Source: Faecalibacterium sp. An121 (GTDB taxonomy: Bacteria; Bacillota; Clostridia; Oscillospirales; Ruminococcaceae). From it: a DNA stretch of 64,000 nucleotides. Shown here in pieces: positions 1 through 64,000 of the stretch (position 1 is its first letter; every line of letters starts with the position of its first letter). The notes below the pieces were generated by a model, which saw only the letters and a list, made by a program, of their open reading frames with translations, was not told the origin of the DNA and made no database searches. Position numbers and translations under genes: made by a program. The stretch lies in assembly GCF_002160915.1 (NCBI RefSeq), contig NZ_NFLM01000004.1:1-64000 (forward strand), in the 5' to 3' direction.

Positions 1-25
1 CCGCACCCCCAGCCCACCCAAGAAG

Positions 26-121
26 AACTTAATTAAAACGTTTAATTTCTTCGCTGCGCTCAGAAATTAAAGTTTTAATCTAAGGTTCGCGTTTAGTTCT
101 TCGCGGGGCTCAGAACTAAAC
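26..121. repeat. Two tandem large palindromes
   Basis: Two adjacent inverted repeats with related sequence. The first pairs about 26-50 with 61-87 (arm core TTTAATTTCT with AGAAATTAAA). The second pairs 90-100 with 111-121 (arm GTTTAGTTCT with AGAACTAAAC). Both have an 11-nt loop of the form TCGC..GGCTC or TCGCTGCGCTC. This gives two long hairpins in either strand. Function unknown; could be a terminator pair, a mobile-element end or a recombination site. Confidence 0.65.
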
Positions 122-452
122 GGAAGTCAAATGGTGGGGGGGAGGAGAGTTGTTTGTTCTGAAAAACTAACATTCAACTTAAAAAAATTGCTCTCAATGC
201 TCTATGCCATCTGAACCGCCCCTTTCTAATAAGGTATGTATCTCTGTCAGCTCTGGATATGCCCGTTTTGCAGATTGCATGTATGCTCATGTGAACAGGC
301 ATATCATTTACTTATAGTATACAACACATTCAGGAAAAGTCAAGAGGTGGTGCCTTAATTTTTTGAAGAAAATTAAGCAATTGTCAAGAAATTAAAACTT
401 AACATTTAAAATATTGGCGTGTAAACTTTTTATAACAAATTAAAGAATCTGC

Positions 453-480
453 TTGACTTTTTGCGGATTCATGCTATACT
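453..480 (+). promoter_or_regulatory. Sigma-A promoter in the AT-rich segment
   Basis: -35 TTGACT (453-458), 16-nt spacer, -10 TATACT (475-480). It points at the spo0A remnant, with no credible full-length gene downstream. The spacer and flanks closely resemble the rpmE promoter at 5394-5421. Confidence 0.6.
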
Positions 481-563
481 ATCAATACTATAAGTAATTC
501 AATCCTAAACCAATCAATATGGAAGCTGGTTGCTGAATCTATTGCCTCCTTTTATAAAAGGAA

Positions 564-659
564 ACCGTCCACAGCCTGCGCGGCAAGCCCACCAACAGCG
601 AGTTCATCGCCATGATCGCCGACAAAATGCGTCTGGACAAAAAACGCCGCACAGGCTGA
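564..659 (+). pseudogene. spo0A: 3'-terminal fragment of spo0A
   Basis: The 31 codons before the TGA at 657-659 read TVHSLRG followed by KPTNSEFIAMIADKMRL and a basic tail. This matches the very conserved C-terminus of the sporulation master regulator Spo0A (B. subtilis Spo0A ends with KPTNSEFIAMVADKLRL plus a short tail). The rest of Spo0A (receiver domain and most of the DNA-binding domain) is absent: an in-frame TAA sits at 555-557 and the sequence upstream is unrelated AT-rich DNA. The gene's terminator at 727-761 is still present. So the reading frame was cut at about 562, either by insertion of an element (the 5' part would then lie left of the window) or by deletion. Confidence 0.8.
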
Positions 660-726
660 TAAAACAGCGATAAAAAGCTCTTTCTCTATATCGCTGGCCT
701 GTGCCGTACGCGGTCCGGTCCAAATC

Positions 727-761
727 AAAGACCTCTGCCTTTCGACGGGCAGAGGTCTTTT
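727..761. terminator. Bidirectional terminator between spo0A end and thiC
   Basis: Hairpin GACCTCTGCC / GGCAGAGGTC with T-rich flank on the plus side (TCTTTTG) and a weaker T-run on the minus side. It sits between the convergent spo0A remnant and the thiamine operon. Confidence 0.75.
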
Positions 762-789
762 GCTTGAAATGATTTTGGTTCTTTTCCGA

Positions 790-2094
790 TCAGAGGATAT
801 CGATGTACTCTCCGTTCAGGGCCTTGTTCATGCTGCGCACCGCGCAGAATTTGCCGCACATGGAGCAGCTGTCCTCAAATTCGGGGGAACGGTCGGCCCG
901 GATGCGCTTGGCGGTCTCGGGGTCCATGGCGCACTCCCACTGCTTGTCCCAGTCGAAGGTGCGGCGGGCATCGGCCATGGCGTCATCGGCATCCCGGGCG
1001 TGCGGCACCTTTTTGGCGATATCGGCTGCATGGGCTGCGATGCGGGCGGACATGATGCCCTGCTTGACGTCTTCCAGATTGGGCAGGGCCAGGTGTTCCG
1101 CCGGGGTCACATAGCACAGGAAGGCAGCTCCTGCCGCCGCAGCCATGGCGCCGCCGATGGCCGCCGTGATGTGGTCGTAGCCGGGGGCAATGTCGGTGAC
1201 GATGGGGCCCAGCACATAGAAGGGAGCGCCCATGCAGAGGGTCTGCTGCATCTTCATGTTGGCCTCGATCTGATCCATGGGCATATGGCCGGGGCCTTCT
1301 ACCATCACCTGGACGTCCTTGGCCCAGGCCCGCCGGGTCAGTTCGCCCAGCCGGACCAGTTCTTCGATCTGGCACACATCGCTGCCGTCGGCCAGGCACC
1401 CGGGACGGCAGGCGTCTCCCAGCGAGATGGTGACATCGTACTCCCGGCAGATATCCAGGATCTGGTCGAAATATTCATAAAAGGGGTTTTCCTGGCCGGT
1501 CATGCTCATCCACGCAAAGACCAGCGACCCGCCCCGGGAGACGATGTTCATTTTGCGCTTGTGGGTCTTGATCTGCTGGATGGTCTTGCGGGTGATGCCG
1601 CAGTGGAGGGTGACGAAATCCACGCCGTCCTGGGCGTGCAGCCGGATCACATCCAGGAAGTCCTGGGCCGACAGGGTGGCAAGATCCCGCTGGTAGTGGA
1701 TGACGCTGTCGTAGATGGGTACGGTGCCGATCATGGCCGGGCACTCCCGGGTCAGTTTCTGGCGGAAGGGCTGGGTGTTTCCATGGGAGGACAGGTCCAT
1801 GATGGCGTCGGCCCCCATGTCCACGGCCAGCATCACTTTTTTCATCTCCACGTCATAGTCCTTGCAGTCGCGGGAGACCCCCAGGTTGACGTTGATCTTG
1901 GTGCGCAGCATCGAGCCCACGCCCGCCGGTTTGAGGCAGGTGTGCAGCCGGTTGGCACAGATGGCTACCTGGCCTTGGGCCACCAGCTGGCGGATCTCTT
2001 CTTCGGTGCGGTATTCCTGAGCAGCCACCGCCTTCATCTCAGGGGTGACGATGCCCAGACGGGCGGCTTCCATTTGGGTCGCATAGGTTCGCAT
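790..2094 (-). CDS. thiC: Phosphomethylpyrimidine synthase ThiC
   Basis: Radical-SAM enzyme that rearranges aminoimidazole ribotide into hydroxymethylpyrimidine phosphate, the pyrimidine half of thiamine. The 434-residue protein carries the expected ThiC landmarks: MEGPGHMP-type region (VEGPGHMPMDQIEANM), GAPFYVLGPIVTDIAPGYDH, and near the C-terminus the iron-sulfur cysteine cluster CSMCGKFC. The length fits the short clostridial form without the extended N-terminal domain. Start chosen for AAAGGAG 10 nt upstream. Last gene of the thiW-M-E-D-C operon, regulated through the TPP riboswitch at its 5' end. The same leader GAAAGGAGCTATC precedes thiC and thiD. Confidence 0.97.
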   Translation of the reverse strand: MRTYATQMEAARLGIVTPEMKAVAAQEYRTEEEIRQLVAQGQVAICANRLHTCLKPAGVGSMLRTKINVNLGVSRDCKDYDVEMKKVMLAVDMGADAIMDLSSHGNTQPFRQKLTRECPAMIGTVPIYDSVIHYQRDLATLSAQDFLDVIRLHAQDGVDFVTLHCGITRKTIQQIKTHKRKMNIVSRGGSLVFAWMSMTGQENPFYEYFDQILDICREYDVTISLGDACRPGCLADGSDVCQIEELVRLGELTRRAWAKDVQVMVEGPGHMPMDQIEANMKMQQTLCMGAPFYVLGPIVTDIAPGYDHITAAIGGAMAAAAGAAFLCYVTPAEHLALPNLEDVKQGIMSARIAAHAADIAKKVPHARDADDAMADARRTFDWDKQWECAMDPETAKRIRADRSPEFEDSCSMCGKFCAVRSMNKALNGEYIDIL

Positions 2095-2136
2095 GGTGAT
2101 AGCTCCTTTCGTGTGGGTGCGGCTGGGCTGGCCTGC

Positions 2137-2940
2137 TCACGCCCCAAAGGGGCTGTGCAGGTCAAAGGCATGATCCATGGGCCCGCGGCCCTGGCCCAGA
2201 TCCAGCATGGCGGCCAGAGCTCCGGACAGATACTCTTTGGCCCGCTGGATGGCCTGGGGCAGGGGATAGCCCTTGGCCAGGTTGGAGGCGATGGCCGAAG
2301 ACAGGGTACAGCCGGTGCCGTGGGTGTTGGGATTCCGGATGCGCTGGCCGTAGAACCATGTGGGGCCGTCCCCGGTCCATAACAGGTCGTTGGCGTCGTT
2401 GACACTGTGCCCGCCCTTGACCAGCACGGCGCAGCCATAGCTCTCGTACAGCTGCCGGCCGGCCTGCTCCATCTGGGCGGGGGTGCAGATCTCTGCCCCG
2501 GTCAGTACCTGTGCTTCGGGGATGTTGGGCGTGATCAGGGCGGCCAGGGGCAGCAGCTCGGATTTGAGCGCAGCCACGGCCTCGTTCTCCAGCAGGGCCG
2601 AGCCGCTGGTGGCCACCATCACCGGGTCCACTACGATGCTGCGGGCCTGGTATTGGCGCAGCTTCTGCGCGATCACCCGGATCAGGGCCGAGGAGGAGAC
2701 CATCCCCACCTTGACCGCATCGGGGAAGATGTCGGTGAACACCATGTCCAACTGCCGTGCCAGAAAGTCAGGGGCCGCCTCCTGGATGGCCGCCACACCG
2801 GTGGTGTTCTGGGCCGTCAGGGCTGTGATGGCGCTCATGCCGTAGACGCCGTTCATGGTCATGGTCTTCAGGTCGGCCTGGATGCCGGCGCCGCCGCTGC
2901 AGTCGCTGCCGGCAATGGTCAATGCGGTCTTTTTCTTCAT
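2137..2940 (-). CDS. thiD: Hydroxymethylpyrimidine/phosphomethylpyrimidine kinase ThiD
   Basis: Phosphorylates HMP and HMP-P to HMP-PP for thiamine assembly. The 267-residue ribokinase-fold protein starts with TIAGSDCSGGAGIQADLKT, the typical ThiD substrate-binding segment, and has the C-terminal anion-hole motif NTHGTGCTLSSAIA. Start at 2940 has AAAGGAG at good spacing. Lies between thiE and thiC in the operon. Confidence 0.97.
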   Translation of the reverse strand: MKKKTALTIAGSDCSGGAGIQADLKTMTMNGVYGMSAITALTAQNTTGVAAIQEAAPDFLARQLDMVFTDIFPDAVKVGMVSSSALIRVIAQKLRQYQARSIVVDPVMVATSGSALLENEAVAALKSELLPLAALITPNIPEAQVLTGAEICTPAQMEQAGRQLYESYGCAVLVKGGHSVNDANDLLWTGDGPTWFYGQRIRNPNTHGTGCTLSSAIASNLAKGYPLPQAIQRAKEYLSGALAAMLDLGQGRGPMDHAFDLHSPFGA

Positions 2941-2992
2941 GGGATAGCTCCTTTCATCTCAGCGTGGCCGGGACCGCCGCACCGCCAGGGGC

Positions 2993-3643
2993 TCAGCGGC
3001 CGGTCATTTGGCGGGCCAGCTGTACCAGCCGTGCGGTGGCGGCTCCCGGGTCGGGGGCACCGAAAATAGCCGATACCACCGCCACCCCGGCGGCGCCGCA
3101 GCCGGTCAGCTGCAAAAGATTGGTTTCGGTGATGCCGCCGATGGCCACCACCGGGATGGAGACGGCGGCGCAGATCTCCCTGAGGGTGGTCAGGGGCAGG
3201 GGAGAGGCATCCGCCTTGGTGGAGGTGGAAAACACCGCTCCCACCCCCAGGTAGTCGGCGCCGGCGGCCTGGGCTTCCAAAGCCTCCTGCACCGTGTGGG
3301 CCGAGGCTCCCAGGATGAGGTCCGGGCCGGCCATCCGGCGGGCCTGGGCGATGGGCATATCCTGCTGGCCCAGATGGACTCCGGCTGCCCCGCAGGCCAG
3401 AGCCACCTCCACGTTGTCGTTGATGATGAGGGGCACGCCGTACCGTCTGCACAGGGCGGCCATCTGCCGGGCCTCCTCCCGAAAGGCGGCGGGGTCGAGA
3501 GCCTTTTCCCGCAGCTGCAGGCAGGTGGCCCCGTTTTGCAGGGCGGCTTCCACCTGCCGGGCCAGGGGCTGACTGCCGGTCCAGGCCCGGTCGGTCACCG
3601 CGTAGAGCAGCAGGGTGTCCTTATCGCACTTCATAGTCGGCAC
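2993..3643 (-). CDS. thiE: Thiamine-phosphate synthase ThiE
   Basis: Joins HMP-PP and thiazole phosphate to thiamine phosphate. The 216-residue TIM barrel shows the family signature residues: QLREK near residue 40, INDNVEVA, GVHLGQQD, GASAHTVQEA, YLGVGAVFSTSTK and VAIGGIT. Its 5' end overlaps the 3' end of thiM by 23 bp, indicating translational coupling. Usual family length. Confidence 0.96.
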   Translation of the reverse strand: MPTMKCDKDTLLLYAVTDRAWTGSQPLARQVEAALQNGATCLQLREKALDPAAFREEARQMAALCRRYGVPLIINDNVEVALACGAAGVHLGQQDMPIAQARRMAGPDLILGASAHTVQEALEAQAAGADYLGVGAVFSTSTKADASPLPLTTLREICAAVSIPVVAIGGITETNLLQLTGCGAAGVAVVSAIFGAPDPGAATARLVQLARQMTGR

Positions 3644-4442
3644 CTTCTTCCAATTGCGCGCCGGTGAGGTTGTACACCGCGTCGATGATGTAGTTGCGGT
3701 AGCTGGCGTTGCCGTCCAGCGGGGTCATGCGGCGGCGGGCCAGCTGGCCGCACAGCCCCATGGCACAGACAGCCGTCACGGCCCCGGCCAGGGGCTCCTG
3801 CGGGACCGCGGCCAGACAGGCCCCCATCATGGCGGACAGCTGGCATCCGGTACCGGTGACCCGGCTCATTTCGGGGCAGCCGTTGCGGATGCAGAAGGCC
3901 CGTCCGCCGTCGGTCACCACGTCAATGGCCCCGGTGATGGCGATGACCGCGCCGGTCTGCCGGGCAAAGGACTTGGCAAAGGCGACCGTCTGGTCCAGCG
4001 TCCCGGCGGTGATCCGGTCGGCAGGGGCGGCGTCCACCCCATGGGCGGCCCGGCCGCTGCCGGCCAGGGCGCGCATCTCGGACAGGTTGCCCCGGATGGC
4101 AGCCGGCTGCAGCTGCTCCAGCAGGGTACGGGCGCTTTCGGTGCGCAGCCGGGAGCTGCCTGCCCCCACCGGGTCCAGCACTACGGGAAGGCCCAGGGCG
4201 TTGGCTCTGGCCCCTGCGGCCAGCATGGCAGGCAGGACGCTTTGACGCAGAGTGCCGGTGTTCAGTACCAGAGCGCCGCACTGGGCGATGACCTCCTCCA
4301 CCTCACCGGGGTCCTCCGCCATGACGGGGCTGGCCCCGCAGGCCAGCAGGATGTTGGCGCAGTCGTTGGCTGTGACATAGTTGGTGATGCAGTGGACCAG
4401 AGGCGCCGCCGCACGCAGGCGGTCAAGCGTTTCCCGCAGCAT
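3621..4442 (-). CDS. thiM: Hydroxyethylthiazole kinase ThiM
   Basis: Salvage kinase that phosphorylates 4-methyl-5-hydroxyethylthiazole. Begins MLRETLDRLRAAAPLVHCITN, followed by YVTANDCANILLACGASPVMA, and carries the ribokinase-type VTGTGCQLSAMMGA near the C-terminus. 273 residues. A longer reading frame exists upstream but the ATG at 4442 has GGAGG just upstream, matches family length and overlaps thiW by 20 bp. With thiW it shows the operon favours salvage of thiazole; no thiG/thiS/thiF/thiH is seen here. Confidence 0.95.
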   Translation of the reverse strand: MLRETLDRLRAAAPLVHCITNYVTANDCANILLACGASPVMAEDPGEVEEVIAQCGALVLNTGTLRQSVLPAMLAAGARANALGLPVVLDPVGAGSSRLRTESARTLLEQLQPAAIRGNLSEMRALAGSGRAAHGVDAAPADRITAGTLDQTVAFAKSFARQTGAVIAITGAIDVVTDGGRAFCIRNGCPEMSRVTGTGCQLSAMMGACLAAVPQEPLAGAVTAVCAMGLCGQLARRRMTPLDGNASYRNYIIDAVYNLTGAQLEEGADYEVR

Positions 4443-4977
4443 GACGGCCTCCTTTCGCCGGCAGGTCCAGACGGCGCTGCACCTGCGCCAGGGCGCCGGT
4501 CCGGGCGAGTGCGCAGAGCAGGATGCCCGACAGCACCGCGCCCCCTGCGGTGGAGACCAGGAAGGGGACGATGTAGACATAAAAGGCGATCTCCCCGGCG
4601 CTCTGCCCCATCAGAAAGACGGCCACCGGCCAGGCGCACAGCCCGCCCAGGATCGAGGTGCCGAACACCTCCGCGACCAGGGTGGGGAGGATGGCCTTGA
4701 GCTTCCAGTAGGCCAGCCCGCACAGCAGCGCTCCGAACATACTGCCCGGAAAAGCCATCAGGCTGCCCAGGCCCAGCAGGTTGCGCAGCAGGCTGGCGGC
4801 AAAGGCCACCGCCACCCCGTAGCCGGGGCCCAGCAGCACCGCACACAGGATGTTGACCATGTGCTGTACCGGGGCGCATTTGCTGCCCAGCACCGGGAAC
4901 GAGAACATGCTGCCCACTACGGCCACGGCGCAGAGGATGCCGGCGATGGTCAGCTTTTGGATGTTGGTATGTTTCAT
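4423..4977 (-). CDS. thiW: ThiW, ECF-transporter S component for thiazole
   Basis: Hydrophobic 184-residue protein with about five or six membrane segments, starting MKHTNIQKLTIAGILCAVAV. The SKCAPVQHMVNILCAV segment and position directly upstream of thiM under a TPP riboswitch are diagnostic of ThiW, the substrate-binding subunit that brings in the thiazole precursor with a shared ECF energy module. Start at 4977 chosen for GGAGGG 6 nt upstream; the frame is open further upstream but without support. First gene of the operon. Confidence 0.9.
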   Translation of the reverse strand: MKHTNIQKLTIAGILCAVAVVGSMFSFPVLGSKCAPVQHMVNILCAVLLGPGYGVAVAFAASLLRNLLGLGSLMAFPGSMFGALLCGLAYWKLKAILPTLVAEVFGTSILGGLCAWPVAVFLMGQSAGEIAFYVYIVPFLVSTAGGAVLSGILLCALARTGALAQVQRRLDLPAKGGRHAAGNA

Positions 4978-5165
4978 GACAAATCCCTCCATAATGCGTG
5001 AAAATGGGACCAAACACAGTCCCCCAAAGCCGGTCGAAGCTTGCTGGCTTCCTCTCACGCCGGAACACGGCTTCCCATCGCTGTCTACAAGGCCTGAGGC
5101 GCTCCCCTCCTGCCCGGCACGGTCTGCCCGTGCGTTCTGTGCATCCGCTCCCTTCCTGCAAAAGC

Positions 5166-5200
5166 AAAAGCCGGAGACACCCAAACTGGACATCTCCGGC
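5166..5200 (-). terminator. Riboswitch expression-platform terminator
   Basis: On the minus strand, immediately 3' of the TPP aptamer, stem GCCGGAGA / TCTCCGGC (5193-5200 with 5170-5177) is followed by TTTTGCTTTTGC. This is the expected intrinsic terminator for ligand-dependent transcription stop upstream of thiW. Confidence 0.85.
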
Positions 5201-5213
5201 ACAGAAAACATTC

Positions 5214-5295
5214 TTTCCCTACGTTGGCATTATCCAAATCAGGTTACGGGTCGAAGGCCACACCTTCCTCTCAGCCTATGTATAAGCTCCCCACG
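5214..5295 (-). promoter_or_regulatory. TPP (THI-box) riboswitch aptamer
   Basis: Minus-strand sequence shows the conserved blocks in order: GGGGAGCT near 5292, CTGAGA at 5269-5274, ACCCG, CCTGATTTGGATAATGCCA and CGTAGGGAA near 5216. These are the pyrimidine- and pyrophosphate-sensing elements of the thiamine pyrophosphate riboswitch. With the terminator at 5166-5200 it should turn off thiW-M-E-D-C when TPP is high. Confidence 0.97.
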
Positions 5296-5316
5296 GTCTT
5301 CGGTTTTTGCGCTTGT

Positions 5317-5345
5317 AGTATAGCATCAAAGGGCGCCGGTGTCAA
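5317..5345 (-). promoter_or_regulatory. Promoter of the thiamine operon
   Basis: Minus strand: consensus -35 TTGACA (5340-5345), 17-nt spacer, -10 TATACT (5317-5322). Transcription would begin near 5310, just before the aptamer. Confidence 0.9.
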
Positions 5346-5393
5346 ATCCGGAAAAAAGGGGACCCCGGCCTGCGGCGCGCTGCAAAAAAGCCC

Positions 5394-5421
5394 TTGATTT
5401 TTTTCGGATTCGTGCTATAAT
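5394..5421 (+). promoter_or_regulatory. Promoter of rpmE
   Basis: -35 TTGATT (5394-5399), 16-nt spacer, consensus -10 TATAAT (5416-5421). It leaves a leader of about 110 nt before rpmE, which may hold an autoregulatory L31-binding structure; I cannot define one by eye. Confidence 0.85.
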
Positions 5422-5539
5422 AGTTCAGCAATCGTTTCCAAGGCCGCTCGAGGGGGTAGCCGAAATTGAAGGTTGTGATGGGCGCATACATCGGAATATG
5501 GCCCCAATTCGTCAGAACCAGAAATGAGGTGAATCGCAA

Positions 5540-5740
5540 ATGAAACAGGGTATCCATCCCAATTACGTTGACTGCACCATCACCTGCGCGTGCGGCAACG
5601 TGATCCACACCCGCTCCACCAAGCCCGAGATCCACGTGGAAGTCTGCTCCAAGTGCCATCCTTTCTACACTGGCAAGCAGAAGCTGGTTGATACCGGCGG
5701 ACGTGTCGATCGTTTCAATCGCCGCTTTGGCCGCAAGTAA
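5540..5740 (+). CDS. rpmE: 50S ribosomal protein L31
   Basis: 66-residue L31 starting [20 protein letters not shown], with the zinc-type cysteines (Cys16, Cys18, Cys36, Cys39 in [10 protein letters not shown]) and the ending [15 protein letters not shown]. The cysteines indicate the zinc-binding paralogue rather than the zinc-independent B type. Single-gene unit between its own promoter and terminator. Confidence 0.98.
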
Positions 5741-5752
5741 TTTGCAGCAACG

Positions 5753-5786
5753 GGCCGCTTCCCCGATGGGGGAGGCGGCCTTTTTT
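5753..5786 (+). terminator. rpmE terminator
   Basis: Stem GGCCGCTTCCCC / GGGGAGGCGGCC with a 4-nt loop followed by TTTTTT. Confidence 0.93.
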
Positions 5787-5882
5787 GATTTCATCACTTT
5801 GCCATGATTTGAACACATTTCCAGCCTATATTTGCTGGTGGGCAGGTTTTTCCTGCCACACTGTTCGAAAAGGAGCGTGCGC

Positions 5883-6617
5883 ATGATCCAAGTTTCGCAT
5901 CTGACCAAGGTCTATGGCCGCCGGACGGCGGTGCAGGACCTTTCTTTTACGGTGGAGGACGGGCAGATCTGCGGGCTGCTGGGGCCCAATGGGGCGGGCA
6001 AGTCCACAGTCATGAACATCCTCACCGGCTACATCGCCCCTACCAGCGGGTCAGTGTCGGTGGAAGGCCACCCGCTGCCCGAGGAGGCTGCCGCGGCCCG
6101 GGCCTGCGTGGGGTATCTGCCCGAGACGCCGCCCCTCTACCCGGACATGACGGTGGCCGAGTACCTGCGTTTTGCCGCCGAGCTGAAGGGGGTGCGCCGC
6201 GCCGGCCGGGCTGCGGCTGTGGCGGCGGCCGCACGCCGCACCGGGGTGGAAGATGTGATGCCCCGCCTGATCCGCAGCCTGTCCAAGGGCTACCGCCAGC
6301 GGGTGGGCATCGCCCAGGCGCTGCTGTCCGACCCGAAGGTGATCATCCTGGATGAGCCCACCGTGGGTCTGGACCCGGCCCAGGTCACCGGCATCCGCCG
6401 CCTGATCCAGCAGCTGGGCCACAAGCACACGGTCATCCTGTCCAGCCACATCCTCAGCGAGGTGCAGGCGGTGTGCAGCCGTGTGCTTATTTTGTCCCAC
6501 GGGGTGCTGGCAGCGGACGGCACATTGGAAGAACTGACCGCCGGCGGACGCAGCCTGGAACAGGTCTTTCTGGAGCTGACCGGCTCCGATGCGCCGGGAG
6601 AGGAGGGGGCGGAATGA
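5883..6617 (+). CDS. ABC transporter ATPase, GldA-like
   Basis: 244-residue ABC ATPase: Walker A GPNGAGKST (34-42), signature LSKGYRQR near residue 135, Walker B VIILDEPTVGLDP, H-loop SSHILSE. It is the energy subunit for the ABC-2 permease encoded next (ATGA overlap at 6614-6617) and the GldG-like and DUF4340 proteins after it. Start at 5883 chosen for AAAGGAG upstream and because homology begins there. The substrate of such GldAFG-type exporters is not known in gut clostridia. Confidence 0.93.
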   Translation: MIQVSHLTKVYGRRTAVQDLSFTVEDGQICGLLGPNGAGKSTVMNILTGYIAPTSGSVSVEGHPLPEEAAAARACVGYLPETPPLYPDMTVAEYLRFAAELKGVRRAGRAAAVAAAARRTGVEDVMPRLIRSLSKGYRQRVGIAQALLSDPKVIILDEPTVGLDPAQVTGIRRLIQQLGHKHTVILSSHILSEVQAVCSRVLILSHGVLAADGTLEELTAGGRSLEQVFLELTGSDAPGEEGAE

Positions 6618-7486
6618 TCGCCATTTTCAAACGGGAATTCCGGGCCAGCTTCACCGGCATGATGGGCTGGCTGCTGACCGCCTTTCTGGCGGCAGCTTCG
6701 GGGCTGTATTTCTTTGCCCTCAACCTGGGCTACGGCCTGACCGACTTTGGCTATTACACCCTCTACCGTACCGTATTTGTGCTGCTGCTGTATGTGCCGG
6801 TGCTGGCCATGCGCAGCCTGGCCGAGGAGCGGCGGGCACGCACCGACCAGCTGCTGCTGACCAGCCCTGTGCCGGTGTGGGGCATCGTGGTGGGCAAGTA
6901 CCTGGCCATGTGTGCCCTCTTTGCGGTGCCCTGCGGGGTGGACGCGGTGATGATCCTGGCCCTGCGGGCCCTGGGGTGCACGACGGCGTCTTTGGCCTCC
7001 AACCTGGCCAGCCTGCTGTGCTACTATCTGCTGGGATGCGCCGCCATCGCGGTGTGCGAATTCCTCTCGGGCCTGACCGAGAACCAGATCATTGCGGCCC
7101 TGCTGGGCTTTGGAGCCCTGCTGTCGGCCTATCTGATGCCCAGCCTGCGCAGTATGTTCGCAGCGGGCAGCGGGGCGGCCCTGCTGGTGTTCACGGCGCT
7201 GGCCGCAGCGGCGGGGTTCCTGATGGGTCTGCGCTGCCGCAGCCTGACGGCGGGGTGCCTGCTGTTTGCTCTGCTGGCGGCGGGGATCGCCGTTTTGTTC
7301 ACGGTCCGCAGCGCCTGGCTCACCCAGGCGTTCAGCCGGGTGCTGGGGGCGCTGTGCCTGTTCGAGCCTTTTGAGAGCTTTGTCAATGGCAGCTTCTCGG
7401 TGCCTGCTCTGGTCTATTATCTGACCGTGCCGGCGCTGTTCCTCTTCTTTACGGCGCAGCAGATGGAAAAGCGCCGCTGGGTCTGA
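6614..7486 (+). CDS. ABC-2 permease, GldF-like
   Basis: 290-residue membrane protein starting MIAIFKREFRASFTGMMGWL, with about six hydrophobic spans and the ABC-2 feature MRSLAEERRARTDQLLLTSP after the second span. Overlaps the ATPase stop by 4 bp, so the two are translationally coupled. Acts as the membrane channel of the exporter complex. Confidence 0.9.
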   Translation: MIAIFKREFRASFTGMMGWLLTAFLAAASGLYFFALNLGYGLTDFGYYTLYRTVFVLLLYVPVLAMRSLAEERRARTDQLLLTSPVPVWGIVVGKYLAMCALFAVPCGVDAVMILALRALGCTTASLASNLASLLCYYLLGCAAIAVCEFLSGLTENQIIAALLGFGALLSAYLMPSLRSMFAAGSGAALLVFTALAAAAGFLMGLRCRSLTAGCLLFALLAAGIAVLFTVRSAWLTQAFSRVLGALCLFEPFESFVNGSFSVPALVYYLTVPALFLFFTAQQMEKRRWV

Positions 7487-7501
7487 AAGGGGTGGATTTG
7501 T

Positions 7502-8950
7502 ATGCTGCATATCCGATTCAAAAGGCATCCTGCCCCGGACGGCGGCCGGGTGTTCCGCAGCGGGATGCTGTCTGCCGCCACCGTTGCGGCGGCTGTGGTG
7601 CTGGCCGTGCTGGTCAACCTGCTGGTGGGGGCCATCCCTGCCCGCTACACCCAGTTCGACCTCTCTGCCGGAGGACTGTATACCCTCGGCGACACCTCCC
7701 GTCAGGTGGCCGGCAGCCTGGAGGAAGACCTGACCATCTACTATCTCTGTGAGACGGGGGCGGAGGACCGGATCATCACCCGTCTGCTGGACCAGTACGC
7801 CGCGGCGGGTCCCCACATCCGCTGGGAGCAGATCGACCCCGCCGTCTATCCCACCTTTGCGTCCCGGTATGGGGCTGAGAATGCAGCCTCCGGCAGCCTG
7901 ATCCTGGATACGGGCGATGCCAGCACCGTGCTGGATGCCGCCGGGCTGTATGTCTATGACTATGCCAGCTATTATGAGACGGGCGCCTACGATGTTCGTT
8001 TTGACGGCGAGGGCCAGATCACATCGGCCATCTACCGCCTGACCAGCGGCCAGGCCAGCCGGGCCTATTACACCACCAACCACGGCGAAGCGGCCCTTTC
8101 GGACACCCTGACCCAGGCGCTGGAGGCCCAGAACATCGAGACGGCTCCCCTCAGCCTGCTGTCCAGCGGCATCCCCGAGGACTGCGCCCTGCTGATCGTC
8201 AACTGCCCGGCCAGCGACTTTGCGGGGGCGGACGGGGTGGTGGATGAGACGGCCCTCCTGCAGGAATATCTGGCGGGGGGCGGCAAGCTGCTGCTGATGA
8301 CCGATGCCTATTATGACACTCCCAATCTGGACGGGGTAATGGCCGGCCTTGGGCTGGCCCGGGTGGACGGCCTGGTGGTGGAGGGCGACCCCGATCACAG
8401 CCTCTATGGGTACAGTTACTATCTGCTGCCCGACTACGCCCAGCCCTCTGTCAGCACGGCCCTGGACGGCATCACGTCCAGCGTGCCGGTGCTGGTCCAA
8501 ATGGCCCAGGGCATCCGGATCACCCCCACCGACGGAGTGACGGCAGAACCCCTGCTGACCACCTCCGGCTCTGCGTACAGCAAAGCTGCGGGCTATGAGA
8601 TGACCACCACCGAGAGAGAGGAGGGGGATCTGGACGGCCCCTTTGACCTGGCGGTCTATGCGCAGGCCGAGGACACCGGCGCAGAGGTGATCTGGATCGG
8701 GTCCTCCAACATGGACAACGAGGCCAATTACCTCAGCGTCCCGGGCAACTGCGACTTCCTGGTGGGGTGCGCGGCTTCCCTCACAGGGCAGTCCAGCGAT
8801 ATCCTCATCGATTCCAAAGCCCTGGAGGCGGACCTGCTGACCATCCCGGCGGGGGTGGTGGCCCCTCTGGGCCTGACCTTCCTGCTGGTGATCCCGGCGG
8901 GGCTGCTGATCGCCGGTGCGGTGGTCACCATCCGCCGCCGGCGCAGATAA
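7502..8950 (+). CDS. GldG family ABC-associated protein
   Basis: 482-residue protein with an N-terminal membrane anchor (about 22-45), a large extracellular domain of the GldG/DUF4350-like type, and a C-terminal membrane span (about 455-478) ending in RRRRR. The segment FDLSAGGLYTLGDTSRQVAGSL is typical of the family (the 'ytls..s..il..l' entry). Third gene of the exporter operon, 15 nt after the permease, AAAGGGG upstream of the ATG. Confidence 0.87.
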   Translation: MLHIRFKRHPAPDGGRVFRSGMLSAATVAAAVVLAVLVNLLVGAIPARYTQFDLSAGGLYTLGDTSRQVAGSLEEDLTIYYLCETGAEDRIITRLLDQYAAAGPHIRWEQIDPAVYPTFASRYGAENAASGSLILDTGDASTVLDAAGLYVYDYASYYETGAYDVRFDGEGQITSAIYRLTSGQASRAYYTTNHGEAALSDTLTQALEAQNIETAPLSLLSSGIPEDCALLIVNCPASDFAGADGVVDETALLQEYLAGGGKLLLMTDAYYDTPNLDGVMAGLGLARVDGLVVEGDPDHSLYGYSYYLLPDYAQPSVSTALDGITSSVPVLVQMAQGIRITPTDGVTAEPLLTTSGSAYSKAAGYEMTTTEREEGDLDGPFDLAVYAQAEDTGAEVIWIGSSNMDNEANYLSVPGNCDFLVGCAASLTGQSSDILIDSKALEADLLTIPAGVVAPLGLTFLLVIPAGLLIAGAVVTIRRRRR

Positions 8951-8962
8951 GGGGGTACCGCC

Positions 8963-9916
8963 ATGAAGGCCAAACAGCGCACCCTGCTGGTGCTGGCGGC
9001 ACTGATCCTGCTGTCCGCCGCCGCGCTGGCTGCAGTGACTGCGGCGAACCGCCATGCCGAAGCCGCGTCCAGTGAAGCCGCCGCAGGGGATATCCCCCTG
9101 GCGGCGTTCGCCCAGGCGGAGCTGACCCAAATCGCCTATACCTGGCAAGGTGAGACCCTGACCCTGGACTACGACGGAAGCCGGTGGACCCTGGCGGAGG
9201 ACCCGGACTACCACCTGGATCAGACCAAATGCAACACCATGGCCGCCGCCATGACGGGTCTGTCGGCCAAGCGCCGCCTGGAGCCCCAGCCCGGGGAGGA
9301 TTACGGGCTGGATGAGCCCTCCCTGACCGTGTCGGTCACCGCGGCGGGCCGTACCGAGACCTATACTTTTGGGACCACCAACCCGGTCACCGGGGACATC
9401 TATCTGCAAAGGGAAGGGGACAGCGCTCTTTACACCGCCGACCCGGCCAAGGCGGAGTGCTTTGCCTATGACAAGGAGGGGCTGTTCGCTCCCTTCCAGC
9501 CGGCGGGTATCACGGCCAGCAGCCTGGAGGCGATCGTCTATACCTGTGCCGATGGGGCAGACCGCTTCACCGTCAGCCTCAAGGCCCTGTCGGTGGAAGG
9601 GGAGGACGGCGCCTACTCCACTCAGTGGCGTCTGGAGCAGCAGCCCGATACCCCTCTGGACCAGGAGGCCGTACAGCAGCTTCTGTCGGTTCTGGGCGGG
9701 TATGCGGCCGGACAGGTCACCGGCGCGGATGCGGCGGCCCTGGGACTGGGGGAACCGTCGGTCACCGTGACCGTCACCGATGATACGGGAAGCCGCACCC
9801 TGACCTATGCCGCCGGCACCGACGGCTGTTACCTGACCGTGGAAGGGGACAGCTCGGCCTATCGGGTGGATGCGGATGCCCTCTCTGCTTTCTGCCCGGC
9901 GGAAGAGCTGATGTAA
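8963..9916 (+). CDS. DUF4340 domain protein
   Basis: 317-residue protein with an N-terminal signal anchor and repeated units such as ALYTADPAKAECF and YRVDADALSAF that characterise DUF4340. These proteins are usually encoded beside GldG-type transporters, as here (12 nt downstream). Presumably an extracytoplasmic partner of the exporter. It ends the operon; a terminator follows. Confidence 0.85.
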   Translation: MKAKQRTLLVLAALILLSAAALAAVTAANRHAEAASSEAAAGDIPLAAFAQAELTQIAYTWQGETLTLDYDGSRWTLAEDPDYHLDQTKCNTMAAAMTGLSAKRRLEPQPGEDYGLDEPSLTVSVTAAGRTETYTFGTTNPVTGDIYLQREGDSALYTADPAKAECFAYDKEGLFAPFQPAGITASSLEAIVYTCADGADRFTVSLKALSVEGEDGAYSTQWRLEQQPDTPLDQEAVQQLLSVLGGYAAGQVTGADAAALGLGEPSVTVTVTDDTGSRTLTYAAGTDGCYLTVEGDSSAYRVDADALSAFCPAEELM

Positions 9917-9939
9917 AAGATAAGGCATATTTCTGCAAA

Positions 9940-9976
9940 AGCTGGACGCACAGACGCTGTGCGCCCGGCTTTTTTG
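9940..9976 (+). terminator. Terminator of exporter operon
   Basis: Stem AGCTGGACGCACAG / CTGTGCGCCCGGCT followed by TTTTTT. Confidence 0.92.
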
Positions 9977-10017
9977 CGCTTTTTGATTCGACGGGAACAG
10001 AAACTTTGGTTTGTGAA

Positions 10018-10046
10018 TTGACATTTTCCGTGGGATTGTTTAAGAT
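10018..10046 (+). promoter_or_regulatory. Promoter of potABCD
   Basis: -35 TTGACA (10018-10023), 17-nt spacer, -10 TAAGAT (10041-10046). The ~105-nt leader that follows contains two GC-rich palindromes (10065-10076 and 10106-10120). Confidence 0.85.
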
Positions 10047-10157
10047 AGACCCATTGGGGGTGGTCCTGCCGGCAGGCGGATAGCCCCCTTGTGTGCTGGC
10101 GGCGCCCTGCCGCCGGCAGGCGCAAATGAGAAAGCAAGGGGAGGACTCATCTGGAAA

Positions 10158-11204
10158 ATGGACAACTCTGTAATCGTATCCCTCCGGGACATCGTGGTGG
10201 ATTTTGACGGCCAGCGCATTTTGAACGGCCTGAATCTGGACATCCACGACAAGGAATTCGTCACGCTGCTGGGCTCGTCCGGCTGCGGCAAAACCACCAC
10301 CCTGCGCCTGATCGCCGGATTTCTGGAGCCCAACGCCGGTACGGTCAGTCTCCATGGCAAAGATATCACCGGGGTGCCGCCCTACAAGCGGCCGGTGAAC
10401 ACGGTGTTCCAGAAATACGCCCTGTTCCCCCACCTGAACGTGTTTGAAAACGTGGCTTTCGGCCTGCGGCTGAAACACCTGGACGAGGAGACCATCCGCA
10501 CCAAGGTGCGGGATATGCTGGAAGTGGTGGGCCTCAAGGGCTTTGAGCGGCGCAGCATCTCCCAGATGTCGGGCGGCCAGCAGCAGCGGGTGGCCATTGC
10601 CCGCAGCCTGGTCAATGAACCCGAGATCCTCCTGCTGGACGAGCCTCTGGGCGCTCTGGACCTGAAGCTGCGGAAAGAAATGCAGCTGGAGCTCAAGCGG
10701 CTGCAGCGCGAGATGAACATCACCTTCATCTATGTCACCCACGACCAGGAAGAAGCTCTGACCATGTCGGATACCGTCGTCGTCATGAACGGCGGCGTCA
10801 TCCAGCAGGTGGGTACCCCCGAGGAGATCTACAACGAGCCCAGGAACGCTTTTGTGGCGGATTTCATCGGCGACTCCAACATCATCGACGGCGTGATGCA
10901 CCGGGACTTTCTGGTGTCGTTTGCGGGGGCGCAGTTCCCCTGCGTGGACCGGGGCTTCAAGCCCGAGCAGAGCGTCCAGGTGGTGGTGCGCCCCGAGGAC
11001 ATCGAGGTGGTCTCTCCCGTGGAGGGCCAGCTCACCGGCGTGGTGGAGGAAGTGATCTTCAAAGGGGTCCACTTCGAGATGCATGTGGACTGCGACGGCC
11101 GCCAGTGGCTGATCCACTCCACCCGGGCCTGCACCCCCGGCGAGCGGATCGGGATGCGCATCGGCCCCAACGAGATCCACATCATGGCGCGCAGCGAGGT
11201 GTAA
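10158..11204 (+). CDS. potA: Spermidine/putrescine ABC transporter ATPase PotA
   Basis: 348-residue ATPase with Walker A GSSGCGKTT (39-47), signature MSGGQQQR, Walker B LLLDEPLGALD, and a C-terminal TOBE-type regulatory domain containing VRPEDIEVVSP. Powers polyamine import with PotB, PotC and PotD. Start at the ATG 10158; GGGGAGG lies about 13 nt upstream, a longer gap than usual, and an alternative start further upstream in the same frame has no ribosome site. potB begins 4 nt after the stop. Confidence 0.95.
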   Translation: MDNSVIVSLRDIVVDFDGQRILNGLNLDIHDKEFVTLLGSSGCGKTTTLRLIAGFLEPNAGTVSLHGKDITGVPPYKRPVNTVFQKYALFPHLNVFENVAFGLRLKHLDEETIRTKVRDMLEVVGLKGFERRSISQMSGGQQQRVAIARSLVNEPEILLLDEPLGALDLKLRKEMQLELKRLQREMNITFIYVTHDQEEALTMSDTVVVMNGGVIQQVGTPEEIYNEPRNAFVADFIGDSNIIDGVMHRDFLVSFAGAQFPCVDRGFKPEQSVQVVVRPEDIEVVSPVEGQLTGVVEEVIFKGVHFEMHVDCDGRQWLIHSTRACTPGERIGMRIGPNEIHIMARSEV

Positions 11205-11208
11205 GAAG

Positions 11209-12024
11209 ATGAAGGTATATGACAAGCGTCTTGCCTCGCCGTATCTGGCATGGATGGTGCTGTTTACCGTCATCCCGCTGCTGATCGTCTGCTACTATGC
11301 CCTGACCGACGGGGAAGGGCAGTTCACCCTGGCCAATCTGGCCTCGGTCAGCGGTTACGGTTCGGTCTTTGCCCGCAGTCTGCTGTTGGCCCTGATCGCC
11401 ACCGTCATCTGCCTGGTGATCGCTTTCCCTGTGGGGTACTTTTTGTCCCGGCTGCGGGTGAACAAGCAGCGGATCATGCAGATGCTGGTGATGCTGCCCA
11501 TGTGGATGAATTTTCTGCTGCGCACCTATGCCTGGATGGGCCTGCTGAGCATCAACGGCCCCATCAACACCCTGCTGGGACTGGTGGGTCTGGGCCCGTT
11601 CAATATGCTCAACACGGCCGGGGCGGTGGTGCTGGGCATGGTGTACAACTATGTGCCCTATATGATCCTGCCTCTGTACACCAGCATGACCAAGATCGAC
11701 CAGAGCATCATCGAGGCCGCCCAGGACCTGGGCGCCAACACCACCAAGACCCTGTTCCGGGTGCTGATCCCCATGAGCGTGCCCGGCATCTGCACCGGCA
11801 TCACCATGGTGTTCGTGCCGGCGGTGTCCACCTTTGTGATCAGCCGGATGCTGGGCGGCGGCGCCAACCTGCTGATCGGCGACCTGATCGAGATGCAGTT
11901 CCTGGGCAACAGCTACAATCTGAATGTGGGCTCCGCCATGAGTCTGGTACTGATGATCATCGTGCTGCTGTGCATGAGCTTTACATCCAGCTTTGACGAA
12001 GACGAAATGGAGGGGGTGTCCTGA
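11209..12024 (+). CDS. potB: Spermidine/putrescine permease PotB
   Basis: 271-residue inner-membrane permease, six predicted spans, with the EAA loop EAAQDLGANTTKTLFRVLIP that docks onto PotA. Opens with the usual PotB string LASPYLAWMVLFTVIPL. Stop overlaps the potC start (TGATG at 12022-12026). Confidence 0.95.
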   Translation: MKVYDKRLASPYLAWMVLFTVIPLLIVCYYALTDGEGQFTLANLASVSGYGSVFARSLLLALIATVICLVIAFPVGYFLSRLRVNKQRIMQMLVMLPMWMNFLLRTYAWMGLLSINGPINTLLGLVGLGPFNMLNTAGAVVLGMVYNYVPYMILPLYTSMTKIDQSIIEAAQDLGANTTKTLFRVLIPMSVPGICTGITMVFVPAVSTFVISRMLGGGANLLIGDLIEMQFLGNSYNLNVGSAMSLVLMIIVLLCMSFTSSFDEDEMEGVS

Positions 12025-12866
12025 TGAAAACAAAGCATCTCCGCCTGATGCAGCGGACCTATATCATCCTGTTTTTCGGGTTCATGTATCTGCCCATCGC
12101 CTATATGATCCTGTTCAGCTTCAACGAGAGCAAGGGCTACGCCCTGTTCACCGGCTTCACCCTCAAGTGGTATCAGAGCCTGCTGCACAATTCCTCCATC
12201 CTGCGGGCGCTGGCGGTGTCGGTGGAAGTGGCCCTGGTGTCCTCGGTGGTGGCTACGGTGCTGGGGACGGCAGCTTCTCTGGGCATCGCCGGCATGAAGC
12301 GCACCTCCCGCCTGGTGATCACCAACATCACCTATATCCCGGTGGTCAACCCCGAGATCATCACCGGCATCTCCCTGATGCTGCTGTTTGTGGCCTACCA
12401 GCGGTTTGCGGCGGATGTGCCCTGGCTGCCCGACACCATCATGGGAATGCCCACTTTGCTGATCGCCCATGTGGCGTTCAACGTGCCCTATGTCATCTTC
12501 AATGTCAGCCCCAAGCTGCGCCAGCTGGACATCCACCTTTATGAGGCGGCTCTGGACCTGGGCTGCGACCCCCGGCAGGCTTTCTTCAAGGTGATCCTGC
12601 CCGAGATCAGTCCCGCCATCGTCTCCTCCTTCCTGATCTGCCTGACCTACTCCATCGACGATTTCATGATCTCCTACTTCAACTGCGGCACGGTGGAGAC
12701 GCTCCCCATCGCCATCTACTCGATGACCCGCCGCAAGGTCAGCCCCGAGATCTATGCTCTGTCCACCATCATGTTTGCGGCCATCCTGGCGGTGATCCTC
12801 CTCTCCAACGCGGCGGAGGGGCGCCGCTACAAGCGGGATCAGGCCGCCCAGCAGATGCAGGTATAA
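12024..12866 (+). CDS. potC: Spermidine/putrescine permease PotC
   Basis: 280-residue permease with EAA loop EAALDLGCDPRQAFFKVILP and the PotC-type ending DDFMISYFNCGTVETLPIAIYS. One-base overlap with potB, 14 nt before potD. Forms the heterodimeric channel with PotB. Confidence 0.95.
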   Translation: MKTKHLRLMQRTYIILFFGFMYLPIAYMILFSFNESKGYALFTGFTLKWYQSLLHNSSILRALAVSVEVALVSSVVATVLGTAASLGIAGMKRTSRLVITNITYIPVVNPEIITGISLMLLFVAYQRFAADVPWLPDTIMGMPTLLIAHVAFNVPYVIFNVSPKLRQLDIHLYEAALDLGCDPRQAFFKVILPEISPAIVSSFLICLTYSIDDFMISYFNCGTVETLPIAIYSMTRRKVSPEIYALSTIMFAAILAVILLSNAAEGRRYKRDQAAQQMQV

Positions 12867-12880
12867 AGGGAGGGAAAGCG

Positions 12881-14113
12881 ATGAAACGCATTCTGACTTT
12901 TCTGTCTGCCCTGGTGCTGGCGGGGGCCTGCGCGGTCTCTGCGGCTGCGGCGGAGCCCATCCGGGTCACCGAGGAGATCAGCGTGTCGGGGGACTATGAC
13001 TGGACCCGTTTTGCGGGCCGGAACGTCACCCTGAACGTCTACAACTGGGGCGAATACATCTCCAACGGCTCGGACGGCAGCCCGGACGTTGTGGCTGCCT
13101 TTGAAGAACTCACCGGCATCGAGGTCAACTACACCACCTTCGATTCCAACGAGTCCATGTACGCCAAACTCAAATCCGGGGCGGCGACCTACGACGTCAT
13201 CATCCCCTCCGATTATATGGTGGCCAAGATGACCCAGGAGGGGATGCTGCTGCCGCTCAACTACGACAATATCCCCAATTTCCAGCTGATCGACCAGCAG
13301 TACCGCAACCCCGATTACGACCCCGAAAACGCCTATACGGTGCCCTATATGCTGTGCACCACCGGCATCATCTACAATACCACCATGGTCAGCCAGGCGC
13401 CCACCCGCTGGGCCGACCTGTGGGATGAACAGTATGCCGGCAGCATTCTGATGTTCAACAACAGCCGGGACGCCTACGCCATCGCCGCCTTCAAGGAGGG
13501 CAGGAGCGTCAACCCTGCCACCACCGATGAAGTGGATCAGGTGATGGAGCAACTCAAAGTGCAGAAGCCTCTGGTGCAGGCCTATGTCATGGACGAGATC
13601 TTCGACAAGATGATCGGCGGCGAGGCGGCTGTGGGCGTATACTATTCGGGGGACGCCATCACCATGATCGACGACAACCCCGACCTGGCCTGGGTCTTCC
13701 CGGAAGAAGGCAGCGTGCTGTCGGTGGACTGCATGTGCATCCCCGCCACCAGCCAGAACCAGGAGGCCGCCGAAATGTTCATCAACTTCATGTGCGAGGT
13801 GGATGTGGGGGTGGCCAATGCAGAATACATCGGCTATACCACCCCCAGCACCGCCGTCTGGGAGCAGCTGGACGAGGAGCTGAAGTACAGCGAGATCGCT
13901 TACCCTTCCGCAGAGATCGCGGCCAAAGAACAGGTATTCACCGCCCTGAGCGAGGAAGTGAACAGCCAGCTGGACATCAAGTGGAGCGAGATGAAGAGCT
14001 ACGACAAAGGGGGCAGCAGTTACCTGTTCCTGCTTTTGCTTTTGGCCATGGTTCTGCTGGCCTGTTTCAACATCTGGCGCAAGATGCGCCGCAAGGTGCG
14101 CAATATGTACTGA
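12881..14113 (+). CDS. potD: Polyamine-binding protein PotD, C-terminally anchored
   Basis: 410-residue extracellular solute-binding protein: signal peptide (1-24), then LNVYNWGEYIS, DVIIPSDYMVAKM and VYYSGDA, all typical of PotD. The export region has Cys but no proper lipobox. Instead the last ~30 residues form a hydrophobic span (about 380-400, YLFLLLLLAMVLLACF) followed by a basic tail, so the protein is probably held to the membrane at its C-terminus rather than by lipid. AGGGAGG ribosome site. Last of potABCD. Confidence 0.93.
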   Translation: MKRILTFLSALVLAGACAVSAAAAEPIRVTEEISVSGDYDWTRFAGRNVTLNVYNWGEYISNGSDGSPDVVAAFEELTGIEVNYTTFDSNESMYAKLKSGAATYDVIIPSDYMVAKMTQEGMLLPLNYDNIPNFQLIDQQYRNPDYDPENAYTVPYMLCTTGIIYNTTMVSQAPTRWADLWDEQYAGSILMFNNSRDAYAIAAFKEGRSVNPATTDEVDQVMEQLKVQKPLVQAYVMDEIFDKMIGGEAAVGVYYSGDAITMIDDNPDLAWVFPEEGSVLSVDCMCIPATSQNQEAAEMFINFMCEVDVGVANAEYIGYTTPSTAVWEQLDEELKYSEIAYPSAEIAAKEQVFTALSEEVNSQLDIKWSEMKSYDKGGSSYLFLLLLLAMVLLACFNIWRKMRRKVRNMY

Positions 14114-14137
14114 GAGCGTTCTGAAAGGAGAAGGGCA

Positions 14138-14872
14138 ATGGATTATCCGAGCTTTTACACCGAACAGATCACCCTGCAGGAGGGAGACGTGGATTACCGG
14201 GGCCTGATGCGGCCTTCGGCCCTGCTGCGCCATGCCGAGCATATGGCCACAGCCCACGCCGTCACCCTGGGGATGGACAAGGCCTTTTACAGCCAGCGGA
14301 ACCTGGTCTATCTGGTGGGGCGGCAGGCCTTCCGGTTTGTGCGGGTGCCCGCCATGTATGACAAGGTGGTCCTGGTCACTTACCCCGAGCGCAACCGCCG
14401 GGGCGCCAACAAGCGTGTGATGGTGATGCGCACACCGGAAGGGGAGGAACTGGCCTGGGTGGATACCCGCTGGACCCTGGTGGATACCACCTGCGCCAAG
14501 ATCGTCCGCCATGTCCCCGAGGAGATCGACCACCACTGGAACCCCGAGGTGGAGTGGGAGCTGTCCCAGCTGGTGCCCAAGGCCGAGACCCTGACCCCGG
14601 CCGGGATACGGAAGGCGGGCTACTCCGTCTGTGACACCAACCGCCATATCAACAACGCCGCCTATCTGGATGTGGCCTGCGACGCGCTCCCCCTGGCGCT
14701 GCTGGACCAGGGCCCGATCCGCAGTGCGGCCATCAAGTACCACCGCCAGGTGCCGATGGGGGAGGAAATGGAGCTGTTCTATGGCCCCGCCGCCGGCAAA
14801 GACGGGGATGGCTGGTATGTGATGGGCCGCCGGGAGGACAAGGCCGCTTTTGAGCTGTTCTGCCAGTTCTGA
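14138..14872 (+). CDS. Acyl-ACP thioesterase
   Basis: 244-residue double-hotdog thioesterase of the FatA/FatB type that releases fatty acids from acyl carrier protein. The N-terminal hotdog contains LRHAEHMATAHAVTLGM, and the second contains the typical CDTNRHINNAAYLD. AAAGGAG ribosome site; 24 nt after potD, so it may be cotranscribed with the transporter although the functions are unrelated. Confidence 0.88.
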   Translation: MDYPSFYTEQITLQEGDVDYRGLMRPSALLRHAEHMATAHAVTLGMDKAFYSQRNLVYLVGRQAFRFVRVPAMYDKVVLVTYPERNRRGANKRVMVMRTPEGEELAWVDTRWTLVDTTCAKIVRHVPEEIDHHWNPEVEWELSQLVPKAETLTPAGIRKAGYSVCDTNRHINNAAYLDVACDALPLALLDQGPIRSAAIKYHRQVPMGEEMELFYGPAAGKDGDGWYVMGRREDKAAFELFCQF

Positions 14873-14934
14873 CCGGGGTGGGGAGGGGCGCAGAAAGTTT
14901 TTTTGAAAAATTACAAAAAAATTACAAAAAGGTA

Positions 14935-14963
14935 TTGCAAAATGGAGACAAAAGAGTTACAAT
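14935..14963 (+). promoter_or_regulatory. Promoter of orphan RNA
   Basis: -35 TTGCAA (14935-14940), 17-nt spacer, -10 TACAAT (14958-14963). The surrounding A-rich DNA repeats the pentamer TTACA four times. Confidence 0.8.
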
Positions 14964-14969
14964 ACAGTT

Positions 14970-15143
14970 ACAGCAGGGAAACGACCCGGCGACTGTGAAA
15001 TCTTTTTCTTCTTGCTTCTGAGGTATCGGGCGCCTGCCTGCCCCTCCTCCGGCTGTTCTCCTTCTCAGCTGTTGGCAGACGCCACACAGGCGATACCTCA
15101 CTTCGTGTACAAAAAAGCTCGTCCTTTGGGATGGGCTTTTTTG
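14970..15143 (+). ncRNA. Candidate structured RNA, possibly 6S-like
   Basis: About 174 nt between a strong promoter and an intrinsic terminator, with no credible reading frame. The core is a long hairpin: TGAGGTATCG (15019-15028) pairs perfectly with CGATACCTCA (15091-15100), a 7-nt bulge follows, then GGCGCCTGCC (15029-15038) pairs 9 of 10 with GGCAGACGCC (15074-15083), closing a ~35-nt pyrimidine-rich apical region. Size, own promoter and long interrupted helix are compatible with 6S RNA, but I cannot confirm the family. It is upstream of, but separately terminated from, guaB. Confidence 0.55.
15111..15143 (+). terminator. Terminator of orphan RNA
   Basis: Stem AAAAAAGCTCGTCC / GGATGGGCTTTTTT with two wobble pairs and a short loop, ending in a T-run. 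Confidence 0.85.
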
Positions 15144-15256
15144 TTTTGCCGGCCGGCGGGCACAAGGGAAGGATGTTGCAGCTTTTTCATGCTTGGACTA
15201 TACAAAGTGACTGTTTTTTCAGATCACTTTTTGGAAAAGTTTGTCGGCTGAATATT

Positions 15257-15285
15257 TTGTATTCCATCTGCAAATGTGGTATTAT
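15257..15285 (+). promoter_or_regulatory. Promoter of guaB
   Basis: -35 TTGTAT (15257-15262), 17-nt spacer, -10 TATTAT (15280-15285), about 95 nt before the start codon. Between the RNA terminator and this promoter I see nothing else. Confidence 0.65.
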
Positions 15286-15379
15286 TATATCCAAGCATCA
15301 GTGACCTCTGGCCGCGGCCGCAGGCCCCCGCACAGGCCGGGACAATCCACACGGGCCCTGAAGAAAAGGAGATTGTGCA

Positions 15380-16894
15380 ATGGCGTATTATTATGAAGAA
15401 CCCTCCCGCACCTTTGGCGAATATCTGCTGATTCCCGGCTATTCCTCGGCTGAGAATGTGCCTGCTGCGGTCAGCCTCAAGACCCCGCTGGTCAAATACC
15501 ACAAAGGGGAGGAAAAGTGCCCCCTTGAAATGAACATCCCCATGGTCAGCGCCATCATGCAGTCAGTCTCGGGTGAGAAGCTGGCCATTGCCCTGGCCCG
15601 CCAGGGGGGCGTCTCCTTCATCTACGGCTCCCAGAGCATCGAGGATGAGGCCGCCATGGTCCGCCGTGTCAAGACCTACAAGGCCGGCTATGTGGTTTCC
15701 GATTCCAACCTCTCTCCCAGCGCCACCCTCCACGACGTGCTGGAGCTGAAGGCCCGGACCGGCCACTCCACCATTGCCATCACCGACGACGGCACCGCCA
15801 GCGGCCGCCTGATGGGCATTGTGGCTTCCCGCGATTACCGGATCAACCACACCCCCGACGACGCCCCGGTCACCGATTTCATGACCCCCATGAGCAAGCT
15901 GGTCACCGCCCCCGAGAATACCTCCCTGCATGACTGCAACAACATCATCTGGGACAACAAGATCAATACCCTGCCTCTGGTGGACGAAGAAGGCCATCTG
16001 AAATACTTTGTTTTCCGCAAGGACTACAACTCCCACAAGGAGAACGCCAACGAGCTGCTGGACGCCCGCAAGAGCTATGTGGTGGGCGCCGGCATCAACA
16101 CCCGCGACTATGCCCAGCGGGTGCCTGCTCTGGTGGAAGCCGGCGTGGATGTGCTGTGCATCGACTCCTCCGAGGGCTACTCGGAGTGGCAGAGCCGCAC
16201 CCTGGGCTGGATCCGCGAGCACTATGGCGACAAGGTGAAGGTGGGCGCCGGCAACGTGGTGGACCGGGACGGCTTCCGCTTCCTGGCGGAGGCCGGGGCC
16301 GACTTTGTCAAGATCGGCATCGGCGGCGGCTCCATCTGCATCACCCGCGAGACCAAGGGCATCGGCCGCGGCCAGGCCACCGCAGTCATCGAGGTAGCCA
16401 AGGCCCGGGATGAGTACTACAAGGAGACCGGCATTTACATCCCCATCTGCTCGGACGGCGGCATCGTCCACGATTACCACATCACCCTGGCTCTGGCCAT
16501 GGGCGCGGATTTTGTGATGCTGGGCCGCTACTTTGCCCGCTTTGACGAGAGCCCCTCCAACCGGGTGCGCATCAACGGCCAGTACATGAAGGAGTACTGG
16601 GGCGAGGGCTCCAACCGCGCCCGCAACTGGCAGCGGTATGACCTGGGCGGCGCCACCAAGCTCTCTTTTGAGGAAGGCGTGGACAGCTATGTGCCCTATG
16701 CAGGCCCCCTGGCCGACGGCGTCCAGACCACCCTGTACAAAGTCAAGAGCACCATGTGCAACTGCGGCGCTCTGACCATCCCGGAGCTGCAGCAGAAGGC
16801 AAAGCTGACGGTGGTCTCCTCCACCTCCATTGTGGAGGGCGGCAGCCACGATGTCCTCCTCAAGAACTCCACCCCCAATATCATGAACGGCTAA
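15380..16894 (+). CDS. guaB: IMP dehydrogenase
   Basis: Oxidises IMP to XMP, the committed step to GMP. The 504-residue protein has the TIM barrel interrupted by two CBS domains (about 95-215). The active-site loop reads [12 protein letters not shown] with the catalytic cysteine at residue 320. Most IMPDHs have Pro-Gly there and Thr after the Cys (GPGSICTTR), so this is a divergent clostridial branch. AAAGGAG ribosome site. Single-gene unit with its own terminator. Confidence 0.93.
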
Positions 16895-16915
16895 AGCTGT
16901 TTTGGAATGCAACAG

Positions 16916-16943
16916 GGCCCCGGCGCTTTTGCCGGGGCCTTTT
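16916..16943 (+). terminator. guaB terminator
   Basis: Perfect 9-bp stem GGCCCCGGC / GCCGGGGCC, 6-nt loop, then TTTT. Confidence 0.92.
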
Positions 16944-16979
16944 CTGCACACAGGGTCCGAGAGGGGAGGGTGTTGCAAG

Positions 16980-17087
16980 ATGCTGTCGTCGATCCTGGAT
17001 GTTTTGGTCACGGCCGGCCTGCTTGTCGTGCTGGTCGGCATGATCTTCCGCGGCATTCGCCGGTTTTTCCGTAAGTTCCGCGGCTGA
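16980..17087 (+). CDS. 35-residue single-span membrane protein
   Basis: Short frame MLSSILDVLVTAGLLVVLVG followed by MIFRGIRRFFRKFRG: one hydrophobic span and a strongly basic C-terminus. GAGGGGAGGG lies at proper distance upstream, and a terminator follows 11 nt after the stop, so it looks like a real tiny gene. No family recognised. Confidence 0.5.
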   Translation: MLSSILDVLVTAGLLVVLVGMIFRGIRRFFRKFRG

Positions 17088-17097
17088 ACCATATCCC

Positions 17098-17128
17098 AAG
17101 AGGCTGGCAATGGTTGTGCCGGCCTCTT
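17098..17128. terminator. Terminator shared by two small convergent genes
   Basis: Inverted repeat AAGAGGCTGGCA / TGCCGGCCTCTT between the 35-residue gene on the plus strand and the small membrane gene on the minus strand. Confidence 0.65.
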
Positions 17129-17134
17129 TGTGGT

Positions 17135-17309
17135 TTATCCGGAGAGGTGCCGGAACAGTCGGACCCAAAAGGGTACCGAGAAAAGGATACACCCAAGCAC
17201 CACAAAAAGCAGCGTGACCCAAATGTCCGCCGGGCCTGCCCAGGCGGCTGCTCCAGAGGGTGTAGGCAAAAAAGGCGGCGAATGCCAGGACGATGAGGAA
17301 CAACTGCAT
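17135..17309 (-). pseudogene. Small two-span membrane gene, frameshifted at a T6 run
   Basis: From an ATG at 17309 with AAAGGAG upstream the minus strand encodes MQLFLIVLAFAAFF, a membrane span. After the codons GCC TTT TTT the frame runs on without sense, but the +1 frame encodes a second good span (ADIWVTLLFVVLGCILFSVP), then FWVRLFRHLSG and a TAA at 17135-17137, right at the shared terminator. Removing one T from the T6 run would join both halves into a ~57-residue two-span protein. This may be a real mutation, a slippage (phase-variable) site or an assembly error. Confidence 0.45.
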
Positions 17310-17499
17310 GGCGCGACTCCTTTCCGGCGGTGTGGGATCTGGTATGTTTATTGTACCGTGCCGGGGGCAGAGGGACAACAAAATCGGGGTAAAGGAAAGG
17401 TAAAACCTGCATGGAGACAGCGCCTTTCCCAAAAATCCGGAAATGACGGGCACCTGTCATGACAGATGGCCGGATTTGACCTGAATTTTTCAAAAAAAC

Positions 17500-17528
17500 T
17501 TGCGCCCAGGCCCAAATGATGATATCAT
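17500..17528 (+). promoter_or_regulatory. Promoter of pncB
   Basis: -35 TTGCGC (17500-17505), 17-nt spacer, -10 TATCAT (17523-17528). The remaining part of the 17310-17604 gap holds the outward region of the small minus gene and this promoter. Confidence 0.65.
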
Positions 17529-17604
17529 TACGGTAATGTGCCGGCCTGTCCTGTGGGAGGCCAGGAGAGCCTGAGCTTTTTGAGAAAAGAGAGGGACTGT
17601 TCCA

Positions 17605-19125
17605 ATGGAGAATAAGATCGAAGTCATTCCTTATATACCCGACGAAGATTATGACAACCCTGCCATGGTGGTGGATTTTTATGAGTTCACCATGGCCAAC
17701 TGCCTGTTCCTGCATGGCTACAAGGATACCCGGCTGGTTTTTGATATGTTTTTCCGCAAGAATCCGGATGGCCAGGGGTATTCCATCAGCGCCGGCCAGC
17801 GCAAGCTGACCCGCTTTTTGATGAACTACCATTTCAATGCGCAGGACATCTGGTGGCTGCGCACCAAGGGCATGAGCGAGGAGTTCTGCGAGTACCTGCG
17901 CACCTATCAGTGGAAGGGGGATATGTACGCCCTGCCCGAAGGCACGGTCTGCTATCCCAATGTGCAGATGGTGCGGATCGAGTGCGATATGGTGGGGGCC
18001 ATCCTCATTGAGACCTATCTGCTCCAGACCATCAATTTCCACAGCCTGATCGCCACCAAGGCCACCCGGGTGGTGGGCCTGAATACCCACACGCCCCGCA
18101 GCGTCATGGAATTTGGCACCCGGCGGGCCCAGGGGGAGAGCGCCGGCAACGATGGCGCCTACGCCGCTGTGCTGGGCGGCTGCATCGGTACCGCCAACTG
18201 CCTGGCCGAAATGAAGTTCGGCGCCGAGGTCAAGGCCGTGGGCACGGTAGCCCACAGCTTCATTGAGTTTTTCCCCACCGAATTTGAGGCCTTCAAAGCC
18301 TATGCCGACACCTATCCCGACTCGGTCAGCCTGCTGCTGGATACCTACAACATCATGGAGAGCGGCCTGCCCAACCTCATCAAGCTGGATGATTACCTGA
18401 TCGAAAAATATCCCGACGATCCTGGCAAGCGGGTCAAATCCGCGCGCATCGACTCGGGCGACCTGGCCCGGGGTTCCAAGCGGCTGCGCAAAGCGCTGGA
18501 CGCCGCAGGCAAGCCCTACATCAAGCTGGTGGCCTCCAATGCGCTGGACGAGAAAAAGATCGCCAATATGGAGCTGTATGAACACGCCCACTTTGACTCC
18601 TACGGCGTGGGTGAAAACCTGATCACATCTGCCTCCGATCCTGTGTTCGGGGGTGTGTACAAGCTGGTGGCGGTCAAACTGGCGGACGGCAGCTATCAGC
18701 CCAAGATGAAGATCTCGGACAGCGTCAGCAAGGCCATCATCCCGGGCAAAAAGATGCCCTGGCGTCTTTACGATGCCAACGGCCAGGCTCAGTGCGACCT
18801 GATCGCAATGGACGGCGAGGTGATCGAGGCAGGCAAGCCGGTCACCATGGTCAACCTGGACCCCGACGCAGTGGAACGGGTCATCACCTTCACCCCCACC
18901 CAGGTCAAACAGCTGCTGGTGCCCTATATTCTGGACGGGCAGCTGGTCATTGACCTGCCCAGCATCAGCCAGCGCCGGGAATACGTGGCCCGGCAGCTGA
19001 CCAGCGAGGTATGGGAGAGCGAACTGCGGGTGGAGTGCCCCCACAAGCACTACGTCAACATGACCCCGGCTGTGGCCGAATGCCGGGAGAAGATGTACGC
19101 CGAGTACCACGGCGGCCGGGCCTGA
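17605..19125 (+). CDS. pncB: Nicotinate phosphoribosyltransferase
   Basis: Converts nicotinate and PRPP to nicotinate mononucleotide in NAD salvage. 506 residues; typical segments VVDFYEFTMANCLFLHG near the N-terminus, GTRRAQGESAGNDGAYAAVLGG in the middle, ARIDSGDLARGSKRLRKALD and [19 protein letters not shown] ribosome site. Single gene between its promoter and the tRNA promoter. Confidence 0.95.
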   Translation: MENKIEVIPYIPDEDYDNPAMVVDFYEFTMANCLFLHGYKDTRLVFDMFFRKNPDGQGYSISAGQRKLTRFLMNYHFNAQDIWWLRTKGMSEEFCEYLRTYQWKGDMYALPEGTVCYPNVQMVRIECDMVGAILIETYLLQTINFHSLIATKATRVVGLNTHTPRSVMEFGTRRAQGESAGNDGAYAAVLGGCIGTANCLAEMKFGAEVKAVGTVAHSFIEFFPTEFEAFKAYADTYPDSVSLLLDTYNIMESGLPNLIKLDDYLIEKYPDDPGKRVKSARIDSGDLARGSKRLRKALDAAGKPYIKLVASNALDEKKIANMELYEHAHFDSYGVGENLITSASDPVFGGVYKLVAVKLADGSYQPKMKISDSVSKAIIPGKKMPWRLYDANGQAQCDLIAMDGEVIEAGKPVTMVNLDPDAVERVITFTPTQVKQLLVPYILDGQLVIDLPSISQRREYVARQLTSEVWESELRVECPHKHYVNMTPAVAECREKMYAEYHGGRA

Positions 19126-19138
19126 CCGGGCCGGCAGG

Positions 19139-19167
19139 TTGACAAAAAGCCGGGTCTATTGTATTAT
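19139..19167 (+). promoter_or_regulatory. Promoter of tRNA-Leu
   Basis: Consensus -35 TTGACA (19139-19144), 17-nt spacer, -10 TATTAT (19162-19167). Confidence 0.9.
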
Positions 19168-19218
19168 AGAATGCGTCCTGAGCCGCCGGGCTGCAAGTTC
19201 TGCCCGGCGGCCTGACGG

Positions 19219-19302
19219 GCCGCTGTGGTGAAATTGGCAGACACGAGGGACTTAAAATCCCTTTCTGGAGACAGAGTACGGGTTCGACCCCCGTCGGCGG
19301 CA
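19219..19302 (+). tRNA. tRNA-Leu(UAA)
   Basis: 84-nt class II tRNA: acceptor GCCGCTG / CGGCGGC, anticodon loop CTTAAAA with anticodon TAA closed by AGGGA / TCCCT, long variable arm, T arm ACGGGTTCGACCCCCGT, discriminator A at 19302. CCA is not encoded. Confidence 0.97.
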
Positions 19303-19507
19303 TTGCAAAGCCTGTGGAGCGCGCTGCGCTTCGCAGGTTTTTTATTTGGCTTTGCGGGGGCATTTGAGGCGGCCGGCCGCTGGAACGGCGCGTCGGTGCA
19401 CAGCAATTTCACAAAATGTTCGCTTGCTTTACAATAGTAAAGAATCTATACTGAAGAAGTACGGATTCCTAATTTTTCTTGCCATGCAAAGGGGGAAAGC
19501 TGCAACG

Positions 19508-20263
19508 ATGGATGCAACGAAAAAAAGCGGCGGGCGGTACGCTCTGCTGGATGAACTGCGGGGATTGAGTCTGATCGCCATGATCGGCTACCACGGGATG
19601 TGGGATCTGGTCTATCTTGCCGGTATCCGGGCCGCCTGGTATGAGGGGCTGCTGGGCCGCCTCTGGCAGCAGACTGTCTGCTGTATCTTTATCCTGCTGT
19701 CCGGATTCTGTCTGGCCCTGGGCCATGCGCCGGTGCGCCGGGGGCTGATCGTGTTTGGGGGCGGCGCGCTGGTCACCCTGGTGACCTGGGCTGTTTTGCC
19801 GGAGGATATCGTCCTGTTCGGTGTGCTGACCTTTTTGGGCAGCGCCATGATCTTTACCGGCTTGCTGCGGCCCTGGCTGGACCGTGTGCCCGGCTGGGCC
19901 GGCCTGGCAGGCAGCATCCTGCTGTTTTTGCTGACCTACCATGTGAACGCAGGCTATCTGAGCTTGGGGGGCCTGTACCTGGGGCAGCTGCCCGACAGCC
20001 TCTACGCCAATCTGCTTACCGCCTATCTGGGCTTTCTGGGTCCGGGCTTTTACTCCACCGACTATTTCTCCCTGATCCCCTGGCTGTTTTTGTTCTGGGC
20101 AGGGTTTTATCTGTACAAGGTAGTGGGCCGGCCCCGGATGGAGCCGCTGCGCCGCTCCATCTGTCCGCCTTTGGGCTGGATCGGCCGCCATTCGCTGGTG
20201 ATCTATATGCTGCACCAGCCGGTGCTCTATGGGCTGCTGATGGTCTGGAACGCCCTGCACTGA
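19508..20263 (+). CDS. Heparan-alpha-glucosaminide N-acetyltransferase-like membrane protein (DUF1624)
   Basis: 251-residue polytopic membrane protein. Starts RYALLDELRGLSLIAMIGYH, with the Asp/Glu-x-x-Arg-Gly and His seen in DUF1624 acyltransferases, and ends with GRHSLVIYMLHQPVLYG. Expected to acylate a cell-surface or intracellular sugar; the substrate is unknown. Start at 19508 chosen for AAAGGGGG upstream; the frame is open further upstream through the tRNA flank but without support. Confidence 0.8.
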   Translation: MDATKKSGGRYALLDELRGLSLIAMIGYHGMWDLVYLAGIRAAWYEGLLGRLWQQTVCCIFILLSGFCLALGHAPVRRGLIVFGGGALVTLVTWAVLPEDIVLFGVLTFLGSAMIFTGLLRPWLDRVPGWAGLAGSILLFLLTYHVNAGYLSLGGLYLGQLPDSLYANLLTAYLGFLGPGFYSTDYFSLIPWLFLFWAGFYLYKVVGRPRMEPLRRSICPPLGWIGRHSLVIYMLHQPVLYGLLMVWNALH

Positions 20264-20274
20264 ACAAAAAGCCC

Positions 20275-20303
20275 TTGACAACCTGCCCGCCGGGTGGTAT
20301 CAT
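20275..20303 (+). promoter_or_regulatory. Promoter of flavodoxin gene
   Basis: Consensus -35 TTGACA (20275-20280), 17-nt spacer, -10 TATCAT (20298-20303). Confidence 0.85.
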
Positions 20304-20312
20304 GTTGATGCT

Positions 20313-20390
20313 GGTTATAAATAACTAACCACTTGCTGCTGCGCTGGAAGTCCAGCGCATTTTCAGGGGATCGAAATTAGTTATAACTAA
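20313..20390 (+). promoter_or_regulatory. Palindromic leader/operator region of flavodoxin
   Basis: Between promoter and gene lie GGTTATAAATAACTAACC (20313-20330), hairpin GCGCTGG / CCAGCGC (20341-20358) and the perfect palindrome TTAGTTATAACTAA (20377-20390). The repeated half TTAGTTAT suggests a dimeric repressor operator, possibly of a metal-dependent DtxR/MntR or Fur-like regulator since flavodoxin replaces ferredoxin under iron limitation. The regulator is an inference. Confidence 0.55.
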
Positions 20391-20430
20391 CTTTGCTTCC
20401 CATCAACATTCAGAAAGAAGGTTACATCGC

Positions 20431-20853
20431 ATGAACAAGGTTGCAATCGTATACTGGAGCTCCACCGGCAACACCGAGACCATGGCCAACTGCATTGCGG
20501 AGGGCGCAGGCGCCAGCGCCACCCTCCTCAGCTGCGCCGATGTGACGCCCGATGTGCTGTCGGGCTATGACGTGGTGGCCTTCGGCTGCCCGGCCATGGG
20601 GGCGGAACAGCTGGAGGAGGGGGAGTTTGAGCCCATGTTCTCCTCTGTGGAGGGGGCACTGAACGGCAGGAAGGTGGCCCTGTTCGGCTCGTATGGCTGG
20701 GGCGACGGCCAGTGGATGCGGGACTGGTGCGAGCGCGCCAAGGGCGACGGCGCCGTCCTGTACAGCGAGGAGGGCCTGATCTGCAACGAGGCCCCCGACG
20801 AGGACGTGCAGGCCGACTGCCGCAAGCTGGGCGCCGCCCTGGCCGCCTGGTAA
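20431..20853 (+). CDS. Flavodoxin
   Basis: 140-residue short-chain flavodoxin carrying FMN for low-potential electron transfer. FMN phosphate loop SSTGNTE near residue 10, ring-stacking loops GCPAMGAEQLEE (about 53-64) and FGSYGWGDGQWM (about 85-96). Usual family length. GAAAGAAGG upstream. A DUF1540 gene follows 75 nt downstream. Confidence 0.95.
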   Translation: MNKVAIVYWSSTGNTETMANCIAEGAGASATLLSCADVTPDVLSGYDVVAFGCPAMGAEQLEEGEFEPMFSSVEGALNGRKVALFGSYGWGDGQWMRDWCERAKGDGAVLYSEEGLICNEAPDEDVQADCRKLGAALAAW

Positions 20854-20927
20854 AAACCGAAACCGCACGTCGATGCATAAGGGCCTTTCTTTGCGGGCAT
20901 ACTGCTTGCAAAGAGAGGTGATAAACG

Positions 20928-21086
20928 ATGGAGAACAAAGGTGTTATCTGTGATGTCAGCGAGTGCCGCTATAATGTGGACTGCTGCAAGTGCAATCTGC
21001 CCCAGATCAAGGTGACCGAGCACTGCACCTGCGGCACCCAGCAGATGGACAACCCGCACTTCTGCCAGAGCTACGAGAAAAAGTAA
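20928..21086 (+). CDS. DUF1540 cysteine-rich protein
   Basis: 52-residue protein starting MENKGVICDVSECRYN, with eight cysteines in C-x4-C, CCKC, CTC and FC patterns, typical of DUF1540, probably zinc-binding. Strong AGAGAGGTG ribosome site 7 nt upstream. It lies after flavodoxin with no terminator between, so the two may be cotranscribed. Too short for usual gene-length cutoffs. Confidence 0.88.
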   Translation: MENKGVICDVSECRYNVDCCKCNLPQIKVTEHCTCGTQQMDNPHFCQSYEKK

Positions 21087-21110
21087 CTCCTGCGGATCGT
21101 AACTCCTGTA

Positions 21111-21166
21111 AAAAAAGCTCCCCCGCTGCCAGCCTGTCATGGGCCGGCGGCAGGGGAGCTTTCCTT
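21111..21166. terminator. Bidirectional terminator, DUF1540 / HAD gene
   Basis: Long stem AAAGCTCCCCCGCTGCC / GGCGGCAGGGGAGCTTT with T-rich 3' ends on both strands, between convergent genes. Confidence 0.85.
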
Positions 21167-21173
21167 TGGGCTG

Positions 21174-21788
21174 TCAGCGCAGGGTCACATTGCAGGTGGC
21201 CAGGCTGCGCACCAGGGTGTCCACGCTGTCTTTCATCTGGATGCTGTTCATCCCCAGCTGGAAGGCAGTCTGGACATTGGCCCGGCTGTCATCGATGAAA
21301 ATGCATTCACTGGCATTCAGGCCATACTGGTCCAGCAGACATTTGTAGATGCGGGGGTCAGGCTTGTTGATGTGCACATGGCAGGAGGCGACCCCTCCGT
21401 CAAAGACCCCTTCCAGACCGCGGCTCATCAAAAGGTCCAGGGTGTCTTCGGGAATGTTGCTGAGATAGTATACGCAGTAGCCGTGGTTTTTCAGCCGGCG
21501 CACCAGCTCCACCATCCGGCGGCGCAGATGCAGGATGCTGGTCCAGTTCTCCAGCACTTCCTGGACCTCGAATACACAGTGCTCGGCCTGGGCGGCGGTC
21601 AGCATGGCGTGATTGCCCTCGCTGCGGGTGCACAGCCCTGCGTCCAGCTGCTGCCAGGTTTTGCTGCCAAAGGTCAGGCGGTAGACTTTTTCTTCGACGG
21701 CCGTGTTGCAGAACCGCTCCAGCAGAAAATCCTTGGGCGCAAAATCCACCATCACGCCGCCCAGATCGAAAATAACGTTCTTATACAT
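21174..21788 (-). CDS. HAD-family phosphatase
   Basis: 204-residue haloacid dehalogenase subfamily IA protein. Motif I VIFDLGGVMVDF, motif II LSNIPED, motif III region NKPDPRIYKCLL, motif IV IFIDDSRANV. DxGG-type motif I is seen in the YihX-like branch acting on sugar or nucleotide phosphates; the substrate is not clear. The second Asp of the DxD pair is replaced by Gly, as in that branch. Start at 21788 has GGAGAG 7 nt upstream. Confidence 0.85.
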   Translation of the reverse strand: MYKNVIFDLGGVMVDFAPKDFLLERFCNTAVEEKVYRLTFGSKTWQQLDAGLCTRSEGNHAMLTAAQAEHCVFEVQEVLENWTSILHLRRRMVELVRRLKNHGYCVYYLSNIPEDTLDLLMSRGLEGVFDGGVASCHVHINKPDPRIYKCLLDQYGLNASECIFIDDSRANVQTAFQLGMNSIQMKDSVDTLVRSLATCNVTLR

Positions 21789-21927
21789 ACGATGCTCTCC
21801 ATCAAGCCCGGCGGGACCGGGCGCAATACACATTTTACTTCGTACTGCATAGTATAACACATCGGGACCAGGGATTTCCACTGGTTTTTCTTGCGGGGTC
21901 TCCGCAGGCGGGAAGGGGGAGCATGGT

Positions 21928-22224
21928 ATGACATTCCGTGAACTGAGCAAAAAAGAAGTCGTGCAGGTAGATGAAGGGCAGTGCCTGGGCAAGATCGACG
22001 ATCTGGTCATCGACGACAAGAGCGCCCGGGTGGAAAAACTTCTGATGCTGGGCAGGCCCAAACTGTTCGGCCTGCTGGGCAGGGGAGAGTCCCTGGTGAT
22101 CGACTGGGACGAGATCCAGAAGATCGGGGCCAATGCCATTCTGGTCAACACCCCTCTGCCCGAGGAAAACGCACAGGAGGCGAAAAAGCCGGGTCTGCTG
22201 GGCAGGCTGCTGGGACAGGGCTGA
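21928..22224 (+). CDS. YlmC/YmxH family PRC-barrel protein
   Basis: 98-residue protein, MTFRELSKKEVVQVDEGQCL then GKIDDLVIDD, a PRC-barrel domain of the YlmC/YmxH group often linked to sporulation in clostridia. Function at the molecular level unknown. GAAGGGGGAG upstream; divergent from the HAD gene. Confidence 0.85.
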   Translation: MTFRELSKKEVVQVDEGQCLGKIDDLVIDDKSARVEKLLMLGRPKLFGLLGRGESLVIDWDEIQKIGANAILVNTPLPEENAQEAKKPGLLGRLLGQG

Positions 22225-22286
22225 CCCTGCGGGAGCCTGCGCGGCAAACAGGCCGGTCAGCGTGTAAATTTTCACAGTAAAACAGG

Positions 22287-22314
22287 TAGACTTTATGTCA
22301 AATCGCGCTATAAT
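22287..22314 (+). promoter_or_regulatory. Promoter of LTA-synthase-like gene
   Basis: -35 TAGACT (22287-22292), 16-nt spacer, -10 TATAAT (22309-22314). AATTTTCACA lies directly upstream (22267-22276), a decamer also found before the promoters at 41472 and, in part, 48566. Confidence 0.65.
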
Positions 22315-22438
22315 AAAAAGCGTATCTGTCCCGGCGGGCGCCGTCTCAAGACAGCCCGGGACAGAGGGTGCATCTGAAAACGCCTCCATACGGTCGGATA
22401 CATCCTAGCCCAACCCTAGAAACAGGAAGTGAACTGCA

Positions 22439-24379
22439 ATGAATCCTAGACAGATGGCGGCCTCCCTGGCCGTTCAGCTGGCCCGGGGCCTGTTCCCTGC
22501 GGCGGCGACCCTGGTGCTGCTGGTTTTGACCGAATGGGTGGCCCGGGGGGAGCTGACAGGGGAGACCTGGGCCGAATACATCCACCCGCACATCGAATCC
22601 TATCTGCTGTCCTGGCTGTTCCTGCTTTTGATCTGGATCGCGGCCGATACCCTCACCCGGCTGGCCCCCCTGGCTACTTTGGCGGCGGGGGCGGCGGGCC
22701 TGGTGCCGGCCGCGGTCAACTTTTACACCTTGCAGCTGCGGGGAGAACCGTTCCTCCCCTGGGACCTGACTCAGATCAAAGAGGCGGCAGGGGTGGCTTC
22801 TGCTGCGGGTCTCAAGATCCAGACCAGCATGGTCTGGTCCATCGTACTGCTGCTCATCCTGCTGGCGCTCTCGTTTGTGCTGTACCACAGGCGGCCCCGG
22901 CTGCCGGTGCCCATGCGGCTGGCGGCCATTGCTGCGGCCATCGCCGCGCTTCTGGGGCTGGTGTTCGGCGTTTACCTGCAGCCTGCGGTGACCCAGCGGC
23001 TGGGCATCTACTCCGACGCATGGATGCAGGACCGCTACTACCGCTGGTATGGGGTCATCACCGGCTTTATGACAAACCTCACCAACCTGGAGATCGACCA
23101 GCCGGAGGGGTATTCCCAGGAGGCGGTGGACGCTGTTCTGGATCAAGTGGAGGCGGCCGGCCGGTTTGAGACCGGTCCCAACTTCCCGGAAAGCTACGGG
23201 GCGGTAACAGACCCCGAAGAGGTCCACAAAACGCCCACCATCATCTATGTGATGGACGAATCCTATTGGGATGTCAGCCAGCTGGAGCAGTACGGCGTCA
23301 CCTTTGATATCGATATCTCGCCCAACCTCCACGCTCTGCAGCAAACCAGCGCCTACGGCAAGGTGTACAGCCCCAGCTTCGGGGGCGGGACCTGCGATGT
23401 GGAATTTGAGGCGCTGACCGGCCATTCGGTGGGCTTTCTGCCCTCGGGCTGCAAACCCTATCAGCAGCACGTGACACGCCCCATGTTCGCCCTGCCCTCC
23501 TACCTCAGGAGCAAGGGCTACCAGACGGCGGCGATCCACTGCTACTATGCCAAGTACTGGAGCCGGAACACCGCCTATCCCAACCTGGGCTTTGATGATT
23601 TCATCAGCCTGGAGGATATGCACGGGGTGGACAAGGTGCGGGACTATTACTGGGCCGGCGGGCTGGTCACCGATGCGTCGATGGGCCAGCAGATCATTCA
23701 GGAATACGAGGCGCTGAAGGCGCAGTCGGACGCGCCGGTCTTTCTGCACGCGGTGACCATGCAGAACCACACCAACTACAACGCGGCCAACTATCCCGAC
23801 GAACAGCGGGTGCACATCACCAGCGCCCCGGCTGGGCTGTCCCAGAGTACCATCGGCGCTCTGGAGGACTTCGCCACCGGCGTCCGGGATGCCGACGCGC
23901 TGCTGGGACAGCTGGTCAGTTACTTTTCCCAGGTGGAAGAGCCGGTGATCCTGGTCTTTTGGGGAGATCACTACAACCCCATCGATTCAGGCTACGACGT
24001 CTACACTGCCACCGGCTACGCCAGCGCCAACAGCGCCGATCCGGCCCTGCACCAGACCACCCTGCTGATGTGGTCCAATTACAGCAGCATCCCGGTGGAC
24101 CTTGGCACCATTGCAGCCTACGAGGTGTCGCCGGTGATGATGGACATTTTCGGTCTGGAGCAGCCCCTCTACTTCCAGTACCTCAACCGGCAGCTACGCT
24201 ATGGATACCGCAGTTTCACCGGCGGGGTGGCGGTCAACTGGGACGGGTCGATGGCCGGCAGCCTGACGGCCCGTCAGGAGACCTGGCGGCAGGACCACTG
24301 GCTGCTGCAATACGACCTGATGTTCGGGGAGGGATATGCCGCACAGCGTATGGGCCTGGACTTCGACGAAGAAGGATAA
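22439..24379 (+). CDS. LTA synthase family sulfatase-fold enzyme
   Basis: 646-residue membrane enzyme: about five N-terminal membrane spans (to residue ~185), then an extracellular alkaline-phosphatase-like domain. Metal and catalytic motifs: YVMDESYWD, the nucleophile segment FGGGTCDVEFEALTG (Thr), and FWGDHYNP with the late Asp-His. These are the hallmarks of lipoteichoic acid synthase/phosphoglycerol transferase. It may add glycerol-phosphate to a glycolipid or other envelope polymer; the exact polymer is unknown. AGGAAGTG ribosome site. Confidence 0.9.
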   Translation: MNPRQMAASLAVQLARGLFPAAATLVLLVLTEWVARGELTGETWAEYIHPHIESYLLSWLFLLLIWIAADTLTRLAPLATLAAGAAGLVPAAVNFYTLQLRGEPFLPWDLTQIKEAAGVASAAGLKIQTSMVWSIVLLLILLALSFVLYHRRPRLPVPMRLAAIAAAIAALLGLVFGVYLQPAVTQRLGIYSDAWMQDRYYRWYGVITGFMTNLTNLEIDQPEGYSQEAVDAVLDQVEAAGRFETGPNFPESYGAVTDPEEVHKTPTIIYVMDESYWDVSQLEQYGVTFDIDISPNLHALQQTSAYGKVYSPSFGGGTCDVEFEALTGHSVGFLPSGCKPYQQHVTRPMFALPSYLRSKGYQTAAIHCYYAKYWSRNTAYPNLGFDDFISLEDMHGVDKVRDYYWAGGLVTDASMGQQIIQEYEALKAQSDAPVFLHAVTMQNHTNYNAANYPDEQRVHITSAPAGLSQSTIGALEDFATGVRDADALLGQLVSYFSQVEEPVILVFWGDHYNPIDSGYDVYTATGYASANSADPALHQTTLLMWSNYSSIPVDLGTIAAYEVSPVMMDIFGLEQPLYFQYLNRQLRYGYRSFTGGVAVNWDGSMAGSLTARQETWRQDHWLLQYDLMFGEGYAAQRMGLDFDEEG

Positions 24380-24407
24380 AAACCGCCCCGGAAAGCAAAA
24401 ATCGGTC

Positions 24408-24436
24408 TTGCATCCGGGCTGCGGCTGTGGTATTAT
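24408..24436 (+). promoter_or_regulatory. Promoter of rpsB-tsf
   Basis: -35 TTGCAT (24408-24413), 17-nt spacer, -10 TATTAT (24431-24436). The ~170-nt leader may hold an S2-binding autoregulatory structure, as in other bacteria; I cannot assign one. Confidence 0.75.
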
Positions 24437-24616
24437 AACAAGGGTGTGTCCGACCTGGCTCAAAATGGGCGGCCGGACGCGCCGAAGAAACATCACACAC
24501 GCATCACTATGCTCTTTTGTGCCCCTGCGGGGGTGGAGAGCAGTCTGCGCGCCTGTACCATGCGGGCGGCGCAGATCACGGTGTGCGGAGGTAAAAACAA
24601 TTTGGAGGTAACAATC

Positions 24617-25339
24617 ATGGCAGTCATTTCTATGAAGCAGCTTCTCGAAGCAGGCGTGCACTTCGGTCATCAGACCCGCCGCTGGAACCCCAAGATGGCG
24701 AAGTATATCTTCACCGAGCGCAACGGCATCTATATCATCGACCTGCAGAAGACCGTCAAGAAGCTGGATGAGGCTTACAACTACGTGAAGGAAGTCGCAG
24801 CCGAGGGCGGCGAGATCCTGTTCGTGGGCACCAAGAAGCAGGCTCAGGAGTCCATCCGCGACGAGGCTACCCGCTGCGGTATGCACTATGTCAACGCCCG
24901 GTGGCTGGGCGGCATGCTGACCAACTTCCGCACCATCCGCAAGCGCATCGACCGCATGGAGCAGCTGAAGAAGATGCAGGAGAACGGCACCTTCGAGCTG
25001 CTGCCCAAGAAGGAAGTTGCCAAGCTGGAGCTGGAGATGGAGAAGCTGGACAAGTACCTGGGCGGCGTGAAGAACATGAAGACCCTGCCCAAGGCCCTGT
25101 TCATCGTTGATCCCCACAAGGAGCGCATCGCCGTGTCCGAGGCCCGCAAGCTGCACATCCCCATCATCGCCATCGTGGATACCAACTGCAACCCCGATGA
25201 GATCGACTGGGTCATCCCCGGCAATGACGACGCCATCCGCGCTGTCAAGCTGATCGCCGGCGCCATGGCTGACGCTGTGCTGGAGGGCAAGCAGGGCAAC
25301 CAGGAAGCTGTCCCCGCTGAGGAAGCAGCCAACGCCTGA
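24617..25339 (+). CDS. rpsB: 30S ribosomal protein S2
   Basis: 240-residue S2, [20 protein letters not shown] then [20 protein letters not shown], ending with an Ala/Glu-rich tail. Start at 24617 has TTGGAGGTAAC upstream. Cotranscribed with tsf (44 nt apart), the usual bacterial pair. Confidence 0.99.
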
Positions 25340-25382
25340 GTTCTCCGCCCGATACCCAACGATAGAATAGGAGAGGATTAAA

Positions 25383-26303
25383 ATGGCTATTTCTGCAAAG
25401 GACGTTATGGAGCTGCGCAAGCAGACCGACTGCGGCATGATGGAGTGCAAGAAGGCACTGACCGACGCTGAGGGCGATTTCGCCAAGGCTGTCGAGCTGC
25501 TGCGCGAGCGCGGCCTGGCCACTGCCGCCAAGAAGGCCAGCCGTGTGGCTGCCGAGGGCATGGTCTACGCCGATTACTGCTCCGCCTGCAAGGTGGGCGT
25601 GGTCATCGAGGTCAACGCCGAGACCGACTTCGTCGCCAAGAACGAGAAGTTCGTTGAGTTCGTCAAGGAAGCCGCCAAGGTCATCATGCAGCAGAGCCCC
25701 GCCGATGTGGATGCTCTGATGAACTGCAAGATGGGCGACAGCACCGTGGATGATGCGCTCAAGCAGCTGATCCTGGTCATCAAGGAGAACATCAAGGTCC
25801 GCCGTTTCGTCCGCTACGAGGGCCCCTGCGCCGCTTACGTGCACGGCGGCGGCACCCATGCCGTCCTGGTCAACTTCGAGACCTCCGACGAGATCGCCGC
25901 AAAGCCTGAGTTCACCACTTACGGCAAGGATATCGCCATGCAGATCGCCGCTGCCAACCCCAGCTACCTGGATGAGGCCAGCGTCCCCGCCGAGGTCGTC
26001 GCCAAGGAGAAGGAGATCATGCTGGTGCAGATGTCCAGCGATCCCAAGACTGCCAACAAGCCCGAGGCAGTCAAGGCCAAGATGATCGAGGGCAAGATGA
26101 AGAAGTACTACAAGGAGAACTGCCTGGTAGACCAGGAGTTCGTCAAGGACAGCGACCTGACCGTGGCTCAGTACACCGCCAAGGTTGCCAAGGAGCTGGG
26201 CGGCGATATCAAGATCGTCAAGTTTGCCCGCTTCCAGAAGGGCGAGGGCCTGGAGAAGCGTGCCGACGACTTCGCATCCGAAGTGGCCAGCATGGTGAAG
26301 TAA
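25383..26303 (+). CDS. tsf: Elongation factor Ts
   Basis: 306-residue EF-Ts, guanine nucleotide exchange factor for EF-Tu. N-terminal UBA-like region KDVMELRKQTDCGMMECKKA and NAETDFVAKNEKFVEFV are diagnostic. AGGAGAGG ribosome site. Terminator follows. Confidence 0.99.
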   Translation: MAISAKDVMELRKQTDCGMMECKKALTDAEGDFAKAVELLRERGLATAAKKASRVAAEGMVYADYCSACKVGVVIEVNAETDFVAKNEKFVEFVKEAAKVIMQQSPADVDALMNCKMGDSTVDDALKQLILVIKENIKVRRFVRYEGPCAAYVHGGGTHAVLVNFETSDEIAAKPEFTTYGKDIAMQIAAANPSYLDEASVPAEVVAKEKEIMLVQMSSDPKTANKPEAVKAKMIEGKMKKYYKENCLVDQEFVKDSDLTVAQYTAKVAKELGGDIKIVKFARFQKGEGLEKRADDFASEVASMVK

Positions 26304-26335
26304 GCTCTTTGCCCAGCAAAGTCTGACTTGTTAAG

Positions 26336-26372
26336 AAGAGCGCGGCGTCCGGTGGGATGCCGCGTTCTTTTT
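26336..26372 (+). terminator. rpsB-tsf terminator
   Basis: Stem AAGAGCGCGGCGTCC / GGATGCCGCGTTCTT with T5. Confidence 0.92.
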
Positions 26373-26401
26373 GCCTGGAGCAGAAAAGAGGAAAATGCCT
26401 C

Positions 26402-26430
26402 TTGACTTTCACGCTTTTAGGTGCTAAAGT
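26402..26430 (+). promoter_or_regulatory. Promoter of yerC-like gene
   Basis: -35 TTGACT (26402-26407), 17-nt spacer, -10 TAAAGT (26425-26430). Confidence 0.75.
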
Positions 26431-26469
26431 GGATAGGTAACCACCCGCCAGGAAGTACAGGAGGCATTT

Positions 26470-26781
26470 ATGTTTGAAAAGAACCCCAGACACAACGCTA
26501 TGACCGACGCGCTCTTTGACGCCATCCTCAGCCTCGAGACGCGGGAGGAATGCTATCAGTTTTTCGATGACCTGTGCACGGTGAAAGAGATCGCCGATAT
26601 GTCCCAGCGGCTGGAAGCCGCCAAGCTGCTGCTGCAGGGCAAGACCTATGAGCAGATCGTCAAGTCTGCCGAGATCAGCACCGCCACCATCAGCCGGATC
26701 AACCGCTGCATCCAGTACGGCTCGGGAGGCTACCAGGCCATCATTGAGCGCGTCCAGGAGAAGGAAAAGAACGGCCGGTGA
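26470..26781 (+). CDS. YerC/YecD family TrpR-like protein
   Basis: 103-residue DNA-binding protein of the YerC/YecD group, distantly related to the trp repressor. Helix-turn-helix around YEQIVKSAEISTATISRINR (about 60-79), preceded by TVKEIADMSQRLEAAKLLLQ. Target genes unknown. GGAGGCATTT upstream. Confidence 0.92.
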   Translation: MFEKNPRHNAMTDALFDAILSLETREECYQFFDDLCTVKEIADMSQRLEAAKLLLQGKTYEQIVKSAEISTATISRINRCIQYGSGGYQAIIERVQEKEKNGR

Positions 26782-26848
26782 CGCACATCCGGGCGGCGGG
26801 CGGCATAGACTGGCGTATCCCACGAGAGGAAAGGAAGGGTACCCGCCT

Positions 26849-27175
26849 ATGAACACCACCCCGACCGCCCCATATCCCGGCAGCCAGGCCGCCTCGATGG
26901 ACCAGGTCGTTTTGGATCTGCTGGAGGGCATCGCCATGCAGGAGATGGCCCTGAGCGGAATCCTCAACGCCGAGAGCCAGAAGATGGTCACATCCTTCAC
27001 CATGGAGGGCATGGACCTGAACCGACTGCTGGAGCTGAACGATTCGGCCGCCAACATGATCCACGCCGCTGCAAATCTTGGCCTGGTGCTCAAGGATAAG
27101 CTGGAGTTCGTCACCAACAACCTGCCCTATACGGGCAACAGCGGCATTGCCGACGGTGGCAACCCTGCCGGCTGA
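26849..27175 (+). CDS. Hypothetical protein with helical EGIAMQEMALSGILNAESQK segment
   Basis: 108 residues, mostly helical. The segment LLEGIAMQEMALSGILNAES and later NMIHAAANLGLVLKDKLEFV resemble short Firmicutes proteins with an 'IALEEAALAHILNAE' type motif, some linked with spores, but I cannot name the family with certainty. GGAAGG lies upstream of the ATG. Same direction as yerC, 67 nt downstream. Confidence 0.65.
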   Translation: MNTTPTAPYPGSQAASMDQVVLDLLEGIAMQEMALSGILNAESQKMVTSFTMEGMDLNRLLELNDSAANMIHAAANLGLVLKDKLEFVTNNLPYTGNSGIADGGNPAG

Positions 27176-27312
27176 CCGCCCGCCTGGCGCCGCAAGTGCC
27201 CGCCCCATGTGCTGGGACGGGCGCTTTGTGTTGCTTGAAGGCGCGTAAACAGGCGGATTTTGGAGGCGGATCAGGGTAAAAATGGAAAATTCGTTAAATC
27301 ATACGCTTGGAA

Positions 27313-27341
27313 TTGCCCCCCGGGGCAAATTGTGCTATACT
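27313..27341 (+). promoter_or_regulatory. Promoter of HAD gene with overlapping dyad
   Basis: -35 TTGCCC (27313-27318), 17-nt spacer, -10 TATACT (27336-27341). The -35 and spacer overlap the near-palindrome TTGCCCCCCGGGGCAA, which may be an operator. Confidence 0.6.
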
Positions 27342-27379
27342 ACCTACTGTATATCTATGCAATAAAGGAGGAGCGCCGT

Positions 27380-28033
27380 TTGTTACCTTACGATGCTGTC
27401 CTGTTTGATGTGGACGGGACGTTGCTGGATTCGGCCCCGGGCATCCTTTCCACCTTGCGGGAAGTCTTTTGCAAGATGGGCACAGACATCTCGGGCGTGG
27501 ATCTGATGCGCTATGTGGGGCCGCCCCTGCGCAGGACCTTCGGTGAGTATTCCACAGACGAGGCCTGGATCGAGCGCGCCACCGACCTTTACCGCGACAG
27601 TTATGCGGTCCGGGGCTGCCATATGTGCAAACCCTATCCCGGCGCGGCAGAAATGCTGCGCCGTTTGAAGGACGCAGGGCTGATCCTGTGTACGGCCACA
27701 TCCAAGCCCACGCAGGTGGTGACCCCCATTTTGGAGGAACAGGGACTGGCGCCCTGGTTCGACCTGATCGCCGGCGCCTCGATGGACAAAAGCCGGGATA
27801 CCAAGACGGAAGTGATCCAGTATGTGCTGGACCAGCCTCTGCTGCAGGGCAAACGGGTCCTGATGGTCGGGGACCGGCACGATGACATGAGGGGCGCGGC
27901 GGCCTGCGGTTTGGACGCGGCGGCGGTGCTCTATGGCTATGGCAGCCGGGAAGAGCTGGCGCCCTTCAAGCCCAGACTGTATGCCGAAAGCTGCCAACAA
28001 CTGGCGGACCTCCTGCTGGGGGCGCCGCTTTGA
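27380..28033 (+). CDS. HAD phosphatase, phosphoglycolate-phosphatase-like
   Basis: 217-residue HAD IA protein with motif I VLFDVDGTLLDSAPG, motif II CTATSKP, motif III Lys in DTKTEVIQYVL and motif IV MVGDRHDD. Start is the TTG at 27380, 6 nt after AAAGGAGGAG; no ATG is better placed. Family includes phosphoglycolate phosphatases and pyrophosphatases. Followed 21 nt later by the SGNH gene, probably one operon. Confidence 0.9.
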   Translation: MLPYDAVLFDVDGTLLDSAPGILSTLREVFCKMGTDISGVDLMRYVGPPLRRTFGEYSTDEAWIERATDLYRDSYAVRGCHMCKPYPGAAEMLRRLKDAGLILCTATSKPTQVVTPILEEQGLAPWFDLIAGASMDKSRDTKTEVIQYVLDQPLLQGKRVLMVGDRHDDMRGAAACGLDAAAVLYGYGSREELAPFKPRLYAESCQQLADLLLGAPL

Positions 28034-28054
28034 CGGAGAGATGGGGAAGATAGC

Positions 28055-29959
28055 ATGAGTCGAAATTCACAGTCAATGACACCGATCCAGAAGCAGGCGG
28101 TGCTGGTGTGCGCCATCTGTGCTCTGGCTATTTTGATCACGGCCAGCGTCACCTATGTGCTGCTGGCCACCAAGGGCAGCGGTGCTTCCAGCACGGTCAC
28201 CCAGGTAGAGGAGCCCAGCGACCTGGCGACCCATTACCAGGTGGACACCCAGTCGGCCGCCCTGCTGACCGAGACCGCCGACGCAGGAGAAGCCTATCTC
28301 AACGACACCCTGTTTCTGGGCGATTCCAACACAGTGCGCCTGTACAACAACGGCCTGATCTCGCTGCAGCAGTTCTGCGCCAAGGAGGGCATCGGCATCC
28401 AGAGCGCCATTTCGGAGCAGCTGGTCACCTTCAAAGGCACCGATCAGCGTTATACCATGGCGGAGGCGGTGGCCATGATGAAGCCCCGCCGGGTGGTCAT
28501 CACCCTGGGTACCAACGACAACGGGATGGATGTGGATACCTTCATCAACTACTACACCCAGTTTGTCCAGAGCATCCAGGCCAGCTATCCCTACACCGAT
28601 ATCATCGTCAATACCGTTCCGCCGGTGCCGGAGAACCACTCCAACTACCCGGACACTTCCCAGGAAAAGATCGACGACTTCAACATGGCCCTGCTGACCA
28701 TGTGCGAGAACCTGGGGGTCAAGTTCCTCAACAGCGCCGAGGTGCTCAAAGATCCCTCCAGCGGTTTTGGACTGAGCGATTATTATATCGACGGGGACAT
28801 CCATCTCAAAAGCAGCGGCCTCAAGGCAGTGCTGAACTATCTGACCACGCATGCCTATGAGACAGAAGACCGCCGCCCGGATACCAGCAACATCCCCACC
28901 CGTACCCTGGAGTACACCAGCAACCCCAGCGACCCCGTAGCGCCCAGTTCTTCGCAGGCAGAGGCCGGCGAGACCTTCCAGGCCCGCTACCGCATCGACC
29001 AGACCGGCGGTACCCTGACCAGCGGGGATGTGTCGGGCGAGACCTCCCTCAGCTTTGACGTCACGGCGGACGATTCGGTCACCGTGACGGCGGTGCCTGC
29101 GGAGGGCTACTTCTTCGTCAACTGGAGCGACGGTGTCACCACCCCGACCCGTACCGACAGCGGCTTCAAACAGAATCTGGATGTGACCGCTGTTTTCTCC
29201 CGGGCCTCTGTGGAGATCACCGGCGAGGGCAGCGGCATCCTGGGGATGAACTATACCTTCCGTGCCAAGCTCAGCGGCCAGTATGCAAATGCCGAGAACC
29301 TGCGCTGGTATGTCAACGGCGTGGAGTCCAGGGACGCGGCCGGCAGGACCTCCATCACCTTTATCGTGGACCCCATCCTGGCCAATCAGACCTATACGGT
29401 CTACGCGACGGTCAGCTACAACGGCAGCCAGGTGGTCAGCAATACCTTGACCGTCTCTTTTGAGGGCGGAGTTTCCTCCGGTTCCTCCAGCTCTTCCAGT
29501 TCCTCGGAGAGTTCTTCCAGTGAGAGCGCTTCCGGATCTTCTTCCGGCAGCTCTTCTTCGGAGGCGGCTTCCGGATCTTCCAGCTCTGCCGGCAGTTCGT
29601 CCGGCGCTTCCTCGGAGGACGGTTCGCAGGAAGTTTCGGCTTCGTCCAGCAGCTCGGCTTCCACAAGCCGTCCCAGCTCTGGTTCTTCCAGCAGCAGGCC
29701 GTCCTCTTCCGGCAGCTCTTCGGGAAGCTCCTCCAGTTCTTCGGGCAGTTCCTCCAGTGCCAGCAACTCCTCCAGCAGCCGTCCCGCTTCTTCGGGCAGT
29801 TCCTCTGCTGCGGGCAGCTCTTCCAGCTCCCGTCCGAGCAGTTCTTCCAGTGAGGCGCCCGCCTCTTCCTCCAGCTCCTCCAGCTCTTCCAGCGAGGAAA
29901 CAGGCAGAGGCCAGGCGCTGGACTCTCTGATGGATACCATCTACGGCACGGGCGACTGA
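28055..29959 (+). CDS. SGNH/GDSL hydrolase-like surface protein with serine-rich stalk
   Basis: 634 residues: N-terminal membrane anchor (about 15-38); SGNH domain (about 80-270) with Ser91 in FLGDSNT, Asn154 in TLGTNDNG, and Asp246/Asp248-His250 in DGDIH; a domain resembling bacterial repeat/InlB-B type units (about 315-395, GYFFVNWSDGVTTPTR); then ~150 residues almost entirely Ser with Gly, Ala, Glu, Pro, Arg (about 475-625) and a short charged end. No LPxTG sorting signal. Likely an envelope-anchored esterase/acyl-hydrolase with a long flexible spacer; substrate unknown. Confidence 0.85.
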   Translation: MSRNSQSMTPIQKQAVLVCAICALAILITASVTYVLLATKGSGASSTVTQVEEPSDLATHYQVDTQSAALLTETADAGEAYLNDTLFLGDSNTVRLYNNGLISLQQFCAKEGIGIQSAISEQLVTFKGTDQRYTMAEAVAMMKPRRVVITLGTNDNGMDVDTFINYYTQFVQSIQASYPYTDIIVNTVPPVPENHSNYPDTSQEKIDDFNMALLTMCENLGVKFLNSAEVLKDPSSGFGLSDYYIDGDIHLKSSGLKAVLNYLTTHAYETEDRRPDTSNIPTRTLEYTSNPSDPVAPSSSQAEAGETFQARYRIDQTGGTLTSGDVSGETSLSFDVTADDSVTVTAVPAEGYFFVNWSDGVTTPTRTDSGFKQNLDVTAVFSRASVEITGEGSGILGMNYTFRAKLSGQYANAENLRWYVNGVESRDAAGRTSITFIVDPILANQTYTVYATVSYNGSQVVSNTLTVSFEGGVSSGSSSSSSSSESSSSESASGSSSGSSSSEAASGSSSSAGSSSGASSEDGSQEVSASSSSSASTSRPSSGSSSSRPSSSGSSSGSSSSSSGSSSSASNSSSSRPASSGSSSAAGSSSSSRPSSSSSEAPASSSSSSSSSSEETGRGQALDSLMDTIYGTGD

Positions 29960-30014
29960 CGAGGGAACCTTCTCCCGCCGGCTGCATAAGCTGGAAAGAG
30001 AGGAGGCGAGAGCG

Positions 30015-30215
30015 ATGCATGTCCCTGAAATGCATGAATACACCCTCTCCCTGCCAGGCGCAGGCGACGTGACCAATGGCAGCGTCGATTACTACGACAT
30101 GGACTGGGAGATCACCGGAGGGCCCGGACCTCTGGAAGAGAAAGGCTGGATGGCAGACAGCCATCCGGAAAGCGCGCCGCGCCCCGCCGGCAGCGGCACA
30201 GATCCAAAAGAATGA
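30015..30215 (+). CDS. Small hypothetical protein
   Basis: 66 residues, acidic, no membrane span, MHVPEMHEYTLSLPGAGDVT then NGSVDYYDMDWEITGG. Supported by AGAGGAGG 8 nt upstream of the ATG and by an inverted repeat after the stop. No family recognised; the C-terminal half is Pro/Gly/Ser rich. Confidence 0.5.
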   Translation: MHVPEMHEYTLSLPGAGDVTNGSVDYYDMDWEITGGPGPLEEKGWMADSHPESAPRPAGSGTDPKE

Positions 30216-30220
30216 AGGAC

Positions 30221-30256
30221 AGGGCCAGCTCTGCACGGGCGGGGCTGGCTTTGTCT
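30221..30256 (+). terminator. Possible terminator before yjjG-like gene
   Basis: GCCAGC (30224-30229) pairs with GCTGGC (30244-30249), followed by TTTGTCTTG. Moderate strength. Confidence 0.45.
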
Positions 30257-30284
30257 TGTATACGTTGAGGGAAAGGGAAGGACC

Positions 30285-31025
30285 ATGGCAAAATACTATT
30301 GCATTTTGTTTGACGCAGACAACACTCTGCTGGACTTTGATGCCGCCGAGAGCAAGGCCCTGGCTGAAACGCTGGTCCAGTATCACATCGAGCCGTCCAA
30401 CGAGACGGTGCATAAGTACCGCGAGATCAATGAGGCCCTGTGGCGGCAGCTGGAAAAAGGCCAGATCCGCCGGGAGAAGCTGGTGAACGAGCGCTTCACC
30501 CGGTTTTTGAAGGAGATCGGGGCTTCGGGCAACGGCGCGGAGATGAACCGCTATTACCTGAACCAGCTGTCCAGCCACCCGGACCTGATGGTGGGCAATG
30601 TGCTGGATGTGCTGCATGAGCTGGCCGAGGTGGCCACCATGGCCATCGTGACCAACGGCTTTGACCGGGTCCAGAGCCGCCGGGTGAAGGAATCGGGCAT
30701 CGCCGCCTACATGGAAGATGTCTTTGTGTCCGAGCGGCTGGACAGCGAAAAGCCCAACCGCAAGATCTTCGACACCGCGCTGCGCACCCTGGGCGTTGAG
30801 AACCGGGAGCACGTGTTGGTGGTGGGGGACAGCCTGACCAGCGACATCCAGGGCGGCATCAACGCCGGTCTGGATACCTGCTGGCTCAACCGGGATCATG
30901 CGGAGAACCCGGGCCAGGTGAACCCGACCTATGAGATCGACCAGCTGGAGCAGCTGTACCAGATCGTGATGGAACCGGACGAGCTGGCCCGCGTGGGCCA
31001 GAAGAACCGGCGGCATCAGGTCTGA
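30285..31025 (+). CDS. YjjG-type HAD nucleotidase
   Basis: 246-residue HAD phosphatase, motif I ILFDADNTLLDFD with the DADNT of the YjjG group, motif II VTNGFDRVQSRR, motif III EKPNRKIFDTAL, motif IV VVGDSLTSDIQGG. YjjG-type enzymes dephosphorylate (non-canonical) pyrimidine nucleotides, a house-cleaning role. GGGAAGG upstream. Confidence 0.9.
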   Translation: MAKYYCILFDADNTLLDFDAAESKALAETLVQYHIEPSNETVHKYREINEALWRQLEKGQIRREKLVNERFTRFLKEIGASGNGAEMNRYYLNQLSSHPDLMVGNVLDVLHELAEVATMAIVTNGFDRVQSRRVKESGIAAYMEDVFVSERLDSEKPNRKIFDTALRTLGVENREHVLVVGDSLTSDIQGGINAGLDTCWLNRDHAENPGQVNPTYEIDQLEQLYQIVMEPDELARVGQKNRRHQV

Positions 31026-31067
31026 ACCGAGCTGCCCCGGCCATGAATACAGTGTGGGGAAAAGAAT

Positions 31068-32978
31068 ATGTTGATGAACCTGGAACAGATCGGCAAGAGC
31101 TTTGGGGAGAAAGTGGTGCTGCAAAACGTAACGGCCAGCGTCGAGCGGGAGGACCGCATCGGCATCGTGGGCCAGAACGGTGCAGGCAAGACCACGCTGC
31201 TCAAGATCCTGACCGGTGAATATACCGATTATGCCGGCGAGTTCAGCCTGACCCACGGGGTCACCCTGGGGTATCTGGCCCAGAACGCCAAGCTGGACGT
31301 GACCCTGGACGTATACGGGGAGATGCGCTCTACCTTTGCGCCGGTGCTGGATGCAATGGCACAGATGCAGGTGGTGGAGAAAAAAATGGCGGCCCATCCT
31401 GCCGACCCGGCCCTGCTGGAGCAGCACGCTGCGCTGCAGGCGGTGGTGGATGCCGCCGACGGCTACAACATGGATGTGAACATCAAGAAGGTGCTCAGCG
31501 GCATGGGCTTCCCCCAGGATACCTGGGAGAAGGGCGTGGGGGTGCTTTCGGGGGGTGAGCTGACCCGGCTGCGCATCGCCAAGCTGCTGCTGGAAAAGCC
31601 CGATATCCTGATCCTGGACGAGCCCACCAACCACCTGGACTTCACCACCATGGAGTGGCTGGAAAATTATCTCAAGACCTATTCCGGCGCGGTGCTGGTG
31701 GTCAGCCACGACCGCTACTTCCTGGACAACGTCTGTACCAGGATCTGGGAAGTGTCGGGCCAGACCATGACCGTCTACAAGGGCAACTTTTCGGCCTATC
31801 TGCCCCAGAAGGAGGCGGCCGACGCCCTGCGGCAGAAGCAGCACGACGCCGATGTGGCGCTGGCTGAAAAGCTGCAGGATTACATCGACCGGAACCTTGT
31901 GCGGGCTTCCACCACCAAGATGGCCCAGAGCCGGCGCAAACAGCTGGAAAAGCTGGAGATCACCGAGGCGCCCAAGGATGAGACCAACAAGCTCAGTTTC
32001 CGGTTTGAGTATGACATCGAGCCATGGAACGAGCTGGTCATCATGAAAAACCTGACCATCAGCGTGGGGGGCCGGGTCCTGCTGGAGCCCTTCACCCATA
32101 CCGTCTGCCGGGGGCAGCGGCTGGTGATCGCCGGCCCCAACGGCGCCGGCAAGTCCACCCTGATGCAGGTGCTGGACGGCAAGCGCCGCCCCTCGGGCGG
32201 GATGGTGCGGCTGGGTACCGGGGCACGTCCCAGCATTTTTGAACAGCAGCAGCACCGGGCCGGCGCCGGTCGGGTGATCGACGCCATCTGGGACAAATAC
32301 CCCCAGATGACCGAACTGGAAGTGCGCAGCCATCTGGCGCGGCTGGGTTTCCGCGGGGAGACGGTGTTCAAGGACTGCAGCTCCCTGTCGGGCGGCGAAC
32401 TGGCCCGGCTCCGCTTTGCGGAGATCGTGCTGGAGCGCCCCAACCTCCTGTTTCTGGACGAGCCTACCAACCACCTGGACATCTACACCCGTGAAAATCT
32501 CACCGAGGCGCTGATGGCCTATACCGGTACTTTGCTGCTGGTCACCCATGACCGGCATCTGATGAACAGCCTGGCCTGTCCCATCCTCTATCTGGAGGAC
32601 GGCAAGGCATCCATCTATCCCAGCTACGATGCGCTGATGGGACGGTCGGCTCCTGCCGCGCCGGCAGCGGAAAAAAGCGACGCTGCCGCAAAGGCCGGCT
32701 ATGGCAAGGAACAGCGCCGCCGCCGGGCCGAACTGCGGGCCAAGATCAAGGCCTGCGAGGAGGAAATGGAAAGGTGCGGCGCCCGGGAAGTGGAGCTGGA
32801 CAACGAGATCAACTCCCCTGAGGTGTACAACGATCCCCAGCTGCTGCGCCAGAAAAGCGACGAGCTGGAGGATCTGCGCTTCCATCAGGAGGAACTGTTT
32901 GCCGCCTGGGAGGCCGCCGTCGAAGAACAGGAACAGTATGAGCGGTCCCTTGAGGACACGGAGAACACCGGGGACTGA
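31068..32978 (+). CDS. ABC-F family ATPase
   Basis: 636 residues with two ABC domains and no membrane span: Walker A GQNGAGKTT and GPNGAGKST; signatures LSGGELTRLRIAKLLLEKP and LSGGELARLRFAEIVLERP; Walker B LILDEPTNHLD and LFLDEPTNHLD. The linker between domains (P-site tRNA interaction motif) and a coiled-coil C-terminus (about 540-630) are present. ABC-F proteins act on ribosomes in translation or antibiotic protection; which group this is cannot be told by eye. Confidence 0.93.
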   Translation: MLMNLEQIGKSFGEKVVLQNVTASVEREDRIGIVGQNGAGKTTLLKILTGEYTDYAGEFSLTHGVTLGYLAQNAKLDVTLDVYGEMRSTFAPVLDAMAQMQVVEKKMAAHPADPALLEQHAALQAVVDAADGYNMDVNIKKVLSGMGFPQDTWEKGVGVLSGGELTRLRIAKLLLEKPDILILDEPTNHLDFTTMEWLENYLKTYSGAVLVVSHDRYFLDNVCTRIWEVSGQTMTVYKGNFSAYLPQKEAADALRQKQHDADVALAEKLQDYIDRNLVRASTTKMAQSRRKQLEKLEITEAPKDETNKLSFRFEYDIEPWNELVIMKNLTISVGGRVLLEPFTHTVCRGQRLVIAGPNGAGKSTLMQVLDGKRRPSGGMVRLGTGARPSIFEQQQHRAGAGRVIDAIWDKYPQMTELEVRSHLARLGFRGETVFKDCSSLSGGELARLRFAEIVLERPNLLFLDEPTNHLDIYTRENLTEALMAYTGTLLLVTHDRHLMNSLACPILYLEDGKASIYPSYDALMGRSAPAAPAAEKSDAAAKAGYGKEQRRRRAELRAKIKACEEEMERCGAREVELDNEINSPEVYNDPQLLRQKSDELEDLRFHQEELFAAWEAAVEEQEQYERSLEDTENTGD

Positions 32979-32998
32979 ACCCCGGGCAGGAGGCAGAT

Positions 32999-33541
32999 AT
33001 GCAGCAAGGCAACCGTCGCCCTTCCAAAGCAAAACAGACCGCCCTTTCGGGGATGCTGTTCGCCCTGGCCATGGCCCTTTCTTTTGCAGAAGGTTCTCTG
33101 ACCATACCCGGCCTGCTGCCCGGCATGAAGCTGGGCCTGGCCAATGTGGTGGTGATGTATGCGCTGCTGTTCATGGGGGCCGGGCAGGCTCTGATCCTGG
33201 ATCTGCTCAAAGCGCTCTTTGTCTTTTTGGTGTCCGGCCCCACGGCAGGATTCCTTTCCCTGTGCGGGGGGATGCTCTCGCTGCTGGTGATGTGGCTGCT
33301 GTATGATGTGCTGCCGGTGCGTCCCACCTGGTTCATCCTGTCGGTCAGCGGGGCCTTTGCACACAACATCGGCCAGCTGCTGGGGGCAGCCGCGATCATT
33401 TCCTCGTCGCTGTCCTTTTACTACGCGCCGGTGATGCTGGTGCTGGGGCTGGCCATGGGCGCTTTGACCGCCCTGGTCCTGCGGGCCCTGTTGCCGGCAC
33501 TGGACAAGCTGGGGTATAATATAAGAGAACGACATCAGTAA
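32999..33541 (+). CDS. Gx transporter family protein (heptaprenyl diphosphate synthase I-like)
   Basis: 180-residue membrane protein of about five spans, with GLLPGMKLGLANVVVMYALL and GPTAGFLSLCGGMLSLLVM, the PF07456/Gx-transporter type, often called heptaprenyl diphosphate synthase component I. It probably is a small-molecule ECF-like S component rather than an enzyme. CAGGAGG ribosome site, 21 nt after the ABC-F gene. Confidence 0.85.
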   Translation: MQQGNRRPSKAKQTALSGMLFALAMALSFAEGSLTIPGLLPGMKLGLANVVVMYALLFMGAGQALILDLLKALFVFLVSGPTAGFLSLCGGMLSLLVMWLLYDVLPVRPTWFILSVSGAFAHNIGQLLGAAAIISSSLSFYYAPVMLVLGLAMGALTALVLRALLPALDKLGYNIRERHQ

Positions 33542-33610
33542 AACAGCTTTTGCGGCACAGGCTGCCGAAGCTGGAAAACTTTCGCTGCCTGGCAAAAGCA
33601 GTGGGACCCA

Positions 33611-33639
33611 TTGCAACAGCCGCGGCAAGCAGCTATAAT
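33611..33639 (+). promoter_or_regulatory. Promoter of lon
   Basis: -35 TTGCAA (33611-33616), 17-nt spacer, -10 TATAAT (33634-33639), about 90 nt before the ATG. No CIRCE or CtsR box is obvious. Confidence 0.8.
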
Positions 33640-33731
33640 ACAGGGACGGGGCCTGCAAGGCCGGCCCTTTCTCGAGAACAAAGGCTGTGCCCTGCGCGAT
33701 ACTGGGGCCGCAGCCTTGGGAGGTTCACACA

Positions 33732-36185
33732 ATGTCTGAGAAAGTTACGATCAAGGTGGAGCGGCAGGTGCTCCATCTTCCTGCCATTGCCCTGCGCGGG
33801 CTGGTGGTCTTCCCAAACAACCTGGTCCATTTTGAGGTGGGCCGTGAAAAGAGCATCGCCGCCATCGAATGGGCGATGAGCAACAATTCCAACGTGTTCC
33901 TGGTGGCCCAGAAAAAGATGGACACCGACGAACCCGGCTGGTCGGACCTGTTCACCTATGGCGTTGTGGCCGAGATCAAGCAGGTGCTGCGGGTCTCGGA
34001 CGAGCTGGTGCGGGTGCTGGTGGAGGGCAAATACCGCGCCCGCATGACCCAGCTGGACAACGAAGGCAAGTTCCTGCTGGCGGCGGTGCAGCCTGCGCCC
34101 GTGCAGAGCGTCCGGGAGGAGGAGACCCTCCAGGCGGACGCTCTGGTGCGCAGCCTCAAGAGCGTCTTTGACGAATACCTCGCTTTGAACCAGCGTCTGG
34201 CCAAGGATGTGGTGTTTGCCATCGTGTCCAGCGATGACCCCGTCTTTTTGAGCGAGTACATCCCTGCCAATCTGCTGCTGCGCTATGAGGACAAGCAGGC
34301 GGTGATGGATGAGAACACCCTGATGGGCCGACTGGAAAAACTGATCGAGCTGCTGCGCCGGGAGTGCCAGGTCATGCAGATCGAAAAGGAGATCAGCGAC
34401 AAGGTCAACGAGTCGATGGACAAAAACCAGCGGGACTACTACCTCCACGAACAGCTGAACATCATCAGCAGCGAACTGGGGGAAGGGGACGACACCCACG
34501 CTGAGGCAGAGGACTACCGCCGCCGCATCCTGGCCCTCCAGCTGGGGGAGGAGAGCGAGCAGAAACTGCTGAAGGAAGTGGACCGTCTGGCCCGGATGCA
34601 GGGCAGCAACCAGGAGGCCACGGTGATCCGCACCTACCTGGATACCTGTCTGGACCTGCCATGGAATACCTTCACCGAAGATGATCTGGATATCGTCAAG
34701 GCTCAGGAGATCCTGGACCGGGACCACTATGGCCTGAAGAAGGTCAAGGACCGCATCCTGGAGATGCTGGCTGTCCGCAAACTGGCCCCCGATGTCAAAG
34801 CCCAGATCATCTGCCTGGTGGGTCCTCCGGGCGTGGGCAAGACCAGCATTGCGCGTTCCATCGCGGCCTGCCTCCATCGCAAGTACGTCCGGCTCAGCCT
34901 GGGCGGCGTACGGGATGAGGCGGAGATCCGGGGCCACCGGCGCACATACATCGGTGCCATGCCCGGCAAGATCATCAGCGCCATGATCTCGGCCAAGAGC
35001 CAGAACCCGCTGATCCTGCTGGACGAGATCGACAAGCTGGCAGGGGATTTCCGCGGCGACCCCGCCGCCGCCCTGCTGGAGGCGCTGGACCCCGAACAGA
35101 ACAATACATTCAAGGACCATTTCCTGGACATCCCCTACGATCTGAGCCACGTCCTGTTCATCACCACGGCCAACGACCTGGGCAGTATCCCGGCGCCTCT
35201 GCGGGACCGAATGGATATCATCGAGTTGCCCAGCTATACCCGCGTGGAAAAATACAACATTGCCCGCCAGCATCTGCTGCCCAAGCAGCTGGAGCTGTGC
35301 GGCCTGACCGGCAAGGTGACTTTGTCCAAGGGAGCCCTTTACGGCCTGATCGACGGCTATACCCGGGAGGCAGGCGTCCGCAGCCTGGAGCGCATCATCA
35401 CCAGTGTGCTGCGCAAGTGCGCCCGCAAGATCGCCGCCGGTGAGACGGAGAAGGTGTCGGTCACCGAGTCGATGCTGGAAGAACTGCTGGGTCCCCGTGT
35501 GGTCAAGCCGGAGTTCCTCAACCGGGACAATGCCGTGGGCATCGCCAACGGCCTGGCCTGGACCAGCGTAGGCGGCGAGACGTTGCCCATCGAGGTGCAG
35601 GTGATCGAGGACGGTTCGGGCAAGATCACCGTCACCGGCTCTCTGGGCGACGTGATGAAGGAGAGCGCCCAGCTGGCCATCACCTATGCCCGGGTCCATG
35701 CGGCGGAATACGGCATCGACACCGAAAAGCTGAAAAAGTGCGATCTGCACATCCACGCCCCGGAAGGCGCCATCCCCAAGGATGGCCCTTCGGCCGGCGT
35801 CACCCTGACCACCGCCCTGATCTCCTGCCTGTCCGGCCGCCCCGTGCGGGGAGATGTGGCCATGACCGGTGAGATCACCCTGCACGGCTATGTGCTGCCC
35901 ATTGGCGGCCTGCGTGAAAAGAGCATGGCGGCTTACCGGGAGGGGATGAAGCTGGTGCTGATCCCCAAAGACAACGAGAGCGACCTTTACGATGTGGACG
36001 AGGAGGTCAAGCAGAACCTGACCTTCATGCCTGTTTCCACTTTGGAGCAGGTGCTGGATACGGCGCTGCTCAAGCCTGCCAAGTCCATGCCCACCCGGCG
36101 CACCCGGGCCAGAAAGCCCAAGACCAGCGACGCCATCCTGCCGCCGCCGGCCGAAAAAACGCCGCAGCCGGGGGTCGTCTGCTGA
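33732..36185 (+). CDS. lon: ATP-dependent protease Lon
   Basis: 817-residue LonA: N-terminal substrate-binding domain (to ~205), coiled coil, AAA+ module with Walker A GPPGVGKT (364-371) and Walker [10 protein letters not shown], and the C-terminal protease with the Ser687 (DGPSAG) - Lys730 dyad. Start at 33732 chosen for GGGAGG upstream. engB follows 21 nt downstream. Degrades misfolded and regulatory proteins in the cytosol. Confidence 0.97.
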
Positions 36186-36206
36186 ACCGATCCAAAGGGG
36201 GAAACC

Positions 36207-36824
36207 ATGAATTACAACAAAGCGGCCTTTCTGGCAAGCTATGGCATTTCCAGCCAGCTGCCCGACAGCGGGCGGCCTGAGATCAGTTTTTCGGGCCGGT
36301 CCAATGTGGGCAAGTCCAGCCTGATCAACAAGCTGTGCAACCGCAAGAACCTGGCCCGGGTGTCCAGTACGCCGGGCAAGACCGCCACCATCAATTTCTA
36401 TGAGGTGGACAGCTGCTATTTTGTGGACCTGCCCGGTTACGGCTATGCCAAGGTCAGCAACGCCGACCGTCAGCGCTGGGATGAGCTGATCAACAGTTAT
36501 TTCGACGCCCAGCGCAACCACACCCTGCTGGTCCAGCTGATCGACTGCCGCCACGACATCAGCGCCGACGATGCGCAGATGCTGCGGTATCTGCACTATC
36601 ACCAGATCCCCTATGTGGTAGCTCTGACCAAGGCCGACAAGCTGAAAAAGAGCCAGCTGGAGCAGACCCGCCAGGCCTTTGAGAAGGTATGCCTGACCTT
36701 TGGGTGCAAGGCTGTGGTGCTGACCAGCGCCGAAAGCGGCTATGGCATTCCTCAGCTGCAGGCCATCCTGGACGCCGCCGTTGCGGGGGCGCCGGGCGAG
36801 GGAGAACAGACGAATGGCTTATAA
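36207..36824 (+). CDS. engB: Ribosome biogenesis GTPase EngB (YsxC/YihA)
   Basis: 205-residue GTPase with G1 GRSNVGKSS (30-38), G2 region TPGKTATINFY, G3 DLPGYGYAK and G4 LTKADK. Needed for 50S assembly. Directly after lon, the usual order in Firmicutes; overlaps the methyltransferase start by 11 bp. Confidence 0.97.
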   Translation: MNYNKAAFLASYGISSQLPDSGRPEISFSGRSNVGKSSLINKLCNRKNLARVSSTPGKTATINFYEVDSCYFVDLPGYGYAKVSNADRQRWDELINSYFDAQRNHTLLVQLIDCRHDISADDAQMLRYLHYHQIPYVVALTKADKLKKSQLEQTRQAFEKVCLTFGCKAVVLTSAESGYGIPQLQAILDAAVAGAPGEGEQTNGL

Positions 36825-37575
36825 CGAATTTGCCTATTTTTACGATTCCTTCAATGAGGATGCAGATTACGAGGCGCTTTACCGCCATGTCAAAGGCCAG
36901 CTGGACGCCCATGGCATCACGGACGGCATTCTGGCCGATCTGGGCTGCGGCACCGGTGAGCTGACCCTGATGCTGGCCCAGGCCGGTTACGATATGATCG
37001 CCATTGACCAGTCGGAGGAAATGCTCTGTGTGGTACGGGACAAAGCCGACCAGCTGGAGCTGACCGGCAGGCTCCTTCTGCTGCAGCAGGATCTGTGCGA
37101 TCTGGATCTCTACGGCACCATTCGGGGGGCGGTGTCTACCTTTGATACCTTCAACCATCTGCCTGAGCTGGACAAAGCCATCGCCAACGCTGCTTTCTTT
37201 ATGGAAAAGGGCGGAGTGCTGCTCTTTGATATGAATACGCCCTACAAACACCGGGAAGTGCTGGGCAACAACACCTTTACCTTTGCAGCGGACGAGGCGG
37301 ACTGCGTCTGGAAAAACCATTTGGAAGAGGACGGGCGAAAAGTCCGCATAGCCCTGGATGTGCACGACCAGGAGACAGGGGAGCGTTTCCACGAGGAATT
37401 CTGTGAGTATACATATCCGCTGGACCAGATCCGCGCCTCGCTGGAGCGGCACGGCTTCACTTTGGAGTCCGTCTGCGATGGGGAGACGTTTGGCCCGCTG
37501 ACCGACACCAGCGAGCGGTATTTCTTCTGTGCGGTCAAAAATTATACACAGCTGGAAGGAGAACAAAATGGCTGA
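36814..37575 (+). CDS. Class I SAM-dependent methyltransferase
   Basis: 253 residues, motif I ADLGCGTGELTLMLA, motif II AIDQSEEML, and STFDTFNHL post-motif. Start at 36814 fits the family N-terminus AYNEFAYFYDSF. Substrate unknown. Overlaps engB before and hslO after, so translationally coupled in the lon-engB-mtase-hslO cluster. Confidence 0.9.
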   Translation: MAYNEFAYFYDSFNEDADYEALYRHVKGQLDAHGITDGILADLGCGTGELTLMLAQAGYDMIAIDQSEEMLCVVRDKADQLELTGRLLLLQQDLCDLDLYGTIRGAVSTFDTFNHLPELDKAIANAAFFMEKGGVLLFDMNTPYKHREVLGNNTFTFAADEADCVWKNHLEEDGRKVRIALDVHDQETGERFHEEFCEYTYPLDQIRASLERHGFTLESVCDGETFGPLTDTSERYFFCAVKNYTQLEGEQNG

Positions 37576-38467
37576 ATTGATCCGCGGTCTGTCCGAAAAT
37601 GGCGGGATCGTATTTTGCGGTATAAATTCCACCGATATCGTCTGCAAAGCGGAGCGGCTGCACAAGACCAGCGCCACCTGCAGCGCGGCTCTGGGCCGGC
37701 TGCTGACCGGCGCGGCCTTGATGGGTTCGATGCTGAAAGATGACCGCGACCGCATCACCCTGCGTGTGAACGGCGGAGGGCCTGCCGGTCTGCTCATTGC
37801 CTGCACCGACGGCACCGGCAATGTCAAAGGCTGCATCGACCATCCGCTGGTCGAGATGCCTCCCCGGGCCGACGGCCATCTGGATGTAGGGGGTGCAGTG
37901 GGCAGGGACGGCGTCCTGACGGTGATCCGGGACAATAAACTCCAGAAGGAGCCGACCGTGGGGCAGGTGCCCCTGGTATCGGGTGAGATCGCCGAGGATC
38001 TGACGGCCTACTATGCTTACAGCGAGCAGATCCCCACGGTGTGCGCCCTGGGCGTTTTGGTGGACCCGGATCTGAGCATCCACTGCGCAGGCGGATACCT
38101 GGTGCAGCTGCTGCCCGGAGCCACCGATGCGGAGATCACCCGGCTGGAGGCCAACATCGCTGCCATGCCCTCGGTGACCGAGATGCTGCAGGCCGGTGCC
38201 ACCCCGCGGGATATGATGGAAAAGGCGCTGGCCGGATTTGCACCCTCGGTGCTGGAGACCCGGCAGGTCTCTTACCGGTGCGACTGCAGCGAGGAGCGCA
38301 CCCGGGAGATGCTGCTCAGTTTAGGCCGCAGGGAACTGGAAAAGCTCCGGGATGAGGACCCCCGGTGCGAGGTGGTGTGCCATTTCTGCCACAGCAAATA
38401 TGAGTTTGACCTCAACCGGCTGCTGGCCGAACTGCCGCCCCAGGAGGAAGCTCCTGCCGCCCCGTGA
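37568..38467 (+). CDS. hslO: Hsp33 redox-regulated chaperone
   Basis: 299-residue Hsp33 with the four zinc/redox cysteines near the C-terminus: Cys238 and Cys240 (CDC) and Cys271 and Cys274 (CHFC). Oxidation of these activates holdase function under oxidative stress. Start at 37568 has GGAAGGAG; it overlaps the methyltransferase stop by 8 bp. Confidence 0.96.
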   Translation: MAELIRGLSENGGIVFCGINSTDIVCKAERLHKTSATCSAALGRLLTGAALMGSMLKDDRDRITLRVNGGGPAGLLIACTDGTGNVKGCIDHPLVEMPPRADGHLDVGGAVGRDGVLTVIRDNKLQKEPTVGQVPLVSGEIAEDLTAYYAYSEQIPTVCALGVLVDPDLSIHCAGGYLVQLLPGATDAEITRLEANIAAMPSVTEMLQAGATPRDMMEKALAGFAPSVLETRQVSYRCDCSEERTREMLLSLGRRELEKLRDEDPRCEVVCHFCHSKYEFDLNRLLAELPPQEEAPAAP

Positions 38468-38498
38468 CGGCGTCTTTCCCGAAACGATGCTGCATATG

Positions 38499-38538
38499 AA
38501 AAAGCTGGCCGCGCTTTGGGGCACGGGCCAGCTTTTTT
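38499..38538. terminator. Bidirectional terminator hslO / yqfD
   Basis: Stem AAAAAGCTGGCC / GGCCAGCTTTTTT with T- and A-runs on both sides, between the convergent genes. Confidence 0.92.
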
Positions 38539-38545
38539 GTGCGGT

Positions 38546-39691
38546 CTAACGCTGTACGATATCTGCCAAAAGGGTATAGGTGACGGTATAATCCAGGCTG
38601 CCGGCCCGCATTTTCACCTGCTCTTTTCTGGCTGCGATCCGGGCGCCGGGCCATTCGTCCTCCAGCGTCTGGAGACAGTGGAGGCGTGCCATGGCCAGAG
38701 CCAGCCCGTCGGGGTAGTCGGTCTGTCCCGCTTCCGTTTGATATACGGTGGTCTCCTCGATGGAGACCGGCAGGGGAAACCCCGCAGGGGCCAGCTGGAT
38801 GTGGCGCGTGACGGCACTGCCCTCTGCGCCGGCGCCCCAAAGGTTTGGAAGGGCAAGCTCCAGACCGCCGCAGCGCAAAAGCAGATGGGTGCGGGTGGTG
38901 CCGGTCAGCAGCGGGACCTGAGCGGAGAGGGGCTGCTGCCAGGCGGCCGTCCACTCGAACCGGGCGGTCACAGTGCCGGCGGCCGGGGCAAAAATAGGGG
39001 TGCCGTCCCGTTCGGTGCGGGATGTGCCGATCAAAGGCTGGCCTGCCTCCACCTGTTGGCCGGGAGTCACAAGGGCGGTGCCGCTCTGCAAATCCACCGC
39101 CTCTACCGTGCCGCCGGTCCTGGCACACAGCGTCTGCCACTTGCCCGAAAAGATGGCGGGGACCGGTTTAGCGGGAGTGACCTCCACCTGCAGCCTACCC
39201 CCGAAGAAATTGAGGCTGGCCCATGAGAATTCCCCGCTTTGCAGCAGGGCGTATTCGCCGGCGGCCAGCCGCTCCTGCGTGACATGTGCGCCGGGTTCCA
39301 GTCCGGCTCCGGTCCGCAGCACAATGGCGGCGCGAGCCTGCTGGCCGGTGGACAGGGCGTCGTAATCCACAGCCCAAACCAGGCTGCGGCTCCAAAGCAG
39401 AAGGGGCACAAAGAGGGCAGCCCCCACCCAAAGACCGGTGCGCCGGAACAGAGGGCGCAGACAGAAGAACAGCCCCATCCGTTTTTGGATGCGCAGCCGC
39501 ACACGACGCCGGCGGGCCATGGAAGCCAGCCGCCGGTAACGCCAGGCGGCACACTGTCCCGCAAAGCCGTCCGTCCGGGCTGTGAGCCGGGAGAGATGGA
39601 GCCCGCCGCTGGCGGCTGCATTCAGCAGACCTTCGGTGTTTCCGCCGCGGGCCGTGAAGGATACCATGGCCCAGAGCTGCAATGCGTCCAT
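38546..39691 (-). CDS. yqfD: Sporulation protein YqfD
   Basis: 381-residue protein with a membrane segment around 86-105 and a long extracytoplasmic region rich in short beta segments, as in YqfD/SpoIIIAG-side sporulation proteins. N-terminus WAMVSFTARGGNTEGLLNAA is typical. Made in the mother cell in B. subtilis relatives. Operon with yqfC (15 nt gap). Confidence 0.88.
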   Translation of the reverse strand: MDALQLWAMVSFTARGGNTEGLLNAAASGGLHLSRLTARTDGFAGQCAAWRYRRLASMARRRRVRLRIQKRMGLFFCLRPLFRRTGLWVGAALFVPLLLWSRSLVWAVDYDALSTGQQARAAIVLRTGAGLEPGAHVTQERLAAGEYALLQSGEFSWASLNFFGGRLQVEVTPAKPVPAIFSGKWQTLCARTGGTVEAVDLQSGTALVTPGQQVEAGQPLIGTSRTERDGTPIFAPAAGTVTARFEWTAAWQQPLSAQVPLLTGTTRTHLLLRCGGLELALPNLWGAGAEGSAVTRHIQLAPAGFPLPVSIEETTVYQTEAGQTDYPDGLALAMARLHCLQTLEDEWPGARIAARKEQVKMRAGSLDYTVTYTLLADIVQR

Positions 39692-39705
39692 CCGCCCGCC
39701 TCCTT

Positions 39706-39996
39706 TTATGTTCCGTCCGAAAAGTCGGTCCGCACAAACCGGCCCTGAAGTGTGATCCGGTGGGCTGCGAGGGACAGGATCTGCATCTCGTCCCCATACA
39801 CCGTAAAGATGCCGCCGTACAGCTCCAGGCAGAGTTTGCTGCTGTCATAGGTGCGGATCTGCCGGAAGTTCTGGATCTCCATCTGGGTGCCGGTCATATA
39901 GACAGACGGCTGGCGGTAGATCCCCGCAGGGGGCTGGCGGAACAGCAGCTTGAGCCAGCCCTGCGGCGTAAGCCGCCTTTTGTGTTGTTTCGACAC
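39706..39996 (-). CDS. yqfC: YabP/YqfC family sporulation protein
   Basis: 96 residues, with the YabP/YqfC core LELYGGIFTVYGDEMQILSLAAHRITLQG-like run (about 57-85). In Bacillus yqfC and yqfD are a sigma-E-dependent pair; the same order here. First gene of the minus-strand pair. Confidence 0.88.
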   Translation of the reverse strand: MSKQHKRRLTPQGWLKLLFRQPPAGIYRQPSVYMTGTQMEIQNFRQIRTYDSSKLCLELYGGIFTVYGDEMQILSLAAHRITLQGRFVRTDFSDGT

Positions 39997-40103
39997 CGTT
40001 TTCCCTCCTGTTGGCAGCCCTGCGGCGGTGTGCGGACAGGCGCTCCGTTGGCCGGAATGCCGCGCCGTCCCTGTCCATATATATGGAAGCAGGGGGGCTG
40101 CTT

Positions 40104-41165
40104 ATGTATTGCCGCTGCTTTTTTCAACGATGGGTGCTGGTCCTGCTGGCGCTGCTGACCGCGGCGCTGCCCTTTGCCGCGCCGGCAGCCTGCGCCCAGG
40201 CTTTGCGACAGGGACTGGTTCTGTGCGGGGGACCGCTGCTGCTGTCGCTGTTCCCGTTTTTGATCGTATCCACCCTGATGGTACGCAGCGGCGGCGGGGA
40301 CCTTTTGGGCCGACTGCTGGCACCCGCCGCCCGTCTGGCCGGCGCTTCCAGCCCCTGTGCCGGCGGTGTGCTGCTGATGGGGCTGACCGGCGGCTTTGCC
40401 CCTGCGGCCAACGCCGCGGCCCAGGCAGTCCGCGCCGGGCAGCTGGACGCCCGGGAGGCAGCCTGCCTGCTGCCCGCCTGCATTTGTTCGGGCCCTTCCT
40501 TTGTGATCCTGACGGTGGGGCAGGGGATGCTGGGCAGCATGGCACTGGGCGTGCGGCTGTTTCTGGCACAGGCGGCGGCTGGGCTGGCCTCGGCGGCATT
40601 TCTGCGCTGTGCGTGCCGGCAGCGACGGCAGCCTGCCTCTGCCGGGACACCCCAGCAGCCTGTATGGCAGCCGGTACGGCTGGATGCGGTCATTGCCGAG
40701 GCTGCTGTGACGTATTGCAAGCTGTGCGGCTTCATTCTGTACTTTCGGCTGCTGGCGGGAGGATTGGGGGCATTGCTGCCCGGCAGCAGCCTCCCTGCCG
40801 CCATGCTGCTGGAGGTGTGTTCCGGCTGCGACCTGGCCGCCCGGAGCGGGCGGTGGGCCAGCTGGCTGTGCTGCGCAGCCATCAGTTTGCAGGGCCTTTC
40901 GGTGCTGCTCCAGGTGCGGACCATCTGCCCGCCGGAGATATCCTTCCGGCCTCTGCTGCTGGCGCGGGCGCTGCATCTGCCTCTGTCTTTGGGATTGTTT
41001 CGCCTGCTGCTCTGGCTGCCGGGCGGAGAACAGTCTGCCGCTGCTGTGCTGCACAAGTTCCCGGCCATCTTGCGCCGGGTGCCGCCGGACTGTGCACTGC
41101 TGGCCTTTCTGGGATGCTGTCTGATCCTCTGCCAGCTCTGCCGCAGCCTGCCGCCTCAAGAATGA
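40104..41165 (+). CDS. YlbJ-like sporulation membrane protein (nucleoside-recognition/Gate fold)
   Basis: 353-residue protein with about eight hydrophobic spans. GVLLMGLTGGFAPAANAAAQ and ACLLPACICSGPSFVILTVG match the SpoVV/YlbJ-type Gate domain, in which two G/P-rich loops follow each other. YlbJ (SpoVV) transports dipicolinate in Bacillus; function here is inferred. Start at 40104 chosen for GGGGGG 7 nt upstream; an ATG at 40083 is possible. Divergent from yqfC. Confidence 0.75.
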   Translation: MYCRCFFQRWVLVLLALLTAALPFAAPAACAQALRQGLVLCGGPLLLSLFPFLIVSTLMVRSGGGDLLGRLLAPAARLAGASSPCAGGVLLMGLTGGFAPAANAAAQAVRAGQLDAREAACLLPACICSGPSFVILTVGQGMLGSMALGVRLFLAQAAAGLASAAFLRCACRQRRQPASAGTPQQPVWQPVRLDAVIAEAAVTYCKLCGFILYFRLLAGGLGALLPGSSLPAAMLLEVCSGCDLAARSGRWASWLCCAAISLQGLSVLLQVRTICPPEISFRPLLLARALHLPLSLGLFRLLLWLPGGEQSAAAVLHKFPAILRRVPPDCALLAFLGCCLILCQLCRSLPPQE

Positions 41166-41177
41166 CGGAGATAAAAC

Positions 41178-41216
41178 AAAAATCCCCGGGACCGTTTTCC
41201 ACGATCCCGGGGATTT
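41178..41216. terminator. Bidirectional terminator ylbJ-like / tRNA-Thr
   Basis: Perfect 12-bp stem AAATCCCCGGGA / TCCCGGGGATTT. Confidence 0.9.
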
Positions 41217-41219
41217 GGA

Positions 41220-41295
41220 TGGAGCTACTGATCCGATTCGAACGGACGACCTGCTCATTACGAGTGAGCTGCTCTACCGGCTGAGCCACAGTAGC
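41220..41295 (-). tRNA. tRNA-Thr(CGU)
   Basis: 76 nt including an encoded CCA. Acceptor GCTACTG / CAGTAGC, discriminator T, D arm with GGCTCAGCCGGTAGAGC, anticodon stem GCTCA / TGAGC with loop CTCGTAA (anticodon CGT), T arm CCGTTCGAATCGG. Confidence 0.97.
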
Positions 41296-41321
41296 ATACC
41301 ACGTTTGCTGCAACGCAACCT

Positions 41322-41350
41322 ATTCTATCACAAAAGACGCCGGGTGTCAA
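41322..41350 (-). promoter_or_regulatory. Promoter of tRNA-Thr
   Basis: Minus strand: -35 TTGACA (41345-41350), 17-nt spacer, -10 TAGAAT (41322-41327). Confidence 0.88.
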
Positions 41351-41471
41351 GCGATCCCCTTTGCCCTGCGGCGATGGAGAAAGCATGGGCCGTTTTGCTG
41401 GAAGGCAGCGGGCTGTGCCTACATGGTAAACCGCTTGAATACGCATCAAAAATTTTGTGTAATTTTCACAG

Positions 41472-41500
41472 TTTCCACTGTAAAGTTTTGGTGATATAAT
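41472..41500 (+). promoter_or_regulatory. Promoter of phoH-ybeY-era-recO-mutS2 cluster
   Basis: -35 TTTCCA (41472-41477), 17-nt spacer, -10 TATAAT (41495-41500). AATTTTCACA abuts the -35, as at the promoter before 22439. Confidence 0.6.
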
Positions 41501-41589
41501 AAAGCATAGAATTATAGTCTGTGTTAAACTGGGCAGGTGCGCGGCACCTGCGCAAAATCCGATCCATCATTCAGTGCGGGAGGGAACCC

Positions 41590-42552
41590 ATGGCAGAAAA
41601 GAGCATCGAACTGGACAGTGTAGAGATCGCCGCCGCTGTGTTTGGCAACTGCGACAGCAACATCCGCCTTCTGGAAAAAGAGTTTTCCGTCACGGCCACC
41701 TGCCGGGGCACCATGCTGCGCCTGGCCGGGGAGGAGGAGAATGTGGCGGCCGCAGCCCGGGCGGTGGAAAGTATGCTGCTCCTGATCGAGAACCACACGC
41801 CGCTGGAGGACCAGACCGTGCACTACTGCATGAGCCTGGCCCACGACGGCGAGGAAAAACGGGTCCGGGAGCTGACCGAGGACTTTGTGGCGGTCACCGT
41901 CAAAGGCCGGCCCATCCGGCCCAAGACGCTGGGGCAGAAGGAATATCTCAACGCCATCCGCACCCATCCTATCACCTTTGGAGTGGGGCCTGCCGGTACC
42001 GGCAAGACCTATCTGGCGGTGGCGATGGCGGTCAAAGCCTTCAAGGCAAAGGACGTCTCCCGCATCATCCTGACCCGGCCGGCTGTGGAGGCCGGCGAAA
42101 AACTGGGTTTTCTGCCCGGCGATCTGCAGCAGAAGGTGGACCCCTACCTGCGGCCTCTGTATGACGGCCTGCTGGATATGCTGGGCGCCGAGAGCTTTGA
42201 GCGTCTGGTGGAAAAGCAGCTGATCGAGGTGGCCCCCCTGGCCTATATGCGGGGGCGCACCCTGGACGATTCTTTTATCATTCTGGATGAGGCCCAGAAC
42301 ACCACACCGGAGCAGATGAAGATGTTCCTGACCCGGATGGGCAACGGTTCCAAGGTCGTGGTGACAGGGGACGTGACCCAGATCGACCTGCCCGACCGGA
42401 CCCGCAGCGGCCTGGTGGATGCTTTGCAGGTGCTCAAGAATATTTCCGGGATCGCACAGTGCTATTTCAACGAAAAGGACGTGGTGCGCCATCGTCTGGT
42501 GCAGGAGATCATCAAAGCCTATGAGGCTGCCGCGCACCCCGCGAAACGCTGA
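41590..42552 (+). CDS. PhoH family ATPase
   Basis: 320 residues; N-terminal KH-like region, then Walker A GPAGTGKTYLA (residue ~137) and Walker B SFIILDEAQN. PhoH/YbeZ proteins act with YbeY in RNA metabolism. Start at 41590 chosen for GGGAGGGAA. ybeY follows 37 nt downstream. Confidence 0.95.
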   Translation: MAEKSIELDSVEIAAAVFGNCDSNIRLLEKEFSVTATCRGTMLRLAGEEENVAAAARAVESMLLLIENHTPLEDQTVHYCMSLAHDGEEKRVRELTEDFVAVTVKGRPIRPKTLGQKEYLNAIRTHPITFGVGPAGTGKTYLAVAMAVKAFKAKDVSRIILTRPAVEAGEKLGFLPGDLQQKVDPYLRPLYDGLLDMLGAESFERLVEKQLIEVAPLAYMRGRTLDDSFIILDEAQNTTPEQMKMFLTRMGNGSKVVVTGDVTQIDLPDRTRSGLVDALQVLKNISGIAQCYFNEKDVVRHRLVQEIIKAYEAAAHPAKR

Positions 42553-42589
42553 TGGTAAAGCGCCGCCAAAAGAAAGGAGCGGACTGACA

Positions 42590-43081
42590 ATGTCCAATAA
42601 AGTTCTTATCACCAACGCGCAGAAGGCAGTCAAGGTGCCATCCGGCCTGCGCATCCTGATCCGCCGGGCCTGCAACGCTGTGCTCGAATATGAAAAGTTT
42701 GAGGGGCCGGCCGAGATCAGCGTCACCTTCGTGGACAACGCGGCCATTGCGGAGCTGAACAACCAGTACCGCAGCAAGCCCATGCCCACCGATGTGCTCA
42801 GCTTTCCGCTGGGCGAAGGCGGCCAGTACGACGTGGACGGCAACAACGGCTGCAAGATGCTGGGGGACATCGTCATCAGCATGGAGCGGGCCATGGAACA
42901 GGCCAACCTCTACGGCCATTCGCTGCAGCGGGAAGTGGCTTTTTTGACGGTCCACTCGATGCTGCATCTGCTGGGCTATGACCATGAGAACGGCGGCCTG
43001 GAGGCCGTCCGTATGCGGGAGCGGGAGGAAGCCATCCTTTTGCAGCTGGGACTGCCCCGCACGGTCAGTTATACCGAATGA
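42590..43081 (+). CDS. ybeY: Endoribonuclease YbeY
   Basis: 163 residues with the metal-binding motif HSMLHLLGYDH (H-x3-H-x5-H) and the substrate segment PTDVLSFPLGEG. Takes part in 16S rRNA 3' end maturation and quality control. AAAGGAGC upstream. Slightly longer than E. coli YbeY. Confidence 0.96.
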   Translation: MSNKVLITNAQKAVKVPSGLRILIRRACNAVLEYEKFEGPAEISVTFVDNAAIAELNNQYRSKPMPTDVLSFPLGEGGQYDVDGNNGCKMLGDIVISMERAMEQANLYGHSLQREVAFLTVHSMLHLLGYDHENGGLEAVRMREREEAILLQLGLPRTVSYTE

Positions 43082-43168
43082 GACCCGCAGCCGGGAAAGC
43101 AGGATGAGGAACAGCCCAACCCGGCAGATTGGCGGCTATACACCGAGGATGGAAAGAGAGTAAGACTT

Positions 43169-44116
43169 TTGAATCATACCGAGAATAAAACGACCGAACA
43201 TACACACGAGGCGCGGACTGCCTCGGTCTTTGTGGCGGTGATCGGCCGGCCCAATGTGGGCAAATCCAGCCTGACCAACCTCCTGGTGGGGGAAAAGGTA
43301 GCCATTGTCACTTCCAAGCCCCAGACCACCCGTACCCGCATTACGGGCGTGATCACCAGAGGGCCCTTGCAGTATGTCCTGCTGGACACCCCGGGCGTCC
43401 ACAAGGCCAAGAACAAGCTGGGCAAGCGGATGGACAAGACCGCCAGCGACTCGGTGGGGGATGTGGATGTGTCCATGATGCTGTTTGAACCCCATCCCGG
43501 CCTGAACGAGTCGGAGCAGATGCTGATCGACGCGCTGCGCCGCAGCGGGCCTGCCATTGCGGTCATCAACAAGATCGATCTGGTCAAGGACCCCGCCGAG
43601 CTGGAAGCACGCAAAGCAGAGCTGGAAGCGCTGGGCGTATTTGACCAGGTCTGCACCGTCAGCGTCCGGGACAACCGCAACTGTGAGCAGCTGTTTGAGC
43701 TGCTGAGCCGCTATGCGGTGGAGGGGCCCCATTACTTTGACGATGACGCCTACACCGATATGCCCGAAAAAGAACTGGTGGCCGAGCTGATCCGGGAAAA
43801 GGCGCTGCTGTTCATGCGGGATGAGATCCCTCATGGGCTGGCCGTGGTGGTGGAGCGGTTCAAGGAGCGCCCCGGGACCGACCTTGTGGACATCGACGTA
43901 AACATTTACTGTGAGCGGGAGAGCCACAAGGGAATGGTGATCGGCAAGGGGGGCGCCATGCTCAAAAAGATTGCCAGCGCCGCCCGGGTGGACTGCGAGG
44001 ACTTTTTGGGCTGCCGGGTCAACCTGCAGTGCTGGGTCAAGGTCAAGCCGGACTGGCGGGACAATGAGTTCCTGCTCAACAGCTTCGGTTTCCGGCAGGA
44101 CCCCGGCCGCAAGTGA
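43169..44116 (+). CDS. era: GTPase Era
   Basis: 315 residues, G1 GRPNVGKSS (26-34), G3 DTPGVHKAKNKLG, G4 NKID, and C-terminal KH domain GMVIGKGGAMLKKIASAAR binding 16S rRNA. Start is the TTG at 43169; no ATG fits better and GGAAAGAGAG precedes it. Alternative starts a little upstream cannot be excluded. Lies in the usual ybeY-era-recO order; dgkA/cdd are absent. Confidence 0.95.
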   Translation: MNHTENKTTEHTHEARTASVFVAVIGRPNVGKSSLTNLLVGEKVAIVTSKPQTTRTRITGVITRGPLQYVLLDTPGVHKAKNKLGKRMDKTASDSVGDVDVSMMLFEPHPGLNESEQMLIDALRRSGPAIAVINKIDLVKDPAELEARKAELEALGVFDQVCTVSVRDNRNCEQLFELLSRYAVEGPHYFDDDAYTDMPEKELVAELIREKALLFMRDEIPHGLAVVVERFKERPGTDLVDIDVNIYCERESHKGMVIGKGGAMLKKIASAARVDCEDFLGCRVNLQCWVKVKPDWRDNEFLLNSFGFRQDPGRK

Positions 44117-44275
44117 CCCTTTGCCCGGGCAGGCCGCCGCGACAGAAACGAGAAAGCGGGTGCTGACATATGGATGCTGAACGCTGCTGGCAGCGGTTTG
44201 CCCGAACCGGACGGATCGACCACTATCTGGATTACAGACGGGCCGCCGCCGCGGTGCCTGCCGGAGGAGGGTACG

Positions 44276-45064
44276 ATGGACGAGTTTGTGATCATGGGGC
44301 TGGTGCTGCAGGAGATCGAGTACGGCGAGTCGGACCGGATCATCAAGATCCTGACGGCTGAAAAGGGGCTGATCTCGGCCTTTGCCAAAAACAGTATGCG
44401 ACTGACCAGCCACCTTTTTGCAGCCTGCGGCCAGCTGTGCTATTCGGAATTTGTGCTGCGGCCCGGGCGGAACGCCGATGACAAAATGTACACCGTTGTG
44501 GAAGCGGGATACGAAACGGATTTTCGGGATATCATTTACAGCTTTGAGGCCCAGGGCGTCGCCATGTATATGGTGGAATACACCCTCGGCCTTTCCTTGG
44601 CGGACCAGCCCGCCGAGAAAGAACTCAAACTGCTGATGAACTGCCTGTATATGATCTGCAAGAAAAAAGCCGACCCCAAGATCGTCAAGGCGGTGTTCGA
44701 GCTGCGGATGTGCTGCGAGTGCGGTTTTTTGCCTCAGCTGCTCTGCTGCAGGGATTGCGGCGCTTATGACGGGGAACGCTTCTACCTGGATATGGAGGAC
44801 GGCCATCTGCTCTGCGAGGACTGTGCAGCCAAAGCAAAGGTGGTCTGCAACCTGGATAAGGGGGCACTGTTCGCGGTGCGCTACATCTGTCTGGCAGAGG
44901 ATAAAAAGCTGTTCGGTTTCCGGATCTCGGCCAGCAGCGCCGGATATCTCTTTGCTGTGGCCGAGCAGTACGCCCTGGCTCACATGGACAAGCCTCTGAA
45001 TACCCTCAAGTTTTTGCGGTCCCTGTCCTCCTGGGACCCGGATCAAAAGCAAACAAAGGATTGA
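44276..45064 (+). CDS. recO: DNA repair protein RecO
   Basis: 262 residues: N-terminal OB fold (MGLVLQEIEYGESDRIIKIL), central helices and a four-cysteine zinc site (CCECG ... CCRDCG with later CEDC). RecO loads RecA together with RecR and anneals single strands. Start at 44276 has GGAGGAGG upstream. Confidence 0.94.
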   Translation: MDEFVIMGLVLQEIEYGESDRIIKILTAEKGLISAFAKNSMRLTSHLFAACGQLCYSEFVLRPGRNADDKMYTVVEAGYETDFRDIIYSFEAQGVAMYMVEYTLGLSLADQPAEKELKLLMNCLYMICKKKADPKIVKAVFELRMCCECGFLPQLLCCRDCGAYDGERFYLDMEDGHLLCEDCAAKAKVVCNLDKGALFAVRYICLAEDKKLFGFRISASSAGYLFAVAEQYALAHMDKPLNTLKFLRSLSSWDPDQKQTKD

Positions 45065-45068
45065 ACCA

Positions 45069-47486
45069 ATGGATACAAGTTTTTTTAAAACACTGGAGCT
45101 GAATAAGATCATCGAGCGGGCTGCCGCCGGATGCGTCTGTCAGGAGGCCAGGGCGAAGATGCTGGAGCTGACGCCCCAGTGCGACCCGGACGAGGTCCGC
45201 TATGCCCTGGAGCAGACCGACGCCATCAACACCCTCCTGATCAAAAACGGGTCGCCTCGTTTTGGCGGCGTGGAGGGGGTCAGCGCTCTGGCCACCCGTG
45301 CCGTCAAGGGGGGCGTCCTGTCGATGGGTGAGCTGCTTTTGGTGGCGGGCACCCTGCGCAACTTCCAGAATCTGAGCAGCTGGTACGGTTCCACCGACCA
45401 CGATATGCTGCCCACCGACGACCTGTTCTACGCCCTGGCTCCTCAGCCCGGTCTGGAACAGCAGATCTCGGCCGCTATTCTGGCGCCTGACACCATGGCG
45501 GACACCGCCTCCCACACCCTGAACGATCTGCGCAAAAAGATCCGCGCCACCGAAAACGCCATCCGTGACCGTCTGGAGAATATGGTCCACAATATGGAGT
45601 CCTCCAAGTATCTGCAGGAGGCGGTGGTCTCGATCCGCAACGGACGGTATGTGGTGCCCGTCAAAAGCGAATACAGGGGCGAGATCAGCGGTATCATCCA
45701 CGACGTCTCCTCCACCGGCGCCACCGTTTTCGTGGAACCCCAGGCCGTGGTGGAAGCCAACGCCCGCATCCTGCAATACCGGGCCCAGGAGGCCCAGGAG
45801 ATCGAGCGGATCCTGACCGCTTTCACCAGCCAGGTGGCGGCCATCGAGCCCCAGTTCCAGTACAGCTACAAGGCCATGCTGGAGATCGACATCCTGCTGG
45901 CCAAGGCCCGCATGGCCCTGGAGATGAAGGCTTTCAAGCCCGCCGTCCGGTATGACGCTTCGTTCTCGCTGGTGCGCGCCCGCCATCCTCTGATCGACCC
46001 GGCCAAATGTGTGCCGGTGGATATCGCGCTGGGGCAGGACTATGACGCGCTGATCATCACCGGCCCCAACACCGGCGGCAAGACGGTGACCCTGAAAACC
46101 GCCGGCTTGCTGTGCGCCATGGCCCAGTGCGGTTTTTTGATCCCTGCGGATGAACGCAGCGAGGTCTGTGTCTTTCAGGAATACCTGGTGGATATCGGCG
46201 ACGAGCAGAGCATCGAACAGAGCCTTTCCACCTTCTCGGGCCATATGACCAAGATCACCGGCATCCTTGAGCTGGCCGGCCCCGGCACCCTGGTGTTGCT
46301 GGACGAGCTGGGCGCAGGCACCGACCCCGCCGAGGGCGCCGCCCTGGCTGTCGCCATCATCGAGGAATTGCGCCGCCGCAAGGTGCTGCTGATGGCGACC
46401 ACCCATTATGCCGAGCTGAAAGTGTTTGCCCTGGAGACGCCCGGTGTGGTGAACGCCAGCTGTGAGTTCGATCTGGAGACTTTGCGGCCCACATATAAGC
46501 TGAGCGTGGGTGTACCGGGCAAATCCAATGCATTCCTGATCAGCGAAAAGCTGGGCATCCCCGAGCGGGTCATCCAGGCCGCCAAGCAGCATCTGTCTGC
46601 CGATGACAAGCGGCTGGACGCCGTGCTGGGGCAGCTGGACGATCTCAAGCTTCAGCTGAAAGAGAGCCAGGACCAGGTGGAGCAGCTGCGCCACGAGGCG
46701 GCCCATCAGCTGGAAGACGCCCAGAAAAAGAAAGAGGAGCTGATCCGCCAGGGTGAAAACGAGCTGGAAGCAGCCCGGGCCAAAGCCCGCACCCTGGCCC
46801 AGCAGGTGGAGAACGAAGCCTACAATCTGACCGAGGAGCTGCGCCGTATCCAGAAGGATGAAAAGACCAGCGCCCAGCAGCGTGCCCAGCGTGCGCGGGA
46901 GATCGCCAAAAAAGAGTCGGCCAAGCTGTTTGCCAACTCGGACGTGGTCCACAACCCGGTGCGGGAATTTGTGCCCCTGAAAGAGGTGCGGGTGGGCCAG
47001 GAGGTCTGCATCGCGGAGCTGGGCCAGCTGGCTACCGTGCTGGCTCTGCCGGACCGCAACGGGGACGTCCTGGTACGGGCGGGCATCGTCAAAACCAAGG
47101 TGCCCCTGAAGGGCCTCAAGCAGCCGGATAAGATGGAAAAGACGCCCGCCGCCCCCAAGACCAAAGCCCAGCAGCGCTACACCCGCCAGACCGGGGATGG
47201 CAGCCGCTCGGGCGGCGGCCATGTGGAGCGGGTGCGCAGGGATGCCAAAATGGAATGCAACCTGCTGGGACTGACGGTGGATGAGGCGATCCAGGAAGCG
47301 GATTCCTTCATCGACCGGGCGATCCTGAACGGGCAGTCCACGGTCTACCTGATCCATGGCAATGGCACCGGCGCGCTGCGCAATGCCATCCAGAAGCACC
47401 TGCGGGGGCACCGGATGGTCAAGAGTTTCCGTCTGGGCCGTTACGGCGAAGGCGAAAGCGGCGTGACCGTCGTGGAGCTGAAGTAA
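45069..47486 (+). CDS. mutS2: Endonuclease MutS2
   Basis: 805 residues: MutS core with Walker A GPNTGGKTVTLKT and Walker B GTLVLLDELGAGTDP, a long coiled-coil (about 520-640) and the C-terminal Smr nuclease domain (about 725-805; motifs LTVDEAIQEADSF and LIHGNGTGALR). Acts on ribosome collisions and on recombination intermediates in Firmicutes. Begins 4 nt after recO. Confidence 0.96.
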   Translation: MDTSFFKTLELNKIIERAAAGCVCQEARAKMLELTPQCDPDEVRYALEQTDAINTLLIKNGSPRFGGVEGVSALATRAVKGGVLSMGELLLVAGTLRNFQNLSSWYGSTDHDMLPTDDLFYALAPQPGLEQQISAAILAPDTMADTASHTLNDLRKKIRATENAIRDRLENMVHNMESSKYLQEAVVSIRNGRYVVPVKSEYRGEISGIIHDVSSTGATVFVEPQAVVEANARILQYRAQEAQEIERILTAFTSQVAAIEPQFQYSYKAMLEIDILLAKARMALEMKAFKPAVRYDASFSLVRARHPLIDPAKCVPVDIALGQDYDALIITGPNTGGKTVTLKTAGLLCAMAQCGFLIPADERSEVCVFQEYLVDIGDEQSIEQSLSTFSGHMTKITGILELAGPGTLVLLDELGAGTDPAEGAALAVAIIEELRRRKVLLMATTHYAELKVFALETPGVVNASCEFDLETLRPTYKLSVGVPGKSNAFLISEKLGIPERVIQAAKQHLSADDKRLDAVLGQLDDLKLQLKESQDQVEQLRHEAAHQLEDAQKKKEELIRQGENELEAARAKARTLAQQVENEAYNLTEELRRIQKDEKTSAQQRAQRAREIAKKESAKLFANSDVVHNPVREFVPLKEVRVGQEVCIAELGQLATVLALPDRNGDVLVRAGIVKTKVPLKGLKQPDKMEKTPAAPKTKAQQRYTRQTGDGSRSGGGHVERVRRDAKMECNLLGLTVDEAIQEADSFIDRAILNGQSTVYLIHGNGTGALRNAIQKHLRGHRMVKSFRLGRYGEGESGVTVVELK

Positions 47487-47511
47487 ATCGGGCCTTTTGT
47501 GAAAAATACAA

Positions 47512-47557
47512 GAAAACGGCCGCCCGTCTGTCATTTTGGGGCGGTCGTTTTCGTTTT
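47512..47557 (+). terminator. mutS2 terminator
   Basis: Stem GAAAACGGCCGCCC / GGGGCGGTCGTTTTC followed by a T-rich tail. Confidence 0.88.
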
Positions 47558-47599
47558 GAAGTGAAGGGAGACCAAACAGGGAGGGAACGAAGGCACAGG

Positions 47600-48442
47600 A
47601 TGAGAAAACAGCGCAGAAGGATCGCATCAAAACACAGCAGGCCGGTCCGCGTCGGCTGGCAGGCTGTCGCCCTGGCCGCCGCGGTAGCACTGGGCCTTGC
47701 TTTACGCATAGGCAGCGCACTGTACGGCGCACCGGATACCTACCGGGAAACCAGTGCCGTGGAGGAGCCGGGACCGGATTTCCGTCCCGAAGTGGGGGAC
47801 CCGCCCTATGTGGTGGCTGTGGATGCAGGGCATGGGGGCAGTGACCCCGGCGCCACCGGGGTGGTGGTGGAGCGGGACATGACCGCTGCCACGGCCGAGG
47901 CGCTGCTGGCCTGGCTGAGGGCAGACCCCAATTATCAGCCGGTCACCACCCGTGCGGGGTATGATGTCACAGCCACCCCCACCGAACGGGTGCAGCAGGC
48001 CAACCGGCAGCGAGCCGACCTGCTGCTGTCCATCCACGGGAATTCTGCCGCCACCGAGGCAAGCGGCTTCGAGTGTTACCCCATTACGCCGGGGCGCACC
48101 TGGCATAGGGAGAGCGTTTATTTTGCGCGGCTGCTGGCGGAAGGGATGCAGGCCGCCGGCAGCACCCTGCGGGGGCAGGGCGGGGTGCGCTACATCTATT
48201 ACCAGCAGGGGCAGAAGGTGCTGGCGGAGGCCAACGACCTGCAGATCCGGGACGAGGAGACTTTCACTGTGCTGGAGCAGGCGGACTGTCCGGCTGTGCT
48301 GGCGGAACAGTGCTTTGTGACGAATGCCGGGGACGTGGACCGGTTTGGAGACGCCGACGGCTGCCAGCTGGCCGCCAGAGTCTACTACCAGGCCATCTGT
48401 GCCTATTTCGGCACCACGCCTTTGGAGCAGGCCGCGCCGTAA
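47600..48442 (+). CDS. N-acetylmuramoyl-L-alanine amidase
   Basis: 280 residues: basic N-terminus, membrane anchor (about 20-45), then an Amidase_3 zinc hydrolase with DAGHGGSDPGATG, the metal Glu region VVERDMTAATAEALL, SIHGNSAATEASG and the catalytic Glu in LAEQCFVTN. Cleaves peptide from MurNAc in peptidoglycan. Start at 47600 after GGGAGGGAACGAAGG; a GTG at 47561 in the same frame is possible. Own terminator follows. Confidence 0.9.
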   Translation: MRKQRRRIASKHSRPVRVGWQAVALAAAVALGLALRIGSALYGAPDTYRETSAVEEPGPDFRPEVGDPPYVVAVDAGHGGSDPGATGVVVERDMTAATAEALLAWLRADPNYQPVTTRAGYDVTATPTERVQQANRQRADLLLSIHGNSAATEASGFECYPITPGRTWHRESVYFARLLAEGMQAAGSTLRGQGGVRYIYYQQGQKVLAEANDLQIRDEETFTVLEQADCPAVLAEQCFVTNAGDVDRFGDADGCQLAARVYYQAICAYFGTTPLEQAAP

Positions 48443-48448
48443 AAGAAT

Positions 48449-48480
48449 GGCCGCTGCGCACAGGCAGCGGCTTATTTTAT
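48449..48480 (+). terminator. Amidase terminator
   Basis: Stem GCCGCTG / CAGCGGC followed by TTATTTT. Confidence 0.82.
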
Positions 48481-48565
48481 CCGCTGTAAAAAGCCGGACG
48501 GCTGCGCTCATACGCGGTTTTCCGACAGAAAGGGATAAAGAATGAAAGGATTTTCACACAACTGC

Positions 48566-48593
48566 TTGACAAGTGAAAAAAACATGATACAAT
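48566..48593 (+). promoter_or_regulatory. Promoter of the polyamine operon leader
   Basis: Consensus -35 TTGACA (48566-48571), 16-nt spacer, -10 TACAAT (48588-48593). ATTTTCACA lies just upstream. Confidence 0.88.
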
Positions 48594-48599
48594 AAACTC

Positions 48600-48960
48600 G
48601 AAATGTGTGCGTTCCATGCACGCAAATAGATTAGGCCGGGCGCCCATCCGGGGCGCCTAAAGCTCATCGGACAGGGCTGGCCGCTGCCGCGTGTGGCGTA
48701 AAGCGCCACAACATTATTGAACGGGCCATGTGCCCGGAAATTTTATAAGTTGGTCCTTTTTGTAACCCCGTGCGGATGCGCACACCACTTGTGAAACGTC
48801 AATAAGAGCAGCAGAACAGCCCCTCGATCTATTTGCTGAAGCCCTCTTTGCAAGGTATGGCCCGGCGCCTGGCGCGCCATGTCCCGCCAGACGGGACGGC
48901 GGCCCCTTTAGAATGTTTCCACAAGCAGTGTGCCCGCAAGGGTGCGCTGCTTTTTATTTT
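48600..48960 (+). ncRNA. Long structured leader RNA before the polyamine operon
   Basis: About 360 nt from a strong promoter to a strong terminator, without a reading frame of its own. Visible helices: GTGTGCG (48605-48611) with CGCACAC (48779-48785) closing a domain; TTAGG/CCTAA plus CGCCC/GGGCG (48631-48660); TGTGGCG/CGCCACA (48692-48710); CGGGC/GCCCG (48722-48736); GTCCCG/CGGGAC (48881-48897). I see no T-box, lysine, SAM or guanidine riboswitch signature and no RNase P, SRP or tmRNA landmarks. It could be a standalone RNA or an attenuating leader of speA. Confidence 0.6.
48923..48960 (+). terminator. Strong terminator upstream of speA
   Basis: 13-bp stem AAGCAGTGTGCCC / GGGTGCGCTGCTT with GCAA loop, then TTTTTATTTT. 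It must be read through, or the RNA ends here and speA has another promoter; I see none between 48960 and 49002. Confidence 0.9.
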
Positions 48961-49001
48961 GCGGCGCGGCAGGGAATCTATGCAGGAGAGGGAGATGTTC
49001 A

Positions 49002-50450
49002 TTGGATCGGGAGCGTCAAAAAAGAGCGCCTATCTACGAGGCGCTGGAAAGGTTCCGACGGCAGAGGGTAGTACCCTTTGACGTGCCGGGACACAAGAGA
49101 GGGCGCGGCAACCCGGAGCTGGTAGAGCTTTTGGGAGAGCGCTGCGTCGGGATCGATGTCAATTCGATGAAACCGTTGGATAACCTTTGCCATCCGGTTT
49201 CGGTCATCAAGGAGGCAGAGGAGCTGGCCGCCGACGCCTTCGGCGCAGCCCATGCGTTTTTGATGGTGGGCGGCACCACCAGCAGTGTGCAGAGCATGGT
49301 GCTGACCGCCTGCAAGCCGGGGGATAAGATCATCCTGCCCCGCAACGTGCACAAGAGCGCCATCAATGCGTTGGTGCTGTGCGGGGCGGTGCCGGTCTAC
49401 ATCGACCCCAAAGTGGACACCGACCTGGGCATTCCGCTGGGGATGGAGGTGGAAGACGTGCGGGCCGCCATCGAGGCAAACCCCGATGCTGTGGCCATCT
49501 TCATCAACAACCCCACATACTACGGCATCTGCTCCGACCTGCGCAGGCTGGTGGAGCTGGCCCACAGCCATGGAATGCTGGCCCTGGTGGATGAGGCGCA
49601 CGGCACCCACCTGTATTTTGGGCCGGCCCTGCCCCTCAGCGGCATGGCGGCCGGCGCGGATATGGCGGCCGTCTCGATGCACAAATCGGGCGGCAGCCTG
49701 ACCCAGAGTTCGCTGCTTTTGTGCGGTCCCGGGGTCAATGTGGGCTATGTGAGCAATATCATCAACCTGACCCAGACCACCAGCGCTTCCTATCTGCTGA
49801 TGTCCAGCCTGGATATCAGCAGGCGCAATCTGGCCATGCGGGGCAGGGAGAGCTTTGCCAAGGTGGTGGACATGGCCGAGTATGCCCGGCATGAGATCAA
49901 CGCCATCGGGGATTACTACGCCTTCGGCTCCGAACTGATCAACGGCGGCAGCATCTATGACTTCGACGTCACCAAGCTGGCGGTCAACACCCGCGGGATC
50001 GGGCTGACCGGCATCGAGGTTTACGACCTGCTGCGGGATGAGTACGATATCCAGATCGAATTCGGGGATCTTTCCAACATCCTGGCCTATATCTCCATTG
50101 GGGACCGCATCCAGGACATCGAGCGGCTGGTGGGCGCGCTGGCGGATATCCGGCGCCTCTACTCCAAGCCCAAAAGCGACCTGTTTACGGCGGAATATAT
50201 CACGCCCCAGGTCAAGGCCACGCCCCAGCAGGCGTTCTATTCGCCCAAGGAGAGCCTGCCCCTGCGCCAGACCGCAGGGCGGATCTGCACCGAGTTCGTC
50301 ATGTGCTATCCGCCGGGGATCCCCATTCTCGCCCCCGGCGAAGTGATCACCCCGGAGATCATCGATTACATCGAGTTTGCCAAGGCCAAGGGCTGCTCGA
50401 TGCAGGGGCCCGCAAGCGAGGATATCTCTGAACTGAACGTTTTGGCCTGA
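49002..50450 (+). CDS. speA: Arginine decarboxylase (Orn/Lys/Arg decarboxylase family)
   Basis: 482-residue PLP enzyme of fold type I; PLP-binding Lys228 in SMHKSGGS, DEAHG upstream, and the family start RAPIYEALERFRRQRVVPFD then VPGHKRGRG. Followed by agmatine deiminase and carbamoylputrescine amidase, so arginine to agmatine is the likely reaction. Start is the TTG at 49002, 8 nt after GGAGAGGGAG; homology begins exactly there. First gene of the operon. Confidence 0.93.
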   Translation: MDRERQKRAPIYEALERFRRQRVVPFDVPGHKRGRGNPELVELLGERCVGIDVNSMKPLDNLCHPVSVIKEAEELAADAFGAAHAFLMVGGTTSSVQSMVLTACKPGDKIILPRNVHKSAINALVLCGAVPVYIDPKVDTDLGIPLGMEVEDVRAAIEANPDAVAIFINNPTYYGICSDLRRLVELAHSHGMLALVDEAHGTHLYFGPALPLSGMAAGADMAAVSMHKSGGSLTQSSLLLCGPGVNVGYVSNIINLTQTTSASYLLMSSLDISRRNLAMRGRESFAKVVDMAEYARHEINAIGDYYAFGSELINGGSIYDFDVTKLAVNTRGIGLTGIEVYDLLRDEYDIQIEFGDLSNILAYISIGDRIQDIERLVGALADIRRLYSKPKSDLFTAEYITPQVKATPQQAFYSPKESLPLRQTAGRICTEFVMCYPPGIPILAPGEVITPEIIDYIEFAKAKGCSMQGPASEDISELNVLA

Positions 50451-50466
50451 AAGGAGGATACATCCC

Positions 50467-51330
50467 ATGCAGGAGATGGATTACTGGTTTGGCGAACTGC
50501 ACACCGCCAACGTCAAGACCTGTATCCGGGTGGACCGGCAGCTTTACAGCGGCACCAGCGATTTTCAGCGGATCGATGTGTTTGATTCCCCTGAATTTGG
50601 CCGGTTCCTCACCTCGGACGGCAGCGTTATTTTTTCCGAAAAGGATGAGTTCACCTACGACGAGATGATCGTCCATGTGCCCATGGCGGTCCACCCCGAC
50701 GTCAAGCGGGTGCTGGTCATCGGCGGCGGGGACGGCGGCGTCGCCCGGGAACTGTCCCACTACCAGGAGATCGAAGTCATCGATGTGGTGGAACCGGACA
50801 AGATGTTTGTGGATGTCTGCCGCAAATTCTTCCCCGACAACGCCTGCGGCCTGGATGACATCCGTGTGCGGGTGTACTACGAGGATGGCCTGCGATTTTT
50901 ACGCGGCAAAGAGGATGAGTACGACCTGATCATCAACGACTGCACCGACCCTCTGGGCCATGCGGCCGGCCTGTTTACCAAAGAGTTCTACGGCAGCTGC
51001 TACAAGGCCCTGCGCGAGGACGGCATCATGGTCTACCAGCACGGCAGCCCCTTCTTTGACGAGGATGAGGAGACCTGCCGCGCCATGCACAAAAAGGCAT
51101 ACCGCTCGTTCCCCATCAGCCGGGTATACCAGGCCCATATCCCCACCTGCCCGGCAGGGTACTGGCTGTTTGGCTTTGCCAGCAAAAAGTACCATCCCAT
51201 CAAGGACTTTGACCCCAAGCGCTGGAACAAGCGCAACATCAAGACCTGGTACTATACCACCCACCTGCACCGCGGCGCCTTTATGCTGCCGCGTTATGTC
51301 GAGGACCTTTTGAAAGAGGAAGAAGATTGA
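50467..51330 (+). CDS. speE: Spermidine synthase
   Basis: 287 residues; GGGDGGVARELSHY binds decarboxylated SAM, and the late catalytic DCTDPLGHA matches the usual DSSDP. AAAGGAGG ribosome site, 16 nt after speA. No S-adenosylmethionine decarboxylase (speD) is in the window. Confidence 0.95.
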   Translation: MQEMDYWFGELHTANVKTCIRVDRQLYSGTSDFQRIDVFDSPEFGRFLTSDGSVIFSEKDEFTYDEMIVHVPMAVHPDVKRVLVIGGGDGGVARELSHYQEIEVIDVVEPDKMFVDVCRKFFPDNACGLDDIRVRVYYEDGLRFLRGKEDEYDLIINDCTDPLGHAAGLFTKEFYGSCYKALREDGIMVYQHGSPFFDEDEETCRAMHKKAYRSFPISRVYQAHIPTCPAGYWLFGFASKKYHPIKDFDPKRWNKRNIKTWYYTTHLHRGAFMLPRYVEDLLKEEED

Positions 51331-51374
51331 TCCAGGGCCTGACCCTGGCGTTTGAGGATGAAAGGAGATCAACT

Positions 51375-52637
51375 ATGAGCAAACTGCTTGTCATTGGCTG
51401 CGGCGGCGTCGCCTCGGTGGCGATCCAGAAGTGCTGCCAGAATTTCGAGACTTTCCCCGAACTGTGCATTGCCAGCCGCACGGTTTCCAAGTGCGATGCA
51501 CTGAAGGCCAAGCTGGAGGCCGCCGGCACCCCGGTGAAGATCACCACCATGACCGTCAATGCCGACGATGTGGAGGACATCAAGCGGGCGATCAACGCGT
51601 ACCAGCCCGACCTGGTGCTGAACGTAGCCCTGCCTTACCAGGATCTGGCCATCATGGACGCCTGCTTGGCCTGCGGTGTGCACTACATCGACACCGCCAA
51701 CTATGAGCCCGAGGATACCGACGATCCCGCCTGGCGCGCTATCTACGAAAAGCGCTGCAAGGAGGAAGGCTTCACCGCCTACTTTGATTACAGCTGGCAG
51801 TGGGCTTACAAGAAAAAGTTTGAGGAGGCCGGCCTGACCGCCATCCTGGGTTCCGGCTTTGATCCGGGCGTCACCAGCGTCTTCAGCGCCTATGCCCTCA
51901 AGCACTACTTTGACGAGATCCACACCATCGATATCCTGGACTGCAACGGCGGCGACCACGGCTATCCCTTCGCCACCAACTTCAACCCCGAGATCAACCT
52001 GCGTGAGGTGTCGGCCAACGGCAGCTACTGGGAAGACGGCCACTGGGTGGAGACCAAGCCCATGGAGATCAAGCGGGAGTACGATTTCCCCCAGGTGGGC
52101 AAAAAGGATATGTACCTGCTGCATCACGAGGAGATCGAGAGCCTTGCCAAGAATATCCCCGGCGTCAAGCGGATCCGCTTCTTCATGACCTTCGGCCAGA
52201 GCTATCTGACCCACATGAAGTGTCTGGAAAACGTGGGTATGCTGTCCACCAGCCCCATCAACTTTGAGGGGCATGAGATCGTACCCATCCAGTTCCTCAA
52301 GGCGCTGCTGCCCGATCCCGCTTCGCTGGGGCCCCGTACGGTGGGCAAGACCAACATCGGCTGCATCTACACCGGCGTCAAGGATGGCAAAGAGCGTACC
52401 ATCTATATCTACAACGTCTGCGACCATCAGGAGTGCTACAAGGAGCTGGGCAGCCAGGCCATCAGCTATACCACCGGCGTGCCCGCTATGATCGGCACCG
52501 CTCTGGTGGCCAATGGCCAGTGGCGCAAGCCCGGCGTCTACAACCTGGAGGAGATGGATCCCGATCCCTTCATGGAGATGCTGAACCAGTACGGCCTGCC
52601 CTGGGTGGTGGATGAGCATCCCGCCACGGTGGAGTGA
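51375..52637 (+). CDS. Carboxynorspermidine/carboxyspermidine synthase
   Basis: 420-residue saccharopine-dehydrogenase-family enzyme (Lys1/CASDH) with Rossmann start LLVIGCGGVASVAIQ and the typical LGSGFDPGVTSVF segment. Condenses aspartate-semialdehyde with putrescine (or diaminopropane) to carboxyspermidine. Start at 51375 with AAAGGAGATC. Its stop overlaps nspC (TGATG). Confidence 0.92.
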   Translation: MSKLLVIGCGGVASVAIQKCCQNFETFPELCIASRTVSKCDALKAKLEAAGTPVKITTMTVNADDVEDIKRAINAYQPDLVLNVALPYQDLAIMDACLACGVHYIDTANYEPEDTDDPAWRAIYEKRCKEEGFTAYFDYSWQWAYKKKFEEAGLTAILGSGFDPGVTSVFSAYALKHYFDEIHTIDILDCNGGDHGYPFATNFNPEINLREVSANGSYWEDGHWVETKPMEIKREYDFPQVGKKDMYLLHHEEIESLAKNIPGVKRIRFFMTFGQSYLTHMKCLENVGMLSTSPINFEGHEIVPIQFLKALLPDPASLGPRTVGKTNIGCIYTGVKDGKERTIYIYNVCDHQECYKELGSQAISYTTGVPAMIGTALVANGQWRKPGVYNLEEMDPDPFMEMLNQYGLPWVVDEHPATVE

Positions 52638-53785
52638 TGGACCGCCAGAATTGCACCGAGCCGGGGCTGCGCACCCCGGTATATGTGGTGGATGAAAACG
52701 CGCTGCGCCGCAATCTGGAGATCCTGGCCGGGGTGCAGCAGCGCACCGGCTGCCGCATCCTGCTGGCCCAAAAGGCGTTTTCCATGTTTCGGGTCTACCC
52801 GCTGATCGGACAGTATCTGGCGGGCGCCACTGCCAGCGGCCTGTTCGAAGCGCAGCTGGCCTATGAGGAAATGCCCGGCAAGGAAAACCATGTTTTCAGC
52901 CCGGCCTTTACGCCGGAGGAAATGGCCCGGATCGTTCGGATCTGCGACCACATCAGCTTCAATTCCATCGCGCAGCTGGAGGCACACCGCCCGGCCTGGC
53001 AGGCGGCGGGGGTCAGCGTGGGGCTGCGGGTCAACCCCGAACACTCCACCCAGGAAGGCCATGCCATCTATGACCCCTGTGCGCCGGGCAGCCGTCTGGG
53101 CATCCGCAGGCAGGATCTGCCCGACACCCTGCCGCAAGGGGTGGAGGGGCTGCACTTCCATACCCTGTGCGAACAGGATGCCGCTCCGCTGGTGGAGACC
53201 TTTGCCGCGTTTGAAAAGAGCTTTGGCAGCTATCTGCCCGGTCTCAAATGGCTGAACCTGGGCGGCGGGCATCACATCACCCGGCCGGGGTATGACATCG
53301 CGGCCCTGGAGGATCTGATCCGCTCGATCCGGGAAAAATACGACCTTGCGGTCTATCTGGAGCCGGGGGAGGCCATCGCCCTCCAGGCTGGCACCCTGAT
53401 TACCACCGTGCTGGACGTGGTCCAGGCAGCCGATATGCCGGTGCTGATCCTGGACACTTCGGCCGCCTGCCATATGCCCGATGTGCTGGAGATGCCTTAC
53501 CGTCCGCCCCTGTACGGCGCGGGGCTGCCGGGTGAAAAGCCCTGCACCTGCCGCCTTGGCTCGCGCACCTGCCTGGCCGGGGACGTGATCGGTGAATACA
53601 GCTTTGATGTCTGCCCAAAGGTGGGAGACCGGCTTGTGTTTGGCGATATGGCGATCTATTCCATGGTCAAGAACAACACCTTCAACGGTATGCCTCTGCC
53701 GGATATCGCCCTGCGGCATCCGGACGGCAGCTGTGAGGTGGTGCGCCACTTTGATTATCAAGATTTCAAGATGCGGCTGTCCTGA
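52637..53785 (+). CDS. nspC: Carboxynorspermidine decarboxylase
   Basis: 382-residue group IV PLP decarboxylase (alanine racemase fold), PLP Lys in [11 protein letters not shown], and Gly-rich [15 protein letters not shown]. Releases spermidine (or norspermidine) from the carboxy form. The ATG overlaps the preceding stop; a GTG three bases earlier is also possible. Confidence 0.93.
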
Positions 53786-53808
53786 CAGCCCGAAAGAGGA
53801 GTTTGCCC

Positions 53809-54888
53809 ATGTACAAAATGCCGGCTGAATATGCGCCCCACCGGGGCACCCTGATGATCTGGCCGGTCCGTCCCGGCAGCTGGGGAAAAGATCCCCGCGC
53901 CGCACAGGCAGCCTTTGTCCGGGTGTTCGAGGCGATCACCCGCAGCGAGGAACTCTACCTGCTGGCCGGCCCCGACCATTTCAGGGAGGCGCAGGCGGCA
54001 GTGGCCCGCCTGGACCGGGTGCACCTGCTCTGCATCGATTCGGATGACGCCTGGGCCCGGGATGTCGGTCCCACCTTTGTCAAGGAGGGGGACAGCATCA
54101 AAGGAATCAGCTGGAGTTTCAACGCCTGGGGCGGCACGGTGGACGGCCTTTATGCGGATTGGCGCAAAGACGACGCTGTGGCCCGTGCCTTCTGCGAGGC
54201 GGTTGGCCTGCCCTGTGAGGATGCCGCGCCTTTTGTCCTGGAAGGGGGCAGCATCCACACCGATGGAGAGGGGACGGCCCTCGTGACCGAGAGCTGCCTG
54301 CTTTCGGCGGGGCGCAACCCCGCCATGAGCCGGCAGGAGATCGAAGCGGAGCTCTGCCGGCGGCTGGGGGTGGAAAAGGTACTCTGGCTTCCCCGCGGCA
54401 TCTACAACGATGAGACGAACGAGCATGTGGACAATGTCTGCGCCTTTGTAGGGCCTGCCCAGGTGGTGCTGGCCTGGACCGATGACCCGTCCGACCCGCA
54501 GTATGCGCTTTCGGCGGCTGATCTGGACTACCTGCAAAGCGTCACCGATGCCAGGGGAAGGCGGCTGACCGTGCACAAGCTGCCCATCCCGGATCATCCC
54601 ATCCTGTGCAGCGAGGAGGATTGCAGCTCCTATGCCTTTGAGCCGGGAGAGGATACCCGGGAGCCGGGGGAGCGCCTGGCTGCCAGCTATGTCAATTTCT
54701 ATTTTACCAACGATGCTGTGCTGGTGCCGCAGTTTGGGGGCGAGAACGCCGCCAGCGATGCCCGGGCCTGCGCCATCCTGCAAGAGCTGTGCCCGGACCG
54801 CCAGGTGATCGGCCTGCCCGCCCGGGAGATCCTGCAGGGCGGAGGCAATATCCACTGCATCACCCAGCAGATACCGCTGTCATTGTAA
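53809..54888 (+). CDS. aguA: Agmatine deiminase
   Basis: 359 residues; guanidine-modifying enzyme converting agmatine to N-carbamoylputrescine. Motifs [42 protein letters not shown], and the C-terminal nucleophile Cys in [20 protein letters not shown] upstream. Confidence 0.96.
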
Positions 54889-54901
54889 GGAGGGGAATGC
54901 G

Positions 54902-55783
<882 letters not shown>

Positions 55784-55822
55784 TGCGCTGCGAGCTTTTG
55801 GAAAAAAGATAAGATCATGAAC

Positions 55823-55872
55823 AACGCATCCTTACATCTGTGCGGGGCACAGGTGAGGGGATGCGTTTTATA
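55823..55872 (+). terminator. Polyamine operon terminator
   Basis: Two-part stem AACGCATCC / GGATGCGTT enclosing CATCTGTGC / GCACAGGTG, followed by TTTTAT. Confidence 0.88.
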
Positions 55873-55950
55873 TTGGCCGCAGCACAGGCCGCGGCGCAAA
55901 ATCCCGGGCGGATGGACAAAGAGAGGAGAGGCTTTTTTGCCTATGTATAT

Positions 55951-55978
55951 ATTTCGTATAATGCACGTTATACGAAAA
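55951..55978. other. dif/lox-like Xer recombination site
   Basis: Near-perfect dyad: left arm ATTTCGTATAA, 6-bp centre TGCACG, right arm TTATACGAAAA. The 11-6-11 layout and the inner TAA...TTAT match dif sites bound by Xer recombinases (E. coli dif: GGTGCGCATAA, TGTATA, TTATGTTAAAT). The inner arms TTCGTATA and TATACGAA with an 8-bp spacer are also identical to those of loxP. It lies in a gene-less gap (55873-56217) where gene direction flips. The rest of the gap holds only terminators and nothing coding that I can support. Confidence 0.7.
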
Positions 55979-56121
55979 ATAGGGAAGCGAAAAAGCCCTT
56001 TTCAGCCACTTTTGGGCCTTTTGGCCGGTTCCGGCGGTTTCCGGACCCGCTGGGCCTGGTTTTGGTACGGCTGCATGGATCTGCATTTTATGTTCCAAAT
56101 TTGCTTGTTTTTCGATCAACG

Positions 56122-56158
56122 AAAAAACTCCCGGTTATTCTATCCGGGAGTTTGTCTT
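56122..56158. terminator. Bidirectional terminator at the strand switch
   Basis: Stem AAACTCCCGG / CCGGGAGTTT with T-runs on both strands; ends the minus-strand operon that begins at 59758. Confidence 0.88.
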
Positions 56159-56217
56159 TGAGCTTTGGATCCTGTTTGGTTTTGTTTGTCCACGCCTGCC
56201 AGCGCCGTGCTGTAAAG

Positions 56218-56835
56218 TTAAGGATTCCTTGCAAAGTAGTCGCTGCAAAACCCGAACCATTGTTCTTGATAATCCTGATGCTGCAGCGGCAGAATGTCTT
56301 TGGGGCTCCAGACACCTCTGCGCTGGGCTTCCTTTGCAAAGTCCCAAATGTACGCGCCCGTCTTGCTTTCATAGACCTGTACCGTCTGCCAGCCCTGCAC
56401 CGCCGCTGCATACATCCGGCTGTGGCCGTCCAGCGACACCCAACGGCCGCTTTGGGGATCTCGAACCACCGGGACGATCACGTCATCACTATTTCGTATA
56501 AAATGTGAGACTGCCTCTACCTTGTCGATATCTACAAAGAATTGGGACGGCTGGATGCTCTGAAGGCTTGCACGTTGCAGCAGCACCGGCGGATATTCTG
56601 CGATGATCCGTCCATCTGCATTGTAAAACACGGTGATATGCTCCGCATAGTCGCGAAACACGTCAATGATTTCAGAAATATTCGTATCATCGTCAAAGAA
56701 CACAGACGCAGCGTTTGGACCGCAAATTTTGAAGGCACAAGGCATCGCACCATCGATCAAAAAGGCGCCGTGTTCCCATAAGACTTCCTGCGGAAAGCGG
56801 TTGTCCGTATAGTCATGGATGCGCTCGATCTGCAT
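56218..56835 (-). CDS. ParB-like hypothetical protein
   Basis: 205 residues. The C-terminal half has VSLDGHSRMYAAAVQGWQTV, like the ParB/Srx nuclease-like 'DGHHR...A' loop. The N-terminal half (about 20-95) is unrecognised. Start at 56835 has GGAAAGG upstream. Last gene of the accessory operon, 7 nt after the SRPBCC gene. Function unclear. Confidence 0.6.
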   Translation of the reverse strand: MQIERIHDYTDNRFPQEVLWEHGAFLIDGAMPCAFKICGPNAASVFFDDDTNISEIIDVFRDYAEHITVFYNADGRIIAEYPPVLLQRASLQSIQPSQFFVDIDKVEAVSHFIRNSDDVIVPVVRDPQSGRWVSLDGHSRMYAAAVQGWQTVQVYESKTGAYIWDFAKEAQRRGVWSPKDILPLQHQDYQEQWFGFCSDYFARNP

Positions 56836-56842
56836 ATTTGTG

Positions 56843-57241
56843 CTACCTTTCCAGCGCCTTGCGCAGGTCTGCCGCAAACTGCGTTTGGTGCCGTTTCAAA
56901 TACAGCTTGACAAAGGGCTTCATCCACAGCTTTTTTGCCGTGACCTGCTCGGTGAAGTCGATGACGGTACCAGCGCCGCGCTGCCGGAACACACCGGTCC
57001 AGTGGCCGGTCATGTGGCTGCTCTCCATATCAAATTCCCAGCGGGCATAGGGGTCTACCCTTGTGACTGTGAATTTTGTAACTGCACCGTCCCTGGCATA
57101 CTCCATAAACACAGTCCGATTCAGCACCTCTACCCGGTCCAGATCGCTGCGCCATTGGGGATACCGGCCCACATCGGTGACCAGATCCCAGACCTGGCGC
57201 AGATCCGCAGCCAGTGCGGTTTTCAGTTTGGAAGTTATCAT
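56843..57241 (-). CDS. SRPBCC family protein
   Basis: 132-residue START/Bet v1-like fold: MITSKLKTALAADLRQVWDL, VGRYPQWRSDLDRVEVLN, GTVIDFTEQV. Usually binds a hydrophobic ligand; no substrate is suggested. Start at 57241 with AAAGG upstream; the longer upstream frame has no support. An 80-nt gap separates it from the zinc-ribbon gene. Confidence 0.85.
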   Translation of the reverse strand: MITSKLKTALAADLRQVWDLVTDVGRYPQWRSDLDRVEVLNRTVFMEYARDGAVTKFTVTRVDPYARWEFDMESSHMTGHWTGVFRQRGAGTVIDFTEQVTAKKLWMKPFVKLYLKRHQTQFAADLRKALER

Positions 57242-57320
57242 ATCGTCGCCTTTCTTGTTATCATAGGAAATGTCCGGTGTCAGACAGTATATGCAGCGCG
57301 CCGTCAAAGGGTTCCATTTC

Positions 57321-57551
57321 TCAGGATTCGGACTCTCCGCCGTAGTGCGCTTTGACCTTTCGGATGTCCTCGCGGTCGATCCATTCTTCCGTATAACCGC
57401 AGCCACAGCAGACATACCGGTACACTGGCGCGGTAGAAAAAATGGTCATGCCCAGCGGGATGTAGTTGCCTGAGCCATAGGCGCCCGCTTTGCCCGGTAC
57501 GGTGATAATATCGCGGCTGCCGCATTTGGGGCAGGTATGGGAATATCTCAT
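57321..57551 (-). CDS. Small zinc-ribbon protein
   Basis: 76 residues with CPKCG and CCGCG knuckles (about residues 7-11 and 48-52). Start at 57551 with GGAGG 6 nt upstream; the ATG overlaps the DUF3795 stop (ATGA). Function unknown. Confidence 0.75.
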   Translation of the reverse strand: MRYSHTCPKCGSRDIITVPGKAGAYGSGNYIPLGMTIFSTAPVYRYVCCGCGYTEEWIDREDIRKVKAHYGGESES

Positions 57552-57856
57552 AACCATCCTCCGTTGTCTTCCAGCAGCTTGACGGACTGCCCGTTGGGCA
57601 GATGGTACTCCAGGTTGACATAAAAACCGTTCAGCAAATTCAAATCATCCACACGCAGCCCCGGTATGGCAAGGCTGTTGAACGCTTCGGCCATCGACTC
57701 TTTCATGGCTGAAAAGCCTTCATGACCGGCGCTTGTGATGCACTGTGCGGCGACACATTCCCCGCCAAAGGGGTGACCGTCTGTTTTTTGGCAGCCGCCG
57801 CAGTCGGCCAGCCTGGGGCAGACTGCACAGCAATCCGAACCGCAGATGGAAACCAT
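57548..57856 (-). CDS. DUF3795 domain protein
   Basis: 102 residues, cysteine-rich N-terminus (CGSDCCAVCPRLADCGGC) typical of DUF3795, likely metal-binding. Function unknown. Coupled to the zinc-ribbon gene. Confidence 0.8.
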   Translation of the reverse strand: MVSICGSDCCAVCPRLADCGGCQKTDGHPFGGECVAAQCITSAGHEGFSAMKESMAEAFNSLAIPGLRVDDLNLLNGFYVNLEYHLPNGQSVKLLEDNGGWL

Positions 57857-57873
57857 AGGAATCGTTCCTTTCT

Positions 57874-58308
57874 TTATCTTGTATACTTCATGGGCGTATA
57901 GCGGATGCCGTCCGACACCTGTTCTGTGCCGGTGTCCACAAAGCCCAGCTTATGATACACCGGGACGGCATAGGGCGAGGAATGCACGGTGAAGCATTCC
58001 TCCCGGCTGTTTGCGAGCAGGTATTCCCACAGCTTTCTGCCTATCCCCTGCTTTTGCTGCTGGGCGCGGACAAAAAAGCAGCAGATATGCCTGCGGCCCT
58101 GGTTGACGGCAAGGACCCCCAGCAGCTCTCCTTCGTCCAGGGCGCCGAAAAACTCCAGCGTGGCGATCGTGCTGCGGTCGTCCAGGAAAGCCTTGAAGGA
58201 TTGCACCCCCTCTGCGGCGTAATCGGGCGCTTCAAATTGCAGAAAGGTCTCCCAGATCAGGTCCAGGGCGGATGACAGCTCGTCGGGCGTCAGTTTGCGG
58301 ATCTCCAT
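57874..58308 (-). CDS. GNAT family N-acetyltransferase
   Basis: 144 residues; acetyl-CoA loop RAQQQKQGIGRKLWEYLL and late YHKLGFVDTG, both typical. Starts MEIRKLTPDELSSALDLIWE. Start at 58308 chosen over an upstream ATG because GAGG is 9 nt away. Substrate unknown. Confidence 0.88.
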   Translation of the reverse strand: MEIRKLTPDELSSALDLIWETFLQFEAPDYAAEGVQSFKAFLDDRSTIATLEFFGALDEGELLGVLAVNQGRRHICCFFVRAQQQKQGIGRKLWEYLLANSREECFTVHSSPYAVPVYHKLGFVDTGTEQVSDGIRYTPMKYTR

Positions 58309-58319
58309 AGCATACGACC

Positions 58320-58859
58320 TCACGGATGTTCTGCGGCATACTGCAAAAGCGCGGGTGTTTTGGACCAGTATTGGATGCCCCAGTTTTCAAAGTTCCATTC
58401 CGGCATATAGTTGTTGCACTCATAGTCCACATAATAGAGGACCCCATCCTGCAGGATGAAATTGGTGGGAAAATAGTCGATGTTGGTATTTGCCTGGTAG
58501 AGGAGCCTGCACATGGCCTGTACCTGTTCCAGACAGGCGGGCGGCAGGCGGTCCTGCAAAACCAGCTGATAGACCGTGTCGCCCCGGATGTATTCTTTGA
58601 CCAGACACTCGGCCTGCCGGTCTGCGTCCAGCAGCCTGGGCATGGAGATGCCGATTTTTTGCAGCTTTTGATAGTCGTGCAGTTCGGCCGCCATCTTGTC
58701 CCCAAACTGGTAGTAATCGCAGGGCTCGTGGTGGATCTGCTTGACCACCACCAATCCGCCTTCTGCCTGGGCCAGGTAGGAATAGCCGCCCTTGCCTTTG
58801 CCCAGCAGCTTGAGGATCTGGTAGGGTTTGCCGTTCACCCATTTTGTTTCTTCCATCAT
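58320..58859 (-). CDS. Small protein kinase-like protein
   Basis: 179 residues. Gly-rich loop LGKGKGGYSYLA (about 19-30), Lys in VVVKQIHHE, and a catalytic-loop-like NTNIDYFPTNFILQDG followed by YYVDYECN in the place of DFG. It lacks the HRD form and is much shorter than full kinases, so resembles small Bud32/aminoglycoside-kinase-like proteins. AAGGAGGG upstream. Substrate unknown. Confidence 0.7.
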   Translation of the reverse strand: MMEETKWVNGKPYQILKLLGKGKGGYSYLAQAEGGLVVVKQIHHEPCDYYQFGDKMAAELHDYQKLQKIGISMPRLLDADRQAECLVKEYIRGDTVYQLVLQDRLPPACLEQVQAMCRLLYQANTNIDYFPTNFILQDGVLYYVDYECNNYMPEWNFENWGIQYWSKTPALLQYAAEHP

Positions 58860-58874
58860 GGACCCTCCTTGCCG

Positions 58875-59660
58875 TCACTCAGCGGCTTCCCGGTAGGCTT
58901 TGGCGGCATACCACACCACACCGGCCGTTATAACGGTGAACACCGCCTCGGTGAGAATCACCGACACGCCGGACAGCAGTACGGCCACAAAGTCCACTGC
59001 AAAATGGGCGCCAAAGGCAGCCCAGAACCAGCGTGCGGTTTTGTCCTTTACCGCACGGTAGACCAGCACCGACAGGGCGATGTGCAAAGCCATGGTGACC
59101 AGCCGCTCATAACCGGCCACAAAGAAGAGATAAGAGGGAGTCTCCCACAGGGCAATGAAGCTCTGGGACACCATCTGACGGGTGGCGTCGTCCAGAGAGG
59201 ACAGCGTTCCCTCCATCGTGCCGCTGTTGATCATGGTGGAATTGATGAAGTTGTTCAGTGAAGTCAGGCCCAGGATCAGCATGGCTTCGGTGCCTCCATG
59301 GCCCACGCCGTACATCAGGGCGTTCTGCTTGGTCTGGTGGCGGCGCAGGACAAAGCGCATGGCCACAAGCCGCCCGCACTCCTCAAAAGCGGCGGCCATC
59401 AGGCCCCCATAGAGGGCGTACAGCAGCAGATTGCCGGTGATGAGACTGCCGGTGGCGGTCAAAATGACGGCGTGTGCCATGGATTCCAGGAACATAGCAA
59501 ACAGGATGAACACCGTCATACCTGCCGCGTAGCTGAACCAGCTGGCTTTTTCTTTGCGCCAGAGGGCTGCCGCCAGCCCCAGCGGCACAAGAAAGGATAT
59601 GAGCATCGAAAAGAGCATACCGGCAACGCTGCCGAAGGGGACGGTCTGGAGCTGTTCCAT
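58875..59660 (-). CDS. YhfC family intramembrane glutamic protease
   Basis: 261 residues with about seven membrane spans, metalloprotease-like motifs FEECGRLVAMR and GHGGTEAMLILG. Predicted to cleave or process membrane proteins; YhfC proteins resemble CPBP/Abi-type proteases. Start at 59660 with AAGGAGGT. First gene of the accessory operon. Confidence 0.85.
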   Translation of the reverse strand: MEQLQTVPFGSVAGMLFSMLISFLVPLGLAAALWRKEKASWFSYAAGMTVFILFAMFLESMAHAVILTATGSLITGNLLLYALYGGLMAAAFEECGRLVAMRFVLRRHQTKQNALMYGVGHGGTEAMLILGLTSLNNFINSTMINSGTMEGTLSSLDDATRQMVSQSFIALWETPSYLFFVAGYERLVTMALHIALSVLVYRAVKDKTARWFWAAFGAHFAVDFVAVLLSGVSVILTEAVFTVITAGVVWYAAKAYREAAE

Positions 59661-59693
59661 GATATTGTACCTCCTTGGATCGCAGAACATATT

Positions 59694-59720
59694 GATTAAC
59701 ATTTTGTTTAATTGTTAATC
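59694..59720. repeat. Inverted repeat GATTAAC / GTTAATC before YhfC
   Basis: 7-bp arms GATTAAC (59694-59700) and GTTAATC (59714-59720) between promoter and YhfC start; possible operator. Confidence 0.45.
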
Positions 59721-59729
59721 TTTGACTGC

Positions 59730-59758
59730 ATTATAGCAAAACCCCTCCGCCCTGTCAA
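59730..59758 (-). promoter_or_regulatory. Promoter of the accessory operon
   Basis: Minus strand: -35 TTGACA (59753-59758), 17-nt spacer, -10 TATAAT (59730-59735). A dyad CCGCCCT / AGGGCGG (59747-59769) encloses the -35 and could be an operator or a weak terminator for the recombinase gene. Confidence 0.88.
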
Positions 59759-59774
59759 CAGAAGGGCGGGCAGG

Positions 59775-60923
59775 TCAGCTTTCCGGGTCAAAATCCTCCG
59801 CCAGGGAGGGCAAAATGTCGGGCAGCGCTTCCCCGGCTGCGGCGCTCTCCCCTTCTTCGGCGGGGATATCCGGTTCTGCGGCCGGTGTGCTCGGCGAGCC
59901 GGCGCCGGGCCTGCCCTGGGCCGCCCCCAGCGGGTTCGCCTCGATGGCCGCCCGCACCTGGGCGTCCTGCAGATGGGTATAGATCTGGGTGGTGCCCACA
60001 TTGCTGTGCCCTAGCAGTTCCTTGAGGGTGAGAACATCTACGTTCCCGGTCTGATACATCAGGGTGGCGGCGGTGTGGCGCAGTTTATGGGTGGAAAACC
60101 CTTTCAGGCCGGCGGCCTTCATGGCGCCGGTGATGAGCTGCTCCACCCGCCGGTTGGAGATCCGGTCTTTGCGCCGTTTGGTGATAAAGACCGCCGGCTC
60201 TTTGGGAGACAGACCTTCGACGCAGCCCCGCTTTTGCAGGTAGAGGTCCAGCGCCTCCACACAGGCGTCGTTCAGATAGACCATCCGCTCTTTGTGGCCC
60301 TTGCCAAACAGCCGGATCTGCCGTCCGGCAAGGTCGACGTCCTCCATGTTCATGCCCACCAGCTCAGACAGGCGCATCCCGCAGTTCAAAAACAGCACGG
60401 CCATGCAGTAATCGCGCTCGGGAAAATCGCTGGAAGTCCGGGTGGCCTTCAGCAGGGCCCGGGCCTGGTCGGCGGTCAGATACTTGGGCAGGACCTTGTC
60501 CAGCTTGGGCGGGCTGACCGCCGCAGTTGGGTCCTGTTCCAGGCGGCTTGCGTGGTTGACCATGTAGTCGTAAAAGCCGTGAAGGCTGGCCAGCCGCCGG
60601 GCGGTGGAGGACTTTTTGTTGCCGCAGGTCTGGTTGAGGAAATACAGATACTCGTAGATATCCTCTTTGCTCACGCTGCCCCAAAAGGCGGTGTCCAGCC
60701 CTTTGGGGTCGATGTCCTTCATTTCGGCATCCTCCGGCACAAGGCCCCGGCGCTGCTTCATAAACCGGCTGAAATTGCGCAGGTCGCAGTAGTAGTTGAA
60801 AGCGGTGTTGGCGCTCTTGCCTGCGATCACTTCCAGATACCGCACATAGTCTACAATGTCCGGCGATGCATCCTGAAAGGGCTTGTGCCTGGATGGATTC
60901 TTTTCGTCCAGATAGATCGACAT
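59775..60923 (-). CDS. Xer-type tyrosine recombinase
   Basis: 382 residues. N-terminal SAM-like core-binding domain (about 15-130), catalytic domain with Arg184 (CGMRLSEL), Lys in GKGHKER, His279-x-x-Arg282 (HKLRH), His306 (LGHSNV) and nucleophile Tyr315 (QIYTHL). After it comes a ~55-residue Pro/Ala/Glu/Asp-rich tail absent from XerC/XerD. Start at 60923 has GGAAGGAG. It is 3.8 kb from the dif-like site at 55951, as in single-recombinase XerS/dif arrangements. Confidence 0.88.
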   Translation of the reverse strand: MSIYLDEKNPSRHKPFQDASPDIVDYVRYLEVIAGKSANTAFNYYCDLRNFSRFMKQRRGLVPEDAEMKDIDPKGLDTAFWGSVSKEDIYEYLYFLNQTCGNKKSSTARRLASLHGFYDYMVNHASRLEQDPTAAVSPPKLDKVLPKYLTADQARALLKATRTSSDFPERDYCMAVLFLNCGMRLSELVGMNMEDVDLAGRQIRLFGKGHKERMVYLNDACVEALDLYLQKRGCVEGLSPKEPAVFITKRRKDRISNRRVEQLITGAMKAAGLKGFSTHKLRHTAATLMYQTGNVDVLTLKELLGHSNVGTTQIYTHLQDAQVRAAIEANPLGAAQGRPGAGSPSTPAAEPDIPAEEGESAAAGEALPDILPSLAEDFDPES

Positions 60924-60939
60924 ATCGTCTCCTTCCCTT

Positions 60940-61821
60940 TTATGGGCGGCGGTCCGCGCGGATAAAGGGCGCATGGATCGCCGTATCGGTCAGCAGACCG
61001 TATTTTTCCGGCCGCCGGTAGGCGTTGCCGTGCACCTCGCTCTGACGGTAGCGGCGCAGCTGCTCCAGATCCAGGCTGGCCACAAAGATCCCTTCTTCCT
61101 CCCCTGCCTGCAAAATACAGGTATCGCGGGAGCCCTCTGTATCGGCGGTATAGGCCACCCCGTCAAACACGGTGGAGCCGCCGTTGCAGTCAGGCACGCC
61201 GGCGGGATAGTTGCAGGTGGCGATGGCCGCCATATTTTCAAAGGCCCTGGCTCGCAGCTGTGCCAGGCGGTTGATCTCCATCGGGCAGGCGTTGGGTACC
61301 AGGATCAGCTCGGCGCCCTGCAGCATCAGCAGCCTGGCGCTTTCGGGAAATTCCCTGTCGTAACAGATCATGGCCCCGACCTGCACCGGTCCGCAAGCCG
61401 TGTCAAGGACCGTCACTGCAAACCCTTCCCCGGCTGTCAGCGCGCGTTCCGGGCCGAAATCACAGGTGTGCACCTTGGCATAGAGCAGCCTGCGCCGGCC
61501 TTGCCGGTCAAAGAGAGCCAGACTGTTGCGCGGGCCGCCGGGATACGCCTCCAAAAAAGTGATCCCGATGGCCATATCCAGTTCGTTTGCCAGGGCGCCA
61601 AAAGCCTGTACAAAACGGCCATCCGCCGGGACGGCCTGCGCTGTCCATTGGCTGGCAGGCAGCCCGTCGATGCCATAGCCGTTGCTCCACATTTCCGGAA
61701 AGAGAGCGATGTCCGCTCCCTTTTCCCTGGCCTTCCGGCAGGCGTCCAGCCCTTTTTGCAGGTTTGCTTCCTGTGTCCCGCCGGGCGCGATCTGCAGCAG
61801 GGCGATCTTCAGATGATCCAT
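60940..61821 (-). CDS. Nitrilase-family carbon-nitrogen hydrolase
   Basis: 293 residues, Glu in FPEMWSNGY, Lys in YAKVHTCDF, Cys in AMICYDREFPESAR. Omega-amidase or carbamoylase group; the substrate is not clear. 18 nt after the hydrolase gene and 16 nt before the recombinase. Confidence 0.88.
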   Translation of the reverse strand: MDHLKIALLQIAPGGTQEANLQKGLDACRKAREKGADIALFPEMWSNGYGIDGLPASQWTAQAVPADGRFVQAFGALANELDMAIGITFLEAYPGGPRNSLALFDRQGRRRLLYAKVHTCDFGPERALTAGEGFAVTVLDTACGPVQVGAMICYDREFPESARLLMLQGAELILVPNACPMEINRLAQLRARAFENMAAIATCNYPAGVPDCNGGSTVFDGVAYTADTEGSRDTCILQAGEEEGIFVASLDLEQLRRYRQSEVHGNAYRRPEKYGLLTDTAIHAPFIRADRRP

Positions 61822-61839
61822 TGTCGTTCCTCCCGGGCG

Positions 61840-62478
61840 TCAGTCCGCCCGCTTTTGAAAGATGTCCAGTGCGTGACTCACAGCTTTTGCCAGCCAGCGG
61901 TTCAAAAAGGCCAGCTGCGGCTCGGTGTGAAACCAGTGTTCTCCACCCTGCATCATGGTGAGCTCTGTACATGGATGGCTGGCGACAAACCGGTCTACCG
62001 TCTGGCGGGAAATAAGTTCATCCTTTTCTCCGTAGAGGATCTCGGTGGGGACATTCCACTGGATGGGATGTTCCCGCACATAGACAAGGTACTTCCAGGA
62101 AAGTGTCTGGCCAAAACTGGTGGCGATTTCCCCGCGGGCCTGCAATTCCGCCTCAGATACGCCAGCCCAAGACATCATATCCAGAATCAGACGCTCCATA
62201 TCCAGGACCGGTGAAATCAGCAGTGCTTTTTCGATGGGACGGTCTTGCAGCGCCAGCATCCCAAAATAGGCCCCCATGCTGTTGGCAAGCAGCCAGATTT
62301 GGCTGTGTGTGCGGCTGGCTTCCTCATAAGCAGCCTGGATGACAGGCAGGGCGTCCCATGGGTATTGCTGGGGATATTCCACCCCGATCAGGTCCAAGTC
62401 AGGGCAGATGGCCCGGTATTGCTCCGCTTCCTGCGGGTTGCCGCCCTGGCCATGGATATACAAAATGGCTTGTGTCAT
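61840..62478 (-). CDS. Alpha/beta hydrolase (YqiA/YcfP-like)
   Basis: 212 residues; oxyanion-hole HGQGGNP, nucleophile elbow ANSMGAYFG and late GGEHWFHTE. Small esterase-like enzyme of the YqiA/UPF0227-like group; substrate unknown. Confidence 0.8.
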   Translation of the reverse strand: MTQAILYIHGQGGNPQEAEQYRAICPDLDLIGVEYPQQYPWDALPVIQAAYEEASRTHSQIWLLANSMGAYFGMLALQDRPIEKALLISPVLDMERLILDMMSWAGVSEAELQARGEIATSFGQTLSWKYLVYVREHPIQWNVPTEILYGEKDELISRQTVDRFVASHPCTELTMMQGGEHWFHTEPQLAFLNRWLAKAVSHALDIFQKRAD

Positions 62479-62514
62479 ATACTGTTTCTCCTTTGTTTGA
62501 CGTCTGCGCGCCGT

Positions 62515-63036
62515 TTATCCGTCTTTTTTTCGCAGCTCGGCCATGGCCGCATAGTGCTGCACTTCAAAGGACGCGGGGGCGATTTGGGCAAGCAGCGCCA
62601 GATGCTCCTTTTCCCACTGCGCAACGGCCTCGGCGGACAGGGATGCGCCCACACCGCGGCAGGATCTCATCCGTCCATGCCAGCTTTCCCGGGTAAAGGG
62701 CAGGCGGAGCCTGTATTCCTCGTGGCTGATCAGATCAAATGCATCCCGATAGCACGCAGGGATCGGGATGGGGCGGACGGTCTCCCCTGCACCGCTCCAC
62801 TGGGGATTGTATTGCAGAACCAGTTTTTCGCTCGCCTCTGCGATGAGATCTTCCGAGGGCAGCCATGCCATATACAGCAGCAGAAGGCGGCCTCCCGGCC
62901 TGAGGACACGGCAGAGCCTGGGCATCAGTCTGGCGTGGTCGAAATACCAAAAGCACTGGCAGGCCGTGACCACATCAAAGCTGCCCGCCGGGAAGTCGAT
63001 CTCCTCAGCGGCCATGGTCCTGTAATCGATCGCCAT
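62515..63036 (-). pseudogene. N-terminally truncated SAM methyltransferase
   Basis: 173 residues start abruptly at MAIDYRTMAAEEIDFPAGSF, which corresponds to the part after motifs I and II of a class I methyltransferase; FDVVTACQCFWYFDH and RVLRPGGRLLLLYM follow. The SAM-binding DxGxG motif and ~75 residues are missing. An in-frame TAG lies just upstream and the radA stop is only 11 bp away, so a deletion has removed the 5' part. Probably non-functional. Confidence 0.75.
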
Positions 63037-63046
63037 TCCCTACCGG

Positions 63047-64000
63047 TCACCCCGCCTTCAAAACAGCGATGGCGTCCGCGACATAGGCGGCGCCAAGGAG
63101 CTGCAGCCCCGGATAGTCTGCCGGGTCGATGTGGCGGAGGCTTGGCTTGGGGATGATGGCCTGTTCAAACCCGATCCGCTCTGCCTCCCGCAGACGCTGC
63201 TCGATGTTGGGCACACTGCGAACCTCGCCCCCCAGTCCCACTTCACCGATGGCGATCAGCTTGTCGCTGACCGGCCTGTCCAGCAGGGACGAGATCATAC
63301 TCAGGCAGACGGCCAGGTCACAGGAGGTGTCCCGCAGGGCGATGCCGCCGACGATATTGACATAGACGTCCAGATTGCCAAAGAAATACCCAGCCCGGCG
63401 CTCCAGTACAGCCAGCAGCAAGCTGACCCGGTTGTAGTCGTAGCCGGTACAGGCCCGCCGGGGCGATGGAAAGGTGGTTTTGGCGGCCAGGGCCTGGATC
63501 TCACTGAGGATGGGGCGGGTGCCCTCTATGGTGCAGGCTACGCAGTTGCCCGACACCCCCAGAGGCCGTCCCTCCAGCAGCATCTGGGAAGGGTTGGCGA
63601 TTTCGGTCAGGCCCTTGCCGGTCATGTCGAACATGCCGATCTCATTGGTGGAGCCGTAGCGGTTTTTGGCTGCCCGCAGGATGCGGTAGGGCAGCATCTT
63701 GTCCCCCTCAAAATAGAGGACGGTATCCACGATGTGCTCCATCACCTTGGGGCCGGCAATGCCGCCATCCTTATTCACATGGCCCACCAGGAAAAGCGGG
63801 ATCTCCTGCTTTTTGGCCACCGCCAGCAGCCGTGCGGTGCTCTCCTTCACCTGGCTGACGGTGCCTGCCGACGAGGAGATATCGGCGCAGCGCATGGTCT
63901 GGATGGAGTCGATCACCACCAGATCGGGACGCTCTTTCTCGATCAGGCCGCAGATCTCATCCACATCGTTCTCGGCAGCCAGGTAGATGTTCTGCTGGGG
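63047..64000 (-). CDS. radA: DNA repair protein RadA, partial at window edge
   Basis: 3' part (about 318 codons), entering from the right edge. KNRYGST corresponds to the RadA KNRFG motif; the Walker-B-like VVIDSIQTM and the Lon-like C-terminal domain (GYDYNRVSLLLAVLERRAG ... GEVGLGGEVRSV) are present. The zinc finger and Walker A lie outside the window. Takes part in recombination branch migration. Confidence 0.95.
   Translation of the reverse strand, partial: PQQNIYLAAENDVDEICGLIEKERPDLVVIDSIQTMRCADISSSAGTVSQVKESTARLLAVAKKQEIPLFLVGHVNKDGGIAGPKVMEHIVDTVLYFEGDKMLPYRILRAAKNRYGSTNEIGMFDMTGKGLTEIANPSQMLLEGRPLGVSGNCVACTIEGTRPILSEIQALAAKTTFPSPRRACTGYDYNRVSLLLAVLERRAGYFFGNLDVYVNIVGGIALRDTSCDLAVCLSMISSLLDRPVSDKLIAIGEVGLGGEVRSVPNIEQRLREAERIGFEQAIIPKPSLRHIDPADYPGLQLLGAAYVADAIAVLKAG

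Follow-up and report, generated by a model that had tools for sequence, protein, structure and literature searches.

A probable single-recombinase Xer system with a palindromic dif site at the replichore boundary of Faecalibacterium, with counterparts in other Oscillospirales

The 64,000-nucleotide stretch of the Faecalibacterium sp. An121 genome analysed here, referred to as the window, carries the gene of a tyrosine recombinase close to a dif-like palindrome, and this locus raises the question of whether one Xer protein acts on both halves of the site. An initial annotation of the DNA had proposed such a single-Xer arrangement. Our analysis supported the proposal, and the sequence evidence makes it very probable that the window xer is the only Xer of the chromosome and that chromosome dimers are resolved by a single-recombinase dif/Xer system composed of its product and the palindrome at 55950-55979. 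This reading was drawn from the single conserved Xer, the position of dif at the replichore switch, the linkage of gene and site, the covarying arms and the presence of an FtsK gamma domain.

The gene xer (59775-60923, minus strand), identified by translation of the reading frame, profile matches, alignment and tree, encoded a protein of 382 residues followed by a stop codon. The start at 60923 was favored over a longer one at the ATG at 60974, as the N-terminal sequence MSIYL(D/N)E(K/R)NP was common to the crown Faecalibacterium relatives. The named relatives of the protein, showing 73-85% identity, were from Faecalibacterium. Pfam search detected the catalytic Phage_integrase domain (1.2e-38) along with a SAM-like N-domain (3.6e-8), and R184, K211, H279, R282, H306 and Y315 were assigned as the predicted catalytic set by alignment to XerD, in keeping with the known biochemistry of tyrosine recombinases. 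These six residues, which the initial annotation had already regarded as complete, were unvarying in the alignment of 46 sequences, and with the two domains they placed the protein among the Xer tyrosine recombinases in the broad sense. The AlphaFold model was only of moderate confidence (mean pLDDT 76.3, pTM 0.59). VIA-align of this model gave XerA (4a8e; Z 21.0, rmsd 9.3, 261 aligned) as the top structural match, along with XerH (5jk0_D; Z 18.0, rmsd 6.3, 268 aligned) and XerD (1a0p; Z 16.1, rmsd 11.2, 232 aligned). These matches, together with those to integrases and Cre, confirmed the predicted fold, not the subfamily. Residues 86-333 also matched chain 14 of PDB entry 9i5v (87 bits), which is labelled as the ribosome-associated inhibitor RaiA; as the chain matches a Xer, its label or sequence looks wrong.

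The recombinases were then counted by profile search. The genome containing the window (2.71 Mb, 62 contigs, 99.3% complete) possessed 13 stretches matching PF00589, distributed over ten reading frames including the window xer. The NCBIfam XerC model was the best one for the window Xer with 211 bits against a cut-off of 335.15, and the scores with the models for XerD (200.9 bits, cut-off 329.6), XerA (182.7 bits, cut-off 220) and XerS (NF003462; 130.7 bits, cut-off 267) were likewise below the respective thresholds. Among the 61 genomes searched, 31 of Faecalibacterium and 30 others, none had a protein above the XerC cut-off, and four, all outside Faecalibacterium, had one above the XerD cut-off; in the 31 Faecalibacterium genomes neither model was thus exceeded. 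Seven further non-Faecalibacterium genomes reached 295-327 bits with the XerD model, under the cut-off, and XerD-like proteins were counted in 11 of the 30 non-Faecalibacterium genomes of the relatives set. Both cut-offs are strict, being passed in only 2 (XerC) and 4 (XerD) of 14 control genomes, and the gap in scores was therefore the better sign: among the genus matches listed, the orthologs of the window Xer scored approximately 170-218 bits, and the accessory recombinases did not exceed 165 bits with the XerD model and 169 bits with the XerC model. The ortholog was present in 28 of the 31 Faecalibacterium genomes; G002, G011 and G017, which lacked it, were 77-84% complete, and G018 contained a fragment.

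In a tree of 61 sequences, constructed without XerS and XerH reference proteins, the window Xer was located inside a clade of 42 Oscillospirales orthologs with 100/100 support. The clade was separate from E. coli XerC and XerD, from the XerD-like Oscillospirales proteins, and from those other recombinases of the window genome that were included in the tree (seven out of nine). A recombinase of 329 aa encoded on contig C9 branched beside the Xer group and scored 154.6 bits with the XerD model. Placements of the integrases were unsure owing to long branches; the window Xer did not group with them, and its distribution was not sporadic. An FtsK gamma domain was detected in the window genome (G000:C3:54693-54875, 100.4 bits). 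The initial annotation had suggested a phylogeny, a count of Xer genes and a search for FtsK gamma-domain features, and had named canonical xerC and xerD elsewhere in the genome, or a grouping with element integrases, as findings that would speak against a single Xer. The three analyses agreed with its proposal, as the protein stood apart from XerC, XerD and the integrases of its genome, no Faecalibacterium XerC or XerD exceeded the strict cut-offs, and the gamma domain was present. In two other families, a XerD-like gene faced the ortholog of the window Xer tail to tail at a distance of about 70 bp (G044 C1:1545354-1547240 and G059 C11:56272-58154), hinting at a two-gene variant.

The dif site, identified by pattern scans and alignment, was a 12-6-12 palindrome, TATTTCGTATAA-TGCACG-TTATACGAAAAA, at 55950-55979 on the plus strand, containing the 26-bp core TTTCGTATAA-TGCACG-TTATACGAAA at 55952-55977 (plus strand). 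The 26-mer genus pattern TTTCGTATAATGNNNNTTATACGAAA, searched with up to three mismatches, occurred at one place in the 2.71-Mb genome, in 28 of the 31 Faecalibacterium genomes and in none of the 30 others, and the reversed pattern used as a control matched once each in 1/31 and 7/30. A diverged perfect palindrome upstream of xer in G027, read by eye, raised the total to 29 of 31; the pattern scan did not find dif in G011 and G017. The site was usually single, more than one match being detected only in G008 (on two contigs) and G005 (the second with three mismatches). In seven of the eight one-contig Faecalibacterium genomes (G030 was left out), dif was located at 0.487-0.536 of the circle from dnaA. 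The cumulative purine skew calculated over the window reached its maximum at position 55995, 30 bp from the dif centre, and the corresponding distance was 33 bp or less in all seven stretches examined (the window and six relatives, 80-200 kb each). With the GC-only skew, the maximum coincided less closely with dif, the distance varying between 30 and 3194 bp over the same seven stretches. We read the site as marking the replichore boundary, and it behaves as a real dif in being a single-copy site at the replichore switch, opposite to the origin. The coincidence of dif with the purine-skew maximum also provides a simple terminus locator for draft Faecalibacterium genomes. The half-site TTTCGTATAA occurred a third time, as an exact copy, at 56492-56501 of the window, 540 bp from dif and within the reading frame 56218-56877 (minus strand).

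The gap between dif and xer in the window was 3801 bp, agreeing with the 3.8 kb given previously, and was the largest in the genus. The gaps ranged from 24 to 3801 bp in 26 Faecalibacterium genomes and the gap was about 140 bp in G027; gene and site were neighbors in all 27 genomes that had both on one contig, and lay on separate contigs in G013. In the basal species (G009, G018, G019 and G027) dif was upstream of xer, and in the remaining Faecalibacterium it was downstream, at 0.5-3.8 kb in the crown group. Six frames taken between dif and xer in the window, encoding one YhfC-type protease, one acetyltransferase and four proteins with no Pfam match, look like local cargo, since close relatives had varying sets.

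Palindromes with the same 12-6-12 arrangement, such as AATTATACAAAA-TGAATA-TTTTGTATAATT, were found upstream of the orthologs in other families. An order-wide pattern built from these upstream palindromes and searched with up to two mismatches matched 64 of 117 Oscillospirales genomes and left 53 unmatched; the reversed control matched none of the 117. Four of the 64 matches (G038, G067, G093 and G124) look spurious. The ortholog of the window Xer was present in 105 of the 117 genomes, with one match each at E 1e-40. Among the 62 genomes with both, the site was within 1.2 kb of xer in 38, always upstream of the gene. Linkage was not universal in the order, as the distance was 5.6-6.5 kb in two genomes and 20-38 kb on the same contig in five, and gene and site lay on different contigs in 17. 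In G034, about 3 kb separated the skew maximum from the site, and 1.9 kb separated it from the xer end. In G044, the distance from dif to the skew maximum was 3.8 kb and that to xer 6.5 kb, a looser placement than in Faecalibacterium. In G052, the maximum found in the 180 kb examined and xer were approximately 69 kb apart. Eight gut Clostridia sequences (L066, L068, L071, L073, L077, L083, L085 and L086) shared a conserved, poorly symmetric element near AARTTTACATTTTATCCACTAAAT, 41-76 bp upstream of xer, which is possibly a diverged dif.

Equal arms that covary are the prediction for one recombinase binding both halves of the site. In 27 aligned sites including those of Faecalibacterium, 93.2% of the dyad cells were paired and 55 cells were changed on both sides, compared to 75.4% and 20.1 in shuffled controls and to 30.6-46.0% and 2-8 with slid partners. 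As some of the aligned rows had been picked for palindromy, the two free positions per arm offered a fairer test. These were complementary across the dyad in 56 of the 64 sites, when about four were expected at random; 30 of the 56 were AT/AT in related genomes and the other 26 comprised nine other pairings. A strict correlation between the palindromic site and the absence of XerD was rejected, as four of the 11 genomes with a XerD-like protein (G043, G053, G054 and G059) likewise possessed a palindromic dif no more than 1 kb from xer, and a second Xer may thus take part outside Faecalibacterium. No convincing linked site was found in seven genomes lacking XerD (G032, G039, G041, G048, G052, G056 and G058); the upstream region of G041 ends at the contig end, and G039, G048 and G056 matched the pattern on another contig.

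The arms being equal, direction would have to be supplied from elsewhere, and a candidate was found immediately beside the site. A polar G-box, AGGGAAG (55981-55987, plus strand), was located 1 bp outside the right arm of the window dif and reads AGGGRAG in the genus, where the right flank of dif as a whole reads ATAGGGRAGTGAAAAA. In the 27 rows of the genus flank alignment, of which G019 and G009 were oriented the opposite way, the A of GRAG was invariant and the fixed G columns were each kept in 25 of 27. The order consensus of columns 2-8 outside the right arm, obtained from the 49 of the 64 sites with flanks, was A-G-G-G-G-A-G by majority. The box was detected on the right side in 38 of these 49 sites and on the left side in none.

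The heptamer AGGGGAG was the most replichore-polar one in 560 kb of G022, with 51 copies toward dif and 4 away, and this polarity did not depend on the strand of the genes (24 sense, 21 antisense). G034 contained 62 copies toward and 17 away in 180 kb, where the heptamer ranked fourth by z and 143rd by ratio. AGGGGAG was discarded as one polar heptamer for all genomes, as 80 kb of G044 contained 3 copies in each direction, and AGGGAAG was the polar form there (10 toward, 1 away); the heptamer thus differs between genomes. The G-box as a translocase motif would fit Faecalibacterium and, in part, G034, and does not agree with G044. The motif GAGAAGGG of B. subtilis SpoIIIE was rejected as a polar motif in its turn, showing 22 copies toward and 0 away around dif but 8 in each direction in the rest of G022 sampled. 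AAGGGGAG was found 20 times toward dif and never away in the 560 kb of G022, and 76 times toward and 24 away in G012 among 100 of 106 places listed, and is a candidate for the motif read by FtsK in Faecalibacterium. As the AGGGGAG box of the order is the same heptamer as the most replichore-polar one of G022, dif may carry its own docking site for the translocase. The copy forming the box at dif is oriented away from the site, contrary to most of the chromosomal copies, and a loading model needs to explain this orientation. The fuller proposal, in which the Oscillospirales Xer/dif is homotypic, with a symmetric site, the AGGGGAG box as built-in FtsK docking, and FtsK-gamma rather than a second recombinase breaking the symmetry, is offered only tentatively, and we regard it as doubtful.

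Two alternative identities of the enzyme were weighed against the single-recombinase reading. The window Xer may be a divergent XerC-like half of a two-recombinase system, with a partner such as the 329-aa C9 protein. The XerC model as its best match, the ten recombinase frames of the genome, the branching of the C9 protein beside the Xer group and the occurrence of XerD-like proteins in 11 of the 30 non-Faecalibacterium genomes are in line with this. The two arms of the classical dif, bound by XerC and XerD, differ, however, while those found here are the same and covary; moreover, the C9 protein reached only 154.6 bits for XerD, and XerD matches of 140-165 bits occurred in just part of the genus, among the matches listed, as opposed to the 28 of 31 genomes with the window-Xer ortholog. 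A two-recombinase system with such a partner is consequently judged improbable. The other identity, an integrase of a mobile element settled at the terminus with the palindrome as its attachment site, draws on the variable genes between dif and xer in the window clade and on the fact that tyrosine recombinases often adjoin their att site. It is hardly reconcilable with an ortholog occurring once each in 105 of 117 genomes, with a clade apart from the integrases of the window genome, with a site at the skew switch in seven of seven stretches, and with the three strong DNA matches in phage collections being Faecalibacterium chromosome carrying xer, and we hold it to be very improbable.

For the G-box, the competing explanation is that of a mere ribosome-binding site of xer, left from an ancestral dif-xer order and playing no role in recombination. 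A start codon was indeed at a workable distance in G114, G068, G043 and G033, and the box was retained by nearly all sites lying up to 1.2 kb from xer (31 of 32), compared with 7 of 17 farther sites. Nevertheless, dif was inverted relative to xer in 7 of 28 linked genomes, and all seven retained the box on the far side, facing away from the gene, which argues that the box belongs to dif and is not merely part of the xer leader. AGGGRAG was also kept in crown Faecalibacterium, where dif is downstream of xer, and the box mostly begins 1 bp past the arm, when the nearest in-frame start codon was 12 to more than 1000 nt away. A ribosome-binding origin of the box is thus considered unlikely.

Returning to the single-recombinase reading, several known systems resemble the one proposed here. 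The initial annotation had likened it to XerS of streptococci, and the likeness held for the single Xer and the linked dif; the protein itself is not a XerS (130.7 against 267 bits), and the centre of its site is 6 bp, not 11. XerS/difSL of streptococci and lactococci shares the presence of FtsK, and has one Xer with dif beside the gene according to PMC5357621, which describes difSL as a 31-bp site whose unequal arms flank an 11-bp centre, in contrast to the 12-6-12 site with equal arms in Faecalibacterium. A separate G-box further distinguishes the Faecalibacterium/Oscillospirales dif from difSL. XerH/difH of Helicobacter and Campylobacter likewise has one Xer and a nearby site (PMC5357621), and XerH has the same fold as the window Xer (Z 18.0), but it was a weak phmmer match with 43.1 bits, compared to 106.3 for XerD. 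XerL/dif of Legionellales combines one Xer with inverted-repeat arms that measure 10 and 12 bp and are uninterrupted, according to PMC9765430, which attributes only partial symmetry to dif sites other than those of Legionellales. The same article places dif and xerL of L. pneumophila more than 400 kb apart, unlike the neighboring xer and dif of the window type, and contains no mention, in the sections consulted, of a G-box such as that at the Oscillospirales dif. XerC/XerD-dif agrees in fold, catalytic residues, a site at the terminus and FtsK-gamma, and differs in having two proteins, for both of which the window Xer was below the cut-off. The RQ-QQ residues of XerD contacting FtsK, as named in PMC5357621, were missing from the window Xer (VRAAIEANPL, compared to LRQLHQQHHP). 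Archaeal XerA is also a single Xer and the top structural match, differing from the window Xer by the 182.7 bits against a cut-off of 220; its system is described as FtsK-independent (PMC5357621). XerS, XerH and XerA have been placed in one Xer subgroup (PMC8138268). With a B. subtilis site as the seed, dif was predicted for 97 of 100 Firmicutes (PMC3025954), and a word search of the main text of that paper did not find Faecalibacterium, Ruminococc, Oscillibacter or Ethanoligenens. In the open-licence literature, no article dealing with dif or dimer resolution came to light for Faecalibacterium or Oscillospirales; for the ruminococci, a single article turned up, which by its title concerns Lactobacillus amylovorus. 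The Oscillospirales, including a major genus of human commensals, would join the streptococci and lactococci, epsilon-proteobacteria, archaea and Legionellales as single-recombinase groups, and their system would unite the gene linkage of XerS and XerH with the uninterrupted symmetric arms of XerL, plus a one-sided box.

By analogy with the biochemistry of tyrosine recombinases, two copies of the same Xer would bind both 12-bp arms, and two such dimers would then synapse. Cleavage by Y315 at either border of the 6-bp spacer would proceed in two rounds. As the septum closes, FtsK is expected to bring the two copies of dif together and to activate the reaction. The one-sided G-box would give the direction; in the simplest case, it would be contacted by FtsK-gamma or by an accessory portion of the recombinase. 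Such an ordered, FtsK-controlled reaction of one protein on a symmetric site can be tested with a 40-bp DNA and a single enzyme.

The window Xer also carries a C-terminal tail rich in Pro, Glu and Asp (residues 333-382; 59778-59927, minus strand), which ends in GEALPDILPSL... and was found in crown Faecalibacterium only. The 50 residues following the conserved NPL end included 8 P, 7 E and 4 D along with one basic residue; the composition and acidity noted initially were thus correct, and the length of about 55 was close. The initial annotation had found such a tail unusual because the C-terminus of XerC/D mediates contacts with the partner and FtsK. The tail is real, but it is appended after that C-terminus and is not an altered form of it. 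Orthologs outside the crown stop approximately 4-35 residues past the (N/S)PL motif. The tails of 24 distinct crown proteins were 35-93 residues long, with 8-22 D/E compared to 1-10 K/R and acidic residues always in excess. Two types of terminal motif were observed, the GEALPDILPSL type and the GPMEAFEGAAQDGFRVDV type: 8 of the 24 ended in GE(A/P)LP(E/D)ILP and 15 in the GPMEAFEGAAQDGFRVD type, and L117 had a close variant of the latter. Modelling of the tail, as had been proposed, gave a disordered segment, with AlphaFold pLDDT below 50 for residues 337-382. The combination of a variable acidic stretch and a conserved terminus suggests a binding motif tethered on a flexible linker, and in crown species the tail would hold a short motif for a partner. 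As the basal Faecalibacterium and other genera have no such tail, it appears dispensable for the basic reaction.

The possibility of a mobile element using dif was rejected, as the palindromes on viral contigs came without the ortholog, the phage hits were chromosomal and plasmids had no match. A loose scan detected the palindrome on seven viral contigs, none of which had an ortholog of the window Xer, and no plasmid matched at E 1 in this check. Contig L256 encoded a distant recombinase with 28% identity. Three unverified bacteriophage scaffolds from human faeces (MT835955, MT838422 and MT839766; L263-L265) were 97-99% identical to Faecalibacterium chromosome and carried xer and dif; they look bacterial, and thus provide no evidence of phages at dif. 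MT837796 carried a xer with 80.6% identity to the window Xer. Some microviruses integrate at dif, and a Microviridae genome from yak faeces (L266, MG945311.1) contained a dif-like stretch at 3720-3758 between annotated genes (E 0.04), which possibly serves for attachment in a host from the Oscillospirales. From a single IMG/VR sample, three contigs (L257 at 1691, L259 at 822 and L262 at 1217) had TTTCGTATAATAGGTATTATGCGAAA in common, without xer, and the centre of this sequence resembles the dif of G009.
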